From positions 1 to 62,213 of the forward strand of contig JAITCH010000013.1 in the NCBI GenBank assembly GCA_031283185.1: a stretch of DNA of 62,213 nucleotides, read 5' to 3'. The notes below the pieces were generated by a model. It ran no database searches. It worked only from the letters and a program-made list of their open reading frames with translations, and was not told the DNA's origin. Numbering within the stretch: position 1 is the first letter of the stretch; each line of letters begins with the position of its first letter. Below are positions 1 through 62,213 of this stretch, piece by piece. Origin of the DNA: Rickettsiales bacterium. GTDB taxonomy: Bacteria; Pseudomonadota; Alphaproteobacteria; Rs-D84. A program made the translations under genes and the position numbers.

Positions 1-88
1 GAAACTTTTTATCTTCGGACACTTGTTCCGGCTTTACTCCAAGTTTATCCACGATAACTTTCTTCATTTCTTCGAATGTATTTGACAT
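1..88 (-). CDS. acpP: Acyl carrier protein, N-terminal part (cut by window edge)
   Basis: The first 29 codons are visible and read MSNTFEEMKKVIVDKLGVKP and onward, the typical helix I of acyl carrier protein. The family is about 78 residues; the Ser that carries 4'-phosphopantetheine (DSL motif) lies outside the window. The protein carries growing acyl chains in type II fatty acid synthesis, so it partners with the FabI encoded at 40747-41559. The ATG at 88 follows an AAAGGGAAAAGG ribosome-binding stretch, and a strong promoter sits at 154-182. Identification rests on the N-terminus alone but is specific. Confidence 0.85.
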   Translation of the reverse strand, partial: MSNTFEEMKKVIVDKLGVKPEQVSEDKKF

Positions 89-153
89 CCTTTTCCCTTT
101 GTTTTAATTATCTTGCGCCGCCAGTCTCTACTGGTCGGCAATTACAAAAGCAA

Positions 154-182
154 AGTATAACCAGTTATAACAAGAAAGTCAA
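154..182 (-). promoter_or_regulatory. Sigma-70 promoter of acpP
   Basis: On the minus strand TTGACT is separated by 17 bp from TATACT, close to the sigma-70 consensus, about 65 bp upstream of the acpP start codon. Confidence 0.75.
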
Positions 183-349
183 GTGTTTGGGCACATACCG
201 CCACTAACTCGTTGAATTTTGCCACCCGGATAACGAAGCAGCAAATATAATTTTCTCATATTTTCTTCTCTTTCAATCTATTTTATTAGATTTATAGCAA
301 AATTCTAAGCCAATTATCAAACAAAAAACACAATCCCTTTTTCATATCC

Positions 350-377
350 TTGACAAACCGCCCATTGTCTATACAAT
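350..377 (+). promoter_or_regulatory. Sigma-70 promoter of the Fic-domain gene
   Basis: TTGACA (350-355), 16 bp spacer, TACAAT (372-377). Transcription would start at about 384, immediately before the hairpin at 389-411, so that hairpin would be the very 5' end of the mRNA. The rest of 183-349 is AT-rich intergenic sequence in which I see no gene. Confidence 0.65.
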
Positions 378-388
378 TATAGTAGTGC

Positions 389-411
389 AAAAAATCGTCC
401 TAGGATTTTTT
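389..411 (+). repeat. Mini S-element: outer stem only
   Basis: AAAAAATC (389-396) pairs with GATTTTTT (404-411) across a 7-nt loop, and the following GACC is also present. These are the outer ends of the ~160-bp S-elements at 14181, 26059 and 38403, with the whole interior missing. It lies between a promoter and the Fic start codon, where it could act as a 5' leader hairpin. That it is a deletion product of a full element is inference. Confidence 0.6.
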
Positions 412-425
412 GACCAAAGGAAATA

Positions 426-1139
426 ATGAAAAAATCAGACCTTCGTTCAAACATTATGAAGAACAAGCGCGTCATAAACGCGATGCTGAAAAACCAGCCA
501 ATGCGGAAACGCGGCTTTTGGGGTTGGACGAAACACGAAATTTATAACGAAAACGAAGCCCTAATTCCGCGCAGCCCCGAGGCCCGCCGCCTTAAAATGT
601 TCGCGTCCATCAATTACACATATATGGAAAATCAGCGGAATGTGGTGGAATATATCTCGCGCAATCACAAGCCCATCGGTCGGTTTGAAGTTTATGATAT
701 TCATAGTCGTTTGTGTGAAAATACGGACACTCCGGGCGGAGCATTGCGAACGGCGGATTGCGATTTGGGCGCGCTGAACATATTTCCCCCAAGCGCGCAG
801 AAGATTCTGTATAAAATGGAAAATGTGTATTATTATTTGCAGGACGCGAAACTTGACCCGATTTCCAAGGCCTTGCAGGCGCATTATGACATTATCGCGT
901 TGCAGCCGTTTTGCGATTATAACAAGCGGACTGCGCGGATGATAATGAATTGGGTGTTGTTGCAGAATGGATTTACGCCGATTATATTTAATTGTCAGAA
1001 CGATCGGAAGTTTTATATGGCTACGCTGCGACTCTTTGCGGATAATCCGAGTGCTTATGAATATTGTATGCTGGGGTCGATGCGAAGGACGCAAGAACAG
1101 ATAATGCGGGTTCTTACCACTGCCCAAACCGGCCGGTAA
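426..1139 (+). CDS. Fic-domain protein with degenerate catalytic motif
   Basis: Fic proteins transfer AMP or another nucleotide part onto target hydroxyl groups using the motif HxFx(D/E)GN(G/K)RxxR. Here residues 160-171 read QPFCDYNKRTAR: Gln replaces the catalytic His and Tyr replaces the first Gly, while the Asn and the Arg residues remain. The hydrophobic helix after the motif (MIMNWVLLQNGF) is typical of the fold. There is no signal peptide, so it should be cytoplasmic. Length is 237 aa and the start is supported by AAAGGA 5 nt upstream. No antitoxin-like partner is adjacent; tRNA-Leu follows. It may be an inactive or altered-chemistry Fic protein. Fold assignment is fairly sure, activity is not. 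Confidence 0.75.
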   Translation: MKKSDLRSNIMKNKRVINAMLKNQPMRKRGFWGWTKHEIYNENEALIPRSPEARRLKMFASINYTYMENQRNVVEYISRNHKPIGRFEVYDIHSRLCENTDTPGGALRTADCDLGALNIFPPSAQKILYKMENVYYYLQDAKLDPISKALQAHYDIIALQPFCDYNKRTARMIMNWVLLQNGFTPIIFNCQNDRKFYMATLRLFADNPSAYEYCMLGSMRRTQEQIMRVLTTAQTGR

Positions 1140-1187
1140 TTGATTTCGCTTGAAACTATAAAAGTTTCGGTTAAACTATTCAGATAT

Positions 1188-1272
1188 GCGGATATGGCGA
1201 AATTGGCAGACGCGCTGGATTTAGGTTCCAGTGGGGCAACCCGTGGAGGTTCAAGTCCTCTTATCCGCACCA
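1188..1272 (+). tRNA. tRNA-Leu (anticodon UAG)
   Basis: Acceptor stem GCGGATA/TATCCGC, discriminator A and encoded CCA at 1270-1272. Anticodon stem CTGGA/TCCAG encloses loop TTTAGGT, giving UAG. A long variable arm identifies a class II leucine tRNA. Confidence 0.95.
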
Positions 1273-1402
1273 CGAATTTTGCCCAATCTTTGATTGGTTG
1301 CAAAATTCCGTGCCGCGCCAGTACACTTGTGCACGGCGGGCGGTAAAAATTCCTTGATTAATTTTTCTATACGGATTAAAATCCCGAAAAAGGAATTTAA
1401 AT

Positions 1403-2029
1403 ATGAAAAATTTTCTGATTTTTGTTGTGGTTGCAATGCTTGCTGCTTGTTCGTTTCCCAAGACGCCTGGCGAAGGCAGTCTGATGAACGGCACGCGCCA
1501 ATATCGCCCGGAATTGTTTAATTCCGGCGCGCGCGGACAGGTTATAATTCAACTTTCGGATACTGCGTCCAAGGGTGGAATTTTCGGCAAGAAATATAAA
1601 AAATACGCCGCGTTCAAGAATGTTCAGACTGGCGAAGCGCATTATCTTACCACCAGCAAACAGGGCGGATTGGATGCTGCAATGTTGCCGATTGGCAAAT
1701 ATCAAATGACGAATTTATTTTTGCAGTTTGTAACGACCCGCACTTATCGTCAGGGCAATGTTCAGATAACGGAAACGATTATTGAAAAGCACGAACATTT
1801 CGAGGGCAATTCCAAAATCACATTTGATGTCAAGCCGGGCGAGATTACATATATAGGAAATCTGGAATTGATAAAGGGCGATAATAAGGTTGATGACGAA
1901 GGCGCGAAGATTTCGAATACATTCAAGATTGCGGACAAATCGGCAGAGATTGAGCCGGACGATCGGGAAGAGTTCGAGAAAGAGTTGGGCGGCAAATTCA
2001 TCGTGCGCCTGATGACTTCAACAAAGTAA
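1403..2029 (+). CDS. Predicted lipoprotein of unknown function
   Basis: The N-terminus MKNFLIFVVVAMLAACSF is a lipoprotein signal peptide with lipobox LAAC, so Cys16 should be lipidated and the protein membrane-anchored facing the periplasm or outside. The remaining ~190 residues are hydrophilic with many beta-prone stretches, ending in an acidic segment (EIEPDDREEFEKE). I recognise no domain. The start has AAAAAGGAA upstream. The next gene is also a small lipoprotein, separated by a palindromic repeat, and the two may share a transcript. Confidence 0.8.
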   Translation: MKNFLIFVVVAMLAACSFPKTPGEGSLMNGTRQYRPELFNSGARGQVIIQLSDTASKGGIFGKKYKKYAAFKNVQTGEAHYLTTSKQGGLDAAMLPIGKYQMTNLFLQFVTTRTYRQGNVQITETIIEKHEHFEGNSKITFDVKPGEITYIGNLELIKGDNKVDDEGAKISNTFKIADKSAEIEPDDREEFEKELGGKFIVRLMTSTK

Positions 2030-2038
2030 AAATAAAAA

Positions 2039-2068
2039 GTCATCCCGGTGCTTGACACCGGGATCTCG
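2039..2068. repeat. B-family palindrome
   Basis: GTCATCCCGGTG, short loop, CACCGGGATCTCG. It shares the 'GTCAT(C/T)CCC...GGGA(A/T)(T)CTCG' layout with copies at 2882, 7126, 14138, 24983 and 62014. Confidence 0.7.
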
Positions 2069-2091
2069 CCAAATAAAAAAAGGTCAAAGCA

Positions 2092-2460
2092 ATGAAACTA
2101 TATTACATTTTGATTTTAGGTGCGCTTACTGCCGGATGCCATGCAAAGATGGGCAATCCTGTTATGAACAGGTCGGAATCTGGCATTAACGAGCAGATGC
2201 AGCCGCTAAAAACCAAGGCGGAGGTTCGTGAAACTTTTGGCGATCCAGACCTTGTGTTTCAGAAAGGCGGGGCGGAGACATACGAGTATAAGCGCGTTGA
2301 TGGTCGTGGTCGCCTTCATTGGTTGATACCTGTTATTGGACCGATAATTTCTATATTCCAGGACGATTTCACATTTGAAGAAACGAATTTGTTTGTGCGA
2401 TTTAATAAAGACAAGGTCAAGGATTGGAGTGTTATTCAATCCGGCGGCACAACCGATTAA
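2092..2460 (+). CDS. SmpA/BamE-like small lipoprotein
   Basis: The signal peptide MKLYYILILGALTAGCHA has lipobox LTAGC. After it comes KTKAEVRETFGDPDLVF followed by a GGAETYEYK strand, the helix-then-strand layout of the SmpA/OmlA (BamE) fold, in which a helix leads into 'G.P'. BamE-type lipoproteins support the outer-membrane beta-barrel assembly machine, but many paralogues of the fold do other jobs. The 122-aa size fits. A clear intrinsic terminator follows at 2468-2493. Family resemblance is moderate; I do not claim this is BamE itself. Confidence 0.6.
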   Translation: MKLYYILILGALTAGCHAKMGNPVMNRSESGINEQMQPLKTKAEVRETFGDPDLVFQKGGAETYEYKRVDGRGRLHWLIPVIGPIISIFQDDFTFEETNLFVRFNKDKVKDWSVIQSGGTTD

Positions 2461-2467
2461 TTAAAAA

Positions 2468-2493
2468 ATCCCCTCCAAAATGGAGGGTTTTTT
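2468..2493 (+). terminator. Rho-independent terminator
   Basis: CCCTCCA, AAA loop, TGGAGGG, then six T, 8 bp after the stop of the SmpA-like gene. Confidence 0.85.
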
Positions 2494-2513
2494 ATCGTCA
2501 TTCTCGCTTTTAA

Positions 2514-2852
2514 TTAAAACCTGCGATCAAATATACTGCACACTAAATCCGACTCCTGCGCGTCCTGCCGCTCGTCTTCGCCAGATATGGCCAAGAAAGT
2601 TTTCGTCTGTCCCAACGAAGCATTTTCCGCCCCGGATATTTTATAAACCTGTTTGCATTTGTTTATTGCTTCATCAACTGAAACATCGCGCAAACGGCAT
2701 TCCATCACACCGATGTTATCATCTGGCGTCAAATACCCACCTGCGGCTTCGCAGGCAGCCGATGCCTTGTCATTGTTCATCTGTGCATTTGCGGCACCGA
2801 TGATGCTGAGCGCACCTATAACGGCGGCGGATATTGTTAAAGTTTTCATCAT
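2514..2852 (-). CDS. Small exported protein, unknown
   Basis: 112 residues with a Sec signal peptide (MMKTLTISAAVIGALSIIGAANAQ, cleavage after ANA). The mature part has four Cys (AACEAAGG, MECRLRD, NKCKQVY, LVCSIF), spaced as for two disulfides, so a small periplasmic or secreted protein is likely. AAGGAG precedes the tandem ATG codons at 2852/2849. No family recognised. Confidence 0.75.
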   Translation of the reverse strand: MMKTLTISAAVIGALSIIGAANAQMNNDKASAACEAAGGYLTPDDNIGVMECRLRDVSVDEAINKCKQVYKISGAENASLGQTKTFLAISGEDERQDAQESDLVCSIFDRRF

Positions 2853-2881
2853 TTTTTCTCCTTTGTTTTTTGTTTCTATCT

Positions 2882-2904
2882 GTCATTCCCGCGAAGGCGA
2901 GAAT
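2882..2904. repeat. B-family palindrome (imperfect)
   Basis: GTCATTCCCGCGAAGGCGAGAAT, with one mismatch in the right arm, in the intergenic space between two minus-strand exported-protein genes. Confidence 0.55.
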
Positions 2905-2917
2905 TGCAAATTTAAAT

Positions 2918-2943
2918 TCTCTTCCAACGGAGGAGATTTTTTA
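2918..2943 (+). terminator. Hairpin followed by T-run
   Basis: TCTCTTCC / GGAGGAGA stem (one G-T pair), loop AAC, then TTTTTTA. The T-run is on the plus strand and overlaps the stop codon of the minus-strand gene at 2941-3720. It looks like a plus-oriented terminator, although no plus-strand gene lies directly upstream. Confidence 0.45.
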
Positions 2944-3720
2944 TTTTGCCGCTCCGACACTTAACTGATCTCCCCATCCTGCAACACTTATACCGCCGAC
3001 ACTGCATTGCACTTGGTCAAATCCTTTGTCCACTTGATTTGCCTTAACCAAATGATTGGTCAAAAAACCGCCCAAAGCTCCGACTGCCACGGCTGCGCCT
3101 GCATCAAATCCGATGCGTTTCCAGTTGGTCTCGCCATCAGTTTTTTTAAGCCAACTGGCCTTGTCTAATTGAAACGCAGATAAATCCGCAAGCGTAGCAA
3201 CTGGCACTGGTGGATCCGGCGGCGATGGCGGAATCGGCGGCACAGGCGGAGTTGGAACCGGGTCAATCGGTATTGGATATGGATTGGCAATTTTATTTCC
3301 ACAAGGACAATCAATCTGATTCTTGGCAGTATAATAATATCCGCCGCTACTACAATACCTTGGAACGATTTGAATCTCCGCCCTCTTTCTTCGCACATCC
3401 TCCTCATCAGACAAACTATTAAAATATGTTCTCTCTTCTTCAGATAATTGAATTGTAATTTTACCCGCGCAAGGTGCAGATGGTGCGGGCTCTGGACAAC
3501 CAGCCATCGCGGGATTTGTTTGTATGATAATTTCATTTGGCTTGCAGGGCAAAGTTAACGCAAGGACATCGCGCAAATCATTTTCAGTTTTTATTTTTTT
3601 AGCCTTTTCTTGCCCTGCCGGATCAAGCCCGCTTTTAATTTCCTCTACGGATTTCAGTGCACCCATTGCTGGCATTACGCTTGCAATCAAAACAGCGAAA
3701 ATTATTAAAGTTTTTTGCAT
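2941..3720 (-). CDS. Exported protein with proline-rich linker and C-terminal hydrophobic segment
   Basis: 259 aa from the ATG at 3720, which gives a clean signal peptide (MQKTLIIFAVLIASVMPAMG). The mature protein has a Cys-containing N-terminal part, a Pro-rich stretch (PIPIDPVPTPPVPPIPPSPP) around residues 160-180 and a Gly/Ala hydrophobic segment (AGAAVAVGALGGFLTNHLV). It ends with CSVGGISVAGWGDQLSVG. The start lies 8 nt after the stop of the upstream gene, so the two are probably co-transcribed. A linker-plus-anchor layout suggests an envelope protein. No known family recognised. Confidence 0.7.
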   Translation of the reverse strand: MQKTLIIFAVLIASVMPAMGALKSVEEIKSGLDPAGQEKAKKIKTENDLRDVLALTLPCKPNEIIIQTNPAMAGCPEPAPSAPCAGKITIQLSEEERTYFNSLSDEEDVRRKRAEIQIVPRYCSSGGYYYTAKNQIDCPCGNKIANPYPIPIDPVPTPPVPPIPPSPPDPPVPVATLADLSAFQLDKASWLKKTDGETNWKRIGFDAGAAVAVGALGGFLTNHLVKANQVDKGFDQVQCSVGGISVAGWGDQLSVGAAK

Positions 3721-3728
3721 AATTATTC

Positions 3729-4694
3729 TCAATTCAGCAGTTTGTAAAATTCGTTAAAAAATTCTTGAACTTCGACATTGTCTGATATTTTTGGCGCGAC
3801 AGATTTTTCCACGACATCAGGTTTTGTGGCGGGTTCAGGTTTGGCCGCGACTTCTACTTTGGCTTCCGGCATTGCAGGCTCTTCCAAATACCCACTGGAT
3901 TTAAGTGCTGTCAAGCCTTCTAGGCAAAACAGACCTGCCAGAGTTGGCTCAATTTTATATTTTGCTTTAATCTTTGGAAGCACATTTGTAAAAAAATCAT
4001 TCAGTTTATTTTGTCCACAAGCTTTGCATAAATCTGGCATTTCATACGGATTAGTTGCTGCGTAATGATTCTTTATTTTCTGCGCCAAATCTTCATCACA
4101 TTCGGATTTTTCCTTGGGCCTAGCCTCTACCTTTGCCTCTGTCTTAGCTGGCTCCGCTTTACAAAGCTTATTCGCTTCCCCAAGGATAAAATTTCTCAAC
4201 CATATATCTTCTGACATATGCCTGTATTTATTTTCGTTAAGGGCTTGCTTAATTTCTTTTGCATTTTTACAACTGCTTAATTTCATATTAATAGAACCAG
4301 ACGCCACTAACTCTTTATTGAGTTCGGAACAGGTCGGAGCAATAGCAACTCCACCAAGAGCAACTCTGTTAATAACAATGTTAGCATATATGCGAAACTT
4401 CCCCTCAATCTCACGAACATTTACATCTCTTGGTTTATCCATAAATTCAGAAATTATGTTGTTCTTAAATTTTTCAATATCTATCTTTAATGTCCCCGAA
4501 TCTATGTTTTCTTGAATTTGTTTGTATTTTTCTTGTTGACAATCATTATACCGACTTATTTTAAAATCTTGTATTGGAAACTCAAAATTCTGGCAAAAAC
4601 TTGGGGAAATTAGAGTGCTAAAAACAAAGGCTGCGAAAATTAACTTATAGAGTTTATAGGTGTGTGTGTGTGTGTGTGTGTAGGTTTCCGCCAT
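3729..4694 (-). CDS. Exported protein with CA-dinucleotide tract at its start (possible phase variation)
   Basis: 321 aa. The N-terminus MAETYTHTHTHTYKLYKLIF is encoded across a perfect 10-unit CA repeat, followed by a hydrophobic segment ending ISPSFCQ, a signal peptide. The mature protein is helical and charged with scattered Cys (CQQ, CSEL, CKNAK, CKAE, CDED, CKACGQ, CLEG) and an A/E/K/P-rich tail. A second ATG at 4702, eight bases upstream and in another frame, would enter the same reading frame if the tract lost one unit. Repeat-length changes could therefore switch between starts or turn expression off. Function is not recognised; it is co-directional with the next exported protein. Confidence 0.7.
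   Translation of the reverse strand: MAETYTHTHTHTYKLYKLIFAAFVFSTLISPSFCQNFEFPIQDFKISRYNDCQQEKYKQIQENIDSGTLKIDIEKFKNNIISEFMDKPRDVNVREIEGKFRIYANIVINRVALGGVAIAPTCSELNKELVASGSINMKLSSCKNAKEIKQALNENKYRHMSEDIWLRNFILGEANKLCKAEPAKTEAKVEARPKEKSECDEDLAQKIKNHYAATNPYEMPDLCKACGQNKLNDFFTNVLPKIKAKYKIEPTLAGLFCLEGLTALKSSGYLEEPAMPEAKVEVAAKPEPATKPDVVEKSVAPKISDNVEVQEFFNEFYKLLN
4661..4680. repeat. (TG/CA)10 microsatellite inside a coding start
   Basis: Ten perfect TG units on the plus strand (CA on the coding strand), within codons 5-12 of the gene at 3729-4694. I saw no other dinucleotide run of this length in the window. Confidence 0.95.
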
Positions 4695-4761
4695 TTTTTC
4701 ATTGCCGCGCCTGTTTTTGTTATGCTTGAATTATATCAGATTTTGTGCCAGTTCGCAAATT

Positions 4762-5367
4762 TTATTTTATAATTCGGCAGGGGTCGCGGGTGCCCAAACG
4801 GGCGGAAATTATTACCCGTTCCGCCGCGTCTTTATTAGTAAAAATCGGCTTTATCGTTATATCCCCAAATGCCGCGGGCATTGCCTTTATAACCTCTGGC
4901 AATCGTCCGGGCTCTACAATCATATAAATTCTTCCGTGCGGCGCAACGCGTTTCGCGCATCCTTTCGTCCAATCTGACAAATCCGCGCAGTGATGCTCCG
5001 CCCGCCCTGCCCCCTTGAAAAACGGAGGGTTCGACACCACCAAATCAAACTGCCGATTTGTCCGCCACTTCGTTATATCCGCCGCTATCAATTTCACATC
5101 TCGCCCGTTTAATTCGGCATTTTTGGCGCATAATTCTAATGATTCCGCCGAAATATCCAATCCTGTGGCGCAAATTCGCGGCGTTCCATCCAACACGGAC
5201 AGCAAAACCGCGCCGGTTCCAACCCCTGCATCAAGTATAGTTTTTGCGCGCCGGGCATCCACCGCGGCGGCCAGCAGCAGCGCGTCCGAAGTCGCCTTAT
5301 ACCCCGCGTCCGCCATTTTCACGCGCCCGCCTAGAATTGTATAAATTTTCTCTTGGATTTTGGTCAT
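4762..5367 (-). CDS. TrmN6-like N6-adenine methyltransferase (tRNA1(Val) A37 type)
   Basis: A Rossmann-fold, SAM-dependent methyltransferase of 201 aa. Motif I is ILDAGVGTGAVLLSVL (about residues 43-58), the acidic residue after beta-2 is in GLDIS, and the catalytic N6-amino motif is SNPPF (about 112-116). The N-terminal KMADAGYKATSDALLLAAAV matches the entry region of TrmN6/YfiC enzymes ('kt..DavLLaa'), which methylate A37 of tRNA1(Val). Substrate is inferred from family. It is divergent from the membrane-protein gene at 5412. Confidence 0.75.
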   Translation of the reverse strand: MTKIQEKIYTILGGRVKMADAGYKATSDALLLAAAVDARRAKTILDAGVGTGAVLLSVLDGTPRICATGLDISAESLELCAKNAELNGRDVKLIAADITKWRTNRQFDLVVSNPPFFKGAGRAEHHCADLSDWTKGCAKRVAPHGRIYMIVEPGRLPEVIKAMPAAFGDITIKPIFTNKDAAERVIISARLGTRDPCRIIK

Positions 5368-5411
5368 TTCCTATTTATAATGGCTGAAATTAATAAAAAG
5401 GCAACCATAAA

Positions 5412-6476
5412 ATGGAACCGCAATCAGTGCCGTTAGTGCAATCAGTCCTCGGAACGGCCGCAAGCACATTCAACAATTCCGCCTTGGCCTCGCCTTGGTT
5501 TTTGCAGTCTGCCGCGCTTGCCATTCCGGTTTTCATTGCCGTGTGGCTGGCCAGCGATGCGATCATCGGGCGCATAATGCCGGACGCAAAAAAGCGGCCG
5601 CTGTCATCCAAGGTTTGGATATTCATATCTTTCGTTTTATGGGCGGCATTCGGTGTTGGTAATTTCGCGGCATTGCGCGAACCTGCATCAATGGTCGAAG
5701 TCTTGGTTCCGGCTGTGCTGTTTTTATCTGCTTGGGGCGCGGCGCATTCGGCGGTTCAACTGGGAAGTGTTCCAGCGACTAGGCTTGGGCGGGCGCAGCG
5801 AGTCGCTTTGATAGCAGGGATTTTGTTGCTGGTTGGATTTGCGGGCGCGCGGAATTTATCTGGAATGTTTTTACCGATTGCAGGAATCGCAGGCGGATTT
5901 ATTGGCGGCTTTTATTCGGCAAGATATTCGGGCGCGTTAAAGTCATTCACACAAGGTTATCCGATTATAAGTTCGGGTGTGGTTATGTTGTTGTCCGCAT
6001 CGTGTATATTGATGCAGCCTGAATTATTTCGTTTTGGGCAGTTGGGAAATTTGGATGCTTCGCAGTTGATGGGGTTGGGCTTTGTGGCGGTATCTGCGCC
6101 GATGGCGGCGGTTCTGACGATGATGGCGCGGGTCAAGCGCGCTCGTGGATTTTTGGGCGAAGTCGCGCACGGACGCGTTATGTGGCTGATGCGATTGATT
6201 GTTTTGTTGTGCGCGATTTTGTTTTTCATTACGGAATCAATCGTTACATTTTTGATATTGGCGGCGAGTGCGATTCCGTATGCGATGGTGTCTGGCGGAC
6301 ATCAGCCCTATGCCGAGGCGCGGGCGGTGAACACATTTGCATTTGATGTTTGGTGCATCACTTTATTTGTGTTTGGTTTGGTGGCGGGATCGTTTGCCTC
6401 TGCATTTTTAGGTGTGATTTTGTGGCGGAGTATTCCTCATAAAGGCCATATGGAATTCGCAGATAAATTATTGTGA
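5412..6476 (+). CDS. Polytopic membrane protein, unknown
   Basis: 354 aa with about nine hydrophobic segments (for example AALAIPVFIAVWLA, VALIAGILLLVGFA, MRLIVLLCAILFFITESIVTFLIL, WCITLFVFGLVAGSFASAFLGVIL). There is no signal peptide cleavage site and no recognisable catalytic or transporter motif. The gene ends one base before the stop of a convergent gene. Probably an inner-membrane protein; function unknown. Confidence 0.7.
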   Translation: MEPQSVPLVQSVLGTAASTFNNSALASPWFLQSAALAIPVFIAVWLASDAIIGRIMPDAKKRPLSSKVWIFISFVLWAAFGVGNFAALREPASMVEVLVPAVLFLSAWGAAHSAVQLGSVPATRLGRAQRVALIAGILLLVGFAGARNLSGMFLPIAGIAGGFIGGFYSARYSGALKSFTQGYPIISSGVVMLLSASCILMQPELFRFGQLGNLDASQLMGLGFVAVSAPMAAVLTMMARVKRARGFLGEVAHGRVMWLMRLIVLLCAILFFITESIVTFLILAASAIPYAMVSGGHQPYAEARAVNTFAFDVWCITLFVFGLVAGSFASAFLGVILWRSIPHKGHMEFADKLL

Positions 6477-6477
6477 T

Positions 6478-7077
6478 TTAGCGTCCGCGCAATCGATCTA
6501 ATACTTCGCGGGGATAGAATATACACGGGTAAAAACATCGTATAGCACCATACGCAGCGTTATTTTCAACATCAACACTGCCGAATGGCTTGCTTGTCTC
6601 GGTCTTGTGTTGTCCATAAGCATAACGAAATTTTGGCGATGTGTCGGCTGTGGAATCCAAGTTATAATCAAATGCGTTTTTCCATGCTTTTTGTTTTCTC
6701 TCGTTGGACGCTCTGTGCTTGTCGTAGACGCCGGTAGCCTTTTTCTCTGCTGTTGGAATTTTAACAACGGATTCAAGGGTTGTTTTTGGCGCGTGATGGT
6801 GTTCTTCCTTTTTAACTGGTTCTTCGGGCGGTTTGACAGGTTCAGGTTCTGGAATCTGTGCTGGTGCGGGCGCAGGCGATGCGAATATAGGGACTACGAA
6901 GTCGGTAATTTTTGCAACGATTGGCCCTAAAAAGCCCCAAATATAGTCCTTTGCTGCGCCCAAAAAGTCCTTGGCGCGTTCATAAATGTCTAAAACGGCT
7001 GACCCGACCCGGGCGGCTTGTTCCAGCCAAAATCCGGGGGATATAAGGGTTCTAATTAAAGATTCTCTTTTTGACAT
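6478..7077 (-). CDS. Hypothetical protein with P/E/K-rich linker, likely leaderless mRNA
   Basis: 199 aa. The N-terminal ~65 residues form amphipathic or hydrophobic helices (YIWGFLGPIVAKITDFVVPIF). A Pro/Glu/Lys/His-rich linker follows (PEPEPVKPPEEPVKKEEHHH), then a hydrophilic C-terminal region with two Cys (RCFYPCIFYP). No family recognised. The promoter at 7084-7111 ends its -10 box six bases before the ATG, so the transcript should begin at or next to the start codon, with no Shine-Dalgarno sequence. Confidence 0.6.
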   Translation of the reverse strand: MSKRESLIRTLISPGFWLEQAARVGSAVLDIYERAKDFLGAAKDYIWGFLGPIVAKITDFVVPIFASPAPAPAQIPEPEPVKPPEEPVKKEEHHHAPKTTLESVVKIPTAEKKATGVYDKHRASNERKQKAWKNAFDYNLDSTADTSPKFRYAYGQHKTETSKPFGSVDVENNAAYGAIRCFYPCIFYPREVLDRLRGR

Positions 7078-7083
7078 ACTACA

Positions 7084-7111
7084 ATTATAGGAGGAATTGA
7101 CATTTTGTCAA
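7084..7111 (-). promoter_or_regulatory. Sigma-70 promoter placed for a leaderless transcript
   Basis: Minus strand: TTGACA, 16 bp, TATAAT, then TGTAGT and the ATG at 7077. The expected start of transcription coincides with the ATG. Confidence 0.7.
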
Positions 7112-7125
7112 GCATTTTCCCCCTC

Positions 7126-7148
7126 GCCCGGCTTGACCGGGCAATCCC
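7126..7148. repeat. B-family palindrome
   Basis: GCCCGGCTTGACCGGGCAATCC, identical in its core to the copy inside the coding sequence at 24983-25011. Confidence 0.7.
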
Positions 7149-7171
7149 AGCATATTATAATGACGCGCATT

Positions 7172-7245
7172 GCGGGTGTAGTCCAATGGTAGAATGCGAG
7201 CTTCCCAAGCTTGAGACGAGGGTTCGATTCCCTTCACCCGCACCA
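7172..7245 (+). tRNA. tRNA-Gly (anticodon CCC)
   Basis: Acceptor GCGGGTG/CACCCGC, discriminator A, encoded CCA. Anticodon stem CGAGC/GCTTG with loop TTCCCAA gives CCC, reading GGG codons. Confidence 0.95.
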
Positions 7246-7248
7246 CCC

Positions 7249-7348
7249 AATTTCGTTATCAGCCTTGCTTGATAACGAGGTTTATATCACGATAACGCTT
7301 CGCCCACCCACCAAATTTCGTTATCGGCTTTGCCGATAACGAAATTTG
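7249..7348. repeat. Two palindromes after tRNA-Gly
   Basis: Hairpin 1 pairs TCGTTATCA (7253-7261) with TGATAACGA (7270-7278). Hairpin 2 is a perfect 15-bp stem (7313-7327 with 7333-7347) with loop CTTTG and the same TTCGTTATC core. No T-run follows either, so they do not look like ordinary terminators. Confidence 0.65.
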
Positions 7349-7406
7349 AGTGTCGCATCGGTCGCCTATTAATGACGACCGCCGAACTGAACCTATTGGA
7401 GTAATC

Positions 7407-8066
7407 ATGTCAAAAACCACTACATTTTTACGGACGCATTTGGACACTTTGTCTATGGGCGCGGCAACAACCATATATTTTATCGTGCTGAAATACATCA
7501 TCGGACTTCCCGTATCCACCATAGAATTCATCGGAATTTTATTATTGGTTATGTCTTATTCAATGATGCGTAAAGAAAATTTATGGGGGCTGGTCATCGT
7601 TTCGGTTTCCAATGTATTTATGGCAGCATATTATTTCAGTTTGGGGCTTCCGGCGCAAAGCGTCCTTAGAATAATTTACATCGGCATAAATGCGGCCAGC
7701 ATATATATGTGGCTGAAACCAACCAAAGATTCCAACAAAAAATTGCGTCCAAGCATAACCAAGCAATGGATTGTTGGCACAATTATATTCGGATTTTTCG
7801 CCCTGATTGCTGCTTGGTTTGAACGGGGCGCGATTGCAATTATGGATGTTGCGATATTTTACCTGTCTATGTCCGGAAAATTATTTATGCTAAGGAAAAA
7901 AATAGAGGGCTGGTATGCGTGGCTGCTATCGGACGCATTGGGCATAGTTTTGTTCACGATAACTGGCGCATATATGTCGTTGTTCCGTTCGTTTATCACA
8001 TTGGGAAATTCGGCGGCGGCGATAAAGTCTTGGCGCAAGGAAATCATCCGTTTGCGGGACGGATAA
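7407..8066 (+). CDS. pnuC: PnuC-like nicotinamide nucleoside/mononucleotide transporter
   Basis: 219 aa, about seven transmembrane segments. The C-terminal part (GWYAWLLSDALGIVLF... then RSFITLGNSAAAIKSWRK) matches the PnuC end, where a Trp-rich helix is followed by a small-residue helix and a basic 'W+.W' tail. PnuC proteins move nicotinamide riboside or related vitamins across the inner membrane by facilitated diffusion, with trapping by phosphorylation. The ATG at 7407 follows TTGGAG and gives a natural N-terminus. Relatives transport other B vitamins, so the substrate is inferred. Confidence 0.7.
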   Translation: MSKTTTFLRTHLDTLSMGAATTIYFIVLKYIIGLPVSTIEFIGILLLVMSYSMMRKENLWGLVIVSVSNVFMAAYYFSLGLPAQSVLRIIYIGINAASIYMWLKPTKDSNKKLRPSITKQWIVGTIIFGFFALIAAWFERGAIAIMDVAIFYLSMSGKLFMLRKKIEGWYAWLLSDALGIVLFTITGAYMSLFRSFITLGNSAAAIKSWRKEIIRLRDG

Positions 8067-8073
8067 TAATTGC

Positions 8074-8102
8074 TTGATTTTTAGAAAACCCCGGGATATA
8101 AT
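8074..8102 (+). promoter_or_regulatory. Promoter of the rpsP operon
   Basis: TTGATT, 17 bp spacer, TATAAT, about 125 bp upstream of rpsP. The leader between them holds several short inverted repeats (for example around 8150-8205), which may fold but match no regulator I know. Confidence 0.65.
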
Positions 8103-8228
8103 GCCCTTGCAAATCCCCAAAGATTGGCTATAACGGAAACTCTGGGCGCGGTTCAGCACTCGGAACACCAACTGGCGAATACGCTCTTGGTGGCGGTTTC
8201 TTTATTAAATAAAAAAGGATAAATTAAA

Positions 8229-8723
8229 ATGGCAGTTGTAATTCGTATGGCGTTATACGGCGCAAAGAAAAATCCGTATTATCACATAGTTGTTACGGAC
8301 AAGCGCAATGCGCGCAATTCCGGCAACATATTGGAACGCGTTGGTTCTTACGACCCAAAACAACCGCGCGGATCTGAAAATCGCGTGAAGTTGAATTTGG
8401 AACGCATCAAAGATTGGATGTCCAAGGGTGCAAAACCCTCTGACCGCGTATATAAGTTTCTAAGCGATGCTGGTGTGTTGGCAAAACGCGCCGCACCGGT
8501 GCAGACCAAGGCGCATTTGCAAAGCGAAAAAACCTTGCAGAAAATTAAAGACAAGGCGGAAAAAGTAGCAAAGGCCAAGGCGGCCGATGCAGAGGCAAAA
8601 GCGGCAGCAGCCGAGGCGGCAAAACCCGTAGAAGCACCGGTTGAAGAACCAGTGGCAGAGCCGGTTGCGGAACCTGTTGCAGAACCCGCCCCGGAAACTT
8701 CGTCTGAACCAGTTGCAGAATAA
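8229..8723 (+). CDS. rpsP: 30S ribosomal protein S16 with long acidic tail
   Basis: S16 is a small-subunit assembly protein. The N-terminal ~80 residues carry the family pattern (VVIRMALYGAKKNPYYHIVV, then RVGSYDPKQ). The protein is 164 aa, about twice the usual 80-90. The extra C-terminus is Ala/Lys-rich then Pro/Glu/Val-rich, with EPVA units repeated. It is first in the rpsP-rimM-trmD-rplS operon, the standard order. The tail is likely disordered. Confidence 0.97.
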   Translation: MAVVIRMALYGAKKNPYYHIVVTDKRNARNSGNILERVGSYDPKQPRGSENRVKLNLERIKDWMSKGAKPSDRVYKFLSDAGVLAKRAAPVQTKAHLQSEKTLQKIKDKAEKVAKAKAADAEAKAAAAEAAKPVEAPVEEPVAEPVAEPVAEPAPETSSEPVAE

Positions 8724-9147
8724 CGATCAAATCTTAATTGCAAAATTGACCGCGCCGCACGGATTAAAAGGCGAAATGCGCGGTCAGTTTTTCACAGATA
8801 ATTTTGATAGTTTTATAAAACTTGTCCCAGATACATTAAAGAATATCCGCCAGTCCGGCAATGACACATTTATTGCACAGGCCGCATCCGATCGCACAAC
8901 GGCAGAGCAAATGATCGGAACAGAAATTTTTTCCGACCGCACAGCCCTGCCCGCCGCCGGCGCGAACGAATATTATGTATCCGACTTGATTGGAATGGAA
9001 GTTGCGGGTGTGGGTCGCGTGGTCGCGGTTCATAACTTTGGCGCAGGTGATATTTTGGAAATTGAAATCCCCGGCGCACCTGATACAGAAATGCTATCTT
9101 TTGCTGGCGCGAAAGTGGATATGGAAAACAAAAAAATTGAACTTTAA
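8713..9147 (+). CDS. rimM: Ribosome maturation factor RimM
   Basis: RimM binds S19 and aids 16S rRNA processing. After a TTG start (8713) the protein reads LQNNDQILIAKLTAPHGLKG; the KLTAPHGLKGE motif is the family N-terminal signature, and the PRC-barrel part contains NEYYVSDLIGMEV and NFGAGDILEIE. At 144 aa it is short for the family (~170). Upstream ATG codons in this frame would add rpsP-overlapping sequence unlike RimM, so the TTG is preferred. It overlaps rpsP by 11 nt, suggesting translational coupling. Confidence 0.9.
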   Translation: MQNNDQILIAKLTAPHGLKGEMRGQFFTDNFDSFIKLVPDTLKNIRQSGNDTFIAQAASDRTTAEQMIGTEIFSDRTALPAAGANEYYVSDLIGMEVAGVGRVVAVHNFGAGDILEIEIPGAPDTEMLSFAGAKVDMENKKIEL

Positions 9148-9868
9148 TATCATAACGCTTTTTCCAGAAATGTTTCCGGGCATAAATGGTCTTGCCTTGT
9201 CCGGCAAGGCGTTGGAAAAAAACATATGGTCATATAAGACAATCAACCTGCGCGACTTTGCGATTAATGATTATGGTTCGGTAGACGACAGCCCCTTTGG
9301 CGGCGGCGCGGGGATGGTAATTCGCCCGGATGTTATGGCCGATGCGATTGATTCAATTCCGCGGGAAACCCGCGGGCGGATTATATATTTCTCGCCCCGG
9401 GGCAAGCCTTTGACCCAAAAAATGGCGCGCGAATTATCGCGGGAACAAAATCTGACTCTTGTCTGTGGGCGGTATGAAGGCCTTGATCAGCGGGCGATTG
9501 ACGAGTATGAAATGGAGGAAGTTTCGGTTGGCGATTATATATTGTCAGGCGGGGATTTGGCGGCGCAAATTTTGATTGACACTTGCACGCGCCTGCTTGA
9601 TAATGTGGTGGGTAAGACCGAGAGTATAAACGAAGAGAGTTTTGAGATAGGGCTGCTTGAATACCCGTTATTCACGCGCCCGGCAGCGTGGCGTGGACGA
9701 GATGTCCCGGAAGTCCTGCTGAACGGCAACCATAAAAACATCGCTGATTGGCGGCGCGAGCAAGCGCAAAAAATCACGATGGAACGGCGGCCGGATTTAA
9801 TGTCGGAAAGTGCGAAAGCGAAAAGTTCCGCAAATGATAAAAAGGAAACAAACGATGAACATCATTAA
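9137..9868 (+). CDS. trmD: tRNA (guanine-N1-)-methyltransferase TrmD
   Basis: TrmD methylates G37 of tRNAs with G36 to prevent frameshifting. The SPOUT knot residues are present: [20 protein letters not shown] and [12 protein letters not shown]. The 243-residue protein begins [14 protein letters not shown], as in the family, so the TTG at 9137 is the likely start. It overlaps rimM by 11 nt, the same geometry as rimM over rpsP. A short hydrophilic tail ([20 protein letters not shown]) extends past the conserved end and overlaps rplS by 14 nt. Confidence 0.95.
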
Positions 9869-10250
9869 TAAGATAGAGAAAAAAGAAATCGAAAAATTAT
9901 TAGGCGGCAAGAAAGCCCCGGAATTTGCGATTGGCGACACCATTAAAGTATATGTAAAAATCAAAGACGGCGATAAAACCCGCAATCAGTTGTTCGAAGG
10001 GCTGGTAATTGCACGCGGCGGTTCGGGCAGCAATGCTTCGTTCACAGTGCGTAAAGAATCTTATGGCGTTGGTGTGGAAAGAAAGTTCCCGCTTTATTCG
10101 CCTGCGATTGATAAAATTGAAAAGGTTCGTTCAGGACAGATTCGCCGTGCAAAACTTTATTTCTTGCGTAAATTGACTGGCAAGAAGTCGCGCATTGCGG
10201 AGCGGTTGACGACCAAATCAGAAGAAAAATCCGAAGAACAAAAATCATAA
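9855..10250 (+). CDS. rplS: 50S ribosomal protein L19
   Basis: L19 lies at the 30S-50S interface. The 131-aa sequence contains [53 protein letters not shown] and [18 protein letters not shown], all conserved in L19. The ATG at 9855 has AAAGGA upstream. A Lys/Glu/Ser tail follows the core. Its stop codon overlaps the next start by one base (TAATG). Confidence 0.97.
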
Positions 10251-10639
10251 TGCAAAAACTATTACCGATGCTTTTTGCTTGTTGCATTCTGCCTTTATCG
10301 TCATTTTCGGCTGCGCCTGAAAATGACGATGCGGCGGATATGGTGGAAAAAAAGACTGCGCTTGTTCAGGTGCTGGACAAGGCTTCGGGCAAAACGCGTC
10401 AGTTGAAATTGTCTGTGGGTCAAACATCGCAATTCGAAAAGTTAGTTATTGATACCAAGGTTTGTCTTGCGGCGGCAGAGTATTCGCCCGAGGATTATTC
10501 GGCGTTTTTCCAAATTAATAAAGCGGGCGCGGCGAGCGAGCCGGTAAGGATTTTTTCAGGTTGGATGTTGCAAAGTTCTCCTGGCGCAAATCCGCTGGAA
10601 GATGAAAATTATGATCTGTGGCTTGTGAAGTGTATATAA
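10250..10639 (+). CDS. DUF2155 exported protein
   Basis: 129 aa with a Sec signal peptide ([21 protein letters not shown]). The conserved end reads RIFSGWMLQSSPGANPLEDENYDLWLVKC, the hallmark of DUF2155, a family I know from alphaproteobacteria, with paired Cys (CLAAAEYSPED and final VKC). The family is periplasmic and of unknown role. The gene starts on the stop codon of rplS (TAATG), so it belongs to the ribosomal operon. It supports the alphaproteobacterial assignment. Confidence 0.85.
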   Translation: MQKLLPMLFACCILPLSSFSAAPENDDAADMVEKKTALVQVLDKASGKTRQLKLSVGQTSQFEKLVIDTKVCLAAAEYSPEDYSAFFQINKAGAASEPVRIFSGWMLQSSPGANPLEDENYDLWLVKCI

Positions 10640-10708
10640 GGTAATAGCCACAGGTAAAAACTAAAACGACACGAAGTGTCGTCATCCCCGTGCAGTTCGC
10701 ACCAAAGC

Positions 10709-10757
10709 CCCCTTCGCTGGCGAAGGGGTGGCAGCCAAAGGCTGACGGGGTAGTGGT
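10709..10757 (+). repeat. P-element 1 (two-hairpin palindrome), left border of the DUF559 unit
   Basis: A 20-bp hairpin (CCCCTTCGCTGGCGAAGGGG), TGG, a second small hairpin (CAGCC AAA GGCTG) and a GGGGTAGTGGT end. It is 49 bp, the same length as the copy inside hemW at 32056-32104. Its last base is the first base of the DUF559 stop triplet. Confidence 0.9.
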
Positions 10758-11116
10758 CAGACTTTGTTTATCTCTTCCTTAATATAACTCAACACCCCTT
10801 CCAAATTCGTCTTTATATCTAAATCATCAATATGCAAAACCTTAAATCCCAATCCTATCAAATAATCCTGCCTCTCTAAATCGTGTTCGTATTTAACCTC
10901 GTGCGAGCATCCATCAATTTCAATAATCAAATTATGCGCGGCGCAATAAAAGTCAGCGATATAGCGATTATTTATGACTTTCTGCCTGTCAAAGTCCAAG
11001 CCTGCGAGTTGTCTGTTTTTCAGTTGATTCCAAAGCAAGGCTTCGGACAAAGTGCCGTTTTTGCGAAGTTCCCTGGCTCTATTCTTAAAAAGATTATTTG
11101 GTTTTTGTAGTTTCAT
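10757..11116 (-). CDS. DUF559 / Vsr-like endonuclease-fold protein
   Basis: 119 aa. DUF559 proteins have a very-short-patch-repair-like (PD-(D/E)XK superfamily) nuclease fold. Seen here: LWNQLKNRQLAGLDFDRQKVINNRYIADFYCAAHNLIIEIDG with D, E and D at the expected active-site positions, then HEVKYEHDLERQDYLIGLGFKVLHI. P-elements in opposite orientation touch both ends: one meets the stop codon, the other begins 2 bp upstream of the ATG. The whole unit spans 10709-11173. It could be a passenger, or the nuclease that moves or fixes the P-elements; that link is inference. Confidence 0.85.
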   Translation of the reverse strand: MKLQKPNNLFKNRARELRKNGTLSEALLWNQLKNRQLAGLDFDRQKVINNRYIADFYCAAHNLIIEIDGCSHEVKYEHDLERQDYLIGLGFKVLHIDDLDIKTNLEGVLSYIKEEINKV

Positions 11117-11118
11117 TT

Positions 11119-11173
11119 ACCACTACCCCGTCTTGCGGCTTTGCCGCAATCCACCCCTTCGCCAGCGAAGGGG
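11119..11173 (-). repeat. P-element 2 (inverted relative to P1), right border of the DUF559 unit
   Basis: Reverse orientation: ACCACTACCCCG, a TTGCGGCTTTGCCGCAA hairpin, then CCCCTTCGCCAGCGAAGGGG. It mirrors P1 across the DUF559 gene. Confidence 0.9.
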
Positions 11174-11232
11174 ACTTTTGTGCGATGCCCCAACAAAAAG
11201 CAGTTAATACACATTATATATATGAATTAATT

Positions 11233-12165
11233 TTACCAGGTCTTTTTATATTCGTTTTCAACTGGCATCCAAACCCTGCCGCCTGCTGATGTGGCGAACA
11301 AGACATATTCTTTGCCGTCATTCGGCATTGCGGGAAATTTATCACCGGGTTCTATATCCGCGATGCGATTGGTAATTTCGGTATTTGTTTCGGCTTTGGT
11401 ATAGACTTCGGTCTTGTTATAAACATCAGAACTTTTTGCAAGCCCTTCAAGATCGCTTTTCTTTGCCAAGTCATTCAAATCACTTTTCTTAGCCAGGTCG
11501 GTAATTTTCCCGCCGCTTTGAATGTTGCCATCGCCAGTCGCAACAATAATATCATTGCTGTCGGCGGCACCGATTATTTTCACACCCACCCCTTGGGCGT
11601 TTATGTTGTTGATTTGACCTTGAAGATTTGTAATGTTGCTTTGCGTTGCAATTTCGCTTACTTTAATTCCTGTGCTTTTCAATTTTGTATCGTCCGACCC
11701 GTCTGCGGCGACCACTTCGTCATTGTTGGCGCGCATCTTTATGCCTGTGCTGTCTTTAATCATTCCGTCTATTTCAGTTTGGCTGTAAGTTTCGGATTTC
11801 TTATAAACATCGCGGGACAAATCGGATTTATTAAAAGAATTCACTTGCGGAACATATCTCGCATCCAACTCATCCATATCAACGGATGTGTTTCCGCCGG
11901 ATCCACCGGGTTTGGTCATCGCGGCATTGCCCTTGAAGACTGCGCGGGCGGTATTTGCCGGGGCGATCGTTCCCGAACGCGCCTGACTAGGAGAAACGAT
12001 TGCGCGCCGATTTGCCGCGGCGGCAGATACTGCATGTTGCCGGGCGGCCGCACTGGTTTGAGCGGATCGCGCGGCGACATTTCCACCGATGGTGGCTGCG
12101 CCTGCTTCGCCTGCCATAAATGCGACTGCAAGTCCGTAAAGCAAAGATTTATATACTGGCGACAT
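11233..12165 (-). CDS. Exported protein with phage-fibre-like 'KSDL/YTK(A/T)E' repeats
   Basis: 310 aa with a signal peptide (MSPVYKSLLYGLAVAFMAGEAGA). Next is a low-complexity R/S/A-rich segment (residues ~30-75), then short repeats typical of trimeric tail-fibre or adhesin stalks: KKSETYSQTEIDGMI, DLAKKSDLNDLAKKSDLEGL, VYNKTEVYTKAETNTEI. The C-terminal ~40 residues (GKEYVLFATSAGGRVWMPVE) may be the cap. A surface-exposed fibrous protein is likely. The promoter region shows an extended -10 (TGTGATATAAT, minus strand, box at 12191-12196). Function is otherwise unknown. Confidence 0.65.
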   Translation of the reverse strand: MSPVYKSLLYGLAVAFMAGEAGAATIGGNVAARSAQTSAAARQHAVSAAAANRRAIVSPSQARSGTIAPANTARAVFKGNAAMTKPGGSGGNTSVDMDELDARYVPQVNSFNKSDLSRDVYKKSETYSQTEIDGMIKDSTGIKMRANNDEVVAADGSDDTKLKSTGIKVSEIATQSNITNLQGQINNINAQGVGVKIIGAADSNDIIVATGDGNIQSGGKITDLAKKSDLNDLAKKSDLEGLAKSSDVYNKTEVYTKAETNTEITNRIADIEPGDKFPAMPNDGKEYVLFATSAGGRVWMPVENEYKKTW

Positions 12166-12279
12166 TCCTAAAACACCCTCTTGTGATTACATTATATCAC
12201 ATTTTTAGGTGAAATGAAAATAGTTCTTGACCTACATTTACAAAATCATTAAAGACGAAAAATCGGCTAAAAATAACAA

Positions 12280-12309
12280 TTGATTGGGAGTGAGGGAATT
12301 TTCTATAAT
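12280..12309 (+). promoter_or_regulatory. Promoter of the 12341-14118 gene pair
   Basis: TTGATT, 18 bp, TATAAT. Transcription from here would start at about 12316, which rules out starts upstream of the ATG at 12341. Confidence 0.6.
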
Positions 12310-12340
12310 TGAACAAATCAAAGGCCTGAAAGAGAGGGAA

Positions 12341-13111
12341 ATGGCTGAATTGTGCCGTTTTTTACAGATTAAAGACATCGGATTTCCGCCGCATTTTGCG
12401 CGTGCGGTTATTTTTGCATTGTGTTTAGGATTTGTGTCCGTTGAACCTGCGCGTGCGGAAATTGCTTCGACGAATTATGTGAACGAGGCTGTAGCCAGCA
12501 TTTTGGCGGCTTTGCAGAATTATGTTCCTAAGACTGAAAAGGGTTCGGCGGGCGGTGTGGCATCACTCGATTCGACTGGTGTGGTTCCTGTTTCGCAACT
12601 TCCGGCCAGTCTTGCGTCGACAACTTATGTGAACAGCGCGGTGAATACGATTGTGGCGGAACTGGCGAATTTCGTGCCTTTGGCGCAAAAGGGTGCAGTG
12701 AACGGAGTGGCTTCGCTCGATTCGGCAGGTCGTGTTCCTGTTGCACAAATTCCGCGTGGAATTGCAAACGGAGTTGCATCACTCGATTCGGATACGCGCT
12801 TGCCGGTTGCACAATTACCGACTGGATATGGCAAGGCTGTTGCAAATGGCTTGGCGACATTGGATGCAAATGGCGTGTTGACGGCAAATCAGTTGCCAAC
12901 AATTACTGGATTTATTCCCACGACGCAAAAAGCGGCGGCGAGTGGAGTTGCAAGTTTGGATTCAACGACCAAGGTTCCGATTGCTCAGTTGCCGACTGGC
13001 GCGACTGCGACAACGATTGCGCTTGGAAACGATGCGCGGTTTGAATCGATTTCTACAACACAACCTGCGGGGAGTGCGCCTGCCGGACGGGTGTTCATAT
13101 GGTTTCAGTAA
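12341..13111 (+). CDS. Exported protein built of 'GVASLDSxGxVPVAQLP' repeats
   Basis: 256 aa from the ATG at 12341, which has GAGAGGGAA upstream and lies just downstream of the promoter. A long-n-region signal peptide (hydrophobic core AVIFALCLGFVSV, then EPARAE) leads to five copies of a repeat such as GVASLDSTGVVPVSQLP or GVASLDSAGRVPVAQIP, alternating with NYVNEAV/TTYVNSAV segments. This repeat is the one seen in phage tail fibres, where it forms beta-rich trimeric stalks. The export signal and host operon make a bacterial surface fibre more likely than a phage gene. It overlaps the next gene by 13 nt. Confidence 0.7.
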   Translation: MAELCRFLQIKDIGFPPHFARAVIFALCLGFVSVEPARAEIASTNYVNEAVASILAALQNYVPKTEKGSAGGVASLDSTGVVPVSQLPASLASTTYVNSAVNTIVAELANFVPLAQKGAVNGVASLDSAGRVPVAQIPRGIANGVASLDSDTRLPVAQLPTGYGKAVANGLATLDANGVLTANQLPTITGFIPTTQKAAASGVASLDSTTKVPIAQLPTGATATTIALGNDARFESISTTQPAGSAPAGRVFIWFQ

Positions 13112-14118
13112 ATAAAACATTATTCATTATTTTAACTCTTCACTTTTCACTCTCCACTCTGCGTGAATCGCACGCGGTCAGCATTCGCCTCGGCAGTGTA
13201 GAGATTCCGGCGAAGACTGCGGCGACTGCGGGCGCGATTCCTGCGAATTCATTGCGGATGTCCAATTCATCCGGCGCGTTATATTATGTCCAGGCGATAA
13301 AGGCGATTACATTGCAATCCATTCCGGCAAGTTCATTGCGCTTTGTGAATTCGGTCGGCGATTATTATTATATAAGGACTTCGACCGGGCCTTGTCCATT
13401 AGGTCAATACCAAGCGACCAGTGGCTCGTCGACTTGTTCCGATTGCCCGAATTGGTGGGTGTATTGTCCCGGGGACGGCAAGTCATATAGTTGTTTGGAT
13501 GTGCAAAATCGGTCGGGCGGAACGGGTTCTGGGGGTTTAATGGATCATTGTAATACGGCGGGTATGTATGAGCCGGTCTGTATGACGCGCGCGTTTTTCA
13601 CCGGGACGCACGGGACGACTGCATATTGCGCGGCGAAACCGATTTGCGCGGCGGGCAAGGGTTGGGACGGGGTCAGCACTTCGACCTGCCCTGTTACCTG
13701 CACGACCGGGACATTTAGTGTGGGCGGACAGGGTGCGGTTTGTTCGCTTTGTCCGATTAATAATACAACTGCCTGCACGACGACCAGTCCGGGATGCGGA
13801 GGGTCAACGCCGCATTATGACGCACAGACGAATAGTTGTATTGCGCCTGTTGTTCTGCCATTTACTTCGTGCAAGACGGCGGGCTTTACTGGTGCGATGT
13901 TCCCGAATGCTGTGGCGGGGCAGTGCTTGCCGCCGTTGAATACTTGGGCGAATTGCGCGTGTAATTGGAACGAGTGCATTATACAAACGCTAGCGGACGG
14001 CAGCCCTGCGTGTTTCAGTTTGGGAAATGTTGCAGCGACTGAACAGGCTTGCCAAGGCCGAAGTCAAGATGTGCCGATTACACATCAAATGTGCGGCTAT
14101 CAAATTCCAATTAGATAA
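13099..14118 (+). CDS. Exported Cys-rich protein
   Basis: 339 aa with a signal peptide (MVSVNKTLFIILTLHFSLST... ESHA). The N-terminal part has two related units (IPANSLRMSNSSGALYYVQA and IPASSLRFVNSVGDYYYIRT). The remainder holds about 26 Cys in modules such as CPLGQYQATSGSSTCSDCP and CSLCPINNTTACTTTSPGC, resembling EGF/TNFR-like or protozoan surface-protein Cys modules. It probably folds extracellularly with many disulfides. It overlaps the fibre-repeat gene upstream, so the two products may act together at the surface. No specific function can be named. Confidence 0.7.
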   Translation: MVSVNKTLFIILTLHFSLSTLRESHAVSIRLGSVEIPAKTAATAGAIPANSLRMSNSSGALYYVQAIKAITLQSIPASSLRFVNSVGDYYYIRTSTGPCPLGQYQATSGSSTCSDCPNWWVYCPGDGKSYSCLDVQNRSGGTGSGGLMDHCNTAGMYEPVCMTRAFFTGTHGTTAYCAAKPICAAGKGWDGVSTSTCPVTCTTGTFSVGGQGAVCSLCPINNTTACTTTSPGCGGSTPHYDAQTNSCIAPVVLPFTSCKTAGFTGAMFPNAVAGQCLPPLNTWANCACNWNECIIQTLADGSPACFSLGNVAATEQACQGRSQDVPITHQMCGYQIPIR

Positions 14119-14137
14119 AGCGGAAATTAACAATTTG

Positions 14138-14162
14138 AGATTCCCGCCTTCGCGGGAATGAC
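14138..14162. repeat. B-family palindrome (reverse orientation)
   Basis: AGATTCCCGCCTTCGCGGGAATGAC, between the Cys-rich gene and S-element 1. Confidence 0.65.
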
Positions 14163-14180
14163 GACAATAAATAATGTCGT

Positions 14181-14341
14181 GCAAAAAATCCAACGACATC
14201 GCAACGGCGCGACAGGCCGTCCAATACCAAGGAAACCCGACCGCCCGTCTAGGCTGGCTGCCTGCGGCGTGTCGGGTTTCCGAAGTGTAGTGGACTGAAA
14301 TGGCACGCCGGGATGAAAAATGTCGTTAGGATTTTTTGACC
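14181..14341. repeat. S-element 1: ~160-bp structured repeat
   Basis: The ends AAAAAATCC and GGATTTTTT pair, then AACGACAT with ATGTCGTT, CGGCG with CGCCG, GTCCA with TGGAC and GGAAACCCGAC with GTCGGGTTTCC, giving one long interrupted hairpin with a variable apex. The end (GACC) abuts the prfB stop codon. Compared with S3, the stems differ in sequence but mostly keep pairing. Confidence 0.85.
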
Positions 14342-15407
14342 TTACCTCTTCAACATCGCAAGCATAAATCCATCAATATCGCCGTCTAAAACATTATTCG
14401 GATCGGTGCGCTCCACATCCGTCCGCAAATCCTTTACCAACTGATACGGCTGTAAAACATAAGATCGAATCTGGCTGCCCCATTCTATTTTTTTCTGTTG
14501 TGCCAATTCCGCATTCTGCGCTTCTTGCCGTTTTCTCAGTTCCAATTCGTAAAGTTTTGCTTTCAACATTTTCATTGCGGTTTCTTTATTCTGAATTTGC
14601 GACCGCTCGTTCTGACACGCGACAACCGCGCCGGTCGGAATGTGAGTTAAACGCACCGCGCTGTCAGTCTTGTTCACATGCTGACCGCCTGCGCCGCTTG
14701 AACGATAAGTATCAACGCGCAAATCTTTTTCATTAATTTCAATGTTAATGTCATCCGGCACATCCGGCCACGCATCAACCGATGCAAACGAAGTATGTCG
14801 CCGCGCGTTGGAATCAAACGGCGAAATTCGCACTAACCGATGCACGCCGATTTCGTTTTTCAGCCAGCCATATGCGCGTTCGCCGATGATGCGGAAAGTG
14901 GCGGATTTCAAGCCCGCTTCTTCGCCCAAATGCTCTTCAATCGTTTCAACTGCGAACCCTTTGCGTTCCGCCCAACGAAGATACATTCGCGCTAACATAT
15001 TTGCCCAGTCTTGCGCCTCTGTTCCGCCCGCGCCCGCTTGCACAAAAAGGTAAGCAGACGATCCGTCTGCTTCGCCAGAAAATAACATTATGTCTTTTGC
15101 AGATTCGGCGCGGCGCGCTAAATCACGGACGGCGGCAATAACATCAGAATCATTTTCATCCAACGCATAAAGTTCGCGGAGTGATTTCATATCCGATTCA
15201 AGCGCGCGAAAGTCGGCAAGTTTTTTTTCCAAAGCGGATTTTTTTTGTAAAACGGATTTTGCTGACGCCGCATCGTTCCACAAATCCGGGTCATTAGATT
15301 GTTCAGTTATTTCATTTAATTCCGCGGTTAGTTTAACGGGGTCAAAGATACCCCCGAAGTGTTTCCACCGCTTCATTAATTCCATTAAATTCCAGATTCA
15401 GATCCAT
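14342..15407 (-). CDS. prfB: Peptide chain release factor 2, with programmed +1 frameshift
   Basis: RF2 releases peptides at UGA and UAA. The gene is in two frames: codons from ATG 15407 encode MDLNLEFNGINEAVETLRGYL and stop at UGA (15344-15342). A +1 shift on CUU then continues DPVKLTAELNEITEQ to 14342, about 354 aa in total. SPF (RISPFDSNARRH), the codon-recognition tripeptide of RF2, and GGQ (SSGAGGQHVNK), the catalytic loop, are both present. A single-frame reading would start at MELMKRWKHFGGIF, which is unlike RF2. The start lies inside the end of obgE (23-nt overlap). Confidence 0.95.
15341..15356 (-). promoter_or_regulatory. RF2 autoregulatory frameshift site
   Basis: Minus strand CGGGGGTATCTTTGAC: a Shine-Dalgarno-like GGGGG, then CUU UGA C, nearly identical to the E. 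coli prfB site. Low RF2 slows termination at the UGA and favours the +1 shift. Confidence 0.93.
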
Positions 15408-16407
15408 CTTCCATCTTCCTTCTTACATCTTCCATTTCAATTGCTTTTTTCAATTCATCCAACCCTAACAACCCTGCCGCGGAAATCGCCAGAATCTCTC
15501 TGCCCTTTGCCGCGCGTTTTAATTTCGCCATACGATCTTTCCAATCCGCGGCATCCACTGCATCAATTTTATTCACAACAATTATTTCCGGCTTGTCAAT
15601 CAGGTTGAATCCGTATGAATCCATTTCAAAGCGAATTGCTTTGTATCGCGCCGCCCAATCGGGCTCCGTCCCGTCAATCAGATGCAGCACAAGGCGAGTC
15701 CGTTCTGCGTGCGCCAAAAATTTATGACCGAGGCCAACGCCTTCGGCCGCGCCTTCAATCAAACCGGGCAAATCCACCAAGACGAATTCGCGCCCGTGCG
15801 AATACATAACGCCAAGTTGCGGCGCAAGGGTGGTAAATGGATAATCCGCGATTTTCGGCCGCGCGCCAGTTATGGCGGCGAGGAGTGTTGATTTTCCCGC
15901 ATTCGGAAATCCAACCAATCCAATGTCCGCGATAAGTTTTAATTGTAAAACGATTTCGCGTTCTTCGCCCGGCAGTCCTGAGTTTGCCTGGCGCGGGGCG
16001 CGGTTGGTTGGCGACTTGAAGTGTAAATTTCCCCACCCGCCGTTGCCACCCTTTGCCGCGCGATATTCCGCGCCGGCGGTGTCCAAATCGGCATATTCAA
16101 TCTGCGAATTTCCCGACAACACAACCGTTCCGACCGGGACGGATAATATAAGGTCATCACCGGACGCGCCGGTTTGCTGTTTTTGCCCGCCCGGTCGGCC
16201 ATTGTCGGCGGTAAAGTTCTTTTGATAGCGATAGTCGACAAGGGTGTTTGCATTGGCGACGCTACGGATGATTACATCGCCGCCGCGGCCGCCGTCGCCA
16301 CCGTCAGGCCCGCCATATTCGATAAATTTTTCGTGGCGCATATGGGCGGAGCCTTTACCTCCGTTCCCTGCCTTTACAAAAATCTTTGCATAATCCTGAA
16401 ATTTCAT
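15385..16407 (-). CDS. obgE: GTPase Obg/CgtA
   Basis: Obg is an essential GTPase of 50S assembly and stress signalling. The Gly-rich Obg fold is present (GNGGKGSAHMRHEKFIEYGG, DGGDGGRGGDVI, GGNGGWGN), followed by the G domain with G1 GFPNAGKSTLL, switch TTLAPQLG, DLPGLIEGA and NKID. The length, 340 aa, is usual. Two bases separate its start from the stop of the upstream restriction-modification gene, and prfB overlaps its end, so these three are probably one transcript. Confidence 0.96.
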   Translation of the reverse strand: MKFQDYAKIFVKAGNGGKGSAHMRHEKFIEYGGPDGGDGGRGGDVIIRSVANANTLVDYRYQKNFTADNGRPGGQKQQTGASGDDLILSVPVGTVVLSGNSQIEYADLDTAGAEYRAAKGGNGGWGNLHFKSPTNRAPRQANSGLPGEEREIVLQLKLIADIGLVGFPNAGKSTLLAAITGARPKIADYPFTTLAPQLGVMYSHGREFVLVDLPGLIEGAAEGVGLGHKFLAHAERTRLVLHLIDGTEPDWAARYKAIRFEMDSYGFNLIDKPEIIVVNKIDAVDAADWKDRMAKLKRAAKGREILAISAAGLLGLDELKKAIEMEDVRRKMEDGSESGI

Positions 16408-16409
16408 TT

Positions 16410-19400
16410 TTATGCCTTATCAATTTCTTTCATGAGCCGATCGGTTTCAAGCAAAACGGCAATTATATTTTCGTAATGTTCGCATTCTTCGCTGGTAAGT
16501 TTTCTCCCGCGGCGGTCTTTCAGATATTTCTGTGCAGGCTGGTATCCGCCAATAAAAAATTCCCACGCAATACTCGGAACATTATCAAAATATTGTGAAT
16601 CATTTATATAGACGCGTCCGATGTCGTTAGTTGGTGGATTGGTTGATTGAAAATATGGTTTTACAATTTCGTCTGCACCTTGTTTTGGGAACGATACTGC
16701 GGATTTTGGAAATTCGCGCATAAGGTGCAGATTCACTAATTTTTCACCAATAGTTGACAGGTTCATAAACTCTTTTTTATCAGTTGGATATGGAATGCGG
16801 GGAAAATCTATTTTCAGAAACTCGCGGTATTTATTGCGGTATGCGGGCAAATGAAGAACTGCATAAATATAATTGAAAATTTGTTCCGGAGTAGTTTTGC
16901 TCGTTATTTTTTCAATTTCCGCAACTATGTTTTGATTAAGGTTTGGTTGTTTACCTTCCAACCCGCTGTATGTGTAAAGAGGAAATCCATAACTTGTTTC
17001 GCCAGTCTGCATTGAAACAAGACATGAATCAAAAAGTTCATTGCAGATAAAAATATGATGCCATTCTGGGAACGCTTTATTTTGCCGCGTTAAATTAAGC
17101 ACCAAATTATCTTGTTCAATGATCTGCGACATTACCTGTTCGCGCCCCCAATCAACCATATTGGGACTATAATAAATGAAGTTTTTATCAAATGGACGAT
17201 ATGCAATTTCTTTAATAAACTTATTGTGATCAGCATTGACCAGTTTTTTACGCGCATCCGTCAACTTCCAACCGCGAGAATCCCCGGACATATATTTTCC
17301 TATTTTTTTATTTTGGAAAAACTTGTTGCGAATTTGGTCATCTGTTTTAGTGGCATCAAAGAAATCGCCCATTCTTTTTAATAAGACATTTTTATCAATA
17401 TCAATCACAAGGCTATCGCGTGCGGATACAATGCCGGTTGACGACAACGGGAACAAATCATTCACAGAAAAGCCTTTATCATATTCAGTCTGTGCGTTTG
17501 TATCCTTTGGCACGAAAAAATAATACGGATTGCAAAGTTTTATCTTTTCCCATTTTGTGTTTTCTAAATTATGTTTATCCAGCCAGTCATATTTGCTTTG
17601 TCGTACTCCGAACAAATCACAATAATACACTTTCGCAAGCGCGCCCTTTTTCTTTTTACCGGATTTTACAAATATATTTAACGACACGCCGACTTGTATG
17701 TCAAAAACATTTTTATCATCATCGCCATTGGGAGCGGTTTCTTTTTTGTTCGCACTGCCATGCAGATTAACAATGTAAATATCATCAAATGTATTTAATA
17801 GATTCCAACGCATTCCACGAAATGTCGGATTATCTAAAAATCCATTATTATTTATGAATCCAACAATCCCAGTTTTATTCCTCTCTATAAAATTTTCTGC
17901 CAAACGCATAAATTTCACATAATCGTCATTAAGCCAATGTTTTCTTTCCTGTAATTTTTGTCCGTCGGGCTCTTTTTTATATGGTTCTAACAGGTTTTTA
18001 ATCCATTCCCCATTGTTTTGAGAAATTCCAGAATACGGCGGGTTACCGATAACGCACATTATGGGCAAGTCTTTCTTAATTCTATTTGCTTCCCGTGCCT
18101 CTGCCGTCAGCCATTGCGCTCCGAACAAATTCGGTGTGTCCGGGTCGGCTTCTTCCAAACTATTCGTCAGATAAATACCTATGCGATTTTCTGAATTCTG
18201 CACTTTTGCCTGTGCAACCCGCTCTCCATAATTATCAAGCAGATTATCTCTTCGTGCCATCTTTTCATTAATCGGCGCATCAGTTTGCACATATCCTGTC
18301 TCTCTCAACACCAAGTCTAATTTCAAATGCGCCATTGCATAACTTGCCATAAGAATCTCAAACCCGTGAACGCGCGGCAACAAATCGTTTTCAACATAAT
18401 TGCCCCACATTCCGGCATTTTTTGCCTTTGATTCCGCGATGTGCCGAATAACCTGTGCAAGGAATGTTCCTGTTCCAGTCGCTGGGTCAAGAATCTGAAC
18501 TTTGTGCACCGATTGCTTTATTTTACCCGCACCCTGAACTTCACTTTTTATTTCCATTTTGGATTTGTCCGCAAGGCCGTCCGGCAAACCAAAATCCGTT
18601 TTCAAAATTGAATCCACTGCGCGAATTATATAGTCCACCACAGGCTGCGGCGTATAAAAAACGCCCATCGCCCTCCGGGTCTTAGGATCGAATTTTGTAA
18701 GAAATGTTTCGTAAAAGTGAAGAATCGGGTCGGTTGTCTGAGTCGCCCTCCCGAAGTTTTTCATAATGTCTGTGATGTTCGTATGGGCAAATGCATCCGC
18801 AAGGTTATCTACAATAACAACTATGCTTTGGTCTATCTCATTGCCCGCGACATAGTCAAACATTCGGCGCAAAAAAGGCATCGTGCGCGGGATCAGTGTA
18901 GCAGCCTCTGCACGGGTAAAATTCTCTGTTGTTTTGTCATTCAGCCGCGCCACAAACATTCCGTATGTTATGGTCTGTGCGAAAAAGTCCGCGAATTTTC
19001 GTTCATCCGTGTCCTTTATCAGCAGTTTCTTAAATGCCTCTAAAAGTTCGTGTAATGTAGAGCCCGGGCTTGCATTATCCATCAATGCTGTTTCTACAAT
19101 GTCTGCAATCATTCGTGCTTTGCCTGCCATAATTTCGGCTAATGTCTTGGACGACTTTATAGTTGCTGCGGAATTTTGATAAAAGTTTTCAAGCGCACTT
19201 TCCAGAATTCGGAATTGATCTAGACGCGGAGTTATAGTTTGCCCGTCAAAATCTGCGATGCGTATTGTTTGATATGGCTTTGGATTGTTGTCCATATAAA
19301 AACGAAATTCCAAATAATCTGTGTAGCACAAATTCCCAAGCGGCAGATATTTTTCAAATTGCTTTTTCTCGCGGTCATCTAAATGGTCAAGCCGGTTTAT

Positions 19401-19625
19401 GCCGATATCTTTGGCTTCAACATACCCCAAAATCACATCTTTGCGCCGAATGGAAAAGTCAATGATTCCCAAGCCTGAAAGCGTGGTTTCATTGGTGGCT
19501 GTTATGTTTTGGGCGATGGATTCAAGAAGGTTGGCTAGCGCGGGGCGATAGGCGTGTTCTCCGGCTGCGCCAGTTTTGTATTGGCGGATTACTTCATCAA
19601 TATAAGTCTGAATTGCATTAGACAT
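16410..19625 (-). CDS. Type IIG-like fused restriction-modification enzyme
   Basis: 1071 aa. The N-terminal part has a PD-(D/E)XK-like nuclease signature: D56 in GIIDFSI, and E70-A-K72 in GYVEAK. A helical linker is followed by an N6-adenine methyltransferase with SAM motif I DPATGTGTFL (380-389) and catalytic motif NPPY (528-531). The C-terminal ~400 residues resemble the specificity region of type ISP/IIG enzymes. There is no helicase domain, unlike true type ISP enzymes. A single chain would both methylate and cut DNA. Placement directly before obgE-prfB is unusual for a defence gene. Confidence 0.8.
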   Translation of the reverse strand: MSNAIQTYIDEVIRQYKTGAAGEHAYRPALANLLESIAQNITATNETTLSGLGIIDFSIRRKDVILGYVEAKDIGINRLDHLDDREKKQFEKYLPLGNLCYTDYLEFRFYMDNNPKPYQTIRIADFDGQTITPRLDQFRILESALENFYQNSAATIKSSKTLAEIMAGKARMIADIVETALMDNASPGSTLHELLEAFKKLLIKDTDERKFADFFAQTITYGMFVARLNDKTTENFTRAEAATLIPRTMPFLRRMFDYVAGNEIDQSIVVIVDNLADAFAHTNITDIMKNFGRATQTTDPILHFYETFLTKFDPKTRRAMGVFYTPQPVVDYIIRAVDSILKTDFGLPDGLADKSKMEIKSEVQGAGKIKQSVHKVQILDPATGTGTFLAQVIRHIAESKAKNAGMWGNYVENDLLPRVHGFEILMASYAMAHLKLDLVLRETGYVQTDAPINEKMARRDNLLDNYGERVAQAKVQNSENRIGIYLTNSLEEADPDTPNLFGAQWLTAEAREANRIKKDLPIMCVIGNPPYSGISQNNGEWIKNLLEPYKKEPDGQKLQERKHWLNDDYVKFMRLAENFIERNKTGIVGFINNNGFLDNPTFRGMRWNLLNTFDDIYIVNLHGSANKKETAPNGDDDKNVFDIQVGVSLNIFVKSGKKKKGALAKVYYCDLFGVRQSKYDWLDKHNLENTKWEKIKLCNPYYFFVPKDTNAQTEYDKGFSVNDLFPLSSTGIVSARDSLVIDIDKNVLLKRMGDFFDATKTDDQIRNKFFQNKKIGKYMSGDSRGWKLTDARKKLVNADHNKFIKEIAYRPFDKNFIYYSPNMVDWGREQVMSQIIEQDNLVLNLTRQNKAFPEWHHIFICNELFDSCLVSMQTGETSYGFPLYTYSGLEGKQPNLNQNIVAEIEKITSKTTPEQIFNYIYAVLHLPAYRNKYREFLKIDFPRIPYPTDKKEFMNLSTIGEKLVNLHLMREFPKSAVSFPKQGADEIVKPYFQSTNPPTNDIGRVYINDSQYFDNVPSIAWEFFIGGYQPAQKYLKDRRGRKLTSEECEHYENIIAVLLETDRLMKEIDKA

Positions 19626-19730
19626 TGTTTTTGCTTTTAATTTTTATGAATTATAGCGCGTGGATTTGCATATGGCAATGAATTTATTAGCAGTCAAACC
19701 AGCATCATATAATGCGTATAGCGCGATTTG

Positions 19731-19753
19731 TTGGCAGCCCCAACGGGAATCGA
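19731..19753 (-). other. Duplicate of the tRNA-Glu 3' end (att-like)
   Basis: 23 bp identical to 19846-19868, which cover the CCA end, acceptor strand and part of the T-arm of tRNA-Glu. It is followed on the minus strand by AAATCGCGCTAT, a trailer also seen after tRNA-Leu and tRNA-Ser. This is the pattern left by integration into a tRNA 3' end, with only ~92 bp now between the repeats. The region 19626-19730 upstream shows no gene. Confidence 0.65.
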
Positions 19754-19846
19754 CCATTTTTGTATAAACACACTGCGAGGAGCGTTATTAGCGATCGAAC
19801 AGATGTGTGCATCCAAAATGACCGATGGATGGTCTGCACAGGATTT

Positions 19847-19921
19847 TGGCAGCCCCAACGGGAATCGAACCCGTGTTTCCAGAATGAGAATCTGGCGTCC
19901 TAACCGCTAGACGATGGGGCC
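19847..19921 (-). tRNA. tRNA-Glu (anticodon CUC)
   Basis: 5' GGCCCCATCGTCTAG, anticodon stem CCAGA/TCTGG with loop TTCTCAT (anticodon CUC), T-arm GGGTTCGATTCCC, encoded CCA. The first acceptor pair is G-U. Confidence 0.92.
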
Positions 19922-19962
19922 ACATTTATAATCAAAAGACAGACGGCGCGCATAGCACGATT

Positions 19963-20049
19963 TGGTGCGGATAAGAGGACTCGAACCTCCATGAACTTGC
20001 ATTCACTAGTACCTGAAACTAGCGCGTCTACCAATTCCGCCATATCCGC
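19963..20049 (-). tRNA. tRNA-Leu (anticodon CAG)
   Basis: Acceptor GCGGATA/TATCCGC, anticodon stem CTAGT/ACTAG with loop TTCAGGT (CAG), long variable arm, encoded CCA. Confidence 0.94.
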
Positions 20050-20208
20050 AGCGTTCGCCCATTATAAACCGGGACGGACAAAAAGCAAGTTGAAATAAAT
20101 TAAGCTGAATACTGCTTCCAAAATTATTTTTCTTGTTTTTGTATGTTGTGGGAAAGATAGACTTGCTAAGAGATATGCACCTAGGCAGCACATATAGCAC
20201 GATTTATG

Positions 20209-20298
20209 TGGCGGACAGAGTGGGATTCGAACCCACGAAGGGCTTTCACCCTTGGCGGTTTTCAAGACCGCTGCCTTCAACCGCTCGGCCATCTGTCC
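20209..20298 (-). tRNA. tRNA-Ser (anticodon UGA)
   Basis: Acceptor GGACAGA/TCTGTCC, anticodon stem GCGGT/ACCGC with loop CTTGAAA (UGA), long variable arm, encoded CCA. Confidence 0.95.
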
Positions 20299-20344
20299 GT
20301 CTAGAAAAAAATATACCACTTCCCATCCAAATTGCAATCGGTTT

Positions 20345-22141
20345 TTAACGCGTCCGCGCAGCCAAGTTCTGCGCCCTCTTCTGCGCTATGGTGCATCCAT
20401 CCGCATCCAAATACGCCGTCCCGACCAAGTCTGCCGCGGTTTTGCCCGTGTGATGCTTGGCAATAAATGCCTCAACTTCACCCGGCAAATCATCGGCGAT
20501 TCTGTTTGGTGTTTTCAAGAACTGGGTTCCAATCTGCACGGCATTCGCGCCCGCCATTAAAAATTCCGCAACATCTTCGGCACAGCGAATTCCGCCAACG
20601 CCGATGATGGGCAAGGACGAAGTTTTTGCGACATCTTCAATCATACGAATGGCGACATTTTTGACGGCGTCCGACCCGGACATTCCCGCGCTTGCGTTAA
20701 AGAATTTATGCCGCCCGGTCTTCGCGTCAATCTTCGTGCCGATAAGGGTGTTGATCAGCGAAATCGCATCCGCGCCTGCTTCTTCGGCGGCGAGTGCAAT
20801 TTCTGAAATGTTGGACACATTCGGGGTCAGTTTTACGATTACCGGCAGATTGGTGCTTGCGCGAACAGCCTTTACAACCTCGTGCGTTTGTGCGGCATTT
20901 GTGCCGATGATGAACTTGCCTGTTATGTTCGGGCAGGACACATTGACTTCCAAAGCGTCAATCCCGGGAACGCTAAGCAATCCCGCCATTTCGCCATAGC
21001 CCTCGGCTGTGTTGCTGGAAAAGTTAGCGATGATTTTGGTCTTCGCGCCCGCAAACGCATCACGCACCTGGGGCATCGTGTCCGACAGGAATTTTTCAAT
21101 ACCGGGATTTTCAAGTCCGATGCTGTTCATCATTCCGATGTCCATTTCGTAAATGCGCGTTCCGGGGTTTCCAACGCGCGGCAACTTCGTAACGCCTTTC
21201 ATACAAATCGCGCCGAACTTTGTCATATCAACCCACTTCATTTGTTCAAAGCCAAATCCGCAGCAACCCGAAGCGGGCATATATATATTGCCGCCCAAGA
21301 ATTTGTTCAGGTCAAATTTGTGGTTGATGACGGCGGCTTCGGTTTCCGGCGCGCGCTTTTTCATTGATTCTTTGTTGACCAGATATTCCCAGTCCAATTC
21401 AGCGGCGTCAAATACGGGGCCGTCTTTGCAGACGGATTTCGCAGTGCCGGATGCGGACAGGCAAGTGCAAGATTTGCATACGCCAACCGAACAACCCATT
21501 TCGGATTCCAACGCGACTTCACACGGAATTTGTCCCGCGCCTGCAATTGCGGCGACGGCCTTCATCATCGGTAAAGGGCCGCAAGCATAGATTCTGTCAT
21601 ACTTCGCGCCGCCGGACATAAGGTATCCGATTGCATCGCAGACATTGCCCTTTGTCCCGATAGATCCGTCTTCGGTAGTCATATGAAGTCGCGCGGACGG
21701 GATTATGCCGTCCAAGATTTTTTGCCAAATAACGATGTCGGCTTCGGTTTTGCCGCCGATGACTATGTCCTTTCTGCATTTTAGGGTTTTGGCCAAGAAT
21801 GGGATATTGGCCGCGCCGGTTCCGCCGCCGACTATTAATACGCGCGAAGTTTCGGGAATGTCTGTGGTGTATCCATTGCCCAAGGGTCCGATTACATCAA
21901 CTTCGGAAAACGGGGGGAGGTCGGAAATGGCTGTGGTTCCGCGACCGATAACGCGATAGCGGACGATGACTTCGTCATCGACTACATCAGAAATTGTGAA
22001 GGGGCGTTTGACCAGGTCGGAAGTGCCAAGTATGGAAACGAATTGTCCGGGCTTTGCGGCCTGCGCCATATTTCTGTCGCTGATTATAACTTTTCTGATG
22101 TCTGTTGGGAATTGGAAAGAGGATCGTTTAATTCTGGGCAT
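20345..22141 (-). CDS. PyrK-PyrD fusion: dihydroorotate dehydrogenase 1B with its electron-transfer subunit
   Basis: 598 aa. Residues ~1-245 are PyrK: an FAD-binding barrel (RPFTISD), an NAD-binding GGGTGAANIPF and a [2Fe-2S] cluster set C217-x4-C222-x2-C225 plus C238. Residues ~275-598 are PyrD class 1B, with EVNVSCPN (Cys403 as the catalytic base), an FMN site and GVGGIRCAEDVAEFLMAGANAVQIGT. Class 1B oxidises dihydroorotate to orotate with NAD+ for pyrimidine synthesis, normally as a heterotetramer of separate chains. Alphaproteobacteria usually have membrane-bound class 2 PyrD. The start has AAGGAA upstream and reading is continuous. Confidence 0.92.
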   Translation of the reverse strand: MPRIKRSSFQFPTDIRKVIISDRNMAQAAKPGQFVSILGTSDLVKRPFTISDVVDDEVIVRYRVIGRGTTAISDLPPFSEVDVIGPLGNGYTTDIPETSRVLIVGGGTGAANIPFLAKTLKCRKDIVIGGKTEADIVIWQKILDGIIPSARLHMTTEDGSIGTKGNVCDAIGYLMSGGAKYDRIYACGPLPMMKAVAAIAGAGQIPCEVALESEMGCSVGVCKSCTCLSASGTAKSVCKDGPVFDAAELDWEYLVNKESMKKRAPETEAAVINHKFDLNKFLGGNIYMPASGCCGFGFEQMKWVDMTKFGAICMKGVTKLPRVGNPGTRIYEMDIGMMNSIGLENPGIEKFLSDTMPQVRDAFAGAKTKIIANFSSNTAEGYGEMAGLLSVPGIDALEVNVSCPNITGKFIIGTNAAQTHEVVKAVRASTNLPVIVKLTPNVSNISEIALAAEEAGADAISLINTLIGTKIDAKTGRHKFFNASAGMSGSDAVKNVAIRMIEDVAKTSSLPIIGVGGIRCAEDVAEFLMAGANAVQIGTQFLKTPNRIADDLPGEVEAFIAKHHTGKTAADLVGTAYLDADGCTIAQKRAQNLAARTR

Positions 22142-22239
22142 AATTATTCCTTTTTTATTTTCTCCCTCTCTCCCATGTGATTTAGGAATTGTAGACCATC
22201 CTGTCAGAAAGTCAAATAAATAACCTCGCCCCGATAAAA

Positions 22240-25200
22240 TTAATCGTCGCAGTCAGCAGATAGATTTATTGGGCAGTTTGCCAGCCAATAAAGAAATGAT
22301 TGCGAGGCATTAGAATTTGGAGTAAATCCAGATGATTTTTCGCATATACTTACTATTCCATTTTCATAAACAGGTCGTTCCCATTGTTTGAAGAATGTTA
22401 TGCCAGTCTTAAATGAACTTCCATTAAAACAACTAGTCGTTGGAGTTGTGTTCGTAGTATTGGCAAAACAATTTATGTTTTTTACAAATGCATCACCGAT
22501 TATTTGAGTATTTGGACAATTTTTATAATCCACTCTTACTGCACCCGTGGAGGAATCTTTTATTTGTTTTGGGCTAAAATTATTCCCCGATATAGTCCCA
22601 ACAAAGTCAATTATTTCTTTAACTTTTTGTAGATTTGCAAGTGGTGTGCTCGTTAATTCTGCCGCAAGCGTTGCCAATGATTTATTGTTTTCAATATGCT
22701 CAGCTAATATCTGACATTCTTTATTATCAACATCATAGTTTCGGATTAATTCAATTATTGTATTAAGGCTGTCTATTGCTACTTTTGCGTTTCTATCAAC
22801 AATTGCATTAGTAAATGTTTTCCCGTTTTCTAAGCATAGATTGAACCAGTTGAATCCACCCCCCCAATAATTATCAGCCTTGCCAATCAAACCCTTAGTC
22901 CGAAGCAGTTCAGTAAAGTATTGATACAACGGGATTGTGCTACATTGTCCGCGTGGTTGGTTTGGATTGGTGCTAATTATAACATCGCCATTGAACTCCA
23001 CCGATCCGATTGCACAATCGGATAGGATTGTAGTGGGATTATCGGTTCCAAGACTCACATTACTAAAATAAAATACGGACTTTTGATCATTAAAGTATTT
23101 TTTGGTTTGTTTCATAACTGCATCCTTGACGCGATCAGCATAGCAGTCATTTCTATTACAGCACATATCGCCCGAGGGAATCTTATTCGCCGCCGTCCAA
23201 GGTATTGTGCTTAAATTATATGATGATACATTTTGTGTTGGCTTTGGTGATTCACGATAGAAATAACTGAGAACACTTTCTTGATCAACATTAAGTATGC
23301 GCGGTTTGTTGATTTCAATTGGTCCCTTTGTCGTGTCGCAACGGCTGATGATGGGTTTGGAGGGGTCATCGGTCATCTCGCAATCGTTATACCAATCGCC
23401 CCAAATCCGTTTATACACTAAATCATAATCCACATTACCATCGGAATCAGATGCACATTCATAAACGCGATATAAACATTCGCTTTCACGATACGGCAAA
23501 AAGTTCGCACCCTTTGCACATTGTGTTTGGTTGCCGATTCCAGCAGTATATGCCCCAATCATTCTCAGCCTTTTCGGCGTTCCGATGGCGCAATCCGCCC
23601 AAGGCGTGCCGGACATATTCGTGCAATCCTTATATATACATTCCTTGCCCAAGGCGAGGCATTTCTTATACATCAACTCCTTTTCCTGGCTGACATAAAT
23701 CTGTCCCAAATCCTCGCTGCCAGTGCCCGTCCCCAGCACCGCTTGGCAAGACTCTATAATATCAGTGCAGACCAACTGCTGAGTGCGGAAACTATCCACC
23801 ACTAAACTTTGCAATGCAAATTCCGACAGATTTTCCAATTCCGATTTCGCCGTAGATAAACACGCATTCAATAACTTGGTGCAATCAAGGCGCACATTGT
23901 CAATCATCCGGCTTTGCTCTACATATATATTGCCGATCATTTCATTCATAAATTCGCCCCATACAGCATTCGCATCGCGTTGGCAGTTTTTAAGCGCGTC
24001 TTCCGCCAACGGCCTTTTCGCATTCAGCAGTTGCACATACTTAAAGTTGTCGTGAATTTCCGACCACCGCTGAGTGCCGGTCGGCGATGAAATCTGTTTT
24101 TTAAGTTGCACCAAATTCGGCGTTAAAATCGGCTTGCCCGAATTCTTGTTCACATATAATCCGGTCGTGTCCAAACAAAGTTCGTAATTCGCGCCGCATA
24201 CGGCGGGCAGCCGCATCTGTTCCAATAACTTTTCTTTGCATTCCGCAGGGGTGTCGGAATTCTTCTCAAAGTCCGCAGTAAGGCGCGCATCATCCAACAT
24301 CGCGCCGGAATCATTGACCTTTGATACCATATTTTCCGCAACGCGATTATAGTTTTTCTCTATTGCCACGCAGTCCTTTTCAATCTCCATTTGATACGCG
24401 CCCTGTGCAGTGGACAAGTCAGCGGATGTGCAGTCCGCGCCCACAATCTTTTTGCAGGAATCATCCGTGAATGAGTGAAGGTCTGCGCCCATCAGCCGTT
24501 GCGCGTTATTGGCCTCTGCGCCCCAATCGTCTTCCCAATCATTCTGTCCCATTTGGATTGAAACGGCTTCGGATATTTTTGGTTTTGTGGGTTTGGACGC
24601 CTTGGTCGCCTCTAAAATTTCATCCAGGATTTGTTTGTTTGCGGATTCATCGCCGTGTCCAAAAACCTCTTCACCGACGGATGCTTTCAGGGCGGCGGTC
24701 GCCTGTTCCTTGGACGCGCCAACCAAAACGAGGGTCTCGTTAAAGTCCTTTAATTTTCCCTGTGCAGCCGCAACATCTTTCTGGAATTTTTTAAGCGCGT
24801 CTACGCGCGGCGAGCAAGCGCATCGCTTTAATTGCGCGTCCCGGTTCTGACAAAATTCATCCATACAGGAATAGTAAGACGCCCGGCATTTTCCGTATGG
24901 AGTGCTAGTGTCGATTTGTGTGTTGGAAGTCGCACTCCGCGCCGCAACTGCACTTCGCGCGGTTGCCGTTCTGTTATTATCAGTCATTGCCCGGCTTGAC
25001 CGGGCAATCCCGGCCGAATTAACAGCAGACCTTCCGCGAAGCGCGCCGCTGAATTCCGTTCCGCCAACCATCGGTTGAATCTGTCGGGTTGCGGCGGCCG
25101 GGACGCGGCTTACAGCCGACCTTGATTGAATCGTTGCCGCGCGGCTGCGATTGGCAGTATTTTCCGCGTCAGCATTTGTGCGCGAAACTGTCGCCGTTTC

Positions 25201-25428
25201 CCGATTATTGACAGCAGACCTAGACGCGCCGACATTGGCGCGTTCCTTGGTATTTACGGCACTTCGTTGTTTATTGTTTTGCGGCTCGGTGGTTTGCGAG
25301 CGCGATGAGTTGGGTGCCGACCGGGACACATTTGCGGCGGGAATTGGGCGCGTGGCGCGTTCTTCCGCCGAATTTCCAATGGCGAACAGACACAGCCCGA
25401 ACAATAAAGATAGGGTTGCCTTCCTCAT
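22240..25428 (-). CDS. Large exported Cys-rich protein with R/S/A-rich N-terminal region
   Basis: 1062 aa with a signal peptide (MRKATLSLLFGLCLFAIGNSA). Residues ~25-170 are low-complexity with repeated RSAV(N) units (RSAVNTKER, RSAVNNRE, RSAVSRV, RSAVNSAG). A Cys motif CRxxxYxC(M/L)xx(F/Y)C follows at 181-193 and is shared with the protein at 60706-61986. The rest holds about 40 Cys and long helices. Codons 139-150 (GIARSSRAMTDN) derive from a B-family palindrome. Probably periplasmic or surface, disulfide-bonded. No named family; conserved architecture suggests a lineage-specific envelope protein. Confidence 0.7.
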   Translation of the reverse strand: MRKATLSLLFGLCLFAIGNSAEERATRPIPAANVSRSAPNSSRSQTTEPQNNKQRSAVNTKERANVGASRSAVNNRETATVSRTNADAENTANRSRAATIQSRSAVSRVPAAATRQIQPMVGGTEFSGALRGRSAVNSAGIARSSRAMTDNNRTATARSAVAARSATSNTQIDTSTPYGKCRASYYSCMDEFCQNRDAQLKRCACSPRVDALKKFQKDVAAAQGKLKDFNETLVLVGASKEQATAALKASVGEEVFGHGDESANKQILDEILEATKASKPTKPKISEAVSIQMGQNDWEDDWGAEANNAQRLMGADLHSFTDDSCKKIVGADCTSADLSTAQGAYQMEIEKDCVAIEKNYNRVAENMVSKVNDSGAMLDDARLTADFEKNSDTPAECKEKLLEQMRLPAVCGANYELCLDTTGLYVNKNSGKPILTPNLVQLKKQISSPTGTQRWSEIHDNFKYVQLLNAKRPLAEDALKNCQRDANAVWGEFMNEMIGNIYVEQSRMIDNVRLDCTKLLNACLSTAKSELENLSEFALQSLVVDSFRTQQLVCTDIIESCQAVLGTGTGSEDLGQIYVSQEKELMYKKCLALGKECIYKDCTNMSGTPWADCAIGTPKRLRMIGAYTAGIGNQTQCAKGANFLPYRESECLYRVYECASDSDGNVDYDLVYKRIWGDWYNDCEMTDDPSKPIISRCDTTKGPIEINKPRILNVDQESVLSYFYRESPKPTQNVSSYNLSTIPWTAANKIPSGDMCCNRNDCYADRVKDAVMKQTKKYFNDQKSVFYFSNVSLGTDNPTTILSDCAIGSVEFNGDVIISTNPNQPRGQCSTIPLYQYFTELLRTKGLIGKADNYWGGGFNWFNLCLENGKTFTNAIVDRNAKVAIDSLNTIIELIRNYDVDNKECQILAEHIENNKSLATLAAELTSTPLANLQKVKEIIDFVGTISGNNFSPKQIKDSSTGAVRVDYKNCPNTQIIGDAFVKNINCFANTTNTTPTTSCFNGSSFKTGITFFKQWERPVYENGIVSICEKSSGFTPNSNASQSFLYWLANCPINLSADCDD
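24983..25011. repeat. B-family palindrome inside a coding sequence
   Basis: GTCATTGCCCGGCTTGACCGGGCAATCCC, read in frame on the minus strand as GIARSSRAMT. The core is the same as at 7126-7148. Confidence 0.8.
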
Positions 25429-25479
25429 AGGGCAAAGTTTAGCAAAATCTCGGGATGCGGGTAAAGCGAAAAATACTCC

Positions 25480-25508
25480 TTTACATTCTGAAAACTATGC
25501 CCCATAAT
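25480..25508 (+). promoter_or_regulatory. Possible promoter of the cold-shock gene
   Basis: TTTACA, 17 bp, CATAAT, leaving a leader of about 50 nt before the ATG at 25566. Confidence 0.45.
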
Positions 25509-25565
25509 GCTGGCAGAATCCGCAAAATGTTGGCGGGTTTGGAATCTTAACTAAGGACTAAATAG

Positions 25566-25916
25566 ATGATTCAAGGCAAGGTAAAATGGTATAATGGCAA
25601 AAAATGCTATGGGTTTATTTCCCCGGTTGACGGGTCGGAAGATGTATTCGTGCACTCTTCCGCGTTAAAGGACGCGGACATCCGCTTTCTGAACGAGGGA
25701 GATGTGGTGGAATTCGATACTGAAAATCGCAATGGCAAGTTGTCGGTGAAGACATTGAAAATGATTCAACGCGATGAAGAATCGGCGAAAAAGTTCCGTG
25801 AACGCAGATCTTCGTTTGGCGACCGCGATGGTGGGGACAGAGGTCCGCGCCGCGATCGTGGAGACAGGGATGGTGGCGACCGCCGCAGTTCCCCTTTCAG
25901 TTTCTGGAAGAAATAA
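25566..25916 (+). CDS. Cold-shock domain protein with Arg/Asp/Gly-rich tail
   Basis: 116 aa. The cold-shock domain occupies residues 1-67, with RNP1 variant KCYGFI (13-18) and RNP2 VFVH (27-30). It binds single-stranded RNA or DNA and acts as an RNA chaperone. The tail (80-116) is RDGGDRGPRRDRGDRDGGDR-like, similar to RNA-binding RGG tails and absent from the usual 70-aa Csp. RBS AAGGA; the gene is followed by a strong terminator and appears monocistronic. Confidence 0.92.
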   Translation: MIQGKVKWYNGKKCYGFISPVDGSEDVFVHSSALKDADIRFLNEGDVVEFDTENRNGKLSVKTLKMIQRDEESAKKFRERRSSFGDRDGGDRGPRRDRGDRDGGDRRSSPFSFWKK

Positions 25917-25933
25917 TTGATTGCTAGGTTATT

Positions 25934-25961
25934 AAAAGGGAGTCTTCCGACTCCCTTTTTT
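25934..25961 (+). terminator. Rho-independent terminator after the cold-shock gene
   Basis: AAAAGGGAGTC, TTCC loop, GACTCCCTTTTTT. Confidence 0.92.
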
Positions 25962-26058
25962 ATTTCCGAATATAAATAATCTAATAAATCCAACTTTGTC
26001 TGAGCGATGCGCCAGACCGGGATATTTGTATTAAGCCCGCGTCAGCAAATAATATCGT

Positions 26059-26214
26059 GCAAAAAATCTTAGTGCAATCGCGTTTGCGAGGATAAATCAA
26101 TCAGAATCAAGGGAAGCCGAGGACGAAGTGTATTGGACATACACGCCGCAGGCTTCCCGCCGATAATCATTGATTTAGACCGCAAACGAAAAATTGACCT
26201 TAGATTTTTTGTCC
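26059..26214. repeat. S-element 2: ~160-bp structured repeat
   Basis: Outer stem AAAAAATC/GATTTTTT, then CGTTTGCG/CGCAAACG, AAATCAAT/ATTGATTT, GGGAAGCC/GGCTTCCC and an apical GTGTA..TACAC hairpin. The architecture matches S1 and S3 but nearly every inner stem differs in sequence. It ends 1 bp from the stop codon of the HAD gene. Confidence 0.8.
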
Positions 26215-26215
26215 T

Positions 26216-26797
26216 TTATCTCCGAATACCAGTTCGGGGATTTATCCAGACTTGCTCTTCGGCGATATTCATCATCGGCATATCCGACCGCGAATCAGAA
26301 TACGCACGCACCACTTCATAAGGCGGCTGAATCACCGCTTCCAACATATTCACTTTATTCTGTCCATAGCACAATTCCTTGATTTTCCAAGGCCTTGCCG
26401 TATCCATTCGTGAACATATAATCTTGTCCAATCCTAAATCTTTCGTCAGCCCTTTAATCAAATAATCGGGACTGGCGGACAGCAAAATGCAAATCGCGCC
26501 CTTCTTTTTTTCCGCGGCGATTTGTTCCTTTGCCCAACCGAATTGTTTCAGTTTTTGTTCCTTTATAAATCCCGGCGCGTATTTTTTGACTATTTCTTTT
26601 GTAATATGAATCCGCAATAAATGCCGCCACCAAATGCCCTTGCAATTAAGCAGTTGTCCGACTTTCACAATCAGCAGCAGCGGAATATGAAAACTTTGCC
26701 TCAGCGGTTCGCGCCGCAAAGTGTATCTGTAAAAGTCATTATTTGCATCGCCCGCCGACAATGTCCCATCATAATCAAACAGCACTAATTTTTTCAT
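26216..26797 (-). CDS. HAD-superfamily hydrolase (subfamily IB, phosphoserine-phosphatase-like)
   Basis: 193 aa. Motif I is DYDGTLSAGD (residues 8-17, Asp8 the nucleophile), motif II is LLSASPDY, and the acidic motif is AYSDSRSDMPMM. The helical cap between motifs I and II fits subfamily IB. Such enzymes remove phosphate from small molecules or lipid head groups. The start overlaps the end of the RND gene by 4 nt (ATGA), so it is the last gene of the tolC-MFP-RND operon. Substrate unknown. Confidence 0.8.
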   Translation of the reverse strand: MKKLVLFDYDGTLSAGDANNDFYRYTLRREPLRQSFHIPLLLIVKVGQLLNCKGIWWRHLLRIHITKEIVKKYAPGFIKEQKLKQFGWAKEQIAAEKKKGAICILLSASPDYLIKGLTKDLGLDKIICSRMDTARPWKIKELCYGQNKVNMLEAVIQPPYEVVRAYSDSRSDMPMMNIAEEQVWINPRTGIRR

Positions 26798-29700
26798 CTG
26801 TTAACCTTTTTAATAATAAAATTCCTAAGCCGCTCCATCGCCACGAACAGCGCGGGCGTCAGCAAATATGTGAACGCGAGAGAGGCAAGCATTCCGCCGA
26901 TTATGACTGCGCCCATTGAAACCTTGACTGATTCTGACGACCATAATTGCGGCAGCATTCCAGACATAACCGCGACCGAAGTCATCACCATCATTCTAGT
27001 TCTGTCGGCATAAATATCCCACAGGATTTTCTTCGCGTCCCCGCCCTTGCGAATTTCTATCAGCGCGGGTTCCAACACAATAATGTTATTATTCACGGAT
27101 AATCCAACAAGCATAATTATCGCAAGCATCGCCGCGATATTGATTCCCGCGCCGACCAAAAACAGCATTACGAACACGCCGGAAAAGCATATCGCAATTC
27201 CAGTCGCAATCGTGAACGGATGCGCGAAAGAATTAAGTATGGCGGCAAGCAGCATAAAGGTCAGTAATACGGCAAGCATAAACGCGCTCCCCATTTCGCT
27301 GCTGGTTTCTGCCTGGATTTCGCCCATTCCGGCGAAGTAGAATCCGTATCCGGTCTTCCATTCCATTGCCCGATTAAGTTCGCGTTTGATTTTTGTTTGC
27401 ATTGGACCTATGGTGGATTTTCCAAGAATTATTTGGATTTCGGTTGTGCGGGCTTTATCGCGTCGATTGATATTTGGGGATGCCGGGGCGCGTTGTATCT
27501 GTCCCAATTCTGAAATCGGCACCAGTCCTTTGATTGATTTAGCCATTATATTATCGAACATATCCGGGTTGATAAATTCTTCTGCGATACCGACTATGAT
27601 TGGGATTTCCTCGCCGTTTTGGCGGAACTTGGCGTCATCGTTGCTGTCCAAAGCGGCGCGAAGTGCCATTGCGGCGGCGATATTTGACACGCCATAAAGT
27701 TTCATTTTATTGTTATCCGGGATAAAGCGGTATTCATATCCGGGATTTTGCGCGGATAGTTTTGCGGATTGGATTTCTGAAATGCCGTTCAGAATATCAA
27801 CTGCGCGCGCGGCGTATTCTTCGCGTATTTTGTTGTCATCGCCGGTTATATTCAGGACCAAGTCGCTGGCATTGCCGGTCATAATTTTTCCGGCCTTGAC
27901 GGAGATGTCGGCATCGGCCATATCGCTGACCAACGGGACGATTTTCTGAACGATTTGTTTATCGGATAGACTGCGTTTGGATATAGGGACAAGTTGGGCG
28001 ATGATGCGGATATTTTCCACGCCGCGTTCACCGATGTCGGTTATAGTGTGTCGGACTTCCGGGAATGTTTTAAGGCGGCGTTCTATATCGCTTGCGATTT
28101 CTTCGGATCGTTGATAAGTTGCCCCGCGTGGCGCGCGTGCGATTATGGATATTTCGGACACATCGGTTGCTGGTTGAAATTCATTGCCGACGAAACTGAG
28201 CAGTCCGCCGGATAAAATAAGCGCGCCGAACGATACGCCGATTACGACGAAAGGTTTCTTGAATTGATACTCAAATATCTTTCTGAACAATTTATTTTCA
28301 ACTTTTACTTTTTCTTTGTGTCCTTTGTTAATGCGTAGCATCAAGGCAATCATCATCGGCGTCAGTGAGAATGAAAACAAGATTGAAAGGATTGTTAAAT
28401 AGACGACTGATAATCCGAATTGCTTCATAAATAATCCTGCGATTCCGCCCATCAGCGCGATGGGCAAAAACACCGCCATATTTGTGCCTGCTCCGGCCAA
28501 GACTGCGACCGCGACCCGTTTGGTGCCGTTGATGGCGGCATCCTGCGGCGATGCGCCTTGATGCATTAATAGCAATGCGCTTTCAATGATTAAGATTGCG
28601 TTGAAGATCAGCGATCCCATTGCGGTTGCGATTGCCAGTTGCGTTAAAAAGTTTATGGAAAATCCGCTTGCCTGCATAAATAAAAATCCAGATACAAGTG
28701 AAGCGGGAATAACGACCGCGGCGATGATTGTCGTGCGCCAGTTCCGCGTGAATGCCAGCAAGGTTAGAATGGTCAGCACCAATCCGATCATTATTCCATT
28801 CATAGTGGAATTGGTTTCGGACATAATGGAAATGGATGTATCGCTGACGATTTTAAGTTGCGCTCCATTGCCCAATGCGTCATTGGCGGAATCTATATAT
28901 GACGGCATTTTTTTGTTTATTGCCTTGGCGATGTTTATTGCGTTGCCGTCTGTTGCCTTGACGACTGAAATCATAACGATGTCGGCTCCGTCAAGTCGTG
29001 CGCCGTTGTCGCGTTTGCGTGCGGATTCGGATACTGACGCAATGTCGCGCAGGCGAAATCTGCCGCCTTCGGCAGTGGTGATCAGCAGGTTTGCTATGTC
29101 GTCTACTTTTTCGAATTCGCCGACAAAGCGGATTTGCATAGATGCGTTGCCTTGCTCTATGCGTCCGCCGGGGAAGTTAAGGTTTTGGCTGCCCAACGCG
29201 CCGGTTATATCGGAAATTGCGACACCGCGCGACATCATAAGTGTCGGGTTCAGATCAACGCGGACGGCGCGTTCCAATCCGCCGGAAACTTTGACTGATG
29301 CGACTCCGGCGATTGATGTAATTTTTTGGGACAAGGATTCGCTGACCCATACGCGTGCGCGGCGGGCAAAGTCGGGATCGTCTTCATCGGTGTAAAGCGC
29401 GATGTCCAAGACGGGTTCCTGCATTATATTTAATTTTTCAATGCGCGGCCTTTTCAGATCTTTTGGCAGGGTTTGGACGATTGCTTCCACCTTGTCTTTG
29501 ACTTCCAATAATTTGTGATTGATGTCGGTGCCCAGGGCAAATTCAGCCATAACAAAGCCGCCACTTTCGAATGCTTGCGCTGACAGGCGTTTGATTTGTG
29601 CGACTTCACTGATGGCGTTTTCTATGGGTTTTATTACTTGTTCTTCGACTTCGGCGGGGTTCGCGCCGGGATAGATAAGGGTTGTGGTTACCATTGGAAA

Positions 29701-29817
29701 ATCCATTGGCGGGGTGCGTTCAATGCCCATTTTTGGCAGACTGACCGCGCCTAATAAAACCCAAACCAAAACGAACATAATTGTTGTAACGGGTCTGTCG
29801 ACGAAGAACTTTATCAT
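26794..29817 (-). CDS. RND-family inner-membrane transporter, proton-relay residues missing
   Basis: 1007 aa with the HAE1/AcrB-like layout: TM1 (TIMFVLVWVLLGAVSLPKMGIE), large periplasmic loop, TM2-6, second loop, TM8-12. In TM4 the family's VVDDAIVVIEN is here LIFNAILIIES, so the two relay aspartates are Phe and Asn. In TM10 the AcrB Lys position is Asn (GLSVNNNIIVLE). A proton-driven cycle of the usual kind is therefore doubtful. It overlaps the adaptor gene and the HAD gene by 4 nt each. RND family assignment is sure; drug efflux is not. Confidence 0.88.
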   Translation of the reverse strand: MIKFFVDRPVTTIMFVLVWVLLGAVSLPKMGIERTPPMDFPMVTTTLIYPGANPAEVEEQVIKPIENAISEVAQIKRLSAQAFESGGFVMAEFALGTDINHKLLEVKDKVEAIVQTLPKDLKRPRIEKLNIMQEPVLDIALYTDEDDPDFARRARVWVSESLSQKITSIAGVASVKVSGGLERAVRVDLNPTLMMSRGVAISDITGALGSQNLNFPGGRIEQGNASMQIRFVGEFEKVDDIANLLITTAEGGRFRLRDIASVSESARKRDNGARLDGADIVMISVVKATDGNAINIAKAINKKMPSYIDSANDALGNGAQLKIVSDTSISIMSETNSTMNGIMIGLVLTILTLLAFTRNWRTTIIAAVVIPASLVSGFLFMQASGFSINFLTQLAIATAMGSLIFNAILIIESALLLMHQGASPQDAAINGTKRVAVAVLAGAGTNMAVFLPIALMGGIAGLFMKQFGLSVVYLTILSILFSFSLTPMMIALMLRINKGHKEKVKVENKLFRKIFEYQFKKPFVVIGVSFGALILSGGLLSFVGNEFQPATDVSEISIIARAPRGATYQRSEEIASDIERRLKTFPEVRHTITDIGERGVENIRIIAQLVPISKRSLSDKQIVQKIVPLVSDMADADISVKAGKIMTGNASDLVLNITGDDNKIREEYAARAVDILNGISEIQSAKLSAQNPGYEYRFIPDNNKMKLYGVSNIAAAMALRAALDSNDDAKFRQNGEEIPIIVGIAEEFINPDMFDNIMAKSIKGLVPISELGQIQRAPASPNINRRDKARTTEIQIILGKSTIGPMQTKIKRELNRAMEWKTGYGFYFAGMGEIQAETSSEMGSAFMLAVLLTFMLLAAILNSFAHPFTIATGIAICFSGVFVMLFLVGAGINIAAMLAIIMLVGLSVNNNIIVLEPALIEIRKGGDAKKILWDIYADRTRMMVMTSVAVMSGMLPQLWSSESVKVSMGAVIIGGMLASLAFTYLLTPALFVAMERLRNFIIKKVNR

Positions 29818-30398
29818 TTCACTTTAACTCCGTCGATTAGGTTTGCTGTGGAAGACACGATTAATTGGTCGCCGGCTTCAAGCCCGGTTTGGACAAGTAT
29901 TTGTTCAGCGTCGTGGTTTGCTATGCGGATTTTTTTCACGCGGGCAATTCCGTCTTCGTTAATCCAGACTTGGTTCCCGCTAAGTGCCAGGCGCGGAATT
30001 AATATGCCGTCGACTTTTTCTATTGCATATCCTTCGCCATTGATTTTTTTATCAATGCGAATTTCGTATAATCCTGTGTCGAAATCTATATTGTTGGATA
30101 CATTGATTATTTCTGCATTCCATTCTTCGCTTTCCACTTTCATATTTTTGCGAAGTTTCAGGCGAATGTCGTTTGCGACAAAGGCGCGTCCATTGCGGAA
30201 TGATAATGAAAATTTAAGTTCGCCGCCCGGTTGCAGTTCCAAGGTTTCAACTGGCGTGCCTTGCGATACTTGGATTCTGGCGATGTTGTAGACTGGACGA
30301 TTTGCCTCGCGGACAAGTGCGGCGATGCGATAGATGATTATGGCTGCGATGAATGCGGCGCAAAGGGTGTATAAATTCCGCATCAAAAGTTTTTTCAT
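29814..30398 (-). CDS. Short membrane-fusion-like protein (adaptor of the RND operon)
   Basis: 194 aa. The N-terminal anchor (YTLCAAFIAAIIIYRIAALV) is followed by beta strands; the C-terminal part (VDGILIPRLALSGNQVWINEDGIARVKKIRI ... VQTGLEAGDQLIVSS) is the membrane-proximal end of HlyD/AcrA adaptors. Typical adaptors have ~350-400 aa with a lipoyl domain and an alpha-hairpin that docks on TolC; neither is visible here. It sits between tolC-like and RND genes with 4-nt overlaps at both ends, so it is not an obvious fragment. A minimal adaptor is the best reading. Confidence 0.65.
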   Translation of the reverse strand: MKKLLMRNLYTLCAAFIAAIIIYRIAALVREANRPVYNIARIQVSQGTPVETLELQPGGELKFSLSFRNGRAFVANDIRLKLRKNMKVESEEWNAEIINVSNNIDFDTGLYEIRIDKKINGEGYAIEKVDGILIPRLALSGNQVWINEDGIARVKKIRIANHDAEQILVQTGLEAGDQLIVSSTANLIDGVKVK

Positions 30399-31690
30399 TT
30401 TTCACCCGATAATTTCTTAATAGTTTCTTCGGTTATCGCAATTTGCATTTTCGTATTCATCAATGCAATTTCAAGTTGCACAAGTGAATTTTCAACATCG
30501 GAAAGTTCAACTGCGCTTGTCTGCCCGACTGCGAATCTGTCTGCGGACATTTTGTAAGTTCGCTGCGCCAAGTCCAGCGCACGGGTCTGTGTTTTCATAT
30601 TGTCGATCAGGTGGCTGTGTTTCTGATATGCTTCGGTCAAATCGCCGCGCCGCATTTTTTTAGCCTTGTCCAAGTCCTGCATTGCGCGATCTGCATCGCG
30701 GGCATCTTGGGTTGCTTGGTGGCGCGCAAGTCCGCCGTCAAAAATAGGCAACGATAATGCAAGCCCGACAGACGCGGCATCGTGTTTTTGTCCTTCCCAA
30801 ACTTTCGGTTCGGTATGCAGCATAAATTTATTGTATTGCGCGGTGGCGGCGATTGTCGGCATCCATTGCGCGTATTTGGACTTCATAGAAGAACGCGAAG
30901 CATTATATTGTTCCTGATAAATATCCCATTCGGGATAGTTGTCCATTTCCTGCGGACGCTGTTTGCGGAACTCGGAAGGGATGTCGGTTGTCAGGATGAT
31001 TTTATCATCTTCGTCCAACCCGGACATTATGCGAAACATTCGGTAAGCGGCGTCCCGGTTAAATTTTGCGTCCCCTAATTGCGCTTCCTTGACGGCCAGA
31101 TCTGTGGAAATTTTCAGCAGGTTTGCTTTGTTCGCGCGTCCGCCGCCTGCGTTCAGGGCGCGTTGATTCTTGCGTGTGTTTTCAAGTGATTTTTCCATAA
31201 CGGAATATATATGGTCGGACATTTTCGCGCCGAAATATATTTGGACTGCGGCGACCCGCATTTCGCGCCGTGCGAGTTCCGCGGATGATTTGGCGATTTT
31301 GACGGCGGATCTGGCGGCATCAATTCCAAAGCCAAGTTTTCCGAAAGTGTATATGGGCATACTGGCTTCAACGCTGACCAATCCGATATTGTCGGGCATT
31401 TCAATGGGCGCGCCGCCCATTTGGGGGATTGATATGATTACTGGCTCGCCCGGATTTTTGACATTGATATTGTTCATATACATTCCAGACGCGTCAATCT
31501 TGGGCAGACGGCGTGCGTGGGTGGAATCCAAAACGGCCTGCATTTTGCGAATGTTAAATTCGGCTTTTTTGATGTCGTGGGATTCGGACAGAATCTTTTC
31601 AACGGCGTCTTCCAGGTCAAGGCGGACTTGCGCGGCATTGACCTGTCCGGCGAAACATATAAATGCTAAAAACAGCGCGATTTTCTTCAT
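30395..31690 (-). CDS. TolC-family outer-membrane efflux protein
   Basis: 431 aa with a signal peptide (MKKIALFLAFICFAGQVNA). Two OEP repeats of long coiled-coil helices are visible, each starting near a LDLEDAVEKILSESHDIKKAE / NYPEWDIYQEQYNASRSS pattern and ending with ALDLAQRTYKMSADRFAVGQTSAVELSDVENSL, the conserved second-repeat helix. It forms the trimeric outer-membrane duct for RND or ABC export. It is first in the operon with the adaptor, RND and HAD genes, and divergent from hemW. Confidence 0.88.
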   Translation of the reverse strand: MKKIALFLAFICFAGQVNAAQVRLDLEDAVEKILSESHDIKKAEFNIRKMQAVLDSTHARRLPKIDASGMYMNNINVKNPGEPVIISIPQMGGAPIEMPDNIGLVSVEASMPIYTFGKLGFGIDAARSAVKIAKSSAELARREMRVAAVQIYFGAKMSDHIYSVMEKSLENTRKNQRALNAGGGRANKANLLKISTDLAVKEAQLGDAKFNRDAAYRMFRIMSGLDEDDKIILTTDIPSEFRKQRPQEMDNYPEWDIYQEQYNASRSSMKSKYAQWMPTIAATAQYNKFMLHTEPKVWEGQKHDAASVGLALSLPIFDGGLARHQATQDARDADRAMQDLDKAKKMRRGDLTEAYQKHSHLIDNMKTQTRALDLAQRTYKMSADRFAVGQTSAVELSDVENSLVQLEIALMNTKMQIAITEETIKKLSGEK

Positions 31691-31753
31691 TTTATTCCTA
31701 GGATTAGTTTGACCTTGAACTTTATCACTAAATTTATCATAGTCAACTTAATT

Positions 31754-32866
31754 ATGACGAAATTCCCAAGCCACCATTTATATATTCATACGCCATTTTG
31801 CGCGAAGAAATGCCCTTATTGCGCGTTTTATTCGGTTGCGACCAAGCCAGACTGGGATGAATATGCCGCCGGGATAATCAAAGCGATTGGCGAACAGCCG
31901 AAATGTGCCGTTCCAACCATATTTTTTGGCGGGGGAACGCCAAGTTTAATGCCGCCTATGGTTTTAGAGCGAATTTTAAGCGCAATTCATAAGCATTTCA
32001 ATGTTGACCCGAACGCCGAAATAACCATAGAAATAAATCCCGGCACTCTTAAAGTCCCCTTCGCTGGCGAAGGGGTGGACGGCGTAGCCGGACGGGGTAG
32101 TGGTAAATTGACCGATTACAAGGCACTGGGTATAAACCGGGTTTCAATTGGCGCACAAAGTTTCAACGACCGCGACCTGCAATTTTTGGGGCGAATTCAT
32201 ACAGCCGCCGAAGCCCGCCAAACCATTGAGGCCGCCCAAAACTTGGATTTCAAGGTTTCCGCTGACTTTATATATGCCCTGCCGGGACAGACATTGACCG
32301 ACATTGCCGATTTATGCGCCGAAATCAAAAAAATTGGTCTAAAACACGCATCTTTATACGAATTAACCATTGAACCCGGCACTCCTTTTGCAACTAAATT
32401 CCCCCCCAAGGGTGGGGGGGCGCAGGGGGCGGGGTGGTTCGATCCTGACAACAGAACAGACTTTTTCACCGAAATCGGAAAACACTTGCGCCGATACGAA
32501 GTATCCAACTATGCGGAACCCGGCTTTGAATGCCAACATAACAGCGGAATTTGGGCGGGCGAGCCTTATATTGGCTTGGGAGCATACGCCGCCGGCCGCC
32601 TGTTCGACGGCAATCAATGGTCAGAGCAATTATCAGGTGTTCTAACCCCGCTTTCAACCCGCGCTCGCGCGATTGAAAAGGTCATAACCGGTCTTCGCAC
32701 CATCCGCGGCGTGGAACTGACGAACGATGTCCGCGAAATCCTAAATTTTGATTATATAAATGCCAATCCATCTTACTTTTGCCATATTCCGTCTGCCACC
32801 CTTACCCTTACCCCGCAAGGGCTGATAATCCTTGATTTTCTGCTTCCCTATGTGATAAAATCCTAA
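31754..32866 (+). CDS. hemW: Radical-SAM HemW-like protein carrying two P-element insertions
   Basis: 370 aa. The cluster motif C16-x3-C20-x2-C23 (FCAKKCPYC) marks radical SAM; FGGGTPSL, EINPGT, LGINRVSIGAQSF and CQHNSGIW fit HemW, a heme chaperone related to oxygen-independent coproporphyrinogen oxidase. Two insertions interrupt otherwise conserved sequence: VPFAGEGVDGVAGRGSG after EINPGTLK (DNA 32056-32104) and FPPKGGGAQGAGWFD after PGTPFATK (DNA 32399-32442). Both are P-elements read in frame. The ATG at 31754 gives the usual N-terminus, without a clear Shine-Dalgarno. Confidence 0.88.
   Translation: MTKFPSHHLYIHTPFCAKKCPYCAFYSVATKPDWDEYAAGIIKAIGEQPKCAVPTIFFGGGTPSLMPPMVLERILSAIHKHFNVDPNAEITIEINPGTLKVPFAGEGVDGVAGRGSGKLTDYKALGINRVSIGAQSFNDRDLQFLGRIHTAAEARQTIEAAQNLDFKVSADFIYALPGQTLTDIADLCAEIKKIGLKHASLYELTIEPGTPFATKFPPKGGGAQGAGWFDPDNRTDFFTEIGKHLRRYEVSNYAEPGFECQHNSGIWAGEPYIGLGAYAAGRLFDGNQWSEQLSGVLTPLSTRARAIEKVITGLRTIRGVELTNDVREILNFDYINANPSYFCHIPSATLTLTPQGLIILDFLLPYVIKS
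32056..32104 (+). repeat. P-element 3, in frame inside hemW
   Basis: 49 bp starting CCCCTTCGCTGGCGAAGGGG, then a GGCGTAGCC hairpin and GGGGTAGTGGT. The first hairpin and end are identical to P1 next to the DUF559 gene. Confidence 0.92.
32399..32442 (+). repeat. P-element 4, in frame inside hemW
   Basis: TTCCCCCCCAAGGGTGGGGGGG, a shortened second hairpin, then GGGGTGGTTCGA. It belongs to the TTCCCCGCCA subtype (P5-P7) and uses the same reading frame as the ligA copy. Confidence 0.85.
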
Positions 32867-32868
32867 AT

Positions 32869-34041
32869 ATGAAAGGCGCAGTTTCAAGAAGAGATTTTAT
32901 AAAGATAACTTTTGGGGCGGCGGTTGTTGTGGCCTTGCTGCCTCGTATTGCGCTTGCGGCGGCAAAGAATAATCTGCGCGCGGTGCGGACGGGAATTCAG
33001 CCCGGGAATAAAACGCGGATTGTTATTGAGACGGATAAAAAGCCTTCGTATTCATTGAAATACCCGGACAAGCAACTGAAAATCACATTGAACGATGCGG
33101 TGGGCAAAGCGAAACCCGAATTGGCGAAAAATTCGTTGGTATCGGCGATTGCGGCCAGCGAGGCGGGCGGCGCGATTGTGCTTTCTATAAATCTTAAAAA
33201 CGCAATTTCTGAAATTCCGAAAAAGAATATAATGATTTTGGAACCGGGCGGAAGTAATAAAAATTACCGACTGGTGCTTGATTTGGAATCGTCAAAATCG
33301 GATAAGTCCGATGCAGCTCGGTCGGCGACTGCCACGACATCGACAACTCAATCTTCGCCGAAAAAGGGTAATAAATTTCGGATTGTGATTGATGCGGGAC
33401 ACGGCGGCAAGGATCCGGGATGTATTGGTCAGGCGGGCACGCGCGAGAAAGATGTTGTGCTGACGATGGCGAAAAAACTTCGTGATAATTTGAAGGGAAA
33501 ATACGATGTGGTGCTAACGCGGGATAAAGATTATTTCTTGAATTTAGATACGCGCTCGGGCATTGCGGTCAGTAAGAATGCGGACTTGTTTATATCGCTT
33601 CACGCGAATGCGAATCCGTCTAAAAAGATGCAGGGATTTTCGGTGTATTATCTGTCGAAAAATGCGAGTGATGCCGAAGCGGCAAAAATGGCGGACGCGG
33701 AAAACGCGGCGGATTTGATTGCTGTTGACGGGTTCAAGCGGTTCGAGGCGGATGTGCGGAATACATTGTCTTCGTTGCAGCAGCAGGCTGTGCAAGAGTA
33801 TTCGGCAAAGTTCGGTAATGGTGTGGTTTCGGCGACAAAGCAGTGCGGAATAAAGCAGCAGGATCGACCATTGCGATATGCGCCGTTTGCGGTGTTGAAG
33901 TCAAGCATTCCATCTGCGTTGGTGGAACTTGGGCATTTATCAAATAAGGAAGAAGAGAAGTTGTTGACTAGTGGATCGCATCAGGACAAACTCGTTTCCG
34001 CCCTTCGCCGCGCCATAGACGATTTCGAATTCCTTGCATAA
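32869..34041 (+). CDS. N-acetylmuramoyl-L-alanine amidase with Tat signal (AmiC type)
   Basis: 390 aa. The twin-arginine signal SRRDFIK precedes a hydrophobic h-region (GAAVVVALLPRIALA), so it is exported folded, as AmiA/AmiC are. An AMIN domain (about 35-140) probably targets the septum. After a Ser/Thr-rich linker, the amidase_3 domain (about 165-388) has the zinc-site elements DAGHGGKDPG, REKDVVL, SLHANA and SALVELGHLSN. It cleaves the peptide stem from muramic acid during daughter-cell separation. The gene starts 2 bp after hemW. Confidence 0.92.
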   Translation: MKGAVSRRDFIKITFGAAVVVALLPRIALAAAKNNLRAVRTGIQPGNKTRIVIETDKKPSYSLKYPDKQLKITLNDAVGKAKPELAKNSLVSAIAASEAGGAIVLSINLKNAISEIPKKNIMILEPGGSNKNYRLVLDLESSKSDKSDAARSATATTSTTQSSPKKGNKFRIVIDAGHGGKDPGCIGQAGTREKDVVLTMAKKLRDNLKGKYDVVLTRDKDYFLNLDTRSGIAVSKNADLFISLHANANPSKKMQGFSVYYLSKNASDAEAAKMADAENAADLIAVDGFKRFEADVRNTLSSLQQQAVQEYSAKFGNGVVSATKQCGIKQQDRPLRYAPFAVLKSSIPSALVELGHLSNKEEEKLLTSGSHQDKLVSALRRAIDDFEFLA

Positions 34042-34104
34042 TGCCATTGCTAGGCGGAATTCATATGCCCATTCCCGACAAATAGTTTTTATTTGGGGCT
34101 TTTT

Positions 34105-35262
34105 TTATTCGTTCCAGTTAATTGTAATAATTCCATCACCTGCAATCAAGCCGGAGGCAAAGGCGAAGTGGAGGTTGAATCCGCCTAAATCTCCTGTAAT
34201 GTCCAACACTTCGCCTGCGAAATATAGCCCCGGACAAAGTTTGGATTCAAGTGTTTTGGATGAAATCTGATCGGTGGAAACGCCGCCAGCCATTACCTCG
34301 GCATTTGCAAAACCAACCCGTTCCGCCGACTCGATCCGAAAATTATTGATTTTGTCCCCCAGTTCGGTCAGTTCGGAATCTTTATAATCCGCCAAGTTTT
34401 TATCCGCGCCCATTACAACCCATTTTGCGAATTTTTGCGGCAATGCAAAAACGGCCGCAGGAGCACATCTTCCATTTTCCTTTTTCGTTTTTCTAAGCAA
34501 TTCTGCGGCTGACGCGCCAGGAATAAAGTCAATTACGATATTTGATATGTCCCCAAGGGACGCGCGATATGCGGCGGGTCCCCCAATGCCGGAATGAGTA
34601 AAAAGCAGCGAATCCGCGATGCCGTTTATAACGACTGGCAGCGAAATTCCAGCAAGTTCGGGCGGGAACGCATCGGTTTTAAGGACGCATAGCCCCGGCC
34701 GGGGCGGCACAATTTTATGCCCAAATTTCTTGGCAATTTTCATCCCAAAATCCGACACCCCAAGGGTCGGATAAGATACTCCGCCTGTTGCGATTATAAG
34801 TGATTGACTACTATATTCATTATTTCCACTCTGCACACTCCACTTTCCACTCTCTTTATCAACATTCTTAACTTTCACATTAAAAATGAAATCTGCCCCT
34901 TTCGCGTCTTTCATCAGCGCGTCCACAATCGCCCCTGCCCCATCCGCGCTGAAAAATTGCCCGGGGGATTTTTCTTCCGCAACAATGCCGTGCGATGCCG
35001 CCCAATCAAGAATATCCTGCGGTTTCACCCGCGCCAAAATGGATTTTGCAAAATCAGTATTTTCGCCAAAATATCGGAGGGAATCTATGGCGGCAAGGTT
35101 TGTAAAATTGCATCGCCCACCGCCACTTACTGCGACCTTGCGCGCGGCGACCGCGCCCATATCCAGAATTAGAACTTTGCGTCCCAATCGAAGCGCGGCG
35201 CGTGCTGCACATAGTCCCGCCGCACCTGCCCCAATAATTATCACATCATAATTTTTGGTCAT
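34105..35262 (-). CDS. YhiN/HI0933-family flavoprotein
   Basis: 385 aa NAD(P)/FAD-dependent oxidoreductase. The N-terminal dinucleotide motif is VIIIGAGAAGLCAARAALRLG; GGGRCNFTN is diagnostic for the HI0933 family, and the C-terminal FAD motif is PGLYFAGEVLDITGDLGGFNLHFAFASG. Physiological substrate is unsettled in the family. It overlaps cysS by 17 nt and is probably co-transcribed. Confidence 0.88.
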   Translation of the reverse strand: MTKNYDVIIIGAGAAGLCAARAALRLGRKVLILDMGAVAARKVAVSGGGRCNFTNLAAIDSLRYFGENTDFAKSILARVKPQDILDWAASHGIVAEEKSPGQFFSADGAGAIVDALMKDAKGADFIFNVKVKNVDKESGKWSVQSGNNEYSSQSLIIATGGVSYPTLGVSDFGMKIAKKFGHKIVPPRPGLCVLKTDAFPPELAGISLPVVINGIADSLLFTHSGIGGPAAYRASLGDISNIVIDFIPGASAAELLRKTKKENGRCAPAAVFALPQKFAKWVVMGADKNLADYKDSELTELGDKINNFRIESAERVGFANAEVMAGGVSTDQISSKTLESKLCPGLYFAGEVLDITGDLGGFNLHFAFASGLIAGDGIITINWNE

Positions 35263-36628
35263 TGACTTCTATGCCCATCGCGGCGAGTTTGTCCCTAAGT
35301 TCATCGGATTTCGCCCAGTCTTTCGCGGCGCGGGCGGCGATGCGCTCATTAATTATCGCCTGGATTTCCGGGGTTATTTGGGCGCGGGATTTTTCGGCCG
35401 CTTCAATTAATTGAAGCCCCAGCAATTCGTCCGCGAATTTTATGACCTGTAATTTTACTGCTGCGGATTCAGATGATTTCAGCAGTTCCTGCACTGCCAC
35501 CAACACGCCCGCCGTATCAAGATTATTTGATATTATGCCGGTTAATTTGTTTTTATAATTATCCACCAATTCTTGATTTGCGGTTCCACCCTCTTCCATA
35601 AGCGATGCAACCTTGCGGACTATGTTTTTATATCCCGCGGTGGCGGCATCAAGCGCAGCATATGAAAATTCTATTTGACTGGAATAATGCCCAAGCAATA
35701 TCAAATATCTGAAAGCCATCGGGTTATAACCCTTGTCCACCAGACCGCCGATGGTCAGGTCGTCCCCGGCCGACTTGCTCATTTTGCCTTCGGCCGACAT
35801 CAGCCACGCGAAATGCACCCAGTAATTTACCCAAGGCTTGCCGACCAAGGGTTCGGATTGCGCGATTTCATTTGTATGGTGGACTTTTATATGCTCAGGC
35901 CCGCCCGTGTGAATATCAAAATGCGCGCCAAGGGTTTCCGCGCTCATCACGCTGCATTCTATGTGCCAGCCGGGGAATCCCTTGCCCCAAGGGCTGTCCC
36001 ATTCCATATCGCGCTTGACCCCGGCGGGAGAGAATTTCCAAAGGGCAAAGTCGGTATGGTTTTTCTTGCCCTCTACATCAATGCGCGCGCCGGCCTTTAA
36101 TTCGTCCAAATTCTGATGCCCCAACGCGCCGTAATCCGGGAATTTGGAAGTGTCAAAATATATGCCGTCCCCGGGGATTTCGTATGTGTATCCTAGGTCT
36201 TCCAATTTCCGCACCCAGTCTATCTGCTGCTGAATATAGTCTGTTGCGCGGGGCATATTTGTCGGCAGTTCAATGCCAAGCGCATTAAGGCTTTCAATAA
36301 ATATATCAGTGTAGAATTTGGCGACATCCCAAGCGGTTTTGCCTTCGCGCCGCGCGCCTTTTTCCATTTTGTCTTCGCCGGTATCTTCATCGGACACAAG
36401 GTGCCCGACATCGGTTATGTTGATTGTGTGGTTGACGATATAGTTGTTTGCGCGGAACATCCGCTTCATTATGTCGGCGTGAATATAGGGGCGAAGGTTG
36501 CCAATGTGCGGGCGACTATAAACCGTAGGGCCGCAAGAATAGATGCCGACCTGACCGGGAACAAGCGGCTTGAATTCTTCCAGCCGCTTGCTCATCGTGT
36601 TGTGCAAAGTTATTTTTCCGTTTTCCAT
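35246..36628 (-). CDS. cysS: Cysteine--tRNA ligase
   Basis: 460 aa class I synthetase. The HIGH motif is HIGN (41-44), just after the zinc Cys in YSCGPTVYS. Further zinc ligands lie in the HIECSVMSAETLG and HHTNEIAQSE segments, and the KMSKS motif is GKMSKSAGDD. The helical C-terminal domain is of normal length. It charges tRNA-Cys in the cytoplasm. It sits one base from the upstream ligase gene. Confidence 0.96.
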   Translation of the reverse strand: MENGKITLHNTMSKRLEEFKPLVPGQVGIYSCGPTVYSRPHIGNLRPYIHADIMKRMFRANNYIVNHTINITDVGHLVSDEDTGEDKMEKGARREGKTAWDVAKFYTDIFIESLNALGIELPTNMPRATDYIQQQIDWVRKLEDLGYTYEIPGDGIYFDTSKFPDYGALGHQNLDELKAGARIDVEGKKNHTDFALWKFSPAGVKRDMEWDSPWGKGFPGWHIECSVMSAETLGAHFDIHTGGPEHIKVHHTNEIAQSEPLVGKPWVNYWVHFAWLMSAEGKMSKSAGDDLTIGGLVDKGYNPMAFRYLILLGHYSSQIEFSYAALDAATAGYKNIVRKVASLMEEGGTANQELVDNYKNKLTGIISNNLDTAGVLVAVQELLKSSESAAVKLQVIKFADELLGLQLIEAAEKSRAQITPEIQAIINERIAARAAKDWAKSDELRDKLAAMGIEVNDQKL

Positions 36629-36629
36629 A

Positions 36630-38216
36630 TTATTCTTCTCTGGTGGGAAACTCGCCTTTGTCCAGCATCTTGGCTATTTCGTGATGCTTGATTTTCTTGG
36701 CACTGGTCTGCGGCAATTCTTCTTCGGTTATTGCAAAATGCCGCACCCATTTATACGGAGCAATCATCAGATTGGATGCTTTGATCAGCATACTGACCTT
36801 TAAGAGTGTCGTGCCCGGCGCGACTTGGAAAACGCCGTATGCCACGACCTTGCCATTAATCACGCGTTCCAAAACTGCGGCGGCGAGAATGTCGTCATTC
36901 TGTAAATAAAGGTCTTCCAACTCGTCCGGGTAGACATTTTTGCCGCTGTCTAGGACGATGACTTGCTTGCGCCGACCTTTGACGATAAGGCGGTTTTTGC
37001 TGTCCAACATTCCGATGTCGCCGGTTTTGAACCATCCGTCTTCAAAACTTTCTGCGTTGGCGGCCGGGTTATTAAGATAGCCGGACATAACCAAACTGCC
37101 CTGCACCCAAATTTCGCCTACGCCATCTTTGTCCGGGTTGTGGATTTTTATTTTGTTCCCGAGGAGCGGTCCAGCATAGTGCATTTTTCCATTGTCCATT
37201 CTGAATGCAAAGTTGAAGTTTCCAGGGCCTGTGGTTTCGGTAAGGCCATAGCAATCGCCAACAGCGAATCCCAGCCGTTCGAAGAATTTCCGAATGGATG
37301 GTTTGAGTGTCGCGCCTGCGGAAATCAGAACCGTTACGCGGCCGCCGAAAATATCTTGCACTTGTTGTTTGACTTTGCGAACGATTGCGCCAAGCCCGAT
37401 TGCGGTCAGCACGCCCTGTAATGCAAGGACTACGCGCATAAGGGTATATTTGTGTTTTTCTTTCGCGCCTTGGACGATTTTCTTGTAAAAACCTTCCCAA
37501 ATACGCGGGACAGCCGGGATGACATGCGGGCGGTATTCGGCAAAGTCTTTTAAGAATTCTTTTGGATTCAGCACGGGTTGAATCAGCAGCGAGCATCGCA
37601 GCACAATCGGCGCAACTATATTAATGACGACTCCATATATATGATAGAGGGGCAAAAAGCCATAGAACATATAGCCGGGTTTGACGACCTGGCCATAGAA
37701 TAATGCGCCTTCGCCGAGCGCAACCAAATTGCCGTGGGTTAAGGGGACAATTTTCGGAACGCCGGTTGTGCCGGATGTGAATGAAATTTGTGCGATGTCT
37801 TCGCGCACGGAATCCACCGCGACAAATTCGGATGCATCTGCATCATCGATTTCCTCTATATCAACCATTTGAACGGAGTCTTCCAGAAAGTGTGATTTCT
37901 GCGCGAGGGCAAGTTTGCAGTCGGCGATTTTTATCATACTTGCGTGTTCGCCCTTGGATAGCCCGGTGTCAAGCATCAGCGCGCGCGCCCCTTGGGACAG
38001 GATTGCGAAATATGAAATTATAAATTCCGGGCAAGTGCCGGATAGCAGAGCGACCACATCGCCGCGTTTAACGCCGAGTTGTTTTTTAAGTTTGACTGCG
38101 CGGATTTTGATGCGGCGGATAAGGTCGCCATATGTTTCACCTGTGCGGACGAAGAAAGTATTGTTTGCATTTTTCTCACAAACTTCCTCAATCATTTTGT
38201 ATATATTTTGTATCAT
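36630..38216 (-). CDS. AMP-forming acyl-CoA/acyl-ACP synthetase-like ligase
   Basis: 528 aa, ANL superfamily. The P-loop is ISFTSGTTGVPKIVPLTH, A5 is GLTETTG, A7 is WFKTGDIGMLD and the hinge is GRRKQVIV; the catalytic Lys lies in TSAKKIKHHE near the end. ANL enzymes activate a carboxylate with ATP and pass it to CoA or a carrier protein. The long hydrophobic-substrate region suggests a fatty acid, but no specificity can be read. First gene of a probable operon with cysS and the flavoprotein. Confidence 0.85.
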   Translation of the reverse strand: MIQNIYKMIEEVCEKNANNTFFVRTGETYGDLIRRIKIRAVKLKKQLGVKRGDVVALLSGTCPEFIISYFAILSQGARALMLDTGLSKGEHASMIKIADCKLALAQKSHFLEDSVQMVDIEEIDDADASEFVAVDSVREDIAQISFTSGTTGVPKIVPLTHGNLVALGEGALFYGQVVKPGYMFYGFLPLYHIYGVVINIVAPIVLRCSLLIQPVLNPKEFLKDFAEYRPHVIPAVPRIWEGFYKKIVQGAKEKHKYTLMRVVLALQGVLTAIGLGAIVRKVKQQVQDIFGGRVTVLISAGATLKPSIRKFFERLGFAVGDCYGLTETTGPGNFNFAFRMDNGKMHYAGPLLGNKIKIHNPDKDGVGEIWVQGSLVMSGYLNNPAANAESFEDGWFKTGDIGMLDSKNRLIVKGRRKQVIVLDSGKNVYPDELEDLYLQNDDILAAAVLERVINGKVVAYGVFQVAPGTTLLKVSMLIKASNLMIAPYKWVRHFAITEEELPQTSAKKIKHHEIAKMLDKGEFPTREE

Positions 38217-38235
38217 TTGATTTCCTTTATATATT

Positions 38236-38283
38236 CCCCGCCAAGGGTGGCGGGGTGGCGGCTTTGCCGCCGGGGTGGTTCGA
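38236..38283 (+). repeat. P-element 5, intergenic
   Basis: CCCCGCCAAGGGTGGCGGGG, TG, the hairpin GCGGCTTTGCCGC, then CGGGGTGGTTCGA. The sequence from here to S-element 3 (38284-38402) is AT-rich with no gene seen. Confidence 0.9.
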
Positions 38284-38402
38284 CTTTTACAATTAAGAAT
38301 ACCAGACCCCCACAGAATAAACCTTTTTCTAGCATAATTGCAACTACATTTTTATTCTAGACACCGAGTGTTTTTAGTTTTAGAATCAAAACATAATAAC
38401 GC

Positions 38403-38563
38403 TCAAAAAATCCGGCGACATCGCAACGCCGAGGGGAAATCGTCCAATACCAAGGAAAACCGATTGGCGACTGGACAATTAAGTCCGCGACATATCGGTT
38501 TTCCGAAGTGTAGTGGGCGATTTAGCCCGGCGGGATGAAAAATGCCGCCAGGATTTTTTGACC
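38403..38563. repeat. S-element 3: ~160-bp structured repeat
   Basis: AAAAAATCC/GGATTTTTT, GGCGACAT/ATGCCGCC (one mismatch), CGCCG/CGGCG, AAATCGTCCA/TGGGCGATTT and GGAAAACCGA/TCGGTTTTCC. Relative to S1 the second and third stems change on both sides. It ends GACC, 18 bp before the next start codon. Confidence 0.88.
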
Positions 38564-38581
38564 AAATAAAAGGAGTGAAAA

Positions 38582-38779
38582 ATGTTGAAGAAAGTTATAA
38601 CGGTCATCTGTATGCCGCTCGTTCTATTCGGGGCGATTAATTATGGCCTGATTGGGATATTCCATTTGGACTTGCTGGGCTATGTTTATCAATACGCCGG
38701 CGCGATTTGGGTTCAAGTAGCGCAGATAATCATCGGCGCGGCGGGTCTTGGCCTTGCAACAGGACTTGTGCAAAAATAA
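38582..38779 (+). CDS. DUF378 small membrane protein
   Basis: 65 aa, two transmembrane helices. VITVICMPLVLFGAINYGLIGIFHLDLLGYV and the closing helix IIIGAAGLGLATGL match DUF378, in which 'GaiNWGLvG' is the signature. Function unknown. AAAGGAG precedes the ATG, and S-element 3 lies directly upstream. Its TAA overlaps the next ATG by one base. Confidence 0.8.
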   Translation: MLKKVITVICMPLVLFGAINYGLIGIFHLDLLGYVYQYAGAIWVQVAQIIIGAAGLGLATGLVQK

Positions 38780-40077
38780 TGATGTCGGAAATGTCATCCC
38801 GCGGCCTTGCCGCGGGCTTTTTACTTTTTTTTCTTGCGGCTTGCACGACTAATTATGAAAGCCGCAACACCGATTTTATGACCCAATTCAAAAAGGGTGA
38901 ATACTCATCCGCGGCACAAATTATGAAAGCCGGATTAACCGAACAACCGGGCAAAGAAGATTACCTTTATGGATTACAATGCGGCGCGGCGTATTTCTGG
39001 GCGGACAAACAAGAATCCGCGCAAATGTGTTTCGCGGCGGCCGACAGCGAAAAGGGCGGGTATAAACCGCTTGCATACGAACGGATAATGTTAAAGTCGT
39101 CCGAGGGCGAGGCTTATTTGGCATCCGGCGACGCCTTTGCGCGCCAGTCATTTAATCAGGCTTATGCGTTGCAGCAGCAAAGTGTGGACGAGGCTTCTAA
39201 ACAAATAGACGAACTGGAAAAGGAATTCAAGAAATCGGCAAAAAAAGTCAAGGGTATGCCGCCGCTGTCCAAAATCGTGGCGGATGTAGAGCGGGATTTT
39301 GATAAAATTTCGGCCGTCAAAGCATATGCCGATTTTGTTAATCCATACACGACTTGGCTGAGCGCGATTTATACCGGGCTAAATGGCGATACAACGAATG
39401 CGGAAAATTATCTGAACCGAGTAAAAATTTTCGCGCCGGATAACAAATGGGTTTCATCCGACCTGTCGGCGATAAAATCCGATAAAAACCATATATGGAT
39501 TGTGCTGGAAGACGGGATGATTGGCAAACGCACTATCCGAAACCTTGCGCCATCGTCATTACGCAAATGGAATATCAATGTTTCGGTGCCGGATGTCGCG
39601 CCCGGTCGGGCTGGCGTAAAGAAAATTCAGGTCAAGGGCGCGGAAACCCTGCTTTTGGCCGATATGACGCGGATTGCAAAAACGGACTTGTCAAAGACGC
39701 GGCGGCGGGATATAATTGCATCGGTTTCGTTCGAGATTGGAAAAGTTGCGGTCGCAGGGACTGCCCTAATCGGCGGCGAAATGGCGGCCTGGAACAAGGC
39801 GGGCAAGAACGAGCCCGGCGCGGCGATTCTGCTAAGTTTAGCCGGACGAATTACGGCGGCTGCGGTTATGAGCGCGGACTTGGATTGGGAAACGCGAAAT
39901 TGGGGCGCATTGCCGAACACGATTTCGGTTGCGCGAATTGAAATGCCAAAAAGCCGCAAACTAACGATTGCGGAACAGGAAATAGAAATTTCGGATGACA
40001 TAACCAATGCGGTTATATTCGTCCGAATCCCGACAAGGGATGCGAAACCCGGCGTCATAGTCGGCAAACTAAATTAA
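38779..40077 (+). CDS. COG3014-like lipoprotein with helical repeats
   Basis: 432 aa from the ATG at 38779 (or 38782). The signal peptide MMSEMSSRGLAAGFLLFFLAAC ends in lipobox LAAC; part of it is encoded by a palindrome (38793-38816). The mature N-terminal half has TPR-like helices (NYESRNTDFMTQFKKGEYSSAAQIMKAG). The C-terminal half is beta-rich and ends VRIPTRDAKPGVIVGKLN. The TPR-plus-strand layout and the lpoB-like gene next door match COG3014, often linked to LpoB. Outer-membrane anchoring is likely. Family assignment is from memory and context. Confidence 0.65.
   Translation: MMSEMSSRGLAAGFLLFFLAACTTNYESRNTDFMTQFKKGEYSSAAQIMKAGLTEQPGKEDYLYGLQCGAAYFWADKQESAQMCFAAADSEKGGYKPLAYERIMLKSSEGEAYLASGDAFARQSFNQAYALQQQSVDEASKQIDELEKEFKKSAKKVKGMPPLSKIVADVERDFDKISAVKAYADFVNPYTTWLSAIYTGLNGDTTNAENYLNRVKIFAPDNKWVSSDLSAIKSDKNHIWIVLEDGMIGKRTIRNLAPSSLRKWNINVSVPDVAPGRAGVKKIQVKGAETLLLADMTRIAKTDLSKTRRRDIIASVSFEIGKVAVAGTALIGGEMAAWNKAGKNEPGAAILLSLAGRITAAAVMSADLDWETRNWGALPNTISVARIEMPKSRKLTIAEQEIEISDDITNAVIFVRIPTRDAKPGVIVGKLN
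38793..38816 (+). repeat. B-like palindrome forming part of a signal peptide
   Basis: GTCATCCCGCGG, CCTTG loop, CCGCGGG, translated as SSRGLAAG in the lipoprotein signal sequence. Confidence 0.6.
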
Positions 40078-40091
40078 CAAAGGAGAACAAA

Positions 40092-40664
40092 ATGAAAAAA
40101 ATAACAATGTCGCTTTGCGCGATTGCGCTACTTGCGGGATGTGCGGAAACATATGAATTGGATAAAGAGCAATCCGAACATTATATAACGGCGGAATTGG
40201 CGGACAAAGATTTCGAAAAGGCCGCGAAATTGATGCTTGATGACGCGTTATCCAACGAATTGTCCGGCAACAAGAAATATATAATGGAAGTTGCCGAAGT
40301 CAAAAACGATACGATGCAGAAAATCAATACTGCCGAATTAACAGATTATATGCGTAAAGTCTTGCGCCGCGGCGGCCGCGTTCAACTGACTAATATCGGT
40401 GAAAACGCATCGGTTTTGGGCTCGCGCGAGTTGGCAAAAAATGCGGCGATTGATAAGTCGACGGCGATGAAAAGCGGCAAGGTTGTTGCGCCGAATACCA
40501 GTTTGTTCGGGCGAATTGCACAGCGCGATTTCATAGTTGGCGGCAAGAAGAAAATTGAATATACATTTTCGCTTGCTATCACGGACTTGAATACGGGTCT
40601 GGAAATTTGGAGTTCCAAAGAAGTCATAACCAAACTGACAAGCAAAGATAAAAAAACTTGGTAA
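40092..40664 (+). CDS. LpoB-like penicillin-binding protein activator
   Basis: 190 aa lipoprotein (lipobox LLAGC). The C-terminal segment LFGRIAQRDFIVGGKKKIEYTFSLAITDLNTGLEIWSSKEVITK matches the end of LpoB, an outer-membrane lipoprotein that activates PBP1b during peptidoglycan synthesis. RBS AAAGGAG. It follows the COG3014-like gene by 14 bp and shares its operon, consistent with a cell-wall module with fabI further on. Confidence 0.78.
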   Translation: MKKITMSLCAIALLAGCAETYELDKEQSEHYITAELADKDFEKAAKLMLDDALSNELSGNKKYIMEVAEVKNDTMQKINTAELTDYMRKVLRRGGRVQLTNIGENASVLGSRELAKNAAIDKSTAMKSGKVVAPNTSLFGRIAQRDFIVGGKKKIEYTFSLAITDLNTGLEIWSSKEVITKLTSKDKKTW

Positions 40665-40674
40665 TCCGCCCATT

Positions 40675-40724
40675 CCCCGCCAATGGTGGCGGGGTGTCCG
40701 CCTTTGGCGGACGGGGTGGTTAGA
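40675..40724 (+). repeat. P-element 6, intergenic
   Basis: CCCCGCCAATGGTGGCGGGG, TG, TCCGCCTTTGGCGGA hairpin, CGGGGTGGTTAGA. It lies between lpoB-like and fabI. Confidence 0.9.
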
Positions 40725-40746
40725 ATAAAAACAAAAGGAAAACATT

Positions 40747-43525
<2,779 letters not shown>

Positions 43526-43541
43526 CCACGGGAGAAATCTT

Positions 43542-44459
43542 ATGACTCTTATCAAACGGCTTAAACGAACGAAATTTTATGATGTGTTCGGCGGGTTCGT
43601 CAAATTTCGCGTGCGTGCGTTTCTTCATTTTTTCAGGCGTCCTTGGCTGCGGATTAAAAATCTGTGGCAGGAAAATCACATAAAGTATCCGCACTTCCTG
43701 AGTGCTGTTGCGATTATAAAAAACGAAGCCCCATACTTGAAAGAATGGATTGAATATCATCGTCTGGTCGGAGTCGAAAAATTTTATCTTTATGATAATG
43801 AAAGCACGGATAATACGAAAGATGTTCTCGCGCCTTATATCAAATCGGGCGTTGTGGAATATATTTATTATCCCGGGGACGCTATGCAGCGCAAGGCTTA
43901 TAACGATTGCCTAAAAAAATATCATTTGGAATCCAAATGGCTGGGAATTTTTGATCTTGATGAATTCATCGTTCCAGTTTCTACGAAAACGATTCCAGAA
44001 TTTCTGAAAACTATGCCGCACGGAACTTCGCAGTTGCTGATCAGTTGGTTGTTGTTCGGATCAAGCGGGCATAAAACAATGCCCGCAGGCGGCGTGCTGG
44101 AAAGTTATAAAAATCGCGCGCCGGAAAGCCATCCCCGGTATAAGGCGATTGTAAATCCGCGGCGCACTTATGCCGCCGGGGTTCACGGCCATGTTGTATT
44201 CGGGCAAACGATTGATGAATTGGGCGAACCGATGCTTCGTATGAGCGCGAAAATGAATCCTGCGAAAAAAGATCAAATCCGCGTGCATCATTATGCCGTA
44301 AAATCATTTGAAGAATATACCCTGCGGCAAACCCGCGGTTCAGCCCGGTCTGGCAAGCGCAAGCAGCGGTATCATCCAGAATATTTTAATCACCACGATC
44401 GCAATGAAGTCTATGATCCGATTATGGATAAATGGATTGATCAGTTGAAAAATGTCTAA
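43542..44459 (+). CDS. Glycosyltransferase (GT2/GT92-like)
   Basis: 305 aa. AIIKNEAPYLKEWIEYHRLVGVEKFYLYDNESTDNT and the metal-binding LGIFDLDEFIVP (a D-x-D) fit the GT-A fold family often annotated as family 92 or 'glyco_tranf_2_4'. It transfers a sugar from a nucleotide donor, probably to a cell-surface glycan; the acceptor is unknown. No signal peptide or clear transmembrane helix. RBS GGGAGA; it follows ligA directly but is functionally unrelated. Confidence 0.8.
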   Translation: MTLIKRLKRTKFYDVFGGFVKFRVRAFLHFFRRPWLRIKNLWQENHIKYPHFLSAVAIIKNEAPYLKEWIEYHRLVGVEKFYLYDNESTDNTKDVLAPYIKSGVVEYIYYPGDAMQRKAYNDCLKKYHLESKWLGIFDLDEFIVPVSTKTIPEFLKTMPHGTSQLLISWLLFGSSGHKTMPAGGVLESYKNRAPESHPRYKAIVNPRRTYAAGVHGHVVFGQTIDELGEPMLRMSAKMNPAKKDQIRVHHYAVKSFEEYTLRQTRGSARSGKRKQRYHPEYFNHHDRNEVYDPIMDKWIDQLKNV

Positions 44460-44533
44460 GGAATAGGTTCTTGTTTTATTTCGCCAAGTGAAAATATAGA
44501 ATCCCTTTATACAAATCCAAGGAGGGATTCAAA

Positions 44534-45178
44534 ATGAAAAAACTTATACTACTTGCATTAATCGGATGGACTTTTGCGACACCGGGCTATGCGATTACCC
44601 CGGATGCCGCGCTTAGGAAATTGATTGACGGCAACGAGGCCTATATTAACGGCGACTTTCGCAAAATGACCAAGGCCAAGGCCGAGGCGACCCGCGCCAG
44701 GAATGTTGCTGATGGACAGGCTCCGTATGCGGCGGTCTTGGGATGCAGCGACTCGCGTTCACCGGTTGAAGAAATTTTCAATGCATCGGTTGGCGATATT
44801 TTCGTTGTTCGCACGGCGGGAAATACTGCGGGCGCGGATCAGCAGGCCAGTTTGGAATTTGCGGTCAGCGCATTGAATGTTCCGCTGATTATGGTAATGG
44901 GTCATACGCATTGCGGCGCGGTGGTTGCGGCGGTAGAGCATACCAAAGCCCCGGGCAAATTGGGAAAATTCCTGAACAGCCTGACGGCGTTGGTCAAACG
45001 GACGGATAAATTGCCGGAAGAAGATCGCGTTTATGACGGAACGAATATCAACATAGAAATGGCGGTCGCCGAATTGAAAAAGAACGAAGTTTTGGCGGCG
45101 GCGGTCAAGGACGGAAGATTGAAAATTGTTGGTGCCTTGCATAATATAGAAACCGGCCGGGTTTCATTGGTGGACTAG
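44534..45178 (+). CDS. Exported beta-class carbonic anhydrase
   Basis: 214 aa with a signal peptide (MKKLILLALIGWTFATPGYA), so it acts in the periplasm. Zinc ligands are C71 (with D73 and R75 in CSDSR), H124 and C127 (GHTHCGA); the RTAGN turn is also present. It interconverts CO2 and bicarbonate. Beta enzymes are usually cytoplasmic; exported forms occur in several host-associated proteobacteria. RBS AAGGAGGG is very strong. A terminator follows at 45217. Confidence 0.92.
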   Translation: MKKLILLALIGWTFATPGYAITPDAALRKLIDGNEAYINGDFRKMTKAKAEATRARNVADGQAPYAAVLGCSDSRSPVEEIFNASVGDIFVVRTAGNTAGADQQASLEFAVSALNVPLIMVMGHTHCGAVVAAVEHTKAPGKLGKFLNSLTALVKRTDKLPEEDRVYDGTNINIEMAVAELKKNEVLAAAVKDGRLKIVGALHNIETGRVSLVD

Positions 45179-45216
45179 CATCAACCAACTCATTGCTTTT
45201 GGCTATTTTAGCGACT

Positions 45217-45246
45217 CCCCTCCCCCTTGGAGGGGAATTTTTATTT
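45217..45246 (+). terminator. Rho-independent terminator after the carbonic anhydrase
   Basis: CCCCTCC, 5-nt loop, GGAGGGG, AATTTTTATTT. Confidence 0.8.
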
Positions 45247-45259
45247 GTCAATTATTATC

Positions 45260-45287
45260 TTGACAAAATAGTAGGATGGGGTATTAT
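45260..45287 (+). promoter_or_regulatory. Promoter placed for a leaderless transcript
   Basis: TTGACA, 16 bp, TATTAT, then TTGAGT and the ATG at 45294. The expected transcription start falls on the ATG. Confidence 0.65.
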
Positions 45288-45293
45288 TTGAGT

Positions 45294-46778
45294 ATGATAT
45301 TCGATCTGAATAATCTTTATGCAAAGACTTGTTTGCTGCCGACTCAGCGCGCAAACAATGTTTTTCTTGAAAATAAGTTCTCGGACGGCGCAGCCTTTTT
45401 CGCCCAAAATTCCCTGTTTATCCGCCTGAAACACTGGGAATGCGTTGACCACGCCGCCATTCAACCTGCCGCGCTTTATCTGAAAATGCTATCATCGGGC
45501 AATTATCCTCAACCGGAATCGGATTTTCTGAAAAGATTCAGCGACATCCCGGATTTCATTTGGCCGGAACTAATCGCCGAAACGCTTCAACCCAGGGACA
45601 TTTTGGAAATCATTGAATGGCACGCAAAAACCATTCGCAGCATCATAGAATTTTTAATTATCGCCCTGCCCGCTGATAAACAAGCCACCGCCTGCCAGTT
45701 GGCGTTTAATGTTCGTCCATTTGCCATTGATCCGAATTCGGAGCATTTTGACGCGCTTTGGCATTCAACCACGGACGAAGCGCGAGAAGTTTTGCGCGAA
45801 GCACTGCCGGATGCGAAACAAGCAAGCGACCCCCTATTCGGCCTAGATTCCGTCCCGCTGAATAAACTGGATTTCGAAATCCTCAGCCGCCAGGCGGACA
45901 TTTCGGATTCCGATTGCGATGACATAATTGAACTAGCCCTGCTTCGCCTTTCGCAAAGCGACAACTTCAAGCACCGCCTGATTGAATTCGGCAAAAAGCA
46001 CAGATGGCTTATGGGCGGCGCGTCCGATGAGCGTTTGGAAAGTCTGATGTGTATGTTGGCTGCGACAAAACATCCGAAACAATCCAGAACAATTAAAAAG
46101 CATTTATCCGCGCAGTTCCCTGCCAAAGATCCTTCTGTTTTAATGGATGCACCAGGCAAACTGGTAAAAATCGCAACGGACAATTTGGGTTTAAGCGAAG
46201 AATGGGATGAACTGAAAAAATTATTTCGCCAGGTGGCGGTTGCTTGTCCTGAAAACGCATCATTATCCGAATTGATTTTGTTGTTCCGCATTTATGTCGT
46301 GCAGCACCAATTTAGCATTATGCAGCATAAGGAAGTGCCGGTTATATTATCCAAAAGCCCAGATATTTCGGAAGAATTCGCGTGGGAATTCCGCTGTGAA
46401 TATGGCGCGTCAGTTTTGGGCTTGCTAGAACCGGTTGAACCAAAGGGCGATTTTGGCGCACCGGAATTAAAACCGGATCTGATAGATATTTCGCAAAAAA
46501 AACCGGCGGCGGTGTTCGCATCCCTTTATAATTACGCCTGGCCGCAAGGTCAGGGATTCCTGCAATATATGGGCATTCCGATGAAGGAATGCGATGCGGC
46601 GAGAATTATGGCGCGGCAGGAAGAAAACACTCCGTTCAGTTATGTCGCGGGGCGTGCGATGCATCTGAATATCTCCAAAGATTCGACTGAAATTAATATC
46701 GTCGGCTACGACAAAGATAATGGGTGCGGCGTAGCGCAGCGCGCAATACGCGCCGTTCCGAACACAAGGCAAAGATAA
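45294..46778 (+). CDS. Large soluble protein, unknown
   Basis: 494 aa starting MIFDLNNLYAKTCLLPTQRA. The ATG at 45294 is chosen because an upstream in-frame ATG (45276) lies inside the promoter spacer. The protein is hydrophilic, mostly helical, with no signal peptide, transmembrane segment or motif I recognise. Its stop overlaps the next start by one base (TAATG), so the two genes are translationally coupled and likely work together. Confidence 0.65.
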   Translation: MIFDLNNLYAKTCLLPTQRANNVFLENKFSDGAAFFAQNSLFIRLKHWECVDHAAIQPAALYLKMLSSGNYPQPESDFLKRFSDIPDFIWPELIAETLQPRDILEIIEWHAKTIRSIIEFLIIALPADKQATACQLAFNVRPFAIDPNSEHFDALWHSTTDEAREVLREALPDAKQASDPLFGLDSVPLNKLDFEILSRQADISDSDCDDIIELALLRLSQSDNFKHRLIEFGKKHRWLMGGASDERLESLMCMLAATKHPKQSRTIKKHLSAQFPAKDPSVLMDAPGKLVKIATDNLGLSEEWDELKKLFRQVAVACPENASLSELILLFRIYVVQHQFSIMQHKEVPVILSKSPDISEEFAWEFRCEYGASVLGLLEPVEPKGDFGAPELKPDLIDISQKKPAAVFASLYNYAWPQGQGFLQYMGIPMKECDAARIMARQEENTPFSYVAGRAMHLNISKDSTEINIVGYDKDNGCGVAQRAIRAVPNTRQR

Positions 46779-47914
46779 TGAAAACGACTTATGACATTAT
46801 CAAAAAACAAAACGGGTTGGAATTCGCAAACGCGCTTCGGGTGCGCGACAGCGGCTTGTTTGACATTCCAAATTTGCCGGACATATTGAAATATGCGGGG
46901 CGCAATGCCGCGCCTTTGTTCAGGTATCTTAATTCATTAAAGCGGATAACAATTGATGATTACGGCGAAATACCCAAAGACCCGTTTGAATTGTTAAAAC
47001 AGGCGGGATATGACGCTTATTTGGCAGAAACTGCCGCACAGCACAATGCAATTACCAAATATTATATGCCGAAAGAAAAGGTATGTTTTTTGGATGACGG
47101 ATTCCGCCAAAATAGTTATTACATAATCAACTGCGTGAAATTCGGCGCGGCGAAATTAAACCGCGATGATTTTCATATGCCGATGCGCAATGACGAATAC
47201 GGCACATCGGTTATATCCATACACATATTGAAAAGCGGCGGATTCATCTGCATAACCAACAGATATAATCACGCGGTTGAAAATCCTGACAATACTTTTA
47301 ACAGCAATCCTGACAATATCATTCATGGATTGTCGGCCGCCCTTCGGTCGTATTTGAATGTTGACTTTGCTTCCCCAAAAGTCAGTGTTCCCGAAGGATT
47401 TATTTTGGTAAGCGACCGCATCGTCAAATACAATTACGAAATTAACGGAATTTATTATGGCGATGGATTTCATTGCTTTAATGGGAAAATATCCGACATT
47501 GATCCGGGGCGGTATATCCTTATGGATTATTTCATTTATGACCAGAAAGAAAAAATCGTTCGGACGATTGATTCCAGCATTGAAGACGGACTGGTTGATG
47601 CGTTGCAGGATGAAATTCAAACCGGCAAGCCCAGCATCGCCCTTAGCCCGGATTTGAACACCAGTCTGAAAGTCGGCGGCCGCCAAGTTGTGGAAACCAA
47701 GGACGGAAAAATCATCTCGGTTGATTTGCAGAATATGGAAAAGCCGGGCAAAAACTTTATGCATCGGTCGGACGCATTGGAAAAAGCGAATATCCAACTT
47801 CGCAATGTCAATCCGCTGGAAGTTGATGAAAATTGCAATGGATTTATCCTGGCAAAAATATATTGCGATTATGCGGCGAATCTGCGGCGCGAACATTCAG
47901 GCCGCGGAAGATAA
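46778..47914 (+). CDS. Unknown protein coupled to the upstream gene
   Basis: 378 aa from the ATG at 46778. It is an alpha/beta mix with several aromatic-rich strands (ENPDNTFNSNPDNIIHGLSA, FRQNSYYIINCVKFGAAKLN). No signal peptide. I recognise no family. The one-base overlap (TAATG) with the 494-aa gene marks a two-gene operon ending before the purL promoter. Confidence 0.65.
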   Translation: MKTTYDIIKKQNGLEFANALRVRDSGLFDIPNLPDILKYAGRNAAPLFRYLNSLKRITIDDYGEIPKDPFELLKQAGYDAYLAETAAQHNAITKYYMPKEKVCFLDDGFRQNSYYIINCVKFGAAKLNRDDFHMPMRNDEYGTSVISIHILKSGGFICITNRYNHAVENPDNTFNSNPDNIIHGLSAALRSYLNVDFASPKVSVPEGFILVSDRIVKYNYEINGIYYGDGFHCFNGKISDIDPGRYILMDYFIYDQKEKIVRTIDSSIEDGLVDALQDEIQTGKPSIALSPDLNTSLKVGGRQVVETKDGKIISVDLQNMEKPGKNFMHRSDALEKANIQLRNVNPLEVDENCNGFILAKIYCDYAANLRREHSGRGR

Positions 47915-47917
47915 TCC

Positions 47918-47945
47918 TTTACAATCCCGAAATTACATCTATAAT
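47918..47945 (+). promoter_or_regulatory. Promoter of purL
   Basis: TTTACA, 16 bp, TATAAT, about 38 bp of leader, AAAGG Shine-Dalgarno, ATG at 47990. Confidence 0.6.
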
Positions 47946-47989
47946 TACCCCGGGATGGAGAAGAGAAAATATAACCAAAGGTTAGTATT

Positions 47990-50900
47990 ATGTCCGATTC
48001 CCGCAAAATTCATTTTTTTAGAAAAGATAAAATCATTACTGCCGTTCAGCACGACGGCGCGCTTGGGCAAGAGAAAATAAGGGTTTTATCCGAAGCCTGC
48101 GGCGAATATATGGACACGGATTATATCGGTATGATGTTTGGTCCATTTGTCGGACCCAAAGCGGAACGGACAACCCCTTGGTCAACAAACGCGGTCGAAA
48201 TTATAAAGAATGCTGGTGTTGACGGCGTTGATCGCATAGAACAATTTGAATTGAGCAAAGTTGATCCCGCATTGGACAGGATGTTGCAACGCCAATATCC
48301 TGCGCTTGGTCAGAATTTATTTGATCTGGAGCATAATTGTCCAGAACCGATCCGCCATATTTTCGACTTGGAAAAATATAATGCAGCCGAAGGTCTTGCA
48401 TTATCCAAAGATGAAATTACTTATTTGAATGATTTGGCGAAAAAACTTGGTCGCACATTAACGGACAGCGAATTGTTTGGTTTCGCGCAGGCAAATTCGG
48501 AACATTGCCGCCATAAAATCTTCAATGCGAAATTTATAATTGACGGCAAGGAAATGCCGGATACTTTGTTTGATATGATTAAAAGCACGACCAAGAAAAA
48601 TCCGGGCTTGGTCTTGTCTGCGTATAAGGATAACGCCGCCGTTATAAAGGGCGGAACTATTATGCAATGGCACGCGAATGAAAATGGAAAAATGGAATTG
48701 ACCCCGATTGAAATCGGCTGGACAGAAAAAGCGGAAACACATAATTTTCCGACAACCGTTGAACCATTTAACGGCGCGGGCACAGGCAGCGGCGGCGAAA
48801 TCCGCGATCGCATGGCGGTGGGACGCGGATCTGTTCCATTGGCGGGAAGCGCGGTGTATATGACCAGTTATCCGCGGGCTGGCGCGAAAAAATTTTGGGA
48901 AGGCACCGAGCGCAAATGGCTTTATCAATCGCCGCGGCAGATTTTGACCAAGGCATCTGACGGCGCATCGGACTTTGGAAATAAATTCGGTCAGCCGTTA
49001 ATCAACGGATCGTTACTCACATTTGAACACGGCGATGATTACGGATACGACAAGACAATTATGATGGCTGGCGGTGTCGGTTATGTTGATAAACGCTATG
49101 CGTTGAAAGACGAAAAAAATATCGCAAAAGGTCAGCGCGTAATTTTGTTGGGCGGCGATAATCAGCGCATCGGAATGGGCGGCGGCGCGGTAAGTTCGCT
49201 TGATACGGGAAGTTCGGTAAGCGCGGTGGAATTGAATGCTGTGCAGCGGTCAAATCCAGAAATGCAAAAACGCGTGTTCGATGTTATTCGCAATTTGGTT
49301 GAATCAACTAACAATCCGATTGTTTCCGTGCACGATCACGGCGCGGGCGGACACTTTAATTGCTTGCTTGAATTGTTGGAAACGCTTGGCGGAAAAATTG
49401 ATATGGACGCCCTGCCCGTCGGCGACAAGACTTTATCATTGCGCGAAATAATCGGCAATGAAAGCCAGGAAAGAATGGCGATATTGGTGGATGCAAAAGA
49501 TGTCGCGCGCGTTATGAAAATTGCGGCGCGCGAACAATGTCCGGCTTATGACATTGGCGAAATCACTGGCGATTTGCGTATTGTGTTTGAGTCCAAGGAA
49601 TACAATTCTCGCCCGATTGATATGGCGGTTAACGACTTGCTGGGCAATCCGCCAAAGACGATTGTCCGTGATGAATCCATTCGTCCGTCATTTGATGAAC
49701 TGGAATATGACGATGATGATTTCGAAAAAAATCTGCGGAATGTTTTGCGCTTGCCGGGTGTCGGATGTAAAGACTGGCTGACGAATAAAGTTGATCGCAG
49801 CGTTACGGGTCGTGTTTCTCAGCAACAGAATGTCGGCGAATTGCAGTTGCCGCTGTCAGATTATGGAATTGTTCGCGCGGACTTTGACCGGGATGCGGGC
49901 GTTATTATGTCCAACGGCCACGCGCCGGTTGCGGCCTTGATTGACGCGGCGGCAGGTTCACGCCTTGCGATTGCAAGGGCGTTAACGAACGCGGTTTGCG
50001 CGCCGATTCAGGGCGGATTGGGCGGCGTTTCATTGTCGGCGAATTGGATGTGGCCGTGTAAAAATCCAGGCGAAGACGCGCGGCTTTACGCAGCGGTTCA
50101 GGCGGCAGGCGAATTTGCAGAGGCACTTGGCGTCAACATTCCGACTGGTAAAGATAGTCTTTCAATGACGCAGAAATATCCGAATGGGAAAAAAGTTATG
50201 GCACCGGGCACGGTTATAATTTCACTTGCCGCGCCTGCGAAAGATGCGGATAAATATGTGTCGCCGGTTGTGAACACGAAAGCGAAAGATACATCGCTTT
50301 GGAAAATTGATTTTTCTGGAAAGGCTTTGGAATTGGGCGGCTCCGCGCTTGGCCAGACATTAAGCGCGGTTGGGCGTCGCGCGCCGGATGTTGACCCGGC
50401 GCATTTCAAGCGGGCGTTTAATGCTGTGCAGGAAATGGTTGCGACTGGAATTTTGCAGGCGGGACACGATGTGTCAAGTGGCGGCCTTGCAACGGCCTTG
50501 TTGGAAATGACATTTGCGAATACTCGTGGCGGAGTGATGGTAGATTCGGATGTTGAAGATTTGACCACTGAATTTTTTGCAGAAAATCCAGCCGTTGTCG
50601 TGCAGATTAATGATGCCGATACTGGCGCGTTCCACGAAATTTTAGGACGGCACAGAATTGTTGATGCGACATATATGATTGGTCGTCCGACCAAAGAACG
50701 CGGCCTTGAAATTGTTGATGCCGGGCAAACTGGAATTAATTTGGATATAGACAGCCTGCGGAACGATTGGATGCAGCCTTCGGTCGAAATGGAAAAATTC
50801 CAGAATAAAAAGTCGACGGATAGAAAAAAGAATCAGTTGAAACAGCCGCTGGTTATTGAAGACATTGCTGATATGGCACCGAACTTTATCATCGCTCGCG

Positions 50901-51631
50901 GCACGCGTGCTGCCATTCTGCGGGACAAGGGAACGAATGGCGACCGCGAATTGGCTTATGCGGCGCAGCTTGGCGGATTCGGCGAAGTTTATGATATTCC
51001 AATGACGGATTTGATGAACGGGCGCGGCTTGAAAGATATTGATTTGTTAATGTTCAGCGGCGGGTTCAGTAATTCGGATGTGTTTGACGCGGGCAAGGGT
51101 TGGGCTATGGCGGCAAAGCATAATGAAACTGTGCGCCGTGCATTGCAAGAGTTTTATGACCGGGATGATACGCTGTCATTGGGCATTTGTAATGGCTGTC
51201 AGTTTATGATGGAGTATGGGATTATCAACGGGCTTTACGCGCCGATGGGACGGAATGATTCGGGCAAATTCGAAAGTGCATTTGTGTCGGTTGATGTGCC
51301 GGAAAATGATACGATAATGATGGGCGGATTATCAGGTGCGACCTTACCGATTTGGGTAGCGCACGGCGAAGGAAGGTTTAGGATGAGTTATACTTGGGAT
51401 TATACGACGGTGTTGCAATATCATTATTCTGAGTATCCTGGAAATCCAAATGGATCGTTTGATAGTCTGGCTGGTGTTGCGGACAGGACGGGACGGCATA
51501 TAGCGATGATGCCGCATCCTGAACGCGGGGTTATGAATTACCAGTGGGCATTTGGCGCGAAGAAGAATCGGGACTTGACGGCCTGGGCGAAGATGTTCGC
51601 CGACGCGAACAAGTTCGTAAAAAGCAGATAA
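47990..51631 (+). CDS. purL: Phosphoribosylformylglycinamidine synthase, single-chain form
   Basis: 1213 aa enzyme of purine synthesis (FGAR + Gln + ATP to FGAM). It carries the N-terminal PurS-like part, the ATPase/synthetase core ([65 protein letters not shown]) and a C-terminal glutaminase with nucleophile Cys in [14 protein letters not shown] and the His/Glu pair in MMPHPERG. Alphaproteobacteria normally encode separate PurS, PurQ and PurL; this long form is typical of gammaproteobacteria and Bacteroidetes, hinting at transfer. purK is at 58100-59227. Confidence 0.95.
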
Positions 51632-51697
51632 ATACTACGGCATGGATCGGGAGACCCGTGCCGGCTTAGTGATGACTACTTCTTCTTTATTTCCCCA

Positions 51698-53764
51698 TCA
51701 CTCTTCATAGAAACTACGGAGTTTGCGGGCGCGGGTCGGATGGCGCAACTTCTGAATCGCTTTTTCCTGAATCTGTCTTATGCGTTCGCGCGTAACGCCC
51801 ACATGCTCACCCACCTCTTCCAAGGTCAGCGTTTTATTAGTATTCATTCCATAACGCTGACGAATAACATTCTCTTCGGTCGGTGTAAGTTCGGAAAGCA
51901 AACTGGTGAACATCTGGCGCATATTTTTCTGCACAGCTGACTGAAATGGATCGCGCGCGTTTTCGTCCGCAACAATTTCCATACGCGAACTTTCTTCATC
52001 GCCACCAAGCGGGGCTTCCAATGAAACCGGACGCAAATTGACTTTAAGTGCCTTATGAATTTTTTCAACCGGCATATAAATAATCTTGGAAAGTTCTTCG
52101 GGTGTCGGATTGCGTCCGTGCTTATGCACGAATTGCCGCGACACGCGCTGAATTTTATGAATGTTATCAATCATATGCACAGGAATTCTAATTGTGCGCG
52201 CCTGATCTGCAATAGAGCGCAGAATTCCCTGCTGAATCCAGTGTGTCGCGTATGTAGAAAACTTATAACCCAACCGATAATCAAATTTGTCCACAGCTTT
52301 CATAAGGCCGATATTGCCGTCCTGCACCAAATCTGACAACTCTAATCCGAGTCCTCTGTTCGCGGATTTTTTCGCGGACTTTATAACAAGTCTCAAATTG
52401 GCCTCTATCATTTCGCGTTTGGCGCGCGCGACTTCGGCGCGTCCGCGGCAGACTATTTCCACAACGCGTTTGTATTCGCCGGTGGGCTGACCTGTTTCCA
52501 TTGCGATACTGAGAATTTCCGCGCGGATGCGTCCGATTTCGCCTTCGTATTTTTTAACGAATTTTGCCCACGCTTGATTTTTCAAGCGCGACACATTACT
52601 TGTCCATTTTTTATTCAGTTCCTGCCCGGTGTATTTTTCCAAAAATTCTTCGCGCTTGATTTTCATCCCGACTGCAAGCCGCATCAGTTTTCCTTCGAGT
52701 CCCATCAACATCGCGGATTTGGAAGTCAGGCTGTCCATAATTTCCGATACGCGATCGTCGTGAAGGCGGATTTTTATGACCTTGTCGAAAATGGAGTTGC
52801 GGACTTTGGCATATTTTTTTTCTATGGAGGCATCGGCTTTGCGCGACCCGACCATAATTTCCATTCGTTGTTTTTGCAAGGTTTCTAATTGTTTGAATTG
52901 TTTTTCGATTTCGGCGAAAAGTTCCATAACCATCGGCAACAAAGATTCTTCCATTGCGGAAATGGAAACGCCAGACGAAGATTTCGCATCCGCGTCTTTT
53001 GGTTTGCCTTCTTCTTCCTCTTCGTCCTCGTTTTCTTCTTCCTCTTCTTCATCTTCGGCGGCGAGTTGTTCTTCGGCCTCTTCTAAATTTTCAACTTCTT
53101 CATCGCCGTTGCGAAGTGCCTCGTCCAGTTCGCGGACGGATTTTATTTCGGCTTCGGAAGAATACATATTTTCCAAATTGACGATGTTGCGCAGACGAAG
53201 CAATCCGTCTTTCAGTTGCTGATACCAACCCAGCATTGAATGAATGGTCATCGGATTTTCGCAGAGGCCGTATATGACAAGATTGTTCGCAACTTCAATT
53301 CGTTGCGCGATGGCAATTTCGCCAGCGGATGAAAGGAGTTGCACCTGCCCGATTTGACGCAGATACGACTGCACGGAATCCTGGCTGATGTTGATTGCGC
53401 CGATGTTGGAACGGATTAATTGTTGCGCGTAAAATTCGTAATCGTCGTCTTCGACTTGCGATTGGTCGTTATCAAGTTCCTTGGTGGATTTATCGTTAGA
53501 ATCTTCGTCTTCTTCGGCGAATGATGCGGACATTTTCGGAGCGATCAAAACGGATTCTTCGGATATTTCAATTTCCAAATCGTTCTTGAAAAATTCAATA
53601 ATTTCTTCCGGGTTGATTTCGGGATCTTCATCGCTTGCGATGGCGAGGCGAAGTTCATCAAGCGCGACAAAACCCTCGCCTGCGGCACGGAGCGCGAGTT
53701 GCTGCAAACTGGACGGCAATGTCTCTATTAGAAATTTTGTAGTTGAATTTATATCTTTGCTCAA
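51698..53764 (-). CDS. rpoD: RNA polymerase primary sigma factor
   Basis: 688 aa. Region 1.2 (QDSVQSYLRQIGQVQLLSSAGEIAIAQRIE), the non-conserved insert with an extreme Glu/Asp-rich run (around residues 228-252), region 2 (NLRLVIKSAKK...GLELSDLVQDGNIGLMKAVDKFDYRLGYKFSTYATHWIQQGI), region 3 and the region 4 helix-turn-helix (TLEEVGEHVGVTRERIRQIQEKAIQKLRHP) are all present. The start is TTG at 53764, one base after a 3-codon mini-ORF. The gene recognises the TTGACA/TATAAT promoters seen in this window. Confidence 0.96.
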   Translation of the reverse strand: MSKDINSTTKFLIETLPSSLQQLALRAAGEGFVALDELRLAIASDEDPEINPEEIIEFFKNDLEIEISEESVLIAPKMSASFAEEDEDSNDKSTKELDNDQSQVEDDDYEFYAQQLIRSNIGAINISQDSVQSYLRQIGQVQLLSSAGEIAIAQRIEVANNLVIYGLCENPMTIHSMLGWYQQLKDGLLRLRNIVNLENMYSSEAEIKSVRELDEALRNGDEEVENLEEAEEQLAAEDEEEEEENEDEEEEEGKPKDADAKSSSGVSISAMEESLLPMVMELFAEIEKQFKQLETLQKQRMEIMVGSRKADASIEKKYAKVRNSIFDKVIKIRLHDDRVSEIMDSLTSKSAMLMGLEGKLMRLAVGMKIKREEFLEKYTGQELNKKWTSNVSRLKNQAWAKFVKKYEGEIGRIRAEILSIAMETGQPTGEYKRVVEIVCRGRAEVARAKREMIEANLRLVIKSAKKSANRGLGLELSDLVQDGNIGLMKAVDKFDYRLGYKFSTYATHWIQQGILRSIADQARTIRIPVHMIDNIHKIQRVSRQFVHKHGRNPTPEELSKIIYMPVEKIHKALKVNLRPVSLEAPLGGDEESSRMEIVADENARDPFQSAVQKNMRQMFTSLLSELTPTEENVIRQRYGMNTNKTLTLEEVGEHVGVTRERIRQIQEKAIQKLRHPTRARKLRSFYEE

Positions 53765-53800
53765 TTTATTCTCTCATTAAGTTCTCCTCCATTGGAGGGG
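53765..53800 (-). promoter_or_regulatory. rpoD leader: Shine-Dalgarno in a hairpin and a 3-codon mini-ORF
   Basis: Minus strand: CCCCTCC-AAT-GGAGGAG can pair (one C-A mismatch) and hide the Shine-Dalgarno. Six bases later comes ATG AGA GAA TAA, then one base, then the TTG of rpoD. The best-placed start for this Shine-Dalgarno is the mini-ORF, so rpoD may depend on re-initiation. Confidence 0.45.
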
Positions 53801-53805
53801 AATTT

Positions 53806-54351
53806 TTACTCTGCTTCCGCGACAACAATGCCTGCTTTTTTCCGCGCCTTGGCGACCATCTCTTGCAGCACTGAGCCAGACACAAGACCCAAAACGACCG
53901 GGTTTGTAATTTCGGTTTCGGCATATGACTTGTGGGTTTTAGAGCGCATTAATGATACGGTTGTTTTTGTGGAACGCATAAGTTTGGCGATGTTGGTGTC
54001 CGACAGTTCTGGGTAATTTTTCAGCAACCACAGGATTCCGCCGCCGCGATTTTGGCGGTGCATAATGGGCGTGTATTTGAATTTTTTGCCCGCGGCTTTC
54101 TGTTCGTCTGTGATGCCTTTGAGAAGGGTCAGGCGCAGCGCAGGGTCTTTTTCGCAGTTTTCTATGTCTTCCTTGGCGAGTTGGCAGGTGTGGACTGGGT
54201 CAAGTCCCTGAACCTTGGAGAATTCGGAATCGGCGATAGACTTTACTTCAAGTTCGTGAAGTCCGCAGAATTCTGCGATTTGCTCAAATGTGAGCGCGGT
54301 GTTTTCGATAAGCCATTTTGCAGTGGAACTGGGCATATAAGGATGGTTCAT
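53806..54351 (-). CDS. trcR: DUF1013 / TrcR-type cell-cycle regulator
   Basis: 181 aa. MPSSTAKWLIENTALTFEQIAEFCGLHELEVKSIAD and GGGILWLLKNYPELSDTNIAKLMRSTKTTVSLMRSKTH match the DUF1013 family, known in Caulobacter as TrcR, a regulator that binds near promoters with the polymerase. Two helix-turn-helix-like elements are suggested. The family is largely alphaproteobacterial, which supports the taxonomy. It lies just upstream of rpoD and is probably co-transcribed. Confidence 0.85.
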   Translation of the reverse strand: MNHPYMPSSTAKWLIENTALTFEQIAEFCGLHELEVKSIADSEFSKVQGLDPVHTCQLAKEDIENCEKDPALRLTLLKGITDEQKAAGKKFKYTPIMHRQNRGGGILWLLKNYPELSDTNIAKLMRSTKTTVSLMRSKTHKSYAETEITNPVVLGLVSGSVLQEMVAKARKKAGIVVAEAE

Positions 54352-54436
54352 AGGGGTTCCTTTGATTTGATAGAATGTGTAGACGATTTTATACTATACC
54401 CCGCCCCAAAAATCAAGTGGAAATTATTTTTCTACT

Positions 54437-55021
54437 TTAACGGCAGCCGGAAAAGACTGAACTTATCCGCTGGCGGATCATATTTATATTCCGCGCCTTA
54501 ACTTCATTATTCGCCTGAATATGTTTCGCCTTTAAGCCGTTCACAATCCTCCGCACCCGAGGTCTAGACTGCTTCACAGGCAATGGTGCCATATTACACA
54601 ACATATCAATCCGAACCGCCAATGAAACATCCAAAACCTGGCGATTTTCAACCAGCATACTTTGCTGCCAATCATGCAACTTCTGACACATTTCATAAAA
54701 CCCATCGGCTCTGACTTTTTTCATTTGCTCTGGGTCAAGACCCAATCCCTGCTCGTTATCAAACCGAGCCTTGGCATATTCCACGACTTCATCCAAAATA
54801 CATTTATAACTATTCACATTACAGCCGCCGCAATTTTCAGGGCTGCGGTTCGGACAAAGTTCACAAACCTTGTTCGTATCCGACTGCTCTTTCACCAAAT
54901 CTTCCAGCCCCATCCGCGTCAGTATATTATAAGACTGCGGGCTGATCGCCATCGGCGCGGAACCCGTGCGCCGCGCGATTTCATTCGTGAATAAATCAAG
55001 TTTGTTTTTGTTCACAATCAA
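54437..55021 (-). CDS. Unknown protein with Cys cluster, coupled to glyS
   Basis: 194 aa. CELCPNRSPENCGGCNVNSYKC (about residues 53-74) has five Cys and could bind zinc or an Fe-S cluster; the rest is helical and basic. The TTG at 55021 overlaps the glyS stop (TTGA); GTG at 55015 is an alternative start. No family recognised. Location after glyS suggests co-expression only. Confidence 0.6.
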   Translation of the reverse strand: MIVNKNKLDLFTNEIARRTGSAPMAISPQSYNILTRMGLEDLVKEQSDTNKVCELCPNRSPENCGGCNVNSYKCILDEVVEYAKARFDNEQGLGLDPEQMKKVRADGFYEMCQKLHDWQQSMLVENRQVLDVSLAVRIDMLCNMAPLPVKQSRPRVRRIVNGLKAKHIQANNEVKARNINMIRQRISSVFSGCR

Positions 55022-56379
55022 CCTTCTATAATTTTTTTAACGCTTGCGGGAATGTCGGAAATTTTCACGCGCGTCTGCTGCATCGTATCTCGGTGGCGAA
55101 GTGTCGCCGTGCCGTCTTCCAAACTTTGATGATCAATCGTTATACAAACCGGCGTTCCGATTTCATCGTGGCGGCGGTAATTTTTTCCGATGTTGCCGGA
55201 ATTTTCCATAACCACTCGGCCAAGATTCAGCGCGCGAAGTTCAGTCAAAAGTTTTTCCGATTGCGCCACCAATTCCGGCACATTCCGCGCAAGCGGAATC
55301 ACTGCCGCCTTTATCGGCGACAATTTCGGTTTTAACTTTAATACGATGCGCGAATTGCCTTCGCCTAAATCTTCTTCCGCGTAAGCATTGTCCATAACGG
55401 CGGCGAACGCACGACCTACGCCCATCGCCATTTCAATTACAAACGGAATGTATCGCTCGCCCTTTTCCGGGTCGGAATAAGCCAGTTTTTCAACCGAGTC
55501 TTTATTTTCCGCGACATTCGCTTTTATATTAAATTCGCCTTGCGCCTTGGTGTGGGATCCCAGGTCAAAATCCTGGCGGTTATGAAGTCCTTCAACTTCG
55601 TCAAACCCGTGCGGGAATTCGTATTCCAAGTCAAACGCGGCCTTGGCGTAATGCGCTAATTTTTCGTGTTCGGTCTGGCGCAGTTTTGTCGCCGGAATTC
55701 CAAGCACATCAGTCCACCACTTTATGCGCTCGGTTTTCCAATACTCATACCATTCCATATCGGTAGACGGATGAACAAAGAATTGCAGTTCGGCCTGTTC
55801 AAATTCCATCGTGCGGAATAGAAAATTGCGCGGGGTAATTTCATTGCGGAATGCTTTTCCAATCTGCACGATTCCGAACGGAATTTTGTGGTTTGTGGAA
55901 TCAAGAACATTCTTGAAATTCGTATATGTCGTGGTCGCCGTTTCAGGACGAAGATAAGCATTCACTTCGCCGTTGGAAACCGCGCCGACCGGCAGCCCCA
56001 TCATCAACTTGAAGTCGCGCGGCTGCATCAAATCTGTCGCGCCGCAAGAATCGCATTTTGTCGGGTCGGCCATTTTATCTTGGCGCATCCGGCAATGGCA
56101 TTTTTTGCATTCGACTAGCGGATCGGAAAATCCGTCTTCGTGTCCAGAATGTTTCCACATCAGGCGGTTGCTGATTAAGGCGGCGTCAAGTCCCTCTACA
56201 TCGCCGCGCGCATAAACCATTGCCGACCACCAAAGTTCCTTTATATTTTTGACCAGTTCAATGCCGAGCGGGCCATAGTCATAGAACCCTTTCAGGCCGC
56301 CGTAAATTTCGGAGCCTTGGAAAGCGAATCCGCGTCTTTTGCAGAACGATGCTAAATCTTCTAATGATTTCATTGGCAT
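55018..56379 (-). CDS. glyS: Glycine--tRNA ligase, single-chain (alpha-2) type
   Basis: 453 aa class II synthetase. GSEIYGGLKGFYDYGPLGIELVKNIKE, SGHEDGFSDPLVECKKCHCRMRQDK (a zinc-binding insert), YLRPETATTTYTNFKN, IPFGIVQIGKAFRNEITPRNFLFRTMEFEQAE and a C-terminal anticodon-binding domain identify the alpha-2 form, as in eukaryotes, archaea and some bacteria. Proteobacteria typically have the tetrameric alpha2-beta2 enzyme with unrelated chains. RBS GAGGGG. tRNA-Gly(CCC) is encoded at 7172-7245. Confidence 0.95.
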   Translation of the reverse strand: MPMKSLEDLASFCKRRGFAFQGSEIYGGLKGFYDYGPLGIELVKNIKELWWSAMVYARGDVEGLDAALISNRLMWKHSGHEDGFSDPLVECKKCHCRMRQDKMADPTKCDSCGATDLMQPRDFKLMMGLPVGAVSNGEVNAYLRPETATTTYTNFKNVLDSTNHKIPFGIVQIGKAFRNEITPRNFLFRTMEFEQAELQFFVHPSTDMEWYEYWKTERIKWWTDVLGIPATKLRQTEHEKLAHYAKAAFDLEYEFPHGFDEVEGLHNRQDFDLGSHTKAQGEFNIKANVAENKDSVEKLAYSDPEKGERYIPFVIEMAMGVGRAFAAVMDNAYAEEDLGEGNSRIVLKLKPKLSPIKAAVIPLARNVPELVAQSEKLLTELRALNLGRVVMENSGNIGKNYRRHDEIGTPVCITIDHQSLEDGTATLRHRDTMQQTRVKISDIPASVKKIIEG

Positions 56380-56390
56380 TGCCGCCCCTC

Positions 56391-56436
56391 TTGTTTTATA
56401 GTGTCAGTATTGTATAGACGAATAGATAAAAGTCAA
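56391..56436. promoter_or_regulatory. Overlapping divergent promoters of glyS and recO
   Basis: Plus: TTGTTT, 16 bp, TATAGA (413-418) towards recO. Minus: TTGACT (431-436), 16 bp, TACAAT (409-414) towards glyS. The boxes interleave, so the two would compete. The recO leader would be only about 10 nt with no clear Shine-Dalgarno. Confidence 0.5.
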
Positions 56437-57074
56437 TGAAAATAGAGACAAATGGCATTATTATCGGGTTAAGGGTTTATGGGGAACGGGCATTAATCGC
56501 CACCACCCTTACACAAACCTCGGGCGTTCTATCCGGCATCATCGCCGGGGCGCAAGTAAGCAAACGCCGCAAAATGGTCGGGCAACTCGGCGCAATAGAA
56601 TGGGGCGCGCGGCTGGAAGGTCATCTCGGGACTATGCGGTTTATGCCCGAAAGAAACCTAGCGGCACTTATAATGTCGGACGAGCAGGCGTTGGCGATTA
56701 TGAATTCCGCCTTTGCGATGATTGGCGATTTTCTGCCCGAACGAGAGGCTCATCCAGACATATATTTCGCCACCCTGCGCCTGTTAAGCAATTTGCCGTT
56801 CGCCGAAAACAAAATGGCGGAATACTTGCGGTGGGAGGCGGAATTATTGACCGGCATCGGGTATAGCCTTGATTTGACCAAGTGCGCCGGATGCGGCGGC
56901 GCGTCCGATTTGACGCACCTGTCGCCGAAAACGGGCAGGGCGGTTTGCGCCCAATGCGCCGCCCCGCACAAAGATAAATTATTTACACTGCCGCTTGGGT
57001 TGGCGGAATTGGGACATTTTTTCCAAATGGCGGCGGAAAAGAGTCTGCCGGCCGCTCGTTCTTTATTGTCTTGA
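56436..57074 (+). CDS. recO: DNA repair protein RecO
   Basis: 212 aa. The N-terminal OB fold (ETNGIIIGLRVYGERALIATTLTQTSGVLSGIIAGA) and a zinc finger made of CAGCGG and CAQC (about residues 149-172) are typical of RecO, which loads RecA with RecR at gaps. Family length is ~240, so it is slightly short. A short or leaderless mRNA is likely. Confidence 0.88.
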   Translation: MKIETNGIIIGLRVYGERALIATTLTQTSGVLSGIIAGAQVSKRRKMVGQLGAIEWGARLEGHLGTMRFMPERNLAALIMSDEQALAIMNSAFAMIGDFLPEREAHPDIYFATLRLLSNLPFAENKMAEYLRWEAELLTGIGYSLDLTKCAGCGGASDLTHLSPKTGRAVCAQCAAPHKDKLFTLPLGLAELGHFFQMAAEKSLPAARSLLS

Positions 57075-57128
57075 CACAATTCTGTATCCGGGATAAACTC
57101 CGGCGGAATAAAAAAGGAAACAAACCAA

Positions 57129-57506
57129 ATGAAACACAAAGCATTATTAGCATTTATCGCCGTCGCAGGCGCGGCCACATATAAACTTATCCCCAGGGAT
57201 CTTCGCCGGGCATTATTGTCCGTAGTGGCGGAAAAGGCCGGGGACGCAAGAGACGGGGCGGCGCATGTCGTCAACAAAGTCAAAGGCAAGTTCAATGATT
57301 TTTCAGCCGCATTCGGTGATGTGCTGGAAAACAATTATTCGGGCATCAGTGATAAAATGCGTGAAGAAATGCGCGCACGCGAACACGATTGTAATGATGA
57401 TATGGATGATGGATCTGATATATCTACTGAATATCCGTATGTGAACAGGGAACACATAGACCCGGAATTGGAAATTTATAAATCTGGAATTGTTAAACAA
57501 AGGTAA
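57129..57506 (+). CDS. Small anchored protein, unknown
   Basis: 125 aa. An N-terminal hydrophobic segment (KALLAFIAVAGAATYKLI) acts as a signal anchor, followed by basic residues, an amphipathic helix and an acidic middle (HDCNDDMDDGSD). No family recognised. RBS AAAAGGA. Confidence 0.6.
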   Translation: MKHKALLAFIAVAGAATYKLIPRDLRRALLSVVAEKAGDARDGAAHVVNKVKGKFNDFSAAFGDVLENNYSGISDKMREEMRAREHDCNDDMDDGSDISTEYPYVNREHIDPELEIYKSGIVKQR

Positions 57507-57514
57507 AAGTCAAA

Positions 57515-58081
57515 ATGAATGCAATTATTTTGCACGGCATTGAAAAAGACAGAAAAACTTATCTCGAATTGCCGGAAAGCGATTCAAACCTTGGCTGGTA
57601 TCCAGTCGCGCAATGGGAACTGACAAAGCGCGGAATTTTAACGCAAACGCCGGAAATGCCGAATCCATATTTGCCAGATCTAAATTATGATGAATGGGTG
57701 AAAACAATTTCGCAATTTGATATAAGCCACGATACCATTTTAATCGGACATTCTTGCGGTGGCGGATTTTGGCTGAAATACTTGTCTCTTAATCCGCAAA
57801 TCAAAGTTAAAAGATTGATACTGGTTGCGCCTTGGATAGATATTGACCGAGAGCATCCGGCATTTTTTGCGGATTGGAAAATTGATGCGAATTTGTCGGC
57901 GCGATGCGGCAGAATTGACTTGTTTGTATCATCGGATGATATGGATATTATATTGAAGTCTGTTGATAAGATAAAATCAGTTTATGGCGATAAAATTGAA
58001 TATCACGAATTTAATGACAAAGGACATTTTTCCTGGGGCTGTATAGGTCGCACCTTCCCCGAACTTTTGGAAATAATATAA
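57515..58081 (+). CDS. RBBP9/YdeN-like alpha/beta hydrolase
   Basis: 188 aa. Nucleophile elbow GHSCGG (in ILIGHSCGGGFWLKYL), acidic residue in FVSSDDMDI and His in DKGHFSW give a Ser-Asp-His triad. The start reads AIILHGIEKDRKTYLELPES, and MPNPYLPDLNYDEWVKTI matches the RBBP9/YdeN family of small serine hydrolases. Substrate unknown; cytoplasmic. Confidence 0.82.
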   Translation: MNAIILHGIEKDRKTYLELPESDSNLGWYPVAQWELTKRGILTQTPEMPNPYLPDLNYDEWVKTISQFDISHDTILIGHSCGGGFWLKYLSLNPQIKVKRLILVAPWIDIDREHPAFFADWKIDANLSARCGRIDLFVSSDDMDIILKSVDKIKSVYGDKIEYHEFNDKGHFSWGCIGRTFPELLEII

Positions 58082-58099
58082 ATAAGTGGTCTAGGAAAA

Positions 58100-59227
58100 T
58101 TATCTTGCCATTGCGCGGACATTAAGCATCCTCGCCATTTGTTCAAGCGGCTCGTCCATCGCGCCAGTCTTCGTAATATGTCCCATCTTGCGTCCAACTT
58201 TGACATCCGGTTTGCCGTAAATATGCACGCTCCATCCGGCGGAATTCGCATCGGCAAGTCCATCATAATCCGCGCGACCATTTTCTTCGCCGATGATGTT
58301 TTTCATAACCGCTTTGCCCGCAGTCATTTTTGTCGCCCCCAGCGGCAACCCAGCAACGGCGCGAATATGATTCTCGAATTGCGATGTCTCTGCGCCTTCA
58401 ATCGTCCAATGGCCGGAATTATGAACGCGCGGCGCGACTTCGTTGACCAGAACCTGCCCTGTTTTTGATACGAACATTTCGGTGCAGAAAGTTCCGACCC
58501 CTGCAAAACATTCCATAACCTTTTCGGCGGTGTATTTTGCCGCGCTGTGAATGCAAGGATCTATATCCGCGGGCGCAAAGTTTATATCCAATATGCTATT
58601 TTTATGAATGTTTTCCGCAACAGGATAAATCACGCATTCGCCGTTTTGCGCGCGGGTTGCGATGACGGAAATTTCCTTGTCGAAGTCCACAAGTGATTCA
58701 ATCATCAGCGCGTCTTTTTTAATCGGGATGGCATCAATGTCTTCGCGGTTGGAAATTTTCCAAATGCCTTTGCCGTCATATCCTCCGCGGCGGCATTTTA
58801 TCATAAAGGGCTTTTGCCATTCGTCCCAGTAAGCGCGAATTTCGCTGATGGTGTTGACTGCGCGGAATTCGGGAATTAGTATGCCGGATTTTTCAAGAAA
58901 TGTTTTCTGCCAAAGTTTGTCTTGGATGATTTTCAAGCTGGCTACGGACGGAAAAATTTTCGCGCCGCGCTTTTCCAGTTCGGCGAGGAGCGGCACGCTT
59001 ATGTGTTCAAATTCGTAAGTTATGACATCTGATGCGGCGGCGAGCGCGGCGAATCCGGCGGGGTTATCAAAGCCGTTAACTATGTGAATGTCGGCGATGC
59101 CGGTGCAGGGGCAGATTGGCGAAGGGTCAAGGACGGCGGCGCGGAATCCGAATTTGTGAATGGCTGGCACCATCATAAGTCCTAATTGTCCTCCGCCGAC
59201 AATGCCGATAGTTTTTATATTAGTCAT
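58100..59227 (-). CDS. purK: N5-carboxyaminoimidazole ribonucleotide synthase
   Basis: 375 aa ATP-grasp enzyme of purine synthesis (AIR + bicarbonate + ATP to N5-CAIR). The start MTNIKTIGIVGGGQLGLMM at 59227 has AAAGG upstream. MIKCRRGGYDGKGIWKI is the ATP-grasp loop, and LVNEVAPRVHNSGHWTIEGAETSQFENHIRAV is diagnostic. It uses bicarbonate, which the carbonic anhydrase could help supply, though that enzyme is exported. No purE is visible beside it. Confidence 0.95.
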   Translation of the reverse strand: MTNIKTIGIVGGGQLGLMMVPAIHKFGFRAAVLDPSPICPCTGIADIHIVNGFDNPAGFAALAAASDVITYEFEHISVPLLAELEKRGAKIFPSVASLKIIQDKLWQKTFLEKSGILIPEFRAVNTISEIRAYWDEWQKPFMIKCRRGGYDGKGIWKISNREDIDAIPIKKDALMIESLVDFDKEISVIATRAQNGECVIYPVAENIHKNSILDINFAPADIDPCIHSAAKYTAEKVMECFAGVGTFCTEMFVSKTGQVLVNEVAPRVHNSGHWTIEGAETSQFENHIRAVAGLPLGATKMTAGKAVMKNIIGEENGRADYDGLADANSAGWSVHIYGKPDVKVGRKMGHITKTGAMDEPLEQMARMLNVRAMAR

Positions 59228-59295
59228 TCCAAACCCTTTACAATTTTTGGTTTTAACGGGACTTGAATCCGAGCCATATAAACACACAAAAATTC

Positions 59296-59383
59296 TGGTG
59301 GCTTTGGTGGGACTTGAACCCACACGAAACTAGGTTTCAACGGATTTTAAGTCCGGTCTGTCTACCAATTCCAGCACAAAGCC
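59296..59383 (-). tRNA. tRNA-Leu (anticodon UAA)
   Basis: Acceptor GGCTTTG/CAAAGCC, discriminator A, encoded CCA (59296-59298). Anticodon stem loop CCGGACTTAAAATCCGG-type with UAA, long variable arm. Confidence 0.93.
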
Positions 59384-59387
59384 ACTT

Positions 59388-59683
59388 CGTTTATCAGACA
59401 AACCCTAAGCCGGATTCTGTTCTATGCCATAATTCATCTGCCATTCATATTGCTATGATGGTCAAGCTTCCTACCCATCTGCAACGAGGAACGCGTATAT
59501 GCAGATCTATTTGGAATTGCTGCGGATAGAGTTTGCCGCGTTTCACTCCGGTCTGAACCGGCTCGTCTCTGTGGCACTAGTCCTGGGGTTGCCCCCGGCG
59601 GTCGTTAGCCGCTATCCTGTTCCTTGCAGTCCGGACTTTCCTCGGGCGAGTTGCCTCGCACGCTATGGCTTGTCTGTCTGACT
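59388..59683 (-). ncRNA. rnpB: RNase P RNA
   Basis: Minus strand. P1 pairs CAGACAAGCC at the 5' end with the GGTTTGTCTG 3' end; the conserved GAGGAAAGTCCGGACT core lies near the 5' end and ACAGAATCCGGCTTA near the 3' end. GGAGTGAAACGCGGCAAACTC is also typical. About 296 nt, shorter than the usual ~370-400. It processes tRNA 5' ends; tRNA-Leu lies 4 bp downstream. Confidence 0.92.
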
Positions 59684-59724
59684 TAGTAATAGTAATAGAT
59701 TTTTTAGAAATTTCAATTAATAAA

Positions 59725-60369
59725 TTATTCTGCTATATTATTATTTTCTACATATTCGGATACTTCGGTAAAGTGTTCGTCATATCCGTTTCCGCGGCGG
59801 CCAAATGCAAGCCACATACTAGACCAGCATCCCTTTTCCGCCAATAATTCCTGCACGCGTTTGTCTTGCGCCGCCGGATTGGTCGCTTGGTCATCTGTGT
59901 TCACTGCGCCGTCCCGATCATATAATTTGCATTGAATGTCGGCTTCCAGTTTATCGCACCAATATGCGAATTTCGCCTCTGCCGTTTCCTTCGCATCAAA
60001 TTCTAAGATCAAAGCGACAATTTCATCCCGCCTAAGAATTCCGTCCAACGCACGCGAAACTGCATCGTGTCCTTGCGCCAATTTTTCATCGGGCGCGATG
60101 TCCCAAATGGTAAGGTCGCCGATTATGGTTTCTTCCAGTTCGTGCAGCGCGAGCATCATTACGACCTTGCGGATGTCGATGGTGTAGTTGTATTGGCTCC
60201 ACATTGCGATGGCGAGTTGCTGAACGCCGAATATATGTTCAGCGATGCTTTCAAGGCGGTCGCGCTTGACATTCCAAAGTCTCCACCCTGCCCGGATAGA
60301 GTTTTTAAGTTTATTGCATAGGACATAGAATTGAATAACGCTTTGGGCTTTGTTGGTTGTCAGGGACAT
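59725..60369 (-). CDS. HD-domain phosphohydrolase (YfbR-like)
   Basis: 214 aa. Metal-binding HD residues appear in RLESIAEHIFGVQQLAIAMW and LALHELEETIIGDLTIWD, with a downstream Asp in EAKFAYWCDKLEADIQCK. The pattern matches the HD_3/YfbR group of 5'-deoxynucleotidases. Likely cytoplasmic nucleotide turnover; substrate inferred from family. Confidence 0.78.
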   Translation of the reverse strand: MSLTTNKAQSVIQFYVLCNKLKNSIRAGWRLWNVKRDRLESIAEHIFGVQQLAIAMWSQYNYTIDIRKVVMMLALHELEETIIGDLTIWDIAPDEKLAQGHDAVSRALDGILRRDEIVALILEFDAKETAEAKFAYWCDKLEADIQCKLYDRDGAVNTDDQATNPAAQDKRVQELLAEKGCWSSMWLAFGRRGNGYDEHFTEVSEYVENNNIAE

Positions 60370-60401
60370 ATTTTGAACCTTAATACTCTATTATAATACA
60401 G

Positions 60402-60526
60402 AAATCAATATGAACACATTAGATAACGCGTATTGCGCCGTTTTTGGCGAGCGGAGTGTATATGGATATACATGACCGAGCCAAAAACCAGCAAAAGCAA
60501 GTTAGATGATGTGGTCAGATTGATTT
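60402..60526. repeat. Diverged S-like element beside tRNA-Asn
   Basis: Long interrupted hairpin: AAATCAAT/ATTGATTT, TGA/TCA, CACAT/ATGTG, TAAC/GTTA, TTGC/GCAA, GTTTTTGGC/GCCAAAAAC, with apex GTGTATATGGATATAC. The apex and the AAATCAAT stem resemble S-element 2. It ends 2 bp from the CCA of tRNA-Asn. Confidence 0.65.
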
Positions 60527-60528
60527 AT

Positions 60529-60603
60529 TGGCTCGGGTGGTAGGATTCGAACCTACGACCAATTGATTAACAGTCAACTGCGCTACCGCTGCGCCACACC
60601 CGA
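60529..60603 (-). tRNA. tRNA-Asn (anticodon GUU)
   Basis: Acceptor TCGGGTG/CACCCGA, anticodon stem GTTGA/TCAAT with loop CTGTTAA (GUU), T-arm TAGGTTCGAATCCTA, encoded CCA. Confidence 0.94.
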
Positions 60604-60656
60604 ATGCCCTCAATAATATACCGCGTCCGCCCAGTTTGCAAGTTTATTTTTTGCCC

Positions 60657-60685
60657 TTAACTTTCGGATGTTTTTGTGATATAAT
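60657..60685 (+). promoter_or_regulatory. Promoter of the 60706 gene
   Basis: TTAACT, 17 bp, TATAAT with an extended TGTGATATAAT, as before the gene at 11233-12165. Confidence 0.55.
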
Positions 60686-60705
60686 GGTGGTAATAGAGGG
60701 AAGAG

Positions 60706-61986
60706 ATGTCGTTGTTTTCAAGATTTTCTTTGGCTGTGGCAGTCGCTGCCTTGCCGTTGGCGGCAAATGCTGTCAGCAATATGACCGTGCCTGCCGCGGC
60801 AGGATCAAACGCGCCCGGCGCGACCAGTGCCGCCAATGCTATGACCCGCGGAAATGCTGGCAAGGGACAGGAAATTCGCCAGCAATATATGCAGAATTAT
60901 TATATGAATAATGTGCCGGATGTTGATACGGCTTGTCGGCAAAAAATCTATAATTGCCTTTCTCAGTATTGCGGCGACATGACGACGATTCCCGGCGTGA
61001 TGCCTGGCCGGTGCCAGTATGCGTCCGAAGGCGAACTTTATAATTGGGCTGTGCTGTGCATTCAGAAAGATTACGAAGACTTGATGCCGCAGTATAATTT
61101 CAAGAATATGCGGACGAACTTGCCGACGAATACGGCGGCGCGGCTGTGCCCGTCTTATATCCAGCAGGAATTGATGACTTATTTGTCTATGGCGAATATG
61201 GCGGATTCATTGGCCTTGCAAAGGTCAAGCGGCTGTGTAAATGCGCGTGCGGAATTGGCGGCGGCGTTATCGTGCCACGAGACGACGATGGTTTATGCGT
61301 ATGAATCGAGCAGTATGTTGCAAAGTATGTTGACTGATAGTTGCGGCTCGGGCGTTGCTGGCGGCAGCACGACTATGGTTCGGAATTTTTTGCAGGCGGG
61401 AAATGTAGGTGCGAATGTTTGGGGCTGGATGGAAAAATTGGTGAATTTGGACGCTTCGGAAAAAGCCCGGGGGTTCGAGGTTAAGGTAGACGCGATTGCG
61501 GCGGGATATGTAAATAAGATGAACGCGGCGTGCGGCGAGAATATGCAGTTTCAGGCGGTAAAGAGGCCGGTTGATAATAGTCCGACGACATTGCAGAATT
61601 TGGCGAATTTGGCATTGGGTATGTCGCCGCTTGGCAAACAGGCTGCGGCGGCGGGCAAGTCATCGGGCGGTGCTTCATTTCCGGGAACTGGCGGGGCGAG
61701 CGGCTCTGGTGGAAATCTGACTATGACGATTAATTCCAATTATGCGATTTATGATTATGCAACTGCGGCGCAGGTTGTGCAGGCGGGACTAACGAATCCG
61801 ATAACCGTGCAAAATCCGTTTTTGACCAGCAAGCAAATGAACGATATGCAGAATGCTCAGAAAAGCGGCACGAAAGTATTTATGATTAAGGATCAATCAA
61901 GGTGTTTTATTGTAGCGATGGACGCATTGACACAGGCGGAGAATAATTTGCTTGCGCCGCACCTTGCAACTTGTGCTTATAATTGA
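60706..61986 (+). CDS. Exported Cys-rich protein sharing a motif with the 22240-25428 protein
   Basis: 426 aa with a signal peptide (MSLFSRFSLAVAVAALPLAANA). An Ala/Gly/Asn-rich segment leads to CRQKIYNCLSQYC (77-89), the same CRxxxYxC(L/M)xx(Y/F)C pattern as residues 181-193 of the 1062-aa protein. Further Cys are spaced through a helical body; a Gly-rich linker (GKSSGGASFPGTGGASGSGG) precedes the C-terminal region, which ends with Cys (LATCAYN). RBS GAGGGAAG. Probably periplasmic or surface-exposed; family not recognised. Confidence 0.75.
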   Translation: MSLFSRFSLAVAVAALPLAANAVSNMTVPAAAGSNAPGATSAANAMTRGNAGKGQEIRQQYMQNYYMNNVPDVDTACRQKIYNCLSQYCGDMTTIPGVMPGRCQYASEGELYNWAVLCIQKDYEDLMPQYNFKNMRTNLPTNTAARLCPSYIQQELMTYLSMANMADSLALQRSSGCVNARAELAAALSCHETTMVYAYESSSMLQSMLTDSCGSGVAGGSTTMVRNFLQAGNVGANVWGWMEKLVNLDASEKARGFEVKVDAIAAGYVNKMNAACGENMQFQAVKRPVDNSPTTLQNLANLALGMSPLGKQAAAAGKSSGGASFPGTGGASGSGGNLTMTINSNYAIYDYATAAQVVQAGLTNPITVQNPFLTSKQMNDMQNAQKSGTKVFMIKDQSRCFIVAMDALTQAENNLLAPHLATCAYN

Positions 61987-62016
61987 CATTGTTTTTTATA
62001 TTAACAAAACAATGTC
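61985..62016 (+). terminator. Palindrome on the stop codon
   Basis: GACATTGTTTT pairs with AAAACAATGTC (11 bp) around a TTATATT-like loop, starting inside the stop codon of the preceding gene. AT-rich, so a weak terminator at best. Confidence 0.4.
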
Positions 62017-62177
62017 ATCCCCCGACTTGATCGGGGGATCTCGGCAAAATAATTTGCCCCGCCACCCGCCCCCACACTTCCCACCTGTCCCACAGGCACG
62101 GAATACAATTCTTCCACCAATTCTTGCGCCTCTTCAAACTGCTGCGTCCAACAGAATATAGATAATGGATACATCAT
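62001..62177 (-). CDS. Possible small protein ending in a B-palindrome-encoded tail
   Basis: 58 codons from ATG 62177 (preceded by TTGAGGG): MMYPLSIFCWTQQFEEAQEL and onward, a Gly/Val stretch, then EIPRSSRGMTLFC. The tail EIPRSSRGMT is read from the B-palindrome in the same frame as GIARSSRAMT in the 1062-aa protein. Another frame just upstream ends QEEQVEEVF at 62181 and may be the real gene entering from outside the window. Confidence 0.3.
   Translation of the reverse strand: MMYPLSIFCWTQQFEEAQELVEELYSVPVGQVGSVGAGGGANYFAEIPRSSRGMTLFC
62014..62043. repeat. B-family palindrome
   Basis: GTCATCCCCCGACTTGATCGGGGGATCTCG, overlapping the end of the AT-rich palindrome. Confidence 0.75.
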
Positions 62178-62213
62178 CCCTCAAAATACTTCTTCTACTT
62201 GCTCCTCCTGCAA

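Follow-up and report, generated by a model that had tools for sequence, protein, structure and literature searches.

Short palindromic repeats are spread through bacterial genomes by several kinds of systems. In the REP/RAYT systems, many short palindromes, often arranged as inverted pairs (REPINs), accompany a small enzyme gene that lies between cognate repeats and encodes an HUH tyrosine transposase (RAYT or TnpA-REP). One genome may contain several families, and the solo copies are probably non-autonomous. Rickettsia palindromic elements (RPEs) are palindromes of ~100-150 bp that lie in frame within the coding genes of alphaproteobacteria and are read as extra peptide. We know of no enzyme for RPEs. 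The Alphaproteobacteria also have abundant CGTC-tagged REPs; a survey of these repeats concluded that no transposase is dedicated to them (Di Nocera et al. 2013; PMC3733652). Another way for a small gene to persist is to insert into conserved genes, as free-standing homing endonucleases do; those of the EDxHD family are described as acting on targets of nearly 60 bp (PMC3943268).

Here we link palindromic repeats to DUF559, a common family of uncharacterized nucleases. VsrA from Caulobacter (CCNA_02930), which contains DUF559, triggers the SOS response in cells without a cytosine methylase, and this supports a DNA-damaging activity of a DUF559 protein in vivo. The authors proposed that VsrA repairs T:G mismatches, and palindromes are absent from that paper's discussion (PMC12907096). 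In the literature, we found no report that ties DUF559 to palindromes; our coverage of subscription journals was thin, so this absence is no proof.

In the 62,213-nt stretch of DNA that we analyzed (the window), a gene encoding a DUF559 protein of 119 amino acids (10757..11116, minus strand) is the sole open reading frame between two inverted, double-hairpin elements of ~50 nt, whose tails face the gene. P1 (10709..10757, plus strand) is 3' of the gene, with its tail (GACGGGGTAGTGGT) directed inward, and P2 (11119..11173, minus strand) is 5' of the gene. The two elements share hairpin 1 (CCCCTTCGCTGGCGAAGGGG) and the tail; they differ in hairpin 2, which is CAGCC-AAA-GGCTG in P1 and TTGCGGC-AAA-GCCGCAA in P2. 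The core of P1 ends at the last base of the stop codon (the reverse complement of 10757-10759) and the core of P2 begins 2 bp 5' of the ATG (11114-11116). The G-rich tail of P2 (GGGGTAGTGGTAAATG, 11114-11132) sits where the ribosome-binding site is expected, and may supply it. There were no matches to Rfam at this locus.

The arms of P1 and P2 pair with each other in two segments: an outer pair of 35 nt with 94% complementarity (10697-10731 and 11151-11185) and an inner pair of 14 nt with 100% complementarity (10744-10757 and 11119-11132). A preliminary description of this DNA had P1 ending at the stop codon and P2 starting 2 bp from the ATG, in opposite orientations, which both the coordinates and the arm pairs bear out. 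It also proposed a unit of 465 bp (10709-11173). The layout of that unit stands, but the arms run ~12 nt further out. Because many solo copies of P have the outer motif (TCGCACAAAAG) next to them as well, 10697..11185 (~489 bp, unstranded), which adds the outer 12-nt arms (TCGCACnAAAG..), is a better choice and probably the whole unit.

The assignment of this gene to DUF559 is based on Pfam, on conserved columns, and on relatives in the PDB (3hrl and 3r3p). The match to PF04480 is strong (E = 1e-29; 103 bits, compared to a curated cut-off of 20.6), and the invariant residues of the family (E25, D55, E66, D68, H72, and D79) are all kept. A profile search with the alignment of DUF559 found only nuclease relatives at E ≤ 0.01. 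These include the homing endonuclease I-Bth0305I (PDB 3r3p; profile E = 1.9e-4; Foldseek TMt 0.74). Judging from these comparisons, DUF559 has a Vsr-like, EDxHD-type PD-(D/E)XK fold, which is common to Vsr and I-Bth0305I.

With up to 3 mismatches allowed, a 20-nt core of P is present at three places in the window, which makes 6 hits if both strands are counted, versus 0.01 expected. This three-copy pattern is not due to chance. In the genome that the window comes from (G000; 930 kb in 15 contigs), we found no fewer than 45 P-like matches. Neither hairpin 1 (CCCCTTCGCTGGCGAAGGGG) nor the tail (GGGGTAGTGG) varies among 32 copies; the middle, which forms hairpin 2, is hypervariable in sequence yet self-complementary. 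The longest stem in 40 distinct middles averages 4.8 bp, versus 3.04 ± 0.12 bp in shuffled sequences, and single-strand folding of P gives two hairpins and an unpaired tail. It looks as if hairpin 1 and the tail form a recognition module and hairpin 2 is structural and selected for pairing only.

The third place in the window is a solo P within hemW (ORF 31709-32866). This copy (about 32056..32106, plus strand) is in frame and adds ~18 residues (KVPFAGEGVDGVAGRGSG) after the sequence NPGTL in HemW. The insert is absent from two genomes of the same genus (G001 and G003), and in a third (G002) this position is occupied by another P-like insert (L408), without a nuclease. A similar insert without a nuclease lies in a loop of queA in another genome (L119, G010:C80, 820-1010). 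The queA loop and the NPGTL loop of hemW are hit repeatedly, as these sites carry P or P-DUF559-P in other genomes. There is also a degenerate and doubtful P-like hairpin in the same hemW ORF (FPPKGGGAQGAGW; 32401..32437, plus strand). Two other solo elements in the window are of a related type, CCCCGCC..GGCGGGGTGG-hairpin-GGGGTGGT: one is at 38236..38284 (plus strand) and is apparently intergenic, and the other is at 40675..40725 (plus strand). Reading frames also stay open through further solo copies of P in rlu-, rrmJ-, and pth-like genes (these names are our reading of the sequences and not from a family search). Since there are in-frame copies in hemW, tsaB, and other genes, P behaves like the palindromic elements of Rickettsia.

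When copies of P are neighbors in the related genomes (a gap of at most 500 bp), they are always inverted (26/26 pairs, with 0 direct), as REPINs are. One of these pairs, in G017, encloses the DUF559 gene.

The genome of the window encodes two other DUF559 proteins, and all three genes are bracketed by repeats, each from a different palindrome family. The second gene lies within a perfect 28-nt inverted repeat and the third within a perfect 54-nt direct repeat. DUF559 is present in 12 of 40 related genomes. Across the order, ~22 of 25 DUF559 loci have palindromes on both sides, which in most cases are inverted, and the two arms of a locus are often 94-100% identical. Besides P type A, whose tail contains GGGGTAGTGG, other DUF559-linked families have palindromes that end with GGGGTGGT or GGGTGAGGG, and these also have two hairpins. 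Across 20 loci, and considering pairs from different genomes only, the similarity of the palindromes is correlated with the similarity of the proteins (Mantel rank r = 0.365, p = 0.0002). For pairs that share a genome, the similarity is no higher than average (0.225 versus 0.218). Such lineage-specific palindromes are what would be expected of a cognate pair of enzyme and substrate, and not of a general habit of the genome.

Across phyla, we scanned one genome per species and obtained 80 DUF559 loci, of which 75 named loci were scored. According to the titles of the records, these represent about a dozen phyla and include Alpha-, Beta-, and Gammaproteobacteria, Nitrospirota, Binatia, Gastranaerophilales/Melainabacteria, Chloroflexota, Planctomycetota, Elusimicrobia, Desulfobacterota-type bacteria, Dadabacteria, and Spirochaetota. 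We considered a locus to be bracketed if the best direct or inverted repeat between its 300-bp flanks scored at least 36. By this standard, 58 of 75 DUF559 loci (77%; median score 49) are bracketed, as compared to 3 of 274 shifted windows from the same loci (1%; median 21); these are best-scoring loci, many are from metagenome-assembled genomes, and the counts treat each locus as independent. The preliminary description had suggested a survey of the DUF559 genes of related genomes for palindromes, and most of them turn out to have them, both in the order and across phyla. The commonest palindrome reads CCCTCTCCC-loop-GGGAGAGGG and continues into a tail that resembles GGGGTGAGGG. As a control, we used ParE toxins, which are also small accessory genes: in a sample of 58 genomes from the same class, 13 of 17 DUF559 loci are bracketed versus 0 of 29 ParE loci.

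About one quarter of the DUF559 loci fall below the threshold, and no palindrome is visible in L213, L234, L243, L254, L259, or L277. At L003 and several named loci, the repeats are direct instead of inverted. Contigs from viral collections that encode full-length DUF559 are bracketed likewise. The distant relatives of DUF559 in true phage contigs (L145-L163) have no palindromes, so the link to palindromes belongs to the DUF559 clade proper.

Some copies of DUF559 look decayed. There is a stop codon within the one-frame match to DUF559 at L205, L212, L248, L254, L258, L261, and L271, and just fragments of DUF559 are found in G033 and G044. L215 and L249 were also flagged for stop codons, which may be effects of frame or coordinates.

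Next we consider whether P and DUF559 occur in the same genomes. P type A is present in 11 of 40 relatives. DUF559 is found in 9 of these 11 but in only 3 of the 29 relatives that lack P type A (P = 3.7e-5, Fisher's exact test). Similarly, across the class, at least three CCTCTCCC-GGGAGAGG hairpins are present in 9 of 13 genomes with a strong match to DUF559, versus 3 of 45 genomes without (P = 1e-5). There are exceptions in both directions. P-like hairpins are found without an intact DUF559 in G004, G009, G044, G050, and G059; among the relatives, P type A without DUF559 is limited to G004, with 2 copies, and G009, whose genome is 61% complete, with 5 copies. Within the genus, the genome of the window has both DUF559 and P type A, and G001-G003 have neither. 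The gene neighborhood of the window's locus, trmD-rplS-DUF2155 (the last name is our reading of the sequence), is kept in relatives, without DUF559 or P type A there. The closest DUF559 protein (L043, from G007) is encoded on a different contig and not near rplS. According to the preliminary description, DUF559 at this locus without palindromes, or abundant P in genomes without DUF559, would argue against a link. The rplS-DUF2155 intervals of G001, G002, G007, and G009 lack both the gene and the palindromes, and most of the P-positive genomes carry DUF559, with 2 and 5 copies of P in the exceptions.

P-DUF559-P is also found within housekeeping genes. It interrupts tsaB (L035 and L038), recO (L045), and truA (L049), as well as queA at two different positions (L036 and L050), and in each case the reading frame is kept. 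In L055 it is fused to the 5' portion of a porA-like gene, and in L344 to the 3' end of ruvC. According to Pfam, the domains of the host protein and DUF559 are within the same ORFs, and the interrupted proteins contain no splicing domain. In alignments, the TsaB and QueA orthologs from related genomes have no insert, and the same loops hold short P-like inserts in other genomes. In G010, the copies of DUF559 within tsaB and truA look like close paralogs. G005 and G013 each have DUF559 in queA; these two copies are closely related and lie at different positions.

We used AlphaFold2 to model one of the fusion proteins, TsaB-DUF559. Both domains are present in the model, and most of the DUF559 part has a pLDDT of ~83-93. 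The joints that are encoded by P (residues 22-60 and 202-221) are predicted to be disordered, and the overall values are 70 for pLDDT and 0.47 for pTM. Using Foldseek, the model matches structures of TsaB, the DUF559 structure 3hrl, and I-Bth0305I.

Does insertion leave a trace in the target? Of the 89 loci that we searched for target-site duplications, L055 gave the only convincing one: at the start of the porA-like gene of G010 (1300-2100), a 25-bp direct duplication of host sequence (ATAGCCGATGGCGGCTGGGCGGCGG) flanks P-DUF559-P. Other shared words were short and were off the junctions. The preliminary description recommended a comparison of strains with and without the gene: related genomes do differ at the loci, but there was no clean empty site in E. 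coli or in plasmids of Sinorhizobium meliloti and Azospirillum. In E. coli, the DUF559 gene is ycjD, which is present in ~62% of 5426 complete genomes, in the order sapF-ycjD-fabI (L283/L287). ycjD has P-like hairpins downstream only, and each genome contains further copies of that downstream repeat at several positions elsewhere. We tried ycjD as a test for empty sites and rejected it, as the ycjD-less genomes that we inspected carry an efflux cassette after sapF. The box C repeats of E. coli were reportedly first described near envM (fabI), which ycjD adjoins. On S. meliloti, we also noticed that the DUF559 gene of strain Ak57 lies within a near-identical inverted repeat of ~114 bp (L286, 1850-2565), and that parts of this repeat are present in ~150 plasmid records from Sinorhizobium, Rhizobium, and Shinella.

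In summary, DUF559 genes show lineage-specific and mostly inverted bracketing, non-coding derivatives, presence or absence between relatives, and insertion in frame. We think it likely that P1-DUF559-P2 is a minimal, insertion-sequence-like mobile element, with the palindromes as its ends and a nuclease that is specific for its own palindrome family; mobilization itself is something we infer. It would probably represent a type of very small mobile element that has not been described before and through which common palindromic repeats spread. The best reading of the solo P elements and the inverted P-P' pairs is that they are non-autonomous derivatives of P-DUF559-P. The preliminary description had already noted the insertion-sequence-like layout and drawn the analogy to REP and RAYT. 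At the level of genomics, both are strongly supported; that the nuclease itself mobilizes P, and how, is still conjecture. That description did not include the in-frame copies of P and of P-DUF559-P within coding genes, or the distinct palindrome families that go with distinct DUF559 lineages.

We propose that the DUF559 protein recognizes hairpin 1 and the G-rich tail of its own family, and that it may do so when the DNA is extruded or single-stranded, because hairpin 2 varies and yet stays self-complementary. The nuclease would then nick or cut at the P element, at a target, or at both, and repair or replication by the host would insert copies of P or of P-gene-P. The action of TnpA-REP on REPINs would be a comparable case, as would a homing endonuclease that spreads its own gene. 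Elements with an open frame could be tolerated by host proteins as disordered linkers or as an extra domain. Because they are tolerated, in-frame copies would accumulate, and they would be hard to lose from essential genes.

Several observations do not fit easily with a mobile element. There is no consistent target-site duplication, some DUF559 loci lack palindromes, the palindromes of ycjD are one-sided, and P-like hairpins can be found without an intact DUF559. Also, the DUF559 protein of Caulobacter was interpreted as a mismatch-repair enzyme (PMC12907096). The main rival explanation is that another enzyme spreads P, and DUF559, acting as a homing-type nuclease, cuts at and settles between inverted pairs of P, so that the palindromes are its target and not its ends. 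Cognate recognition is predicted either way. Gene-less inverted P-P' pairs are common, the related EDxHD homing endonucleases use long sites (nearly 60 bp; PMC3943268), and the direct repeats at L003 and several named loci also point in this direction. Nevertheless, we consider it unlikely: the DUF559 genes of one genome each lie between a different palindrome family, which matches the lineage of the protein; P type A hardly occurs in genomes that lack DUF559; P-DUF559-P interrupts genes that have no P at that site in relatives; and we saw no other candidate mobilizer adjoining P.

Alternatively, DUF559 could be a Vsr-type nuclease for very-short-patch repair or for defense, and the palindromes could be ordinary intergenic terminators or REPs, with both gathering in variable regions of the genome. 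The SOS response that Caulobacter VsrA causes upon loss of cytosine methylation (PMC12907096) is consistent with this idea, and many copies of P are intergenic. Against it are the low rates in the controls (0/29 for the accessory ParE genes and 3/274 for shifted windows) and the cognate type of palindrome, which follows the lineage of the nuclease. Complete units also lie in frame within essential genes, which is unrelated to terminators. We find this explanation improbable. It seems even harder to believe that P-DUF559-P is a relic, once mobile and now spread vertically, with recombination between dispersed copies of P moving the enclosed gene. A relic might account for the lack of a general target duplication and for the seven copies with stop codons and the fragments in G033 and G044. 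However, the arms of single loci are often 94-100% identical, the active-site residues are conserved, and the variation within the genus, with DUF559 and P type A in G000 and neither in G001-G003, points to recent activity.

We had also considered standalone GIY-YIG genes as a negative control, but we dropped them in favor of ParE, as 12 of 26 loci in the class sample (L293-L318) are bracketed by their own, different palindromes (compared to 0/29 for ParE). These palindromes are either of the CGTC-REP type (GTCATyCCCGCG..CGCGGGrATCC) or are CTTCGACAAGCTCAG-type repeats. In the genome of the window, 3 of 4 standalone GIY-YIG genes are bracketed: L429 (C4:7095), L431 (C4:139501), and L432 (C15:66284). 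The CGTC-REP motif is present on both flanks of 4 of 24 GIY-YIG loci and on either flank of 6 of 24. This suggests that GIY-YIG is a possible dedicated enzyme for the CGTC REPs, and a second pairing of a nuclease with a palindrome.

A broader proposal, which we hold with slightly less than even confidence, is that many families of short bacterial palindromes owe their spread to small, dedicated homing-type nucleases rather than to RAYTs alone. DUF559 would spread a superfamily of double hairpins with C/G blocks, and GIY-YIG would spread the CGTC-type repeats, including dRS3 and some RPEs. Together they would form a new, pan-bacterial class of mobile elements that insert in frame in essential genes. 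If P-DUF559-P is a mobile element as we think, DUF559 would have a function, a very common class of intergenic palindromes would have a source, and REP-like spread would have evolved with enzymes that are unrelated to HUH transposases. These results also bear on how palindromic elements such as RPEs enter genes in frame and on what mobilizes the CGTC repeats. The candidate pairs in Caulobacter (DUF559/VsrA) and in E. coli K-12 (ycjD) make a direct test possible.

How does P-DUF559-P compare with known systems? It shares terminal inverted repeats around one ORF, as well as short non-coding derivatives, with insertion sequences and their MITEs. Unlike them, it has no DDE, HUH, or serine transposase, its ends are themselves palindromic, it has no general target-site duplication, and it is under 500 bp. 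With I-Bth0305I (3r3p) and other free-standing homing endonucleases, it shares the nuclease fold, the type of active site, and persistence by insertion into conserved genes. But Pfam gives no splicing domain for the interrupted proteins, the gene is bracketed by palindromes, and it occupies many dispersed sites instead of one allelic site. Caulobacter VsrA has the DUF559 domain and in vivo evidence of DNA damage in common with it, and differs in being read as an enzyme of T:G mismatch repair.

Among the palindromic repeats, P resembles the RPEs in behavior; it is shorter, at ~45-60 bp, and comes with a candidate enzyme. P does not have the CGTC-AT-stem-AT-CCA layout of the CGTC-tagged REPs, and CGTC with an AT-ended stem and CCA was found on both flanks of 0 of 114 DUF559 loci and on either flank of 1 of 114. 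With REP and RAYT, P-DUF559-P shares a high copy number of the palindromes, the frequent inverted pairs, a small enzyme gene between cognate repeats, and several families in one genome. There, the enzyme is an HUH tyrosine transposase and GTAG lies at the foot of one stem; here, the enzyme is a Vsr-like PD-(D/E)XK nuclease, and P has two hairpins and a G-rich tail. The one-stem layout with GTAG at the foot is not seen here: the type A tail contains GGGGTAGTGG, and the other families end otherwise, with two hairpins. P-DUF559-P also differs from REP/RAYT by inserting in frame in genes. With no HUH transposase and no consistent GTAG tag, P-DUF559-P is not a member of the REP/RAYT systems, but it works like them.
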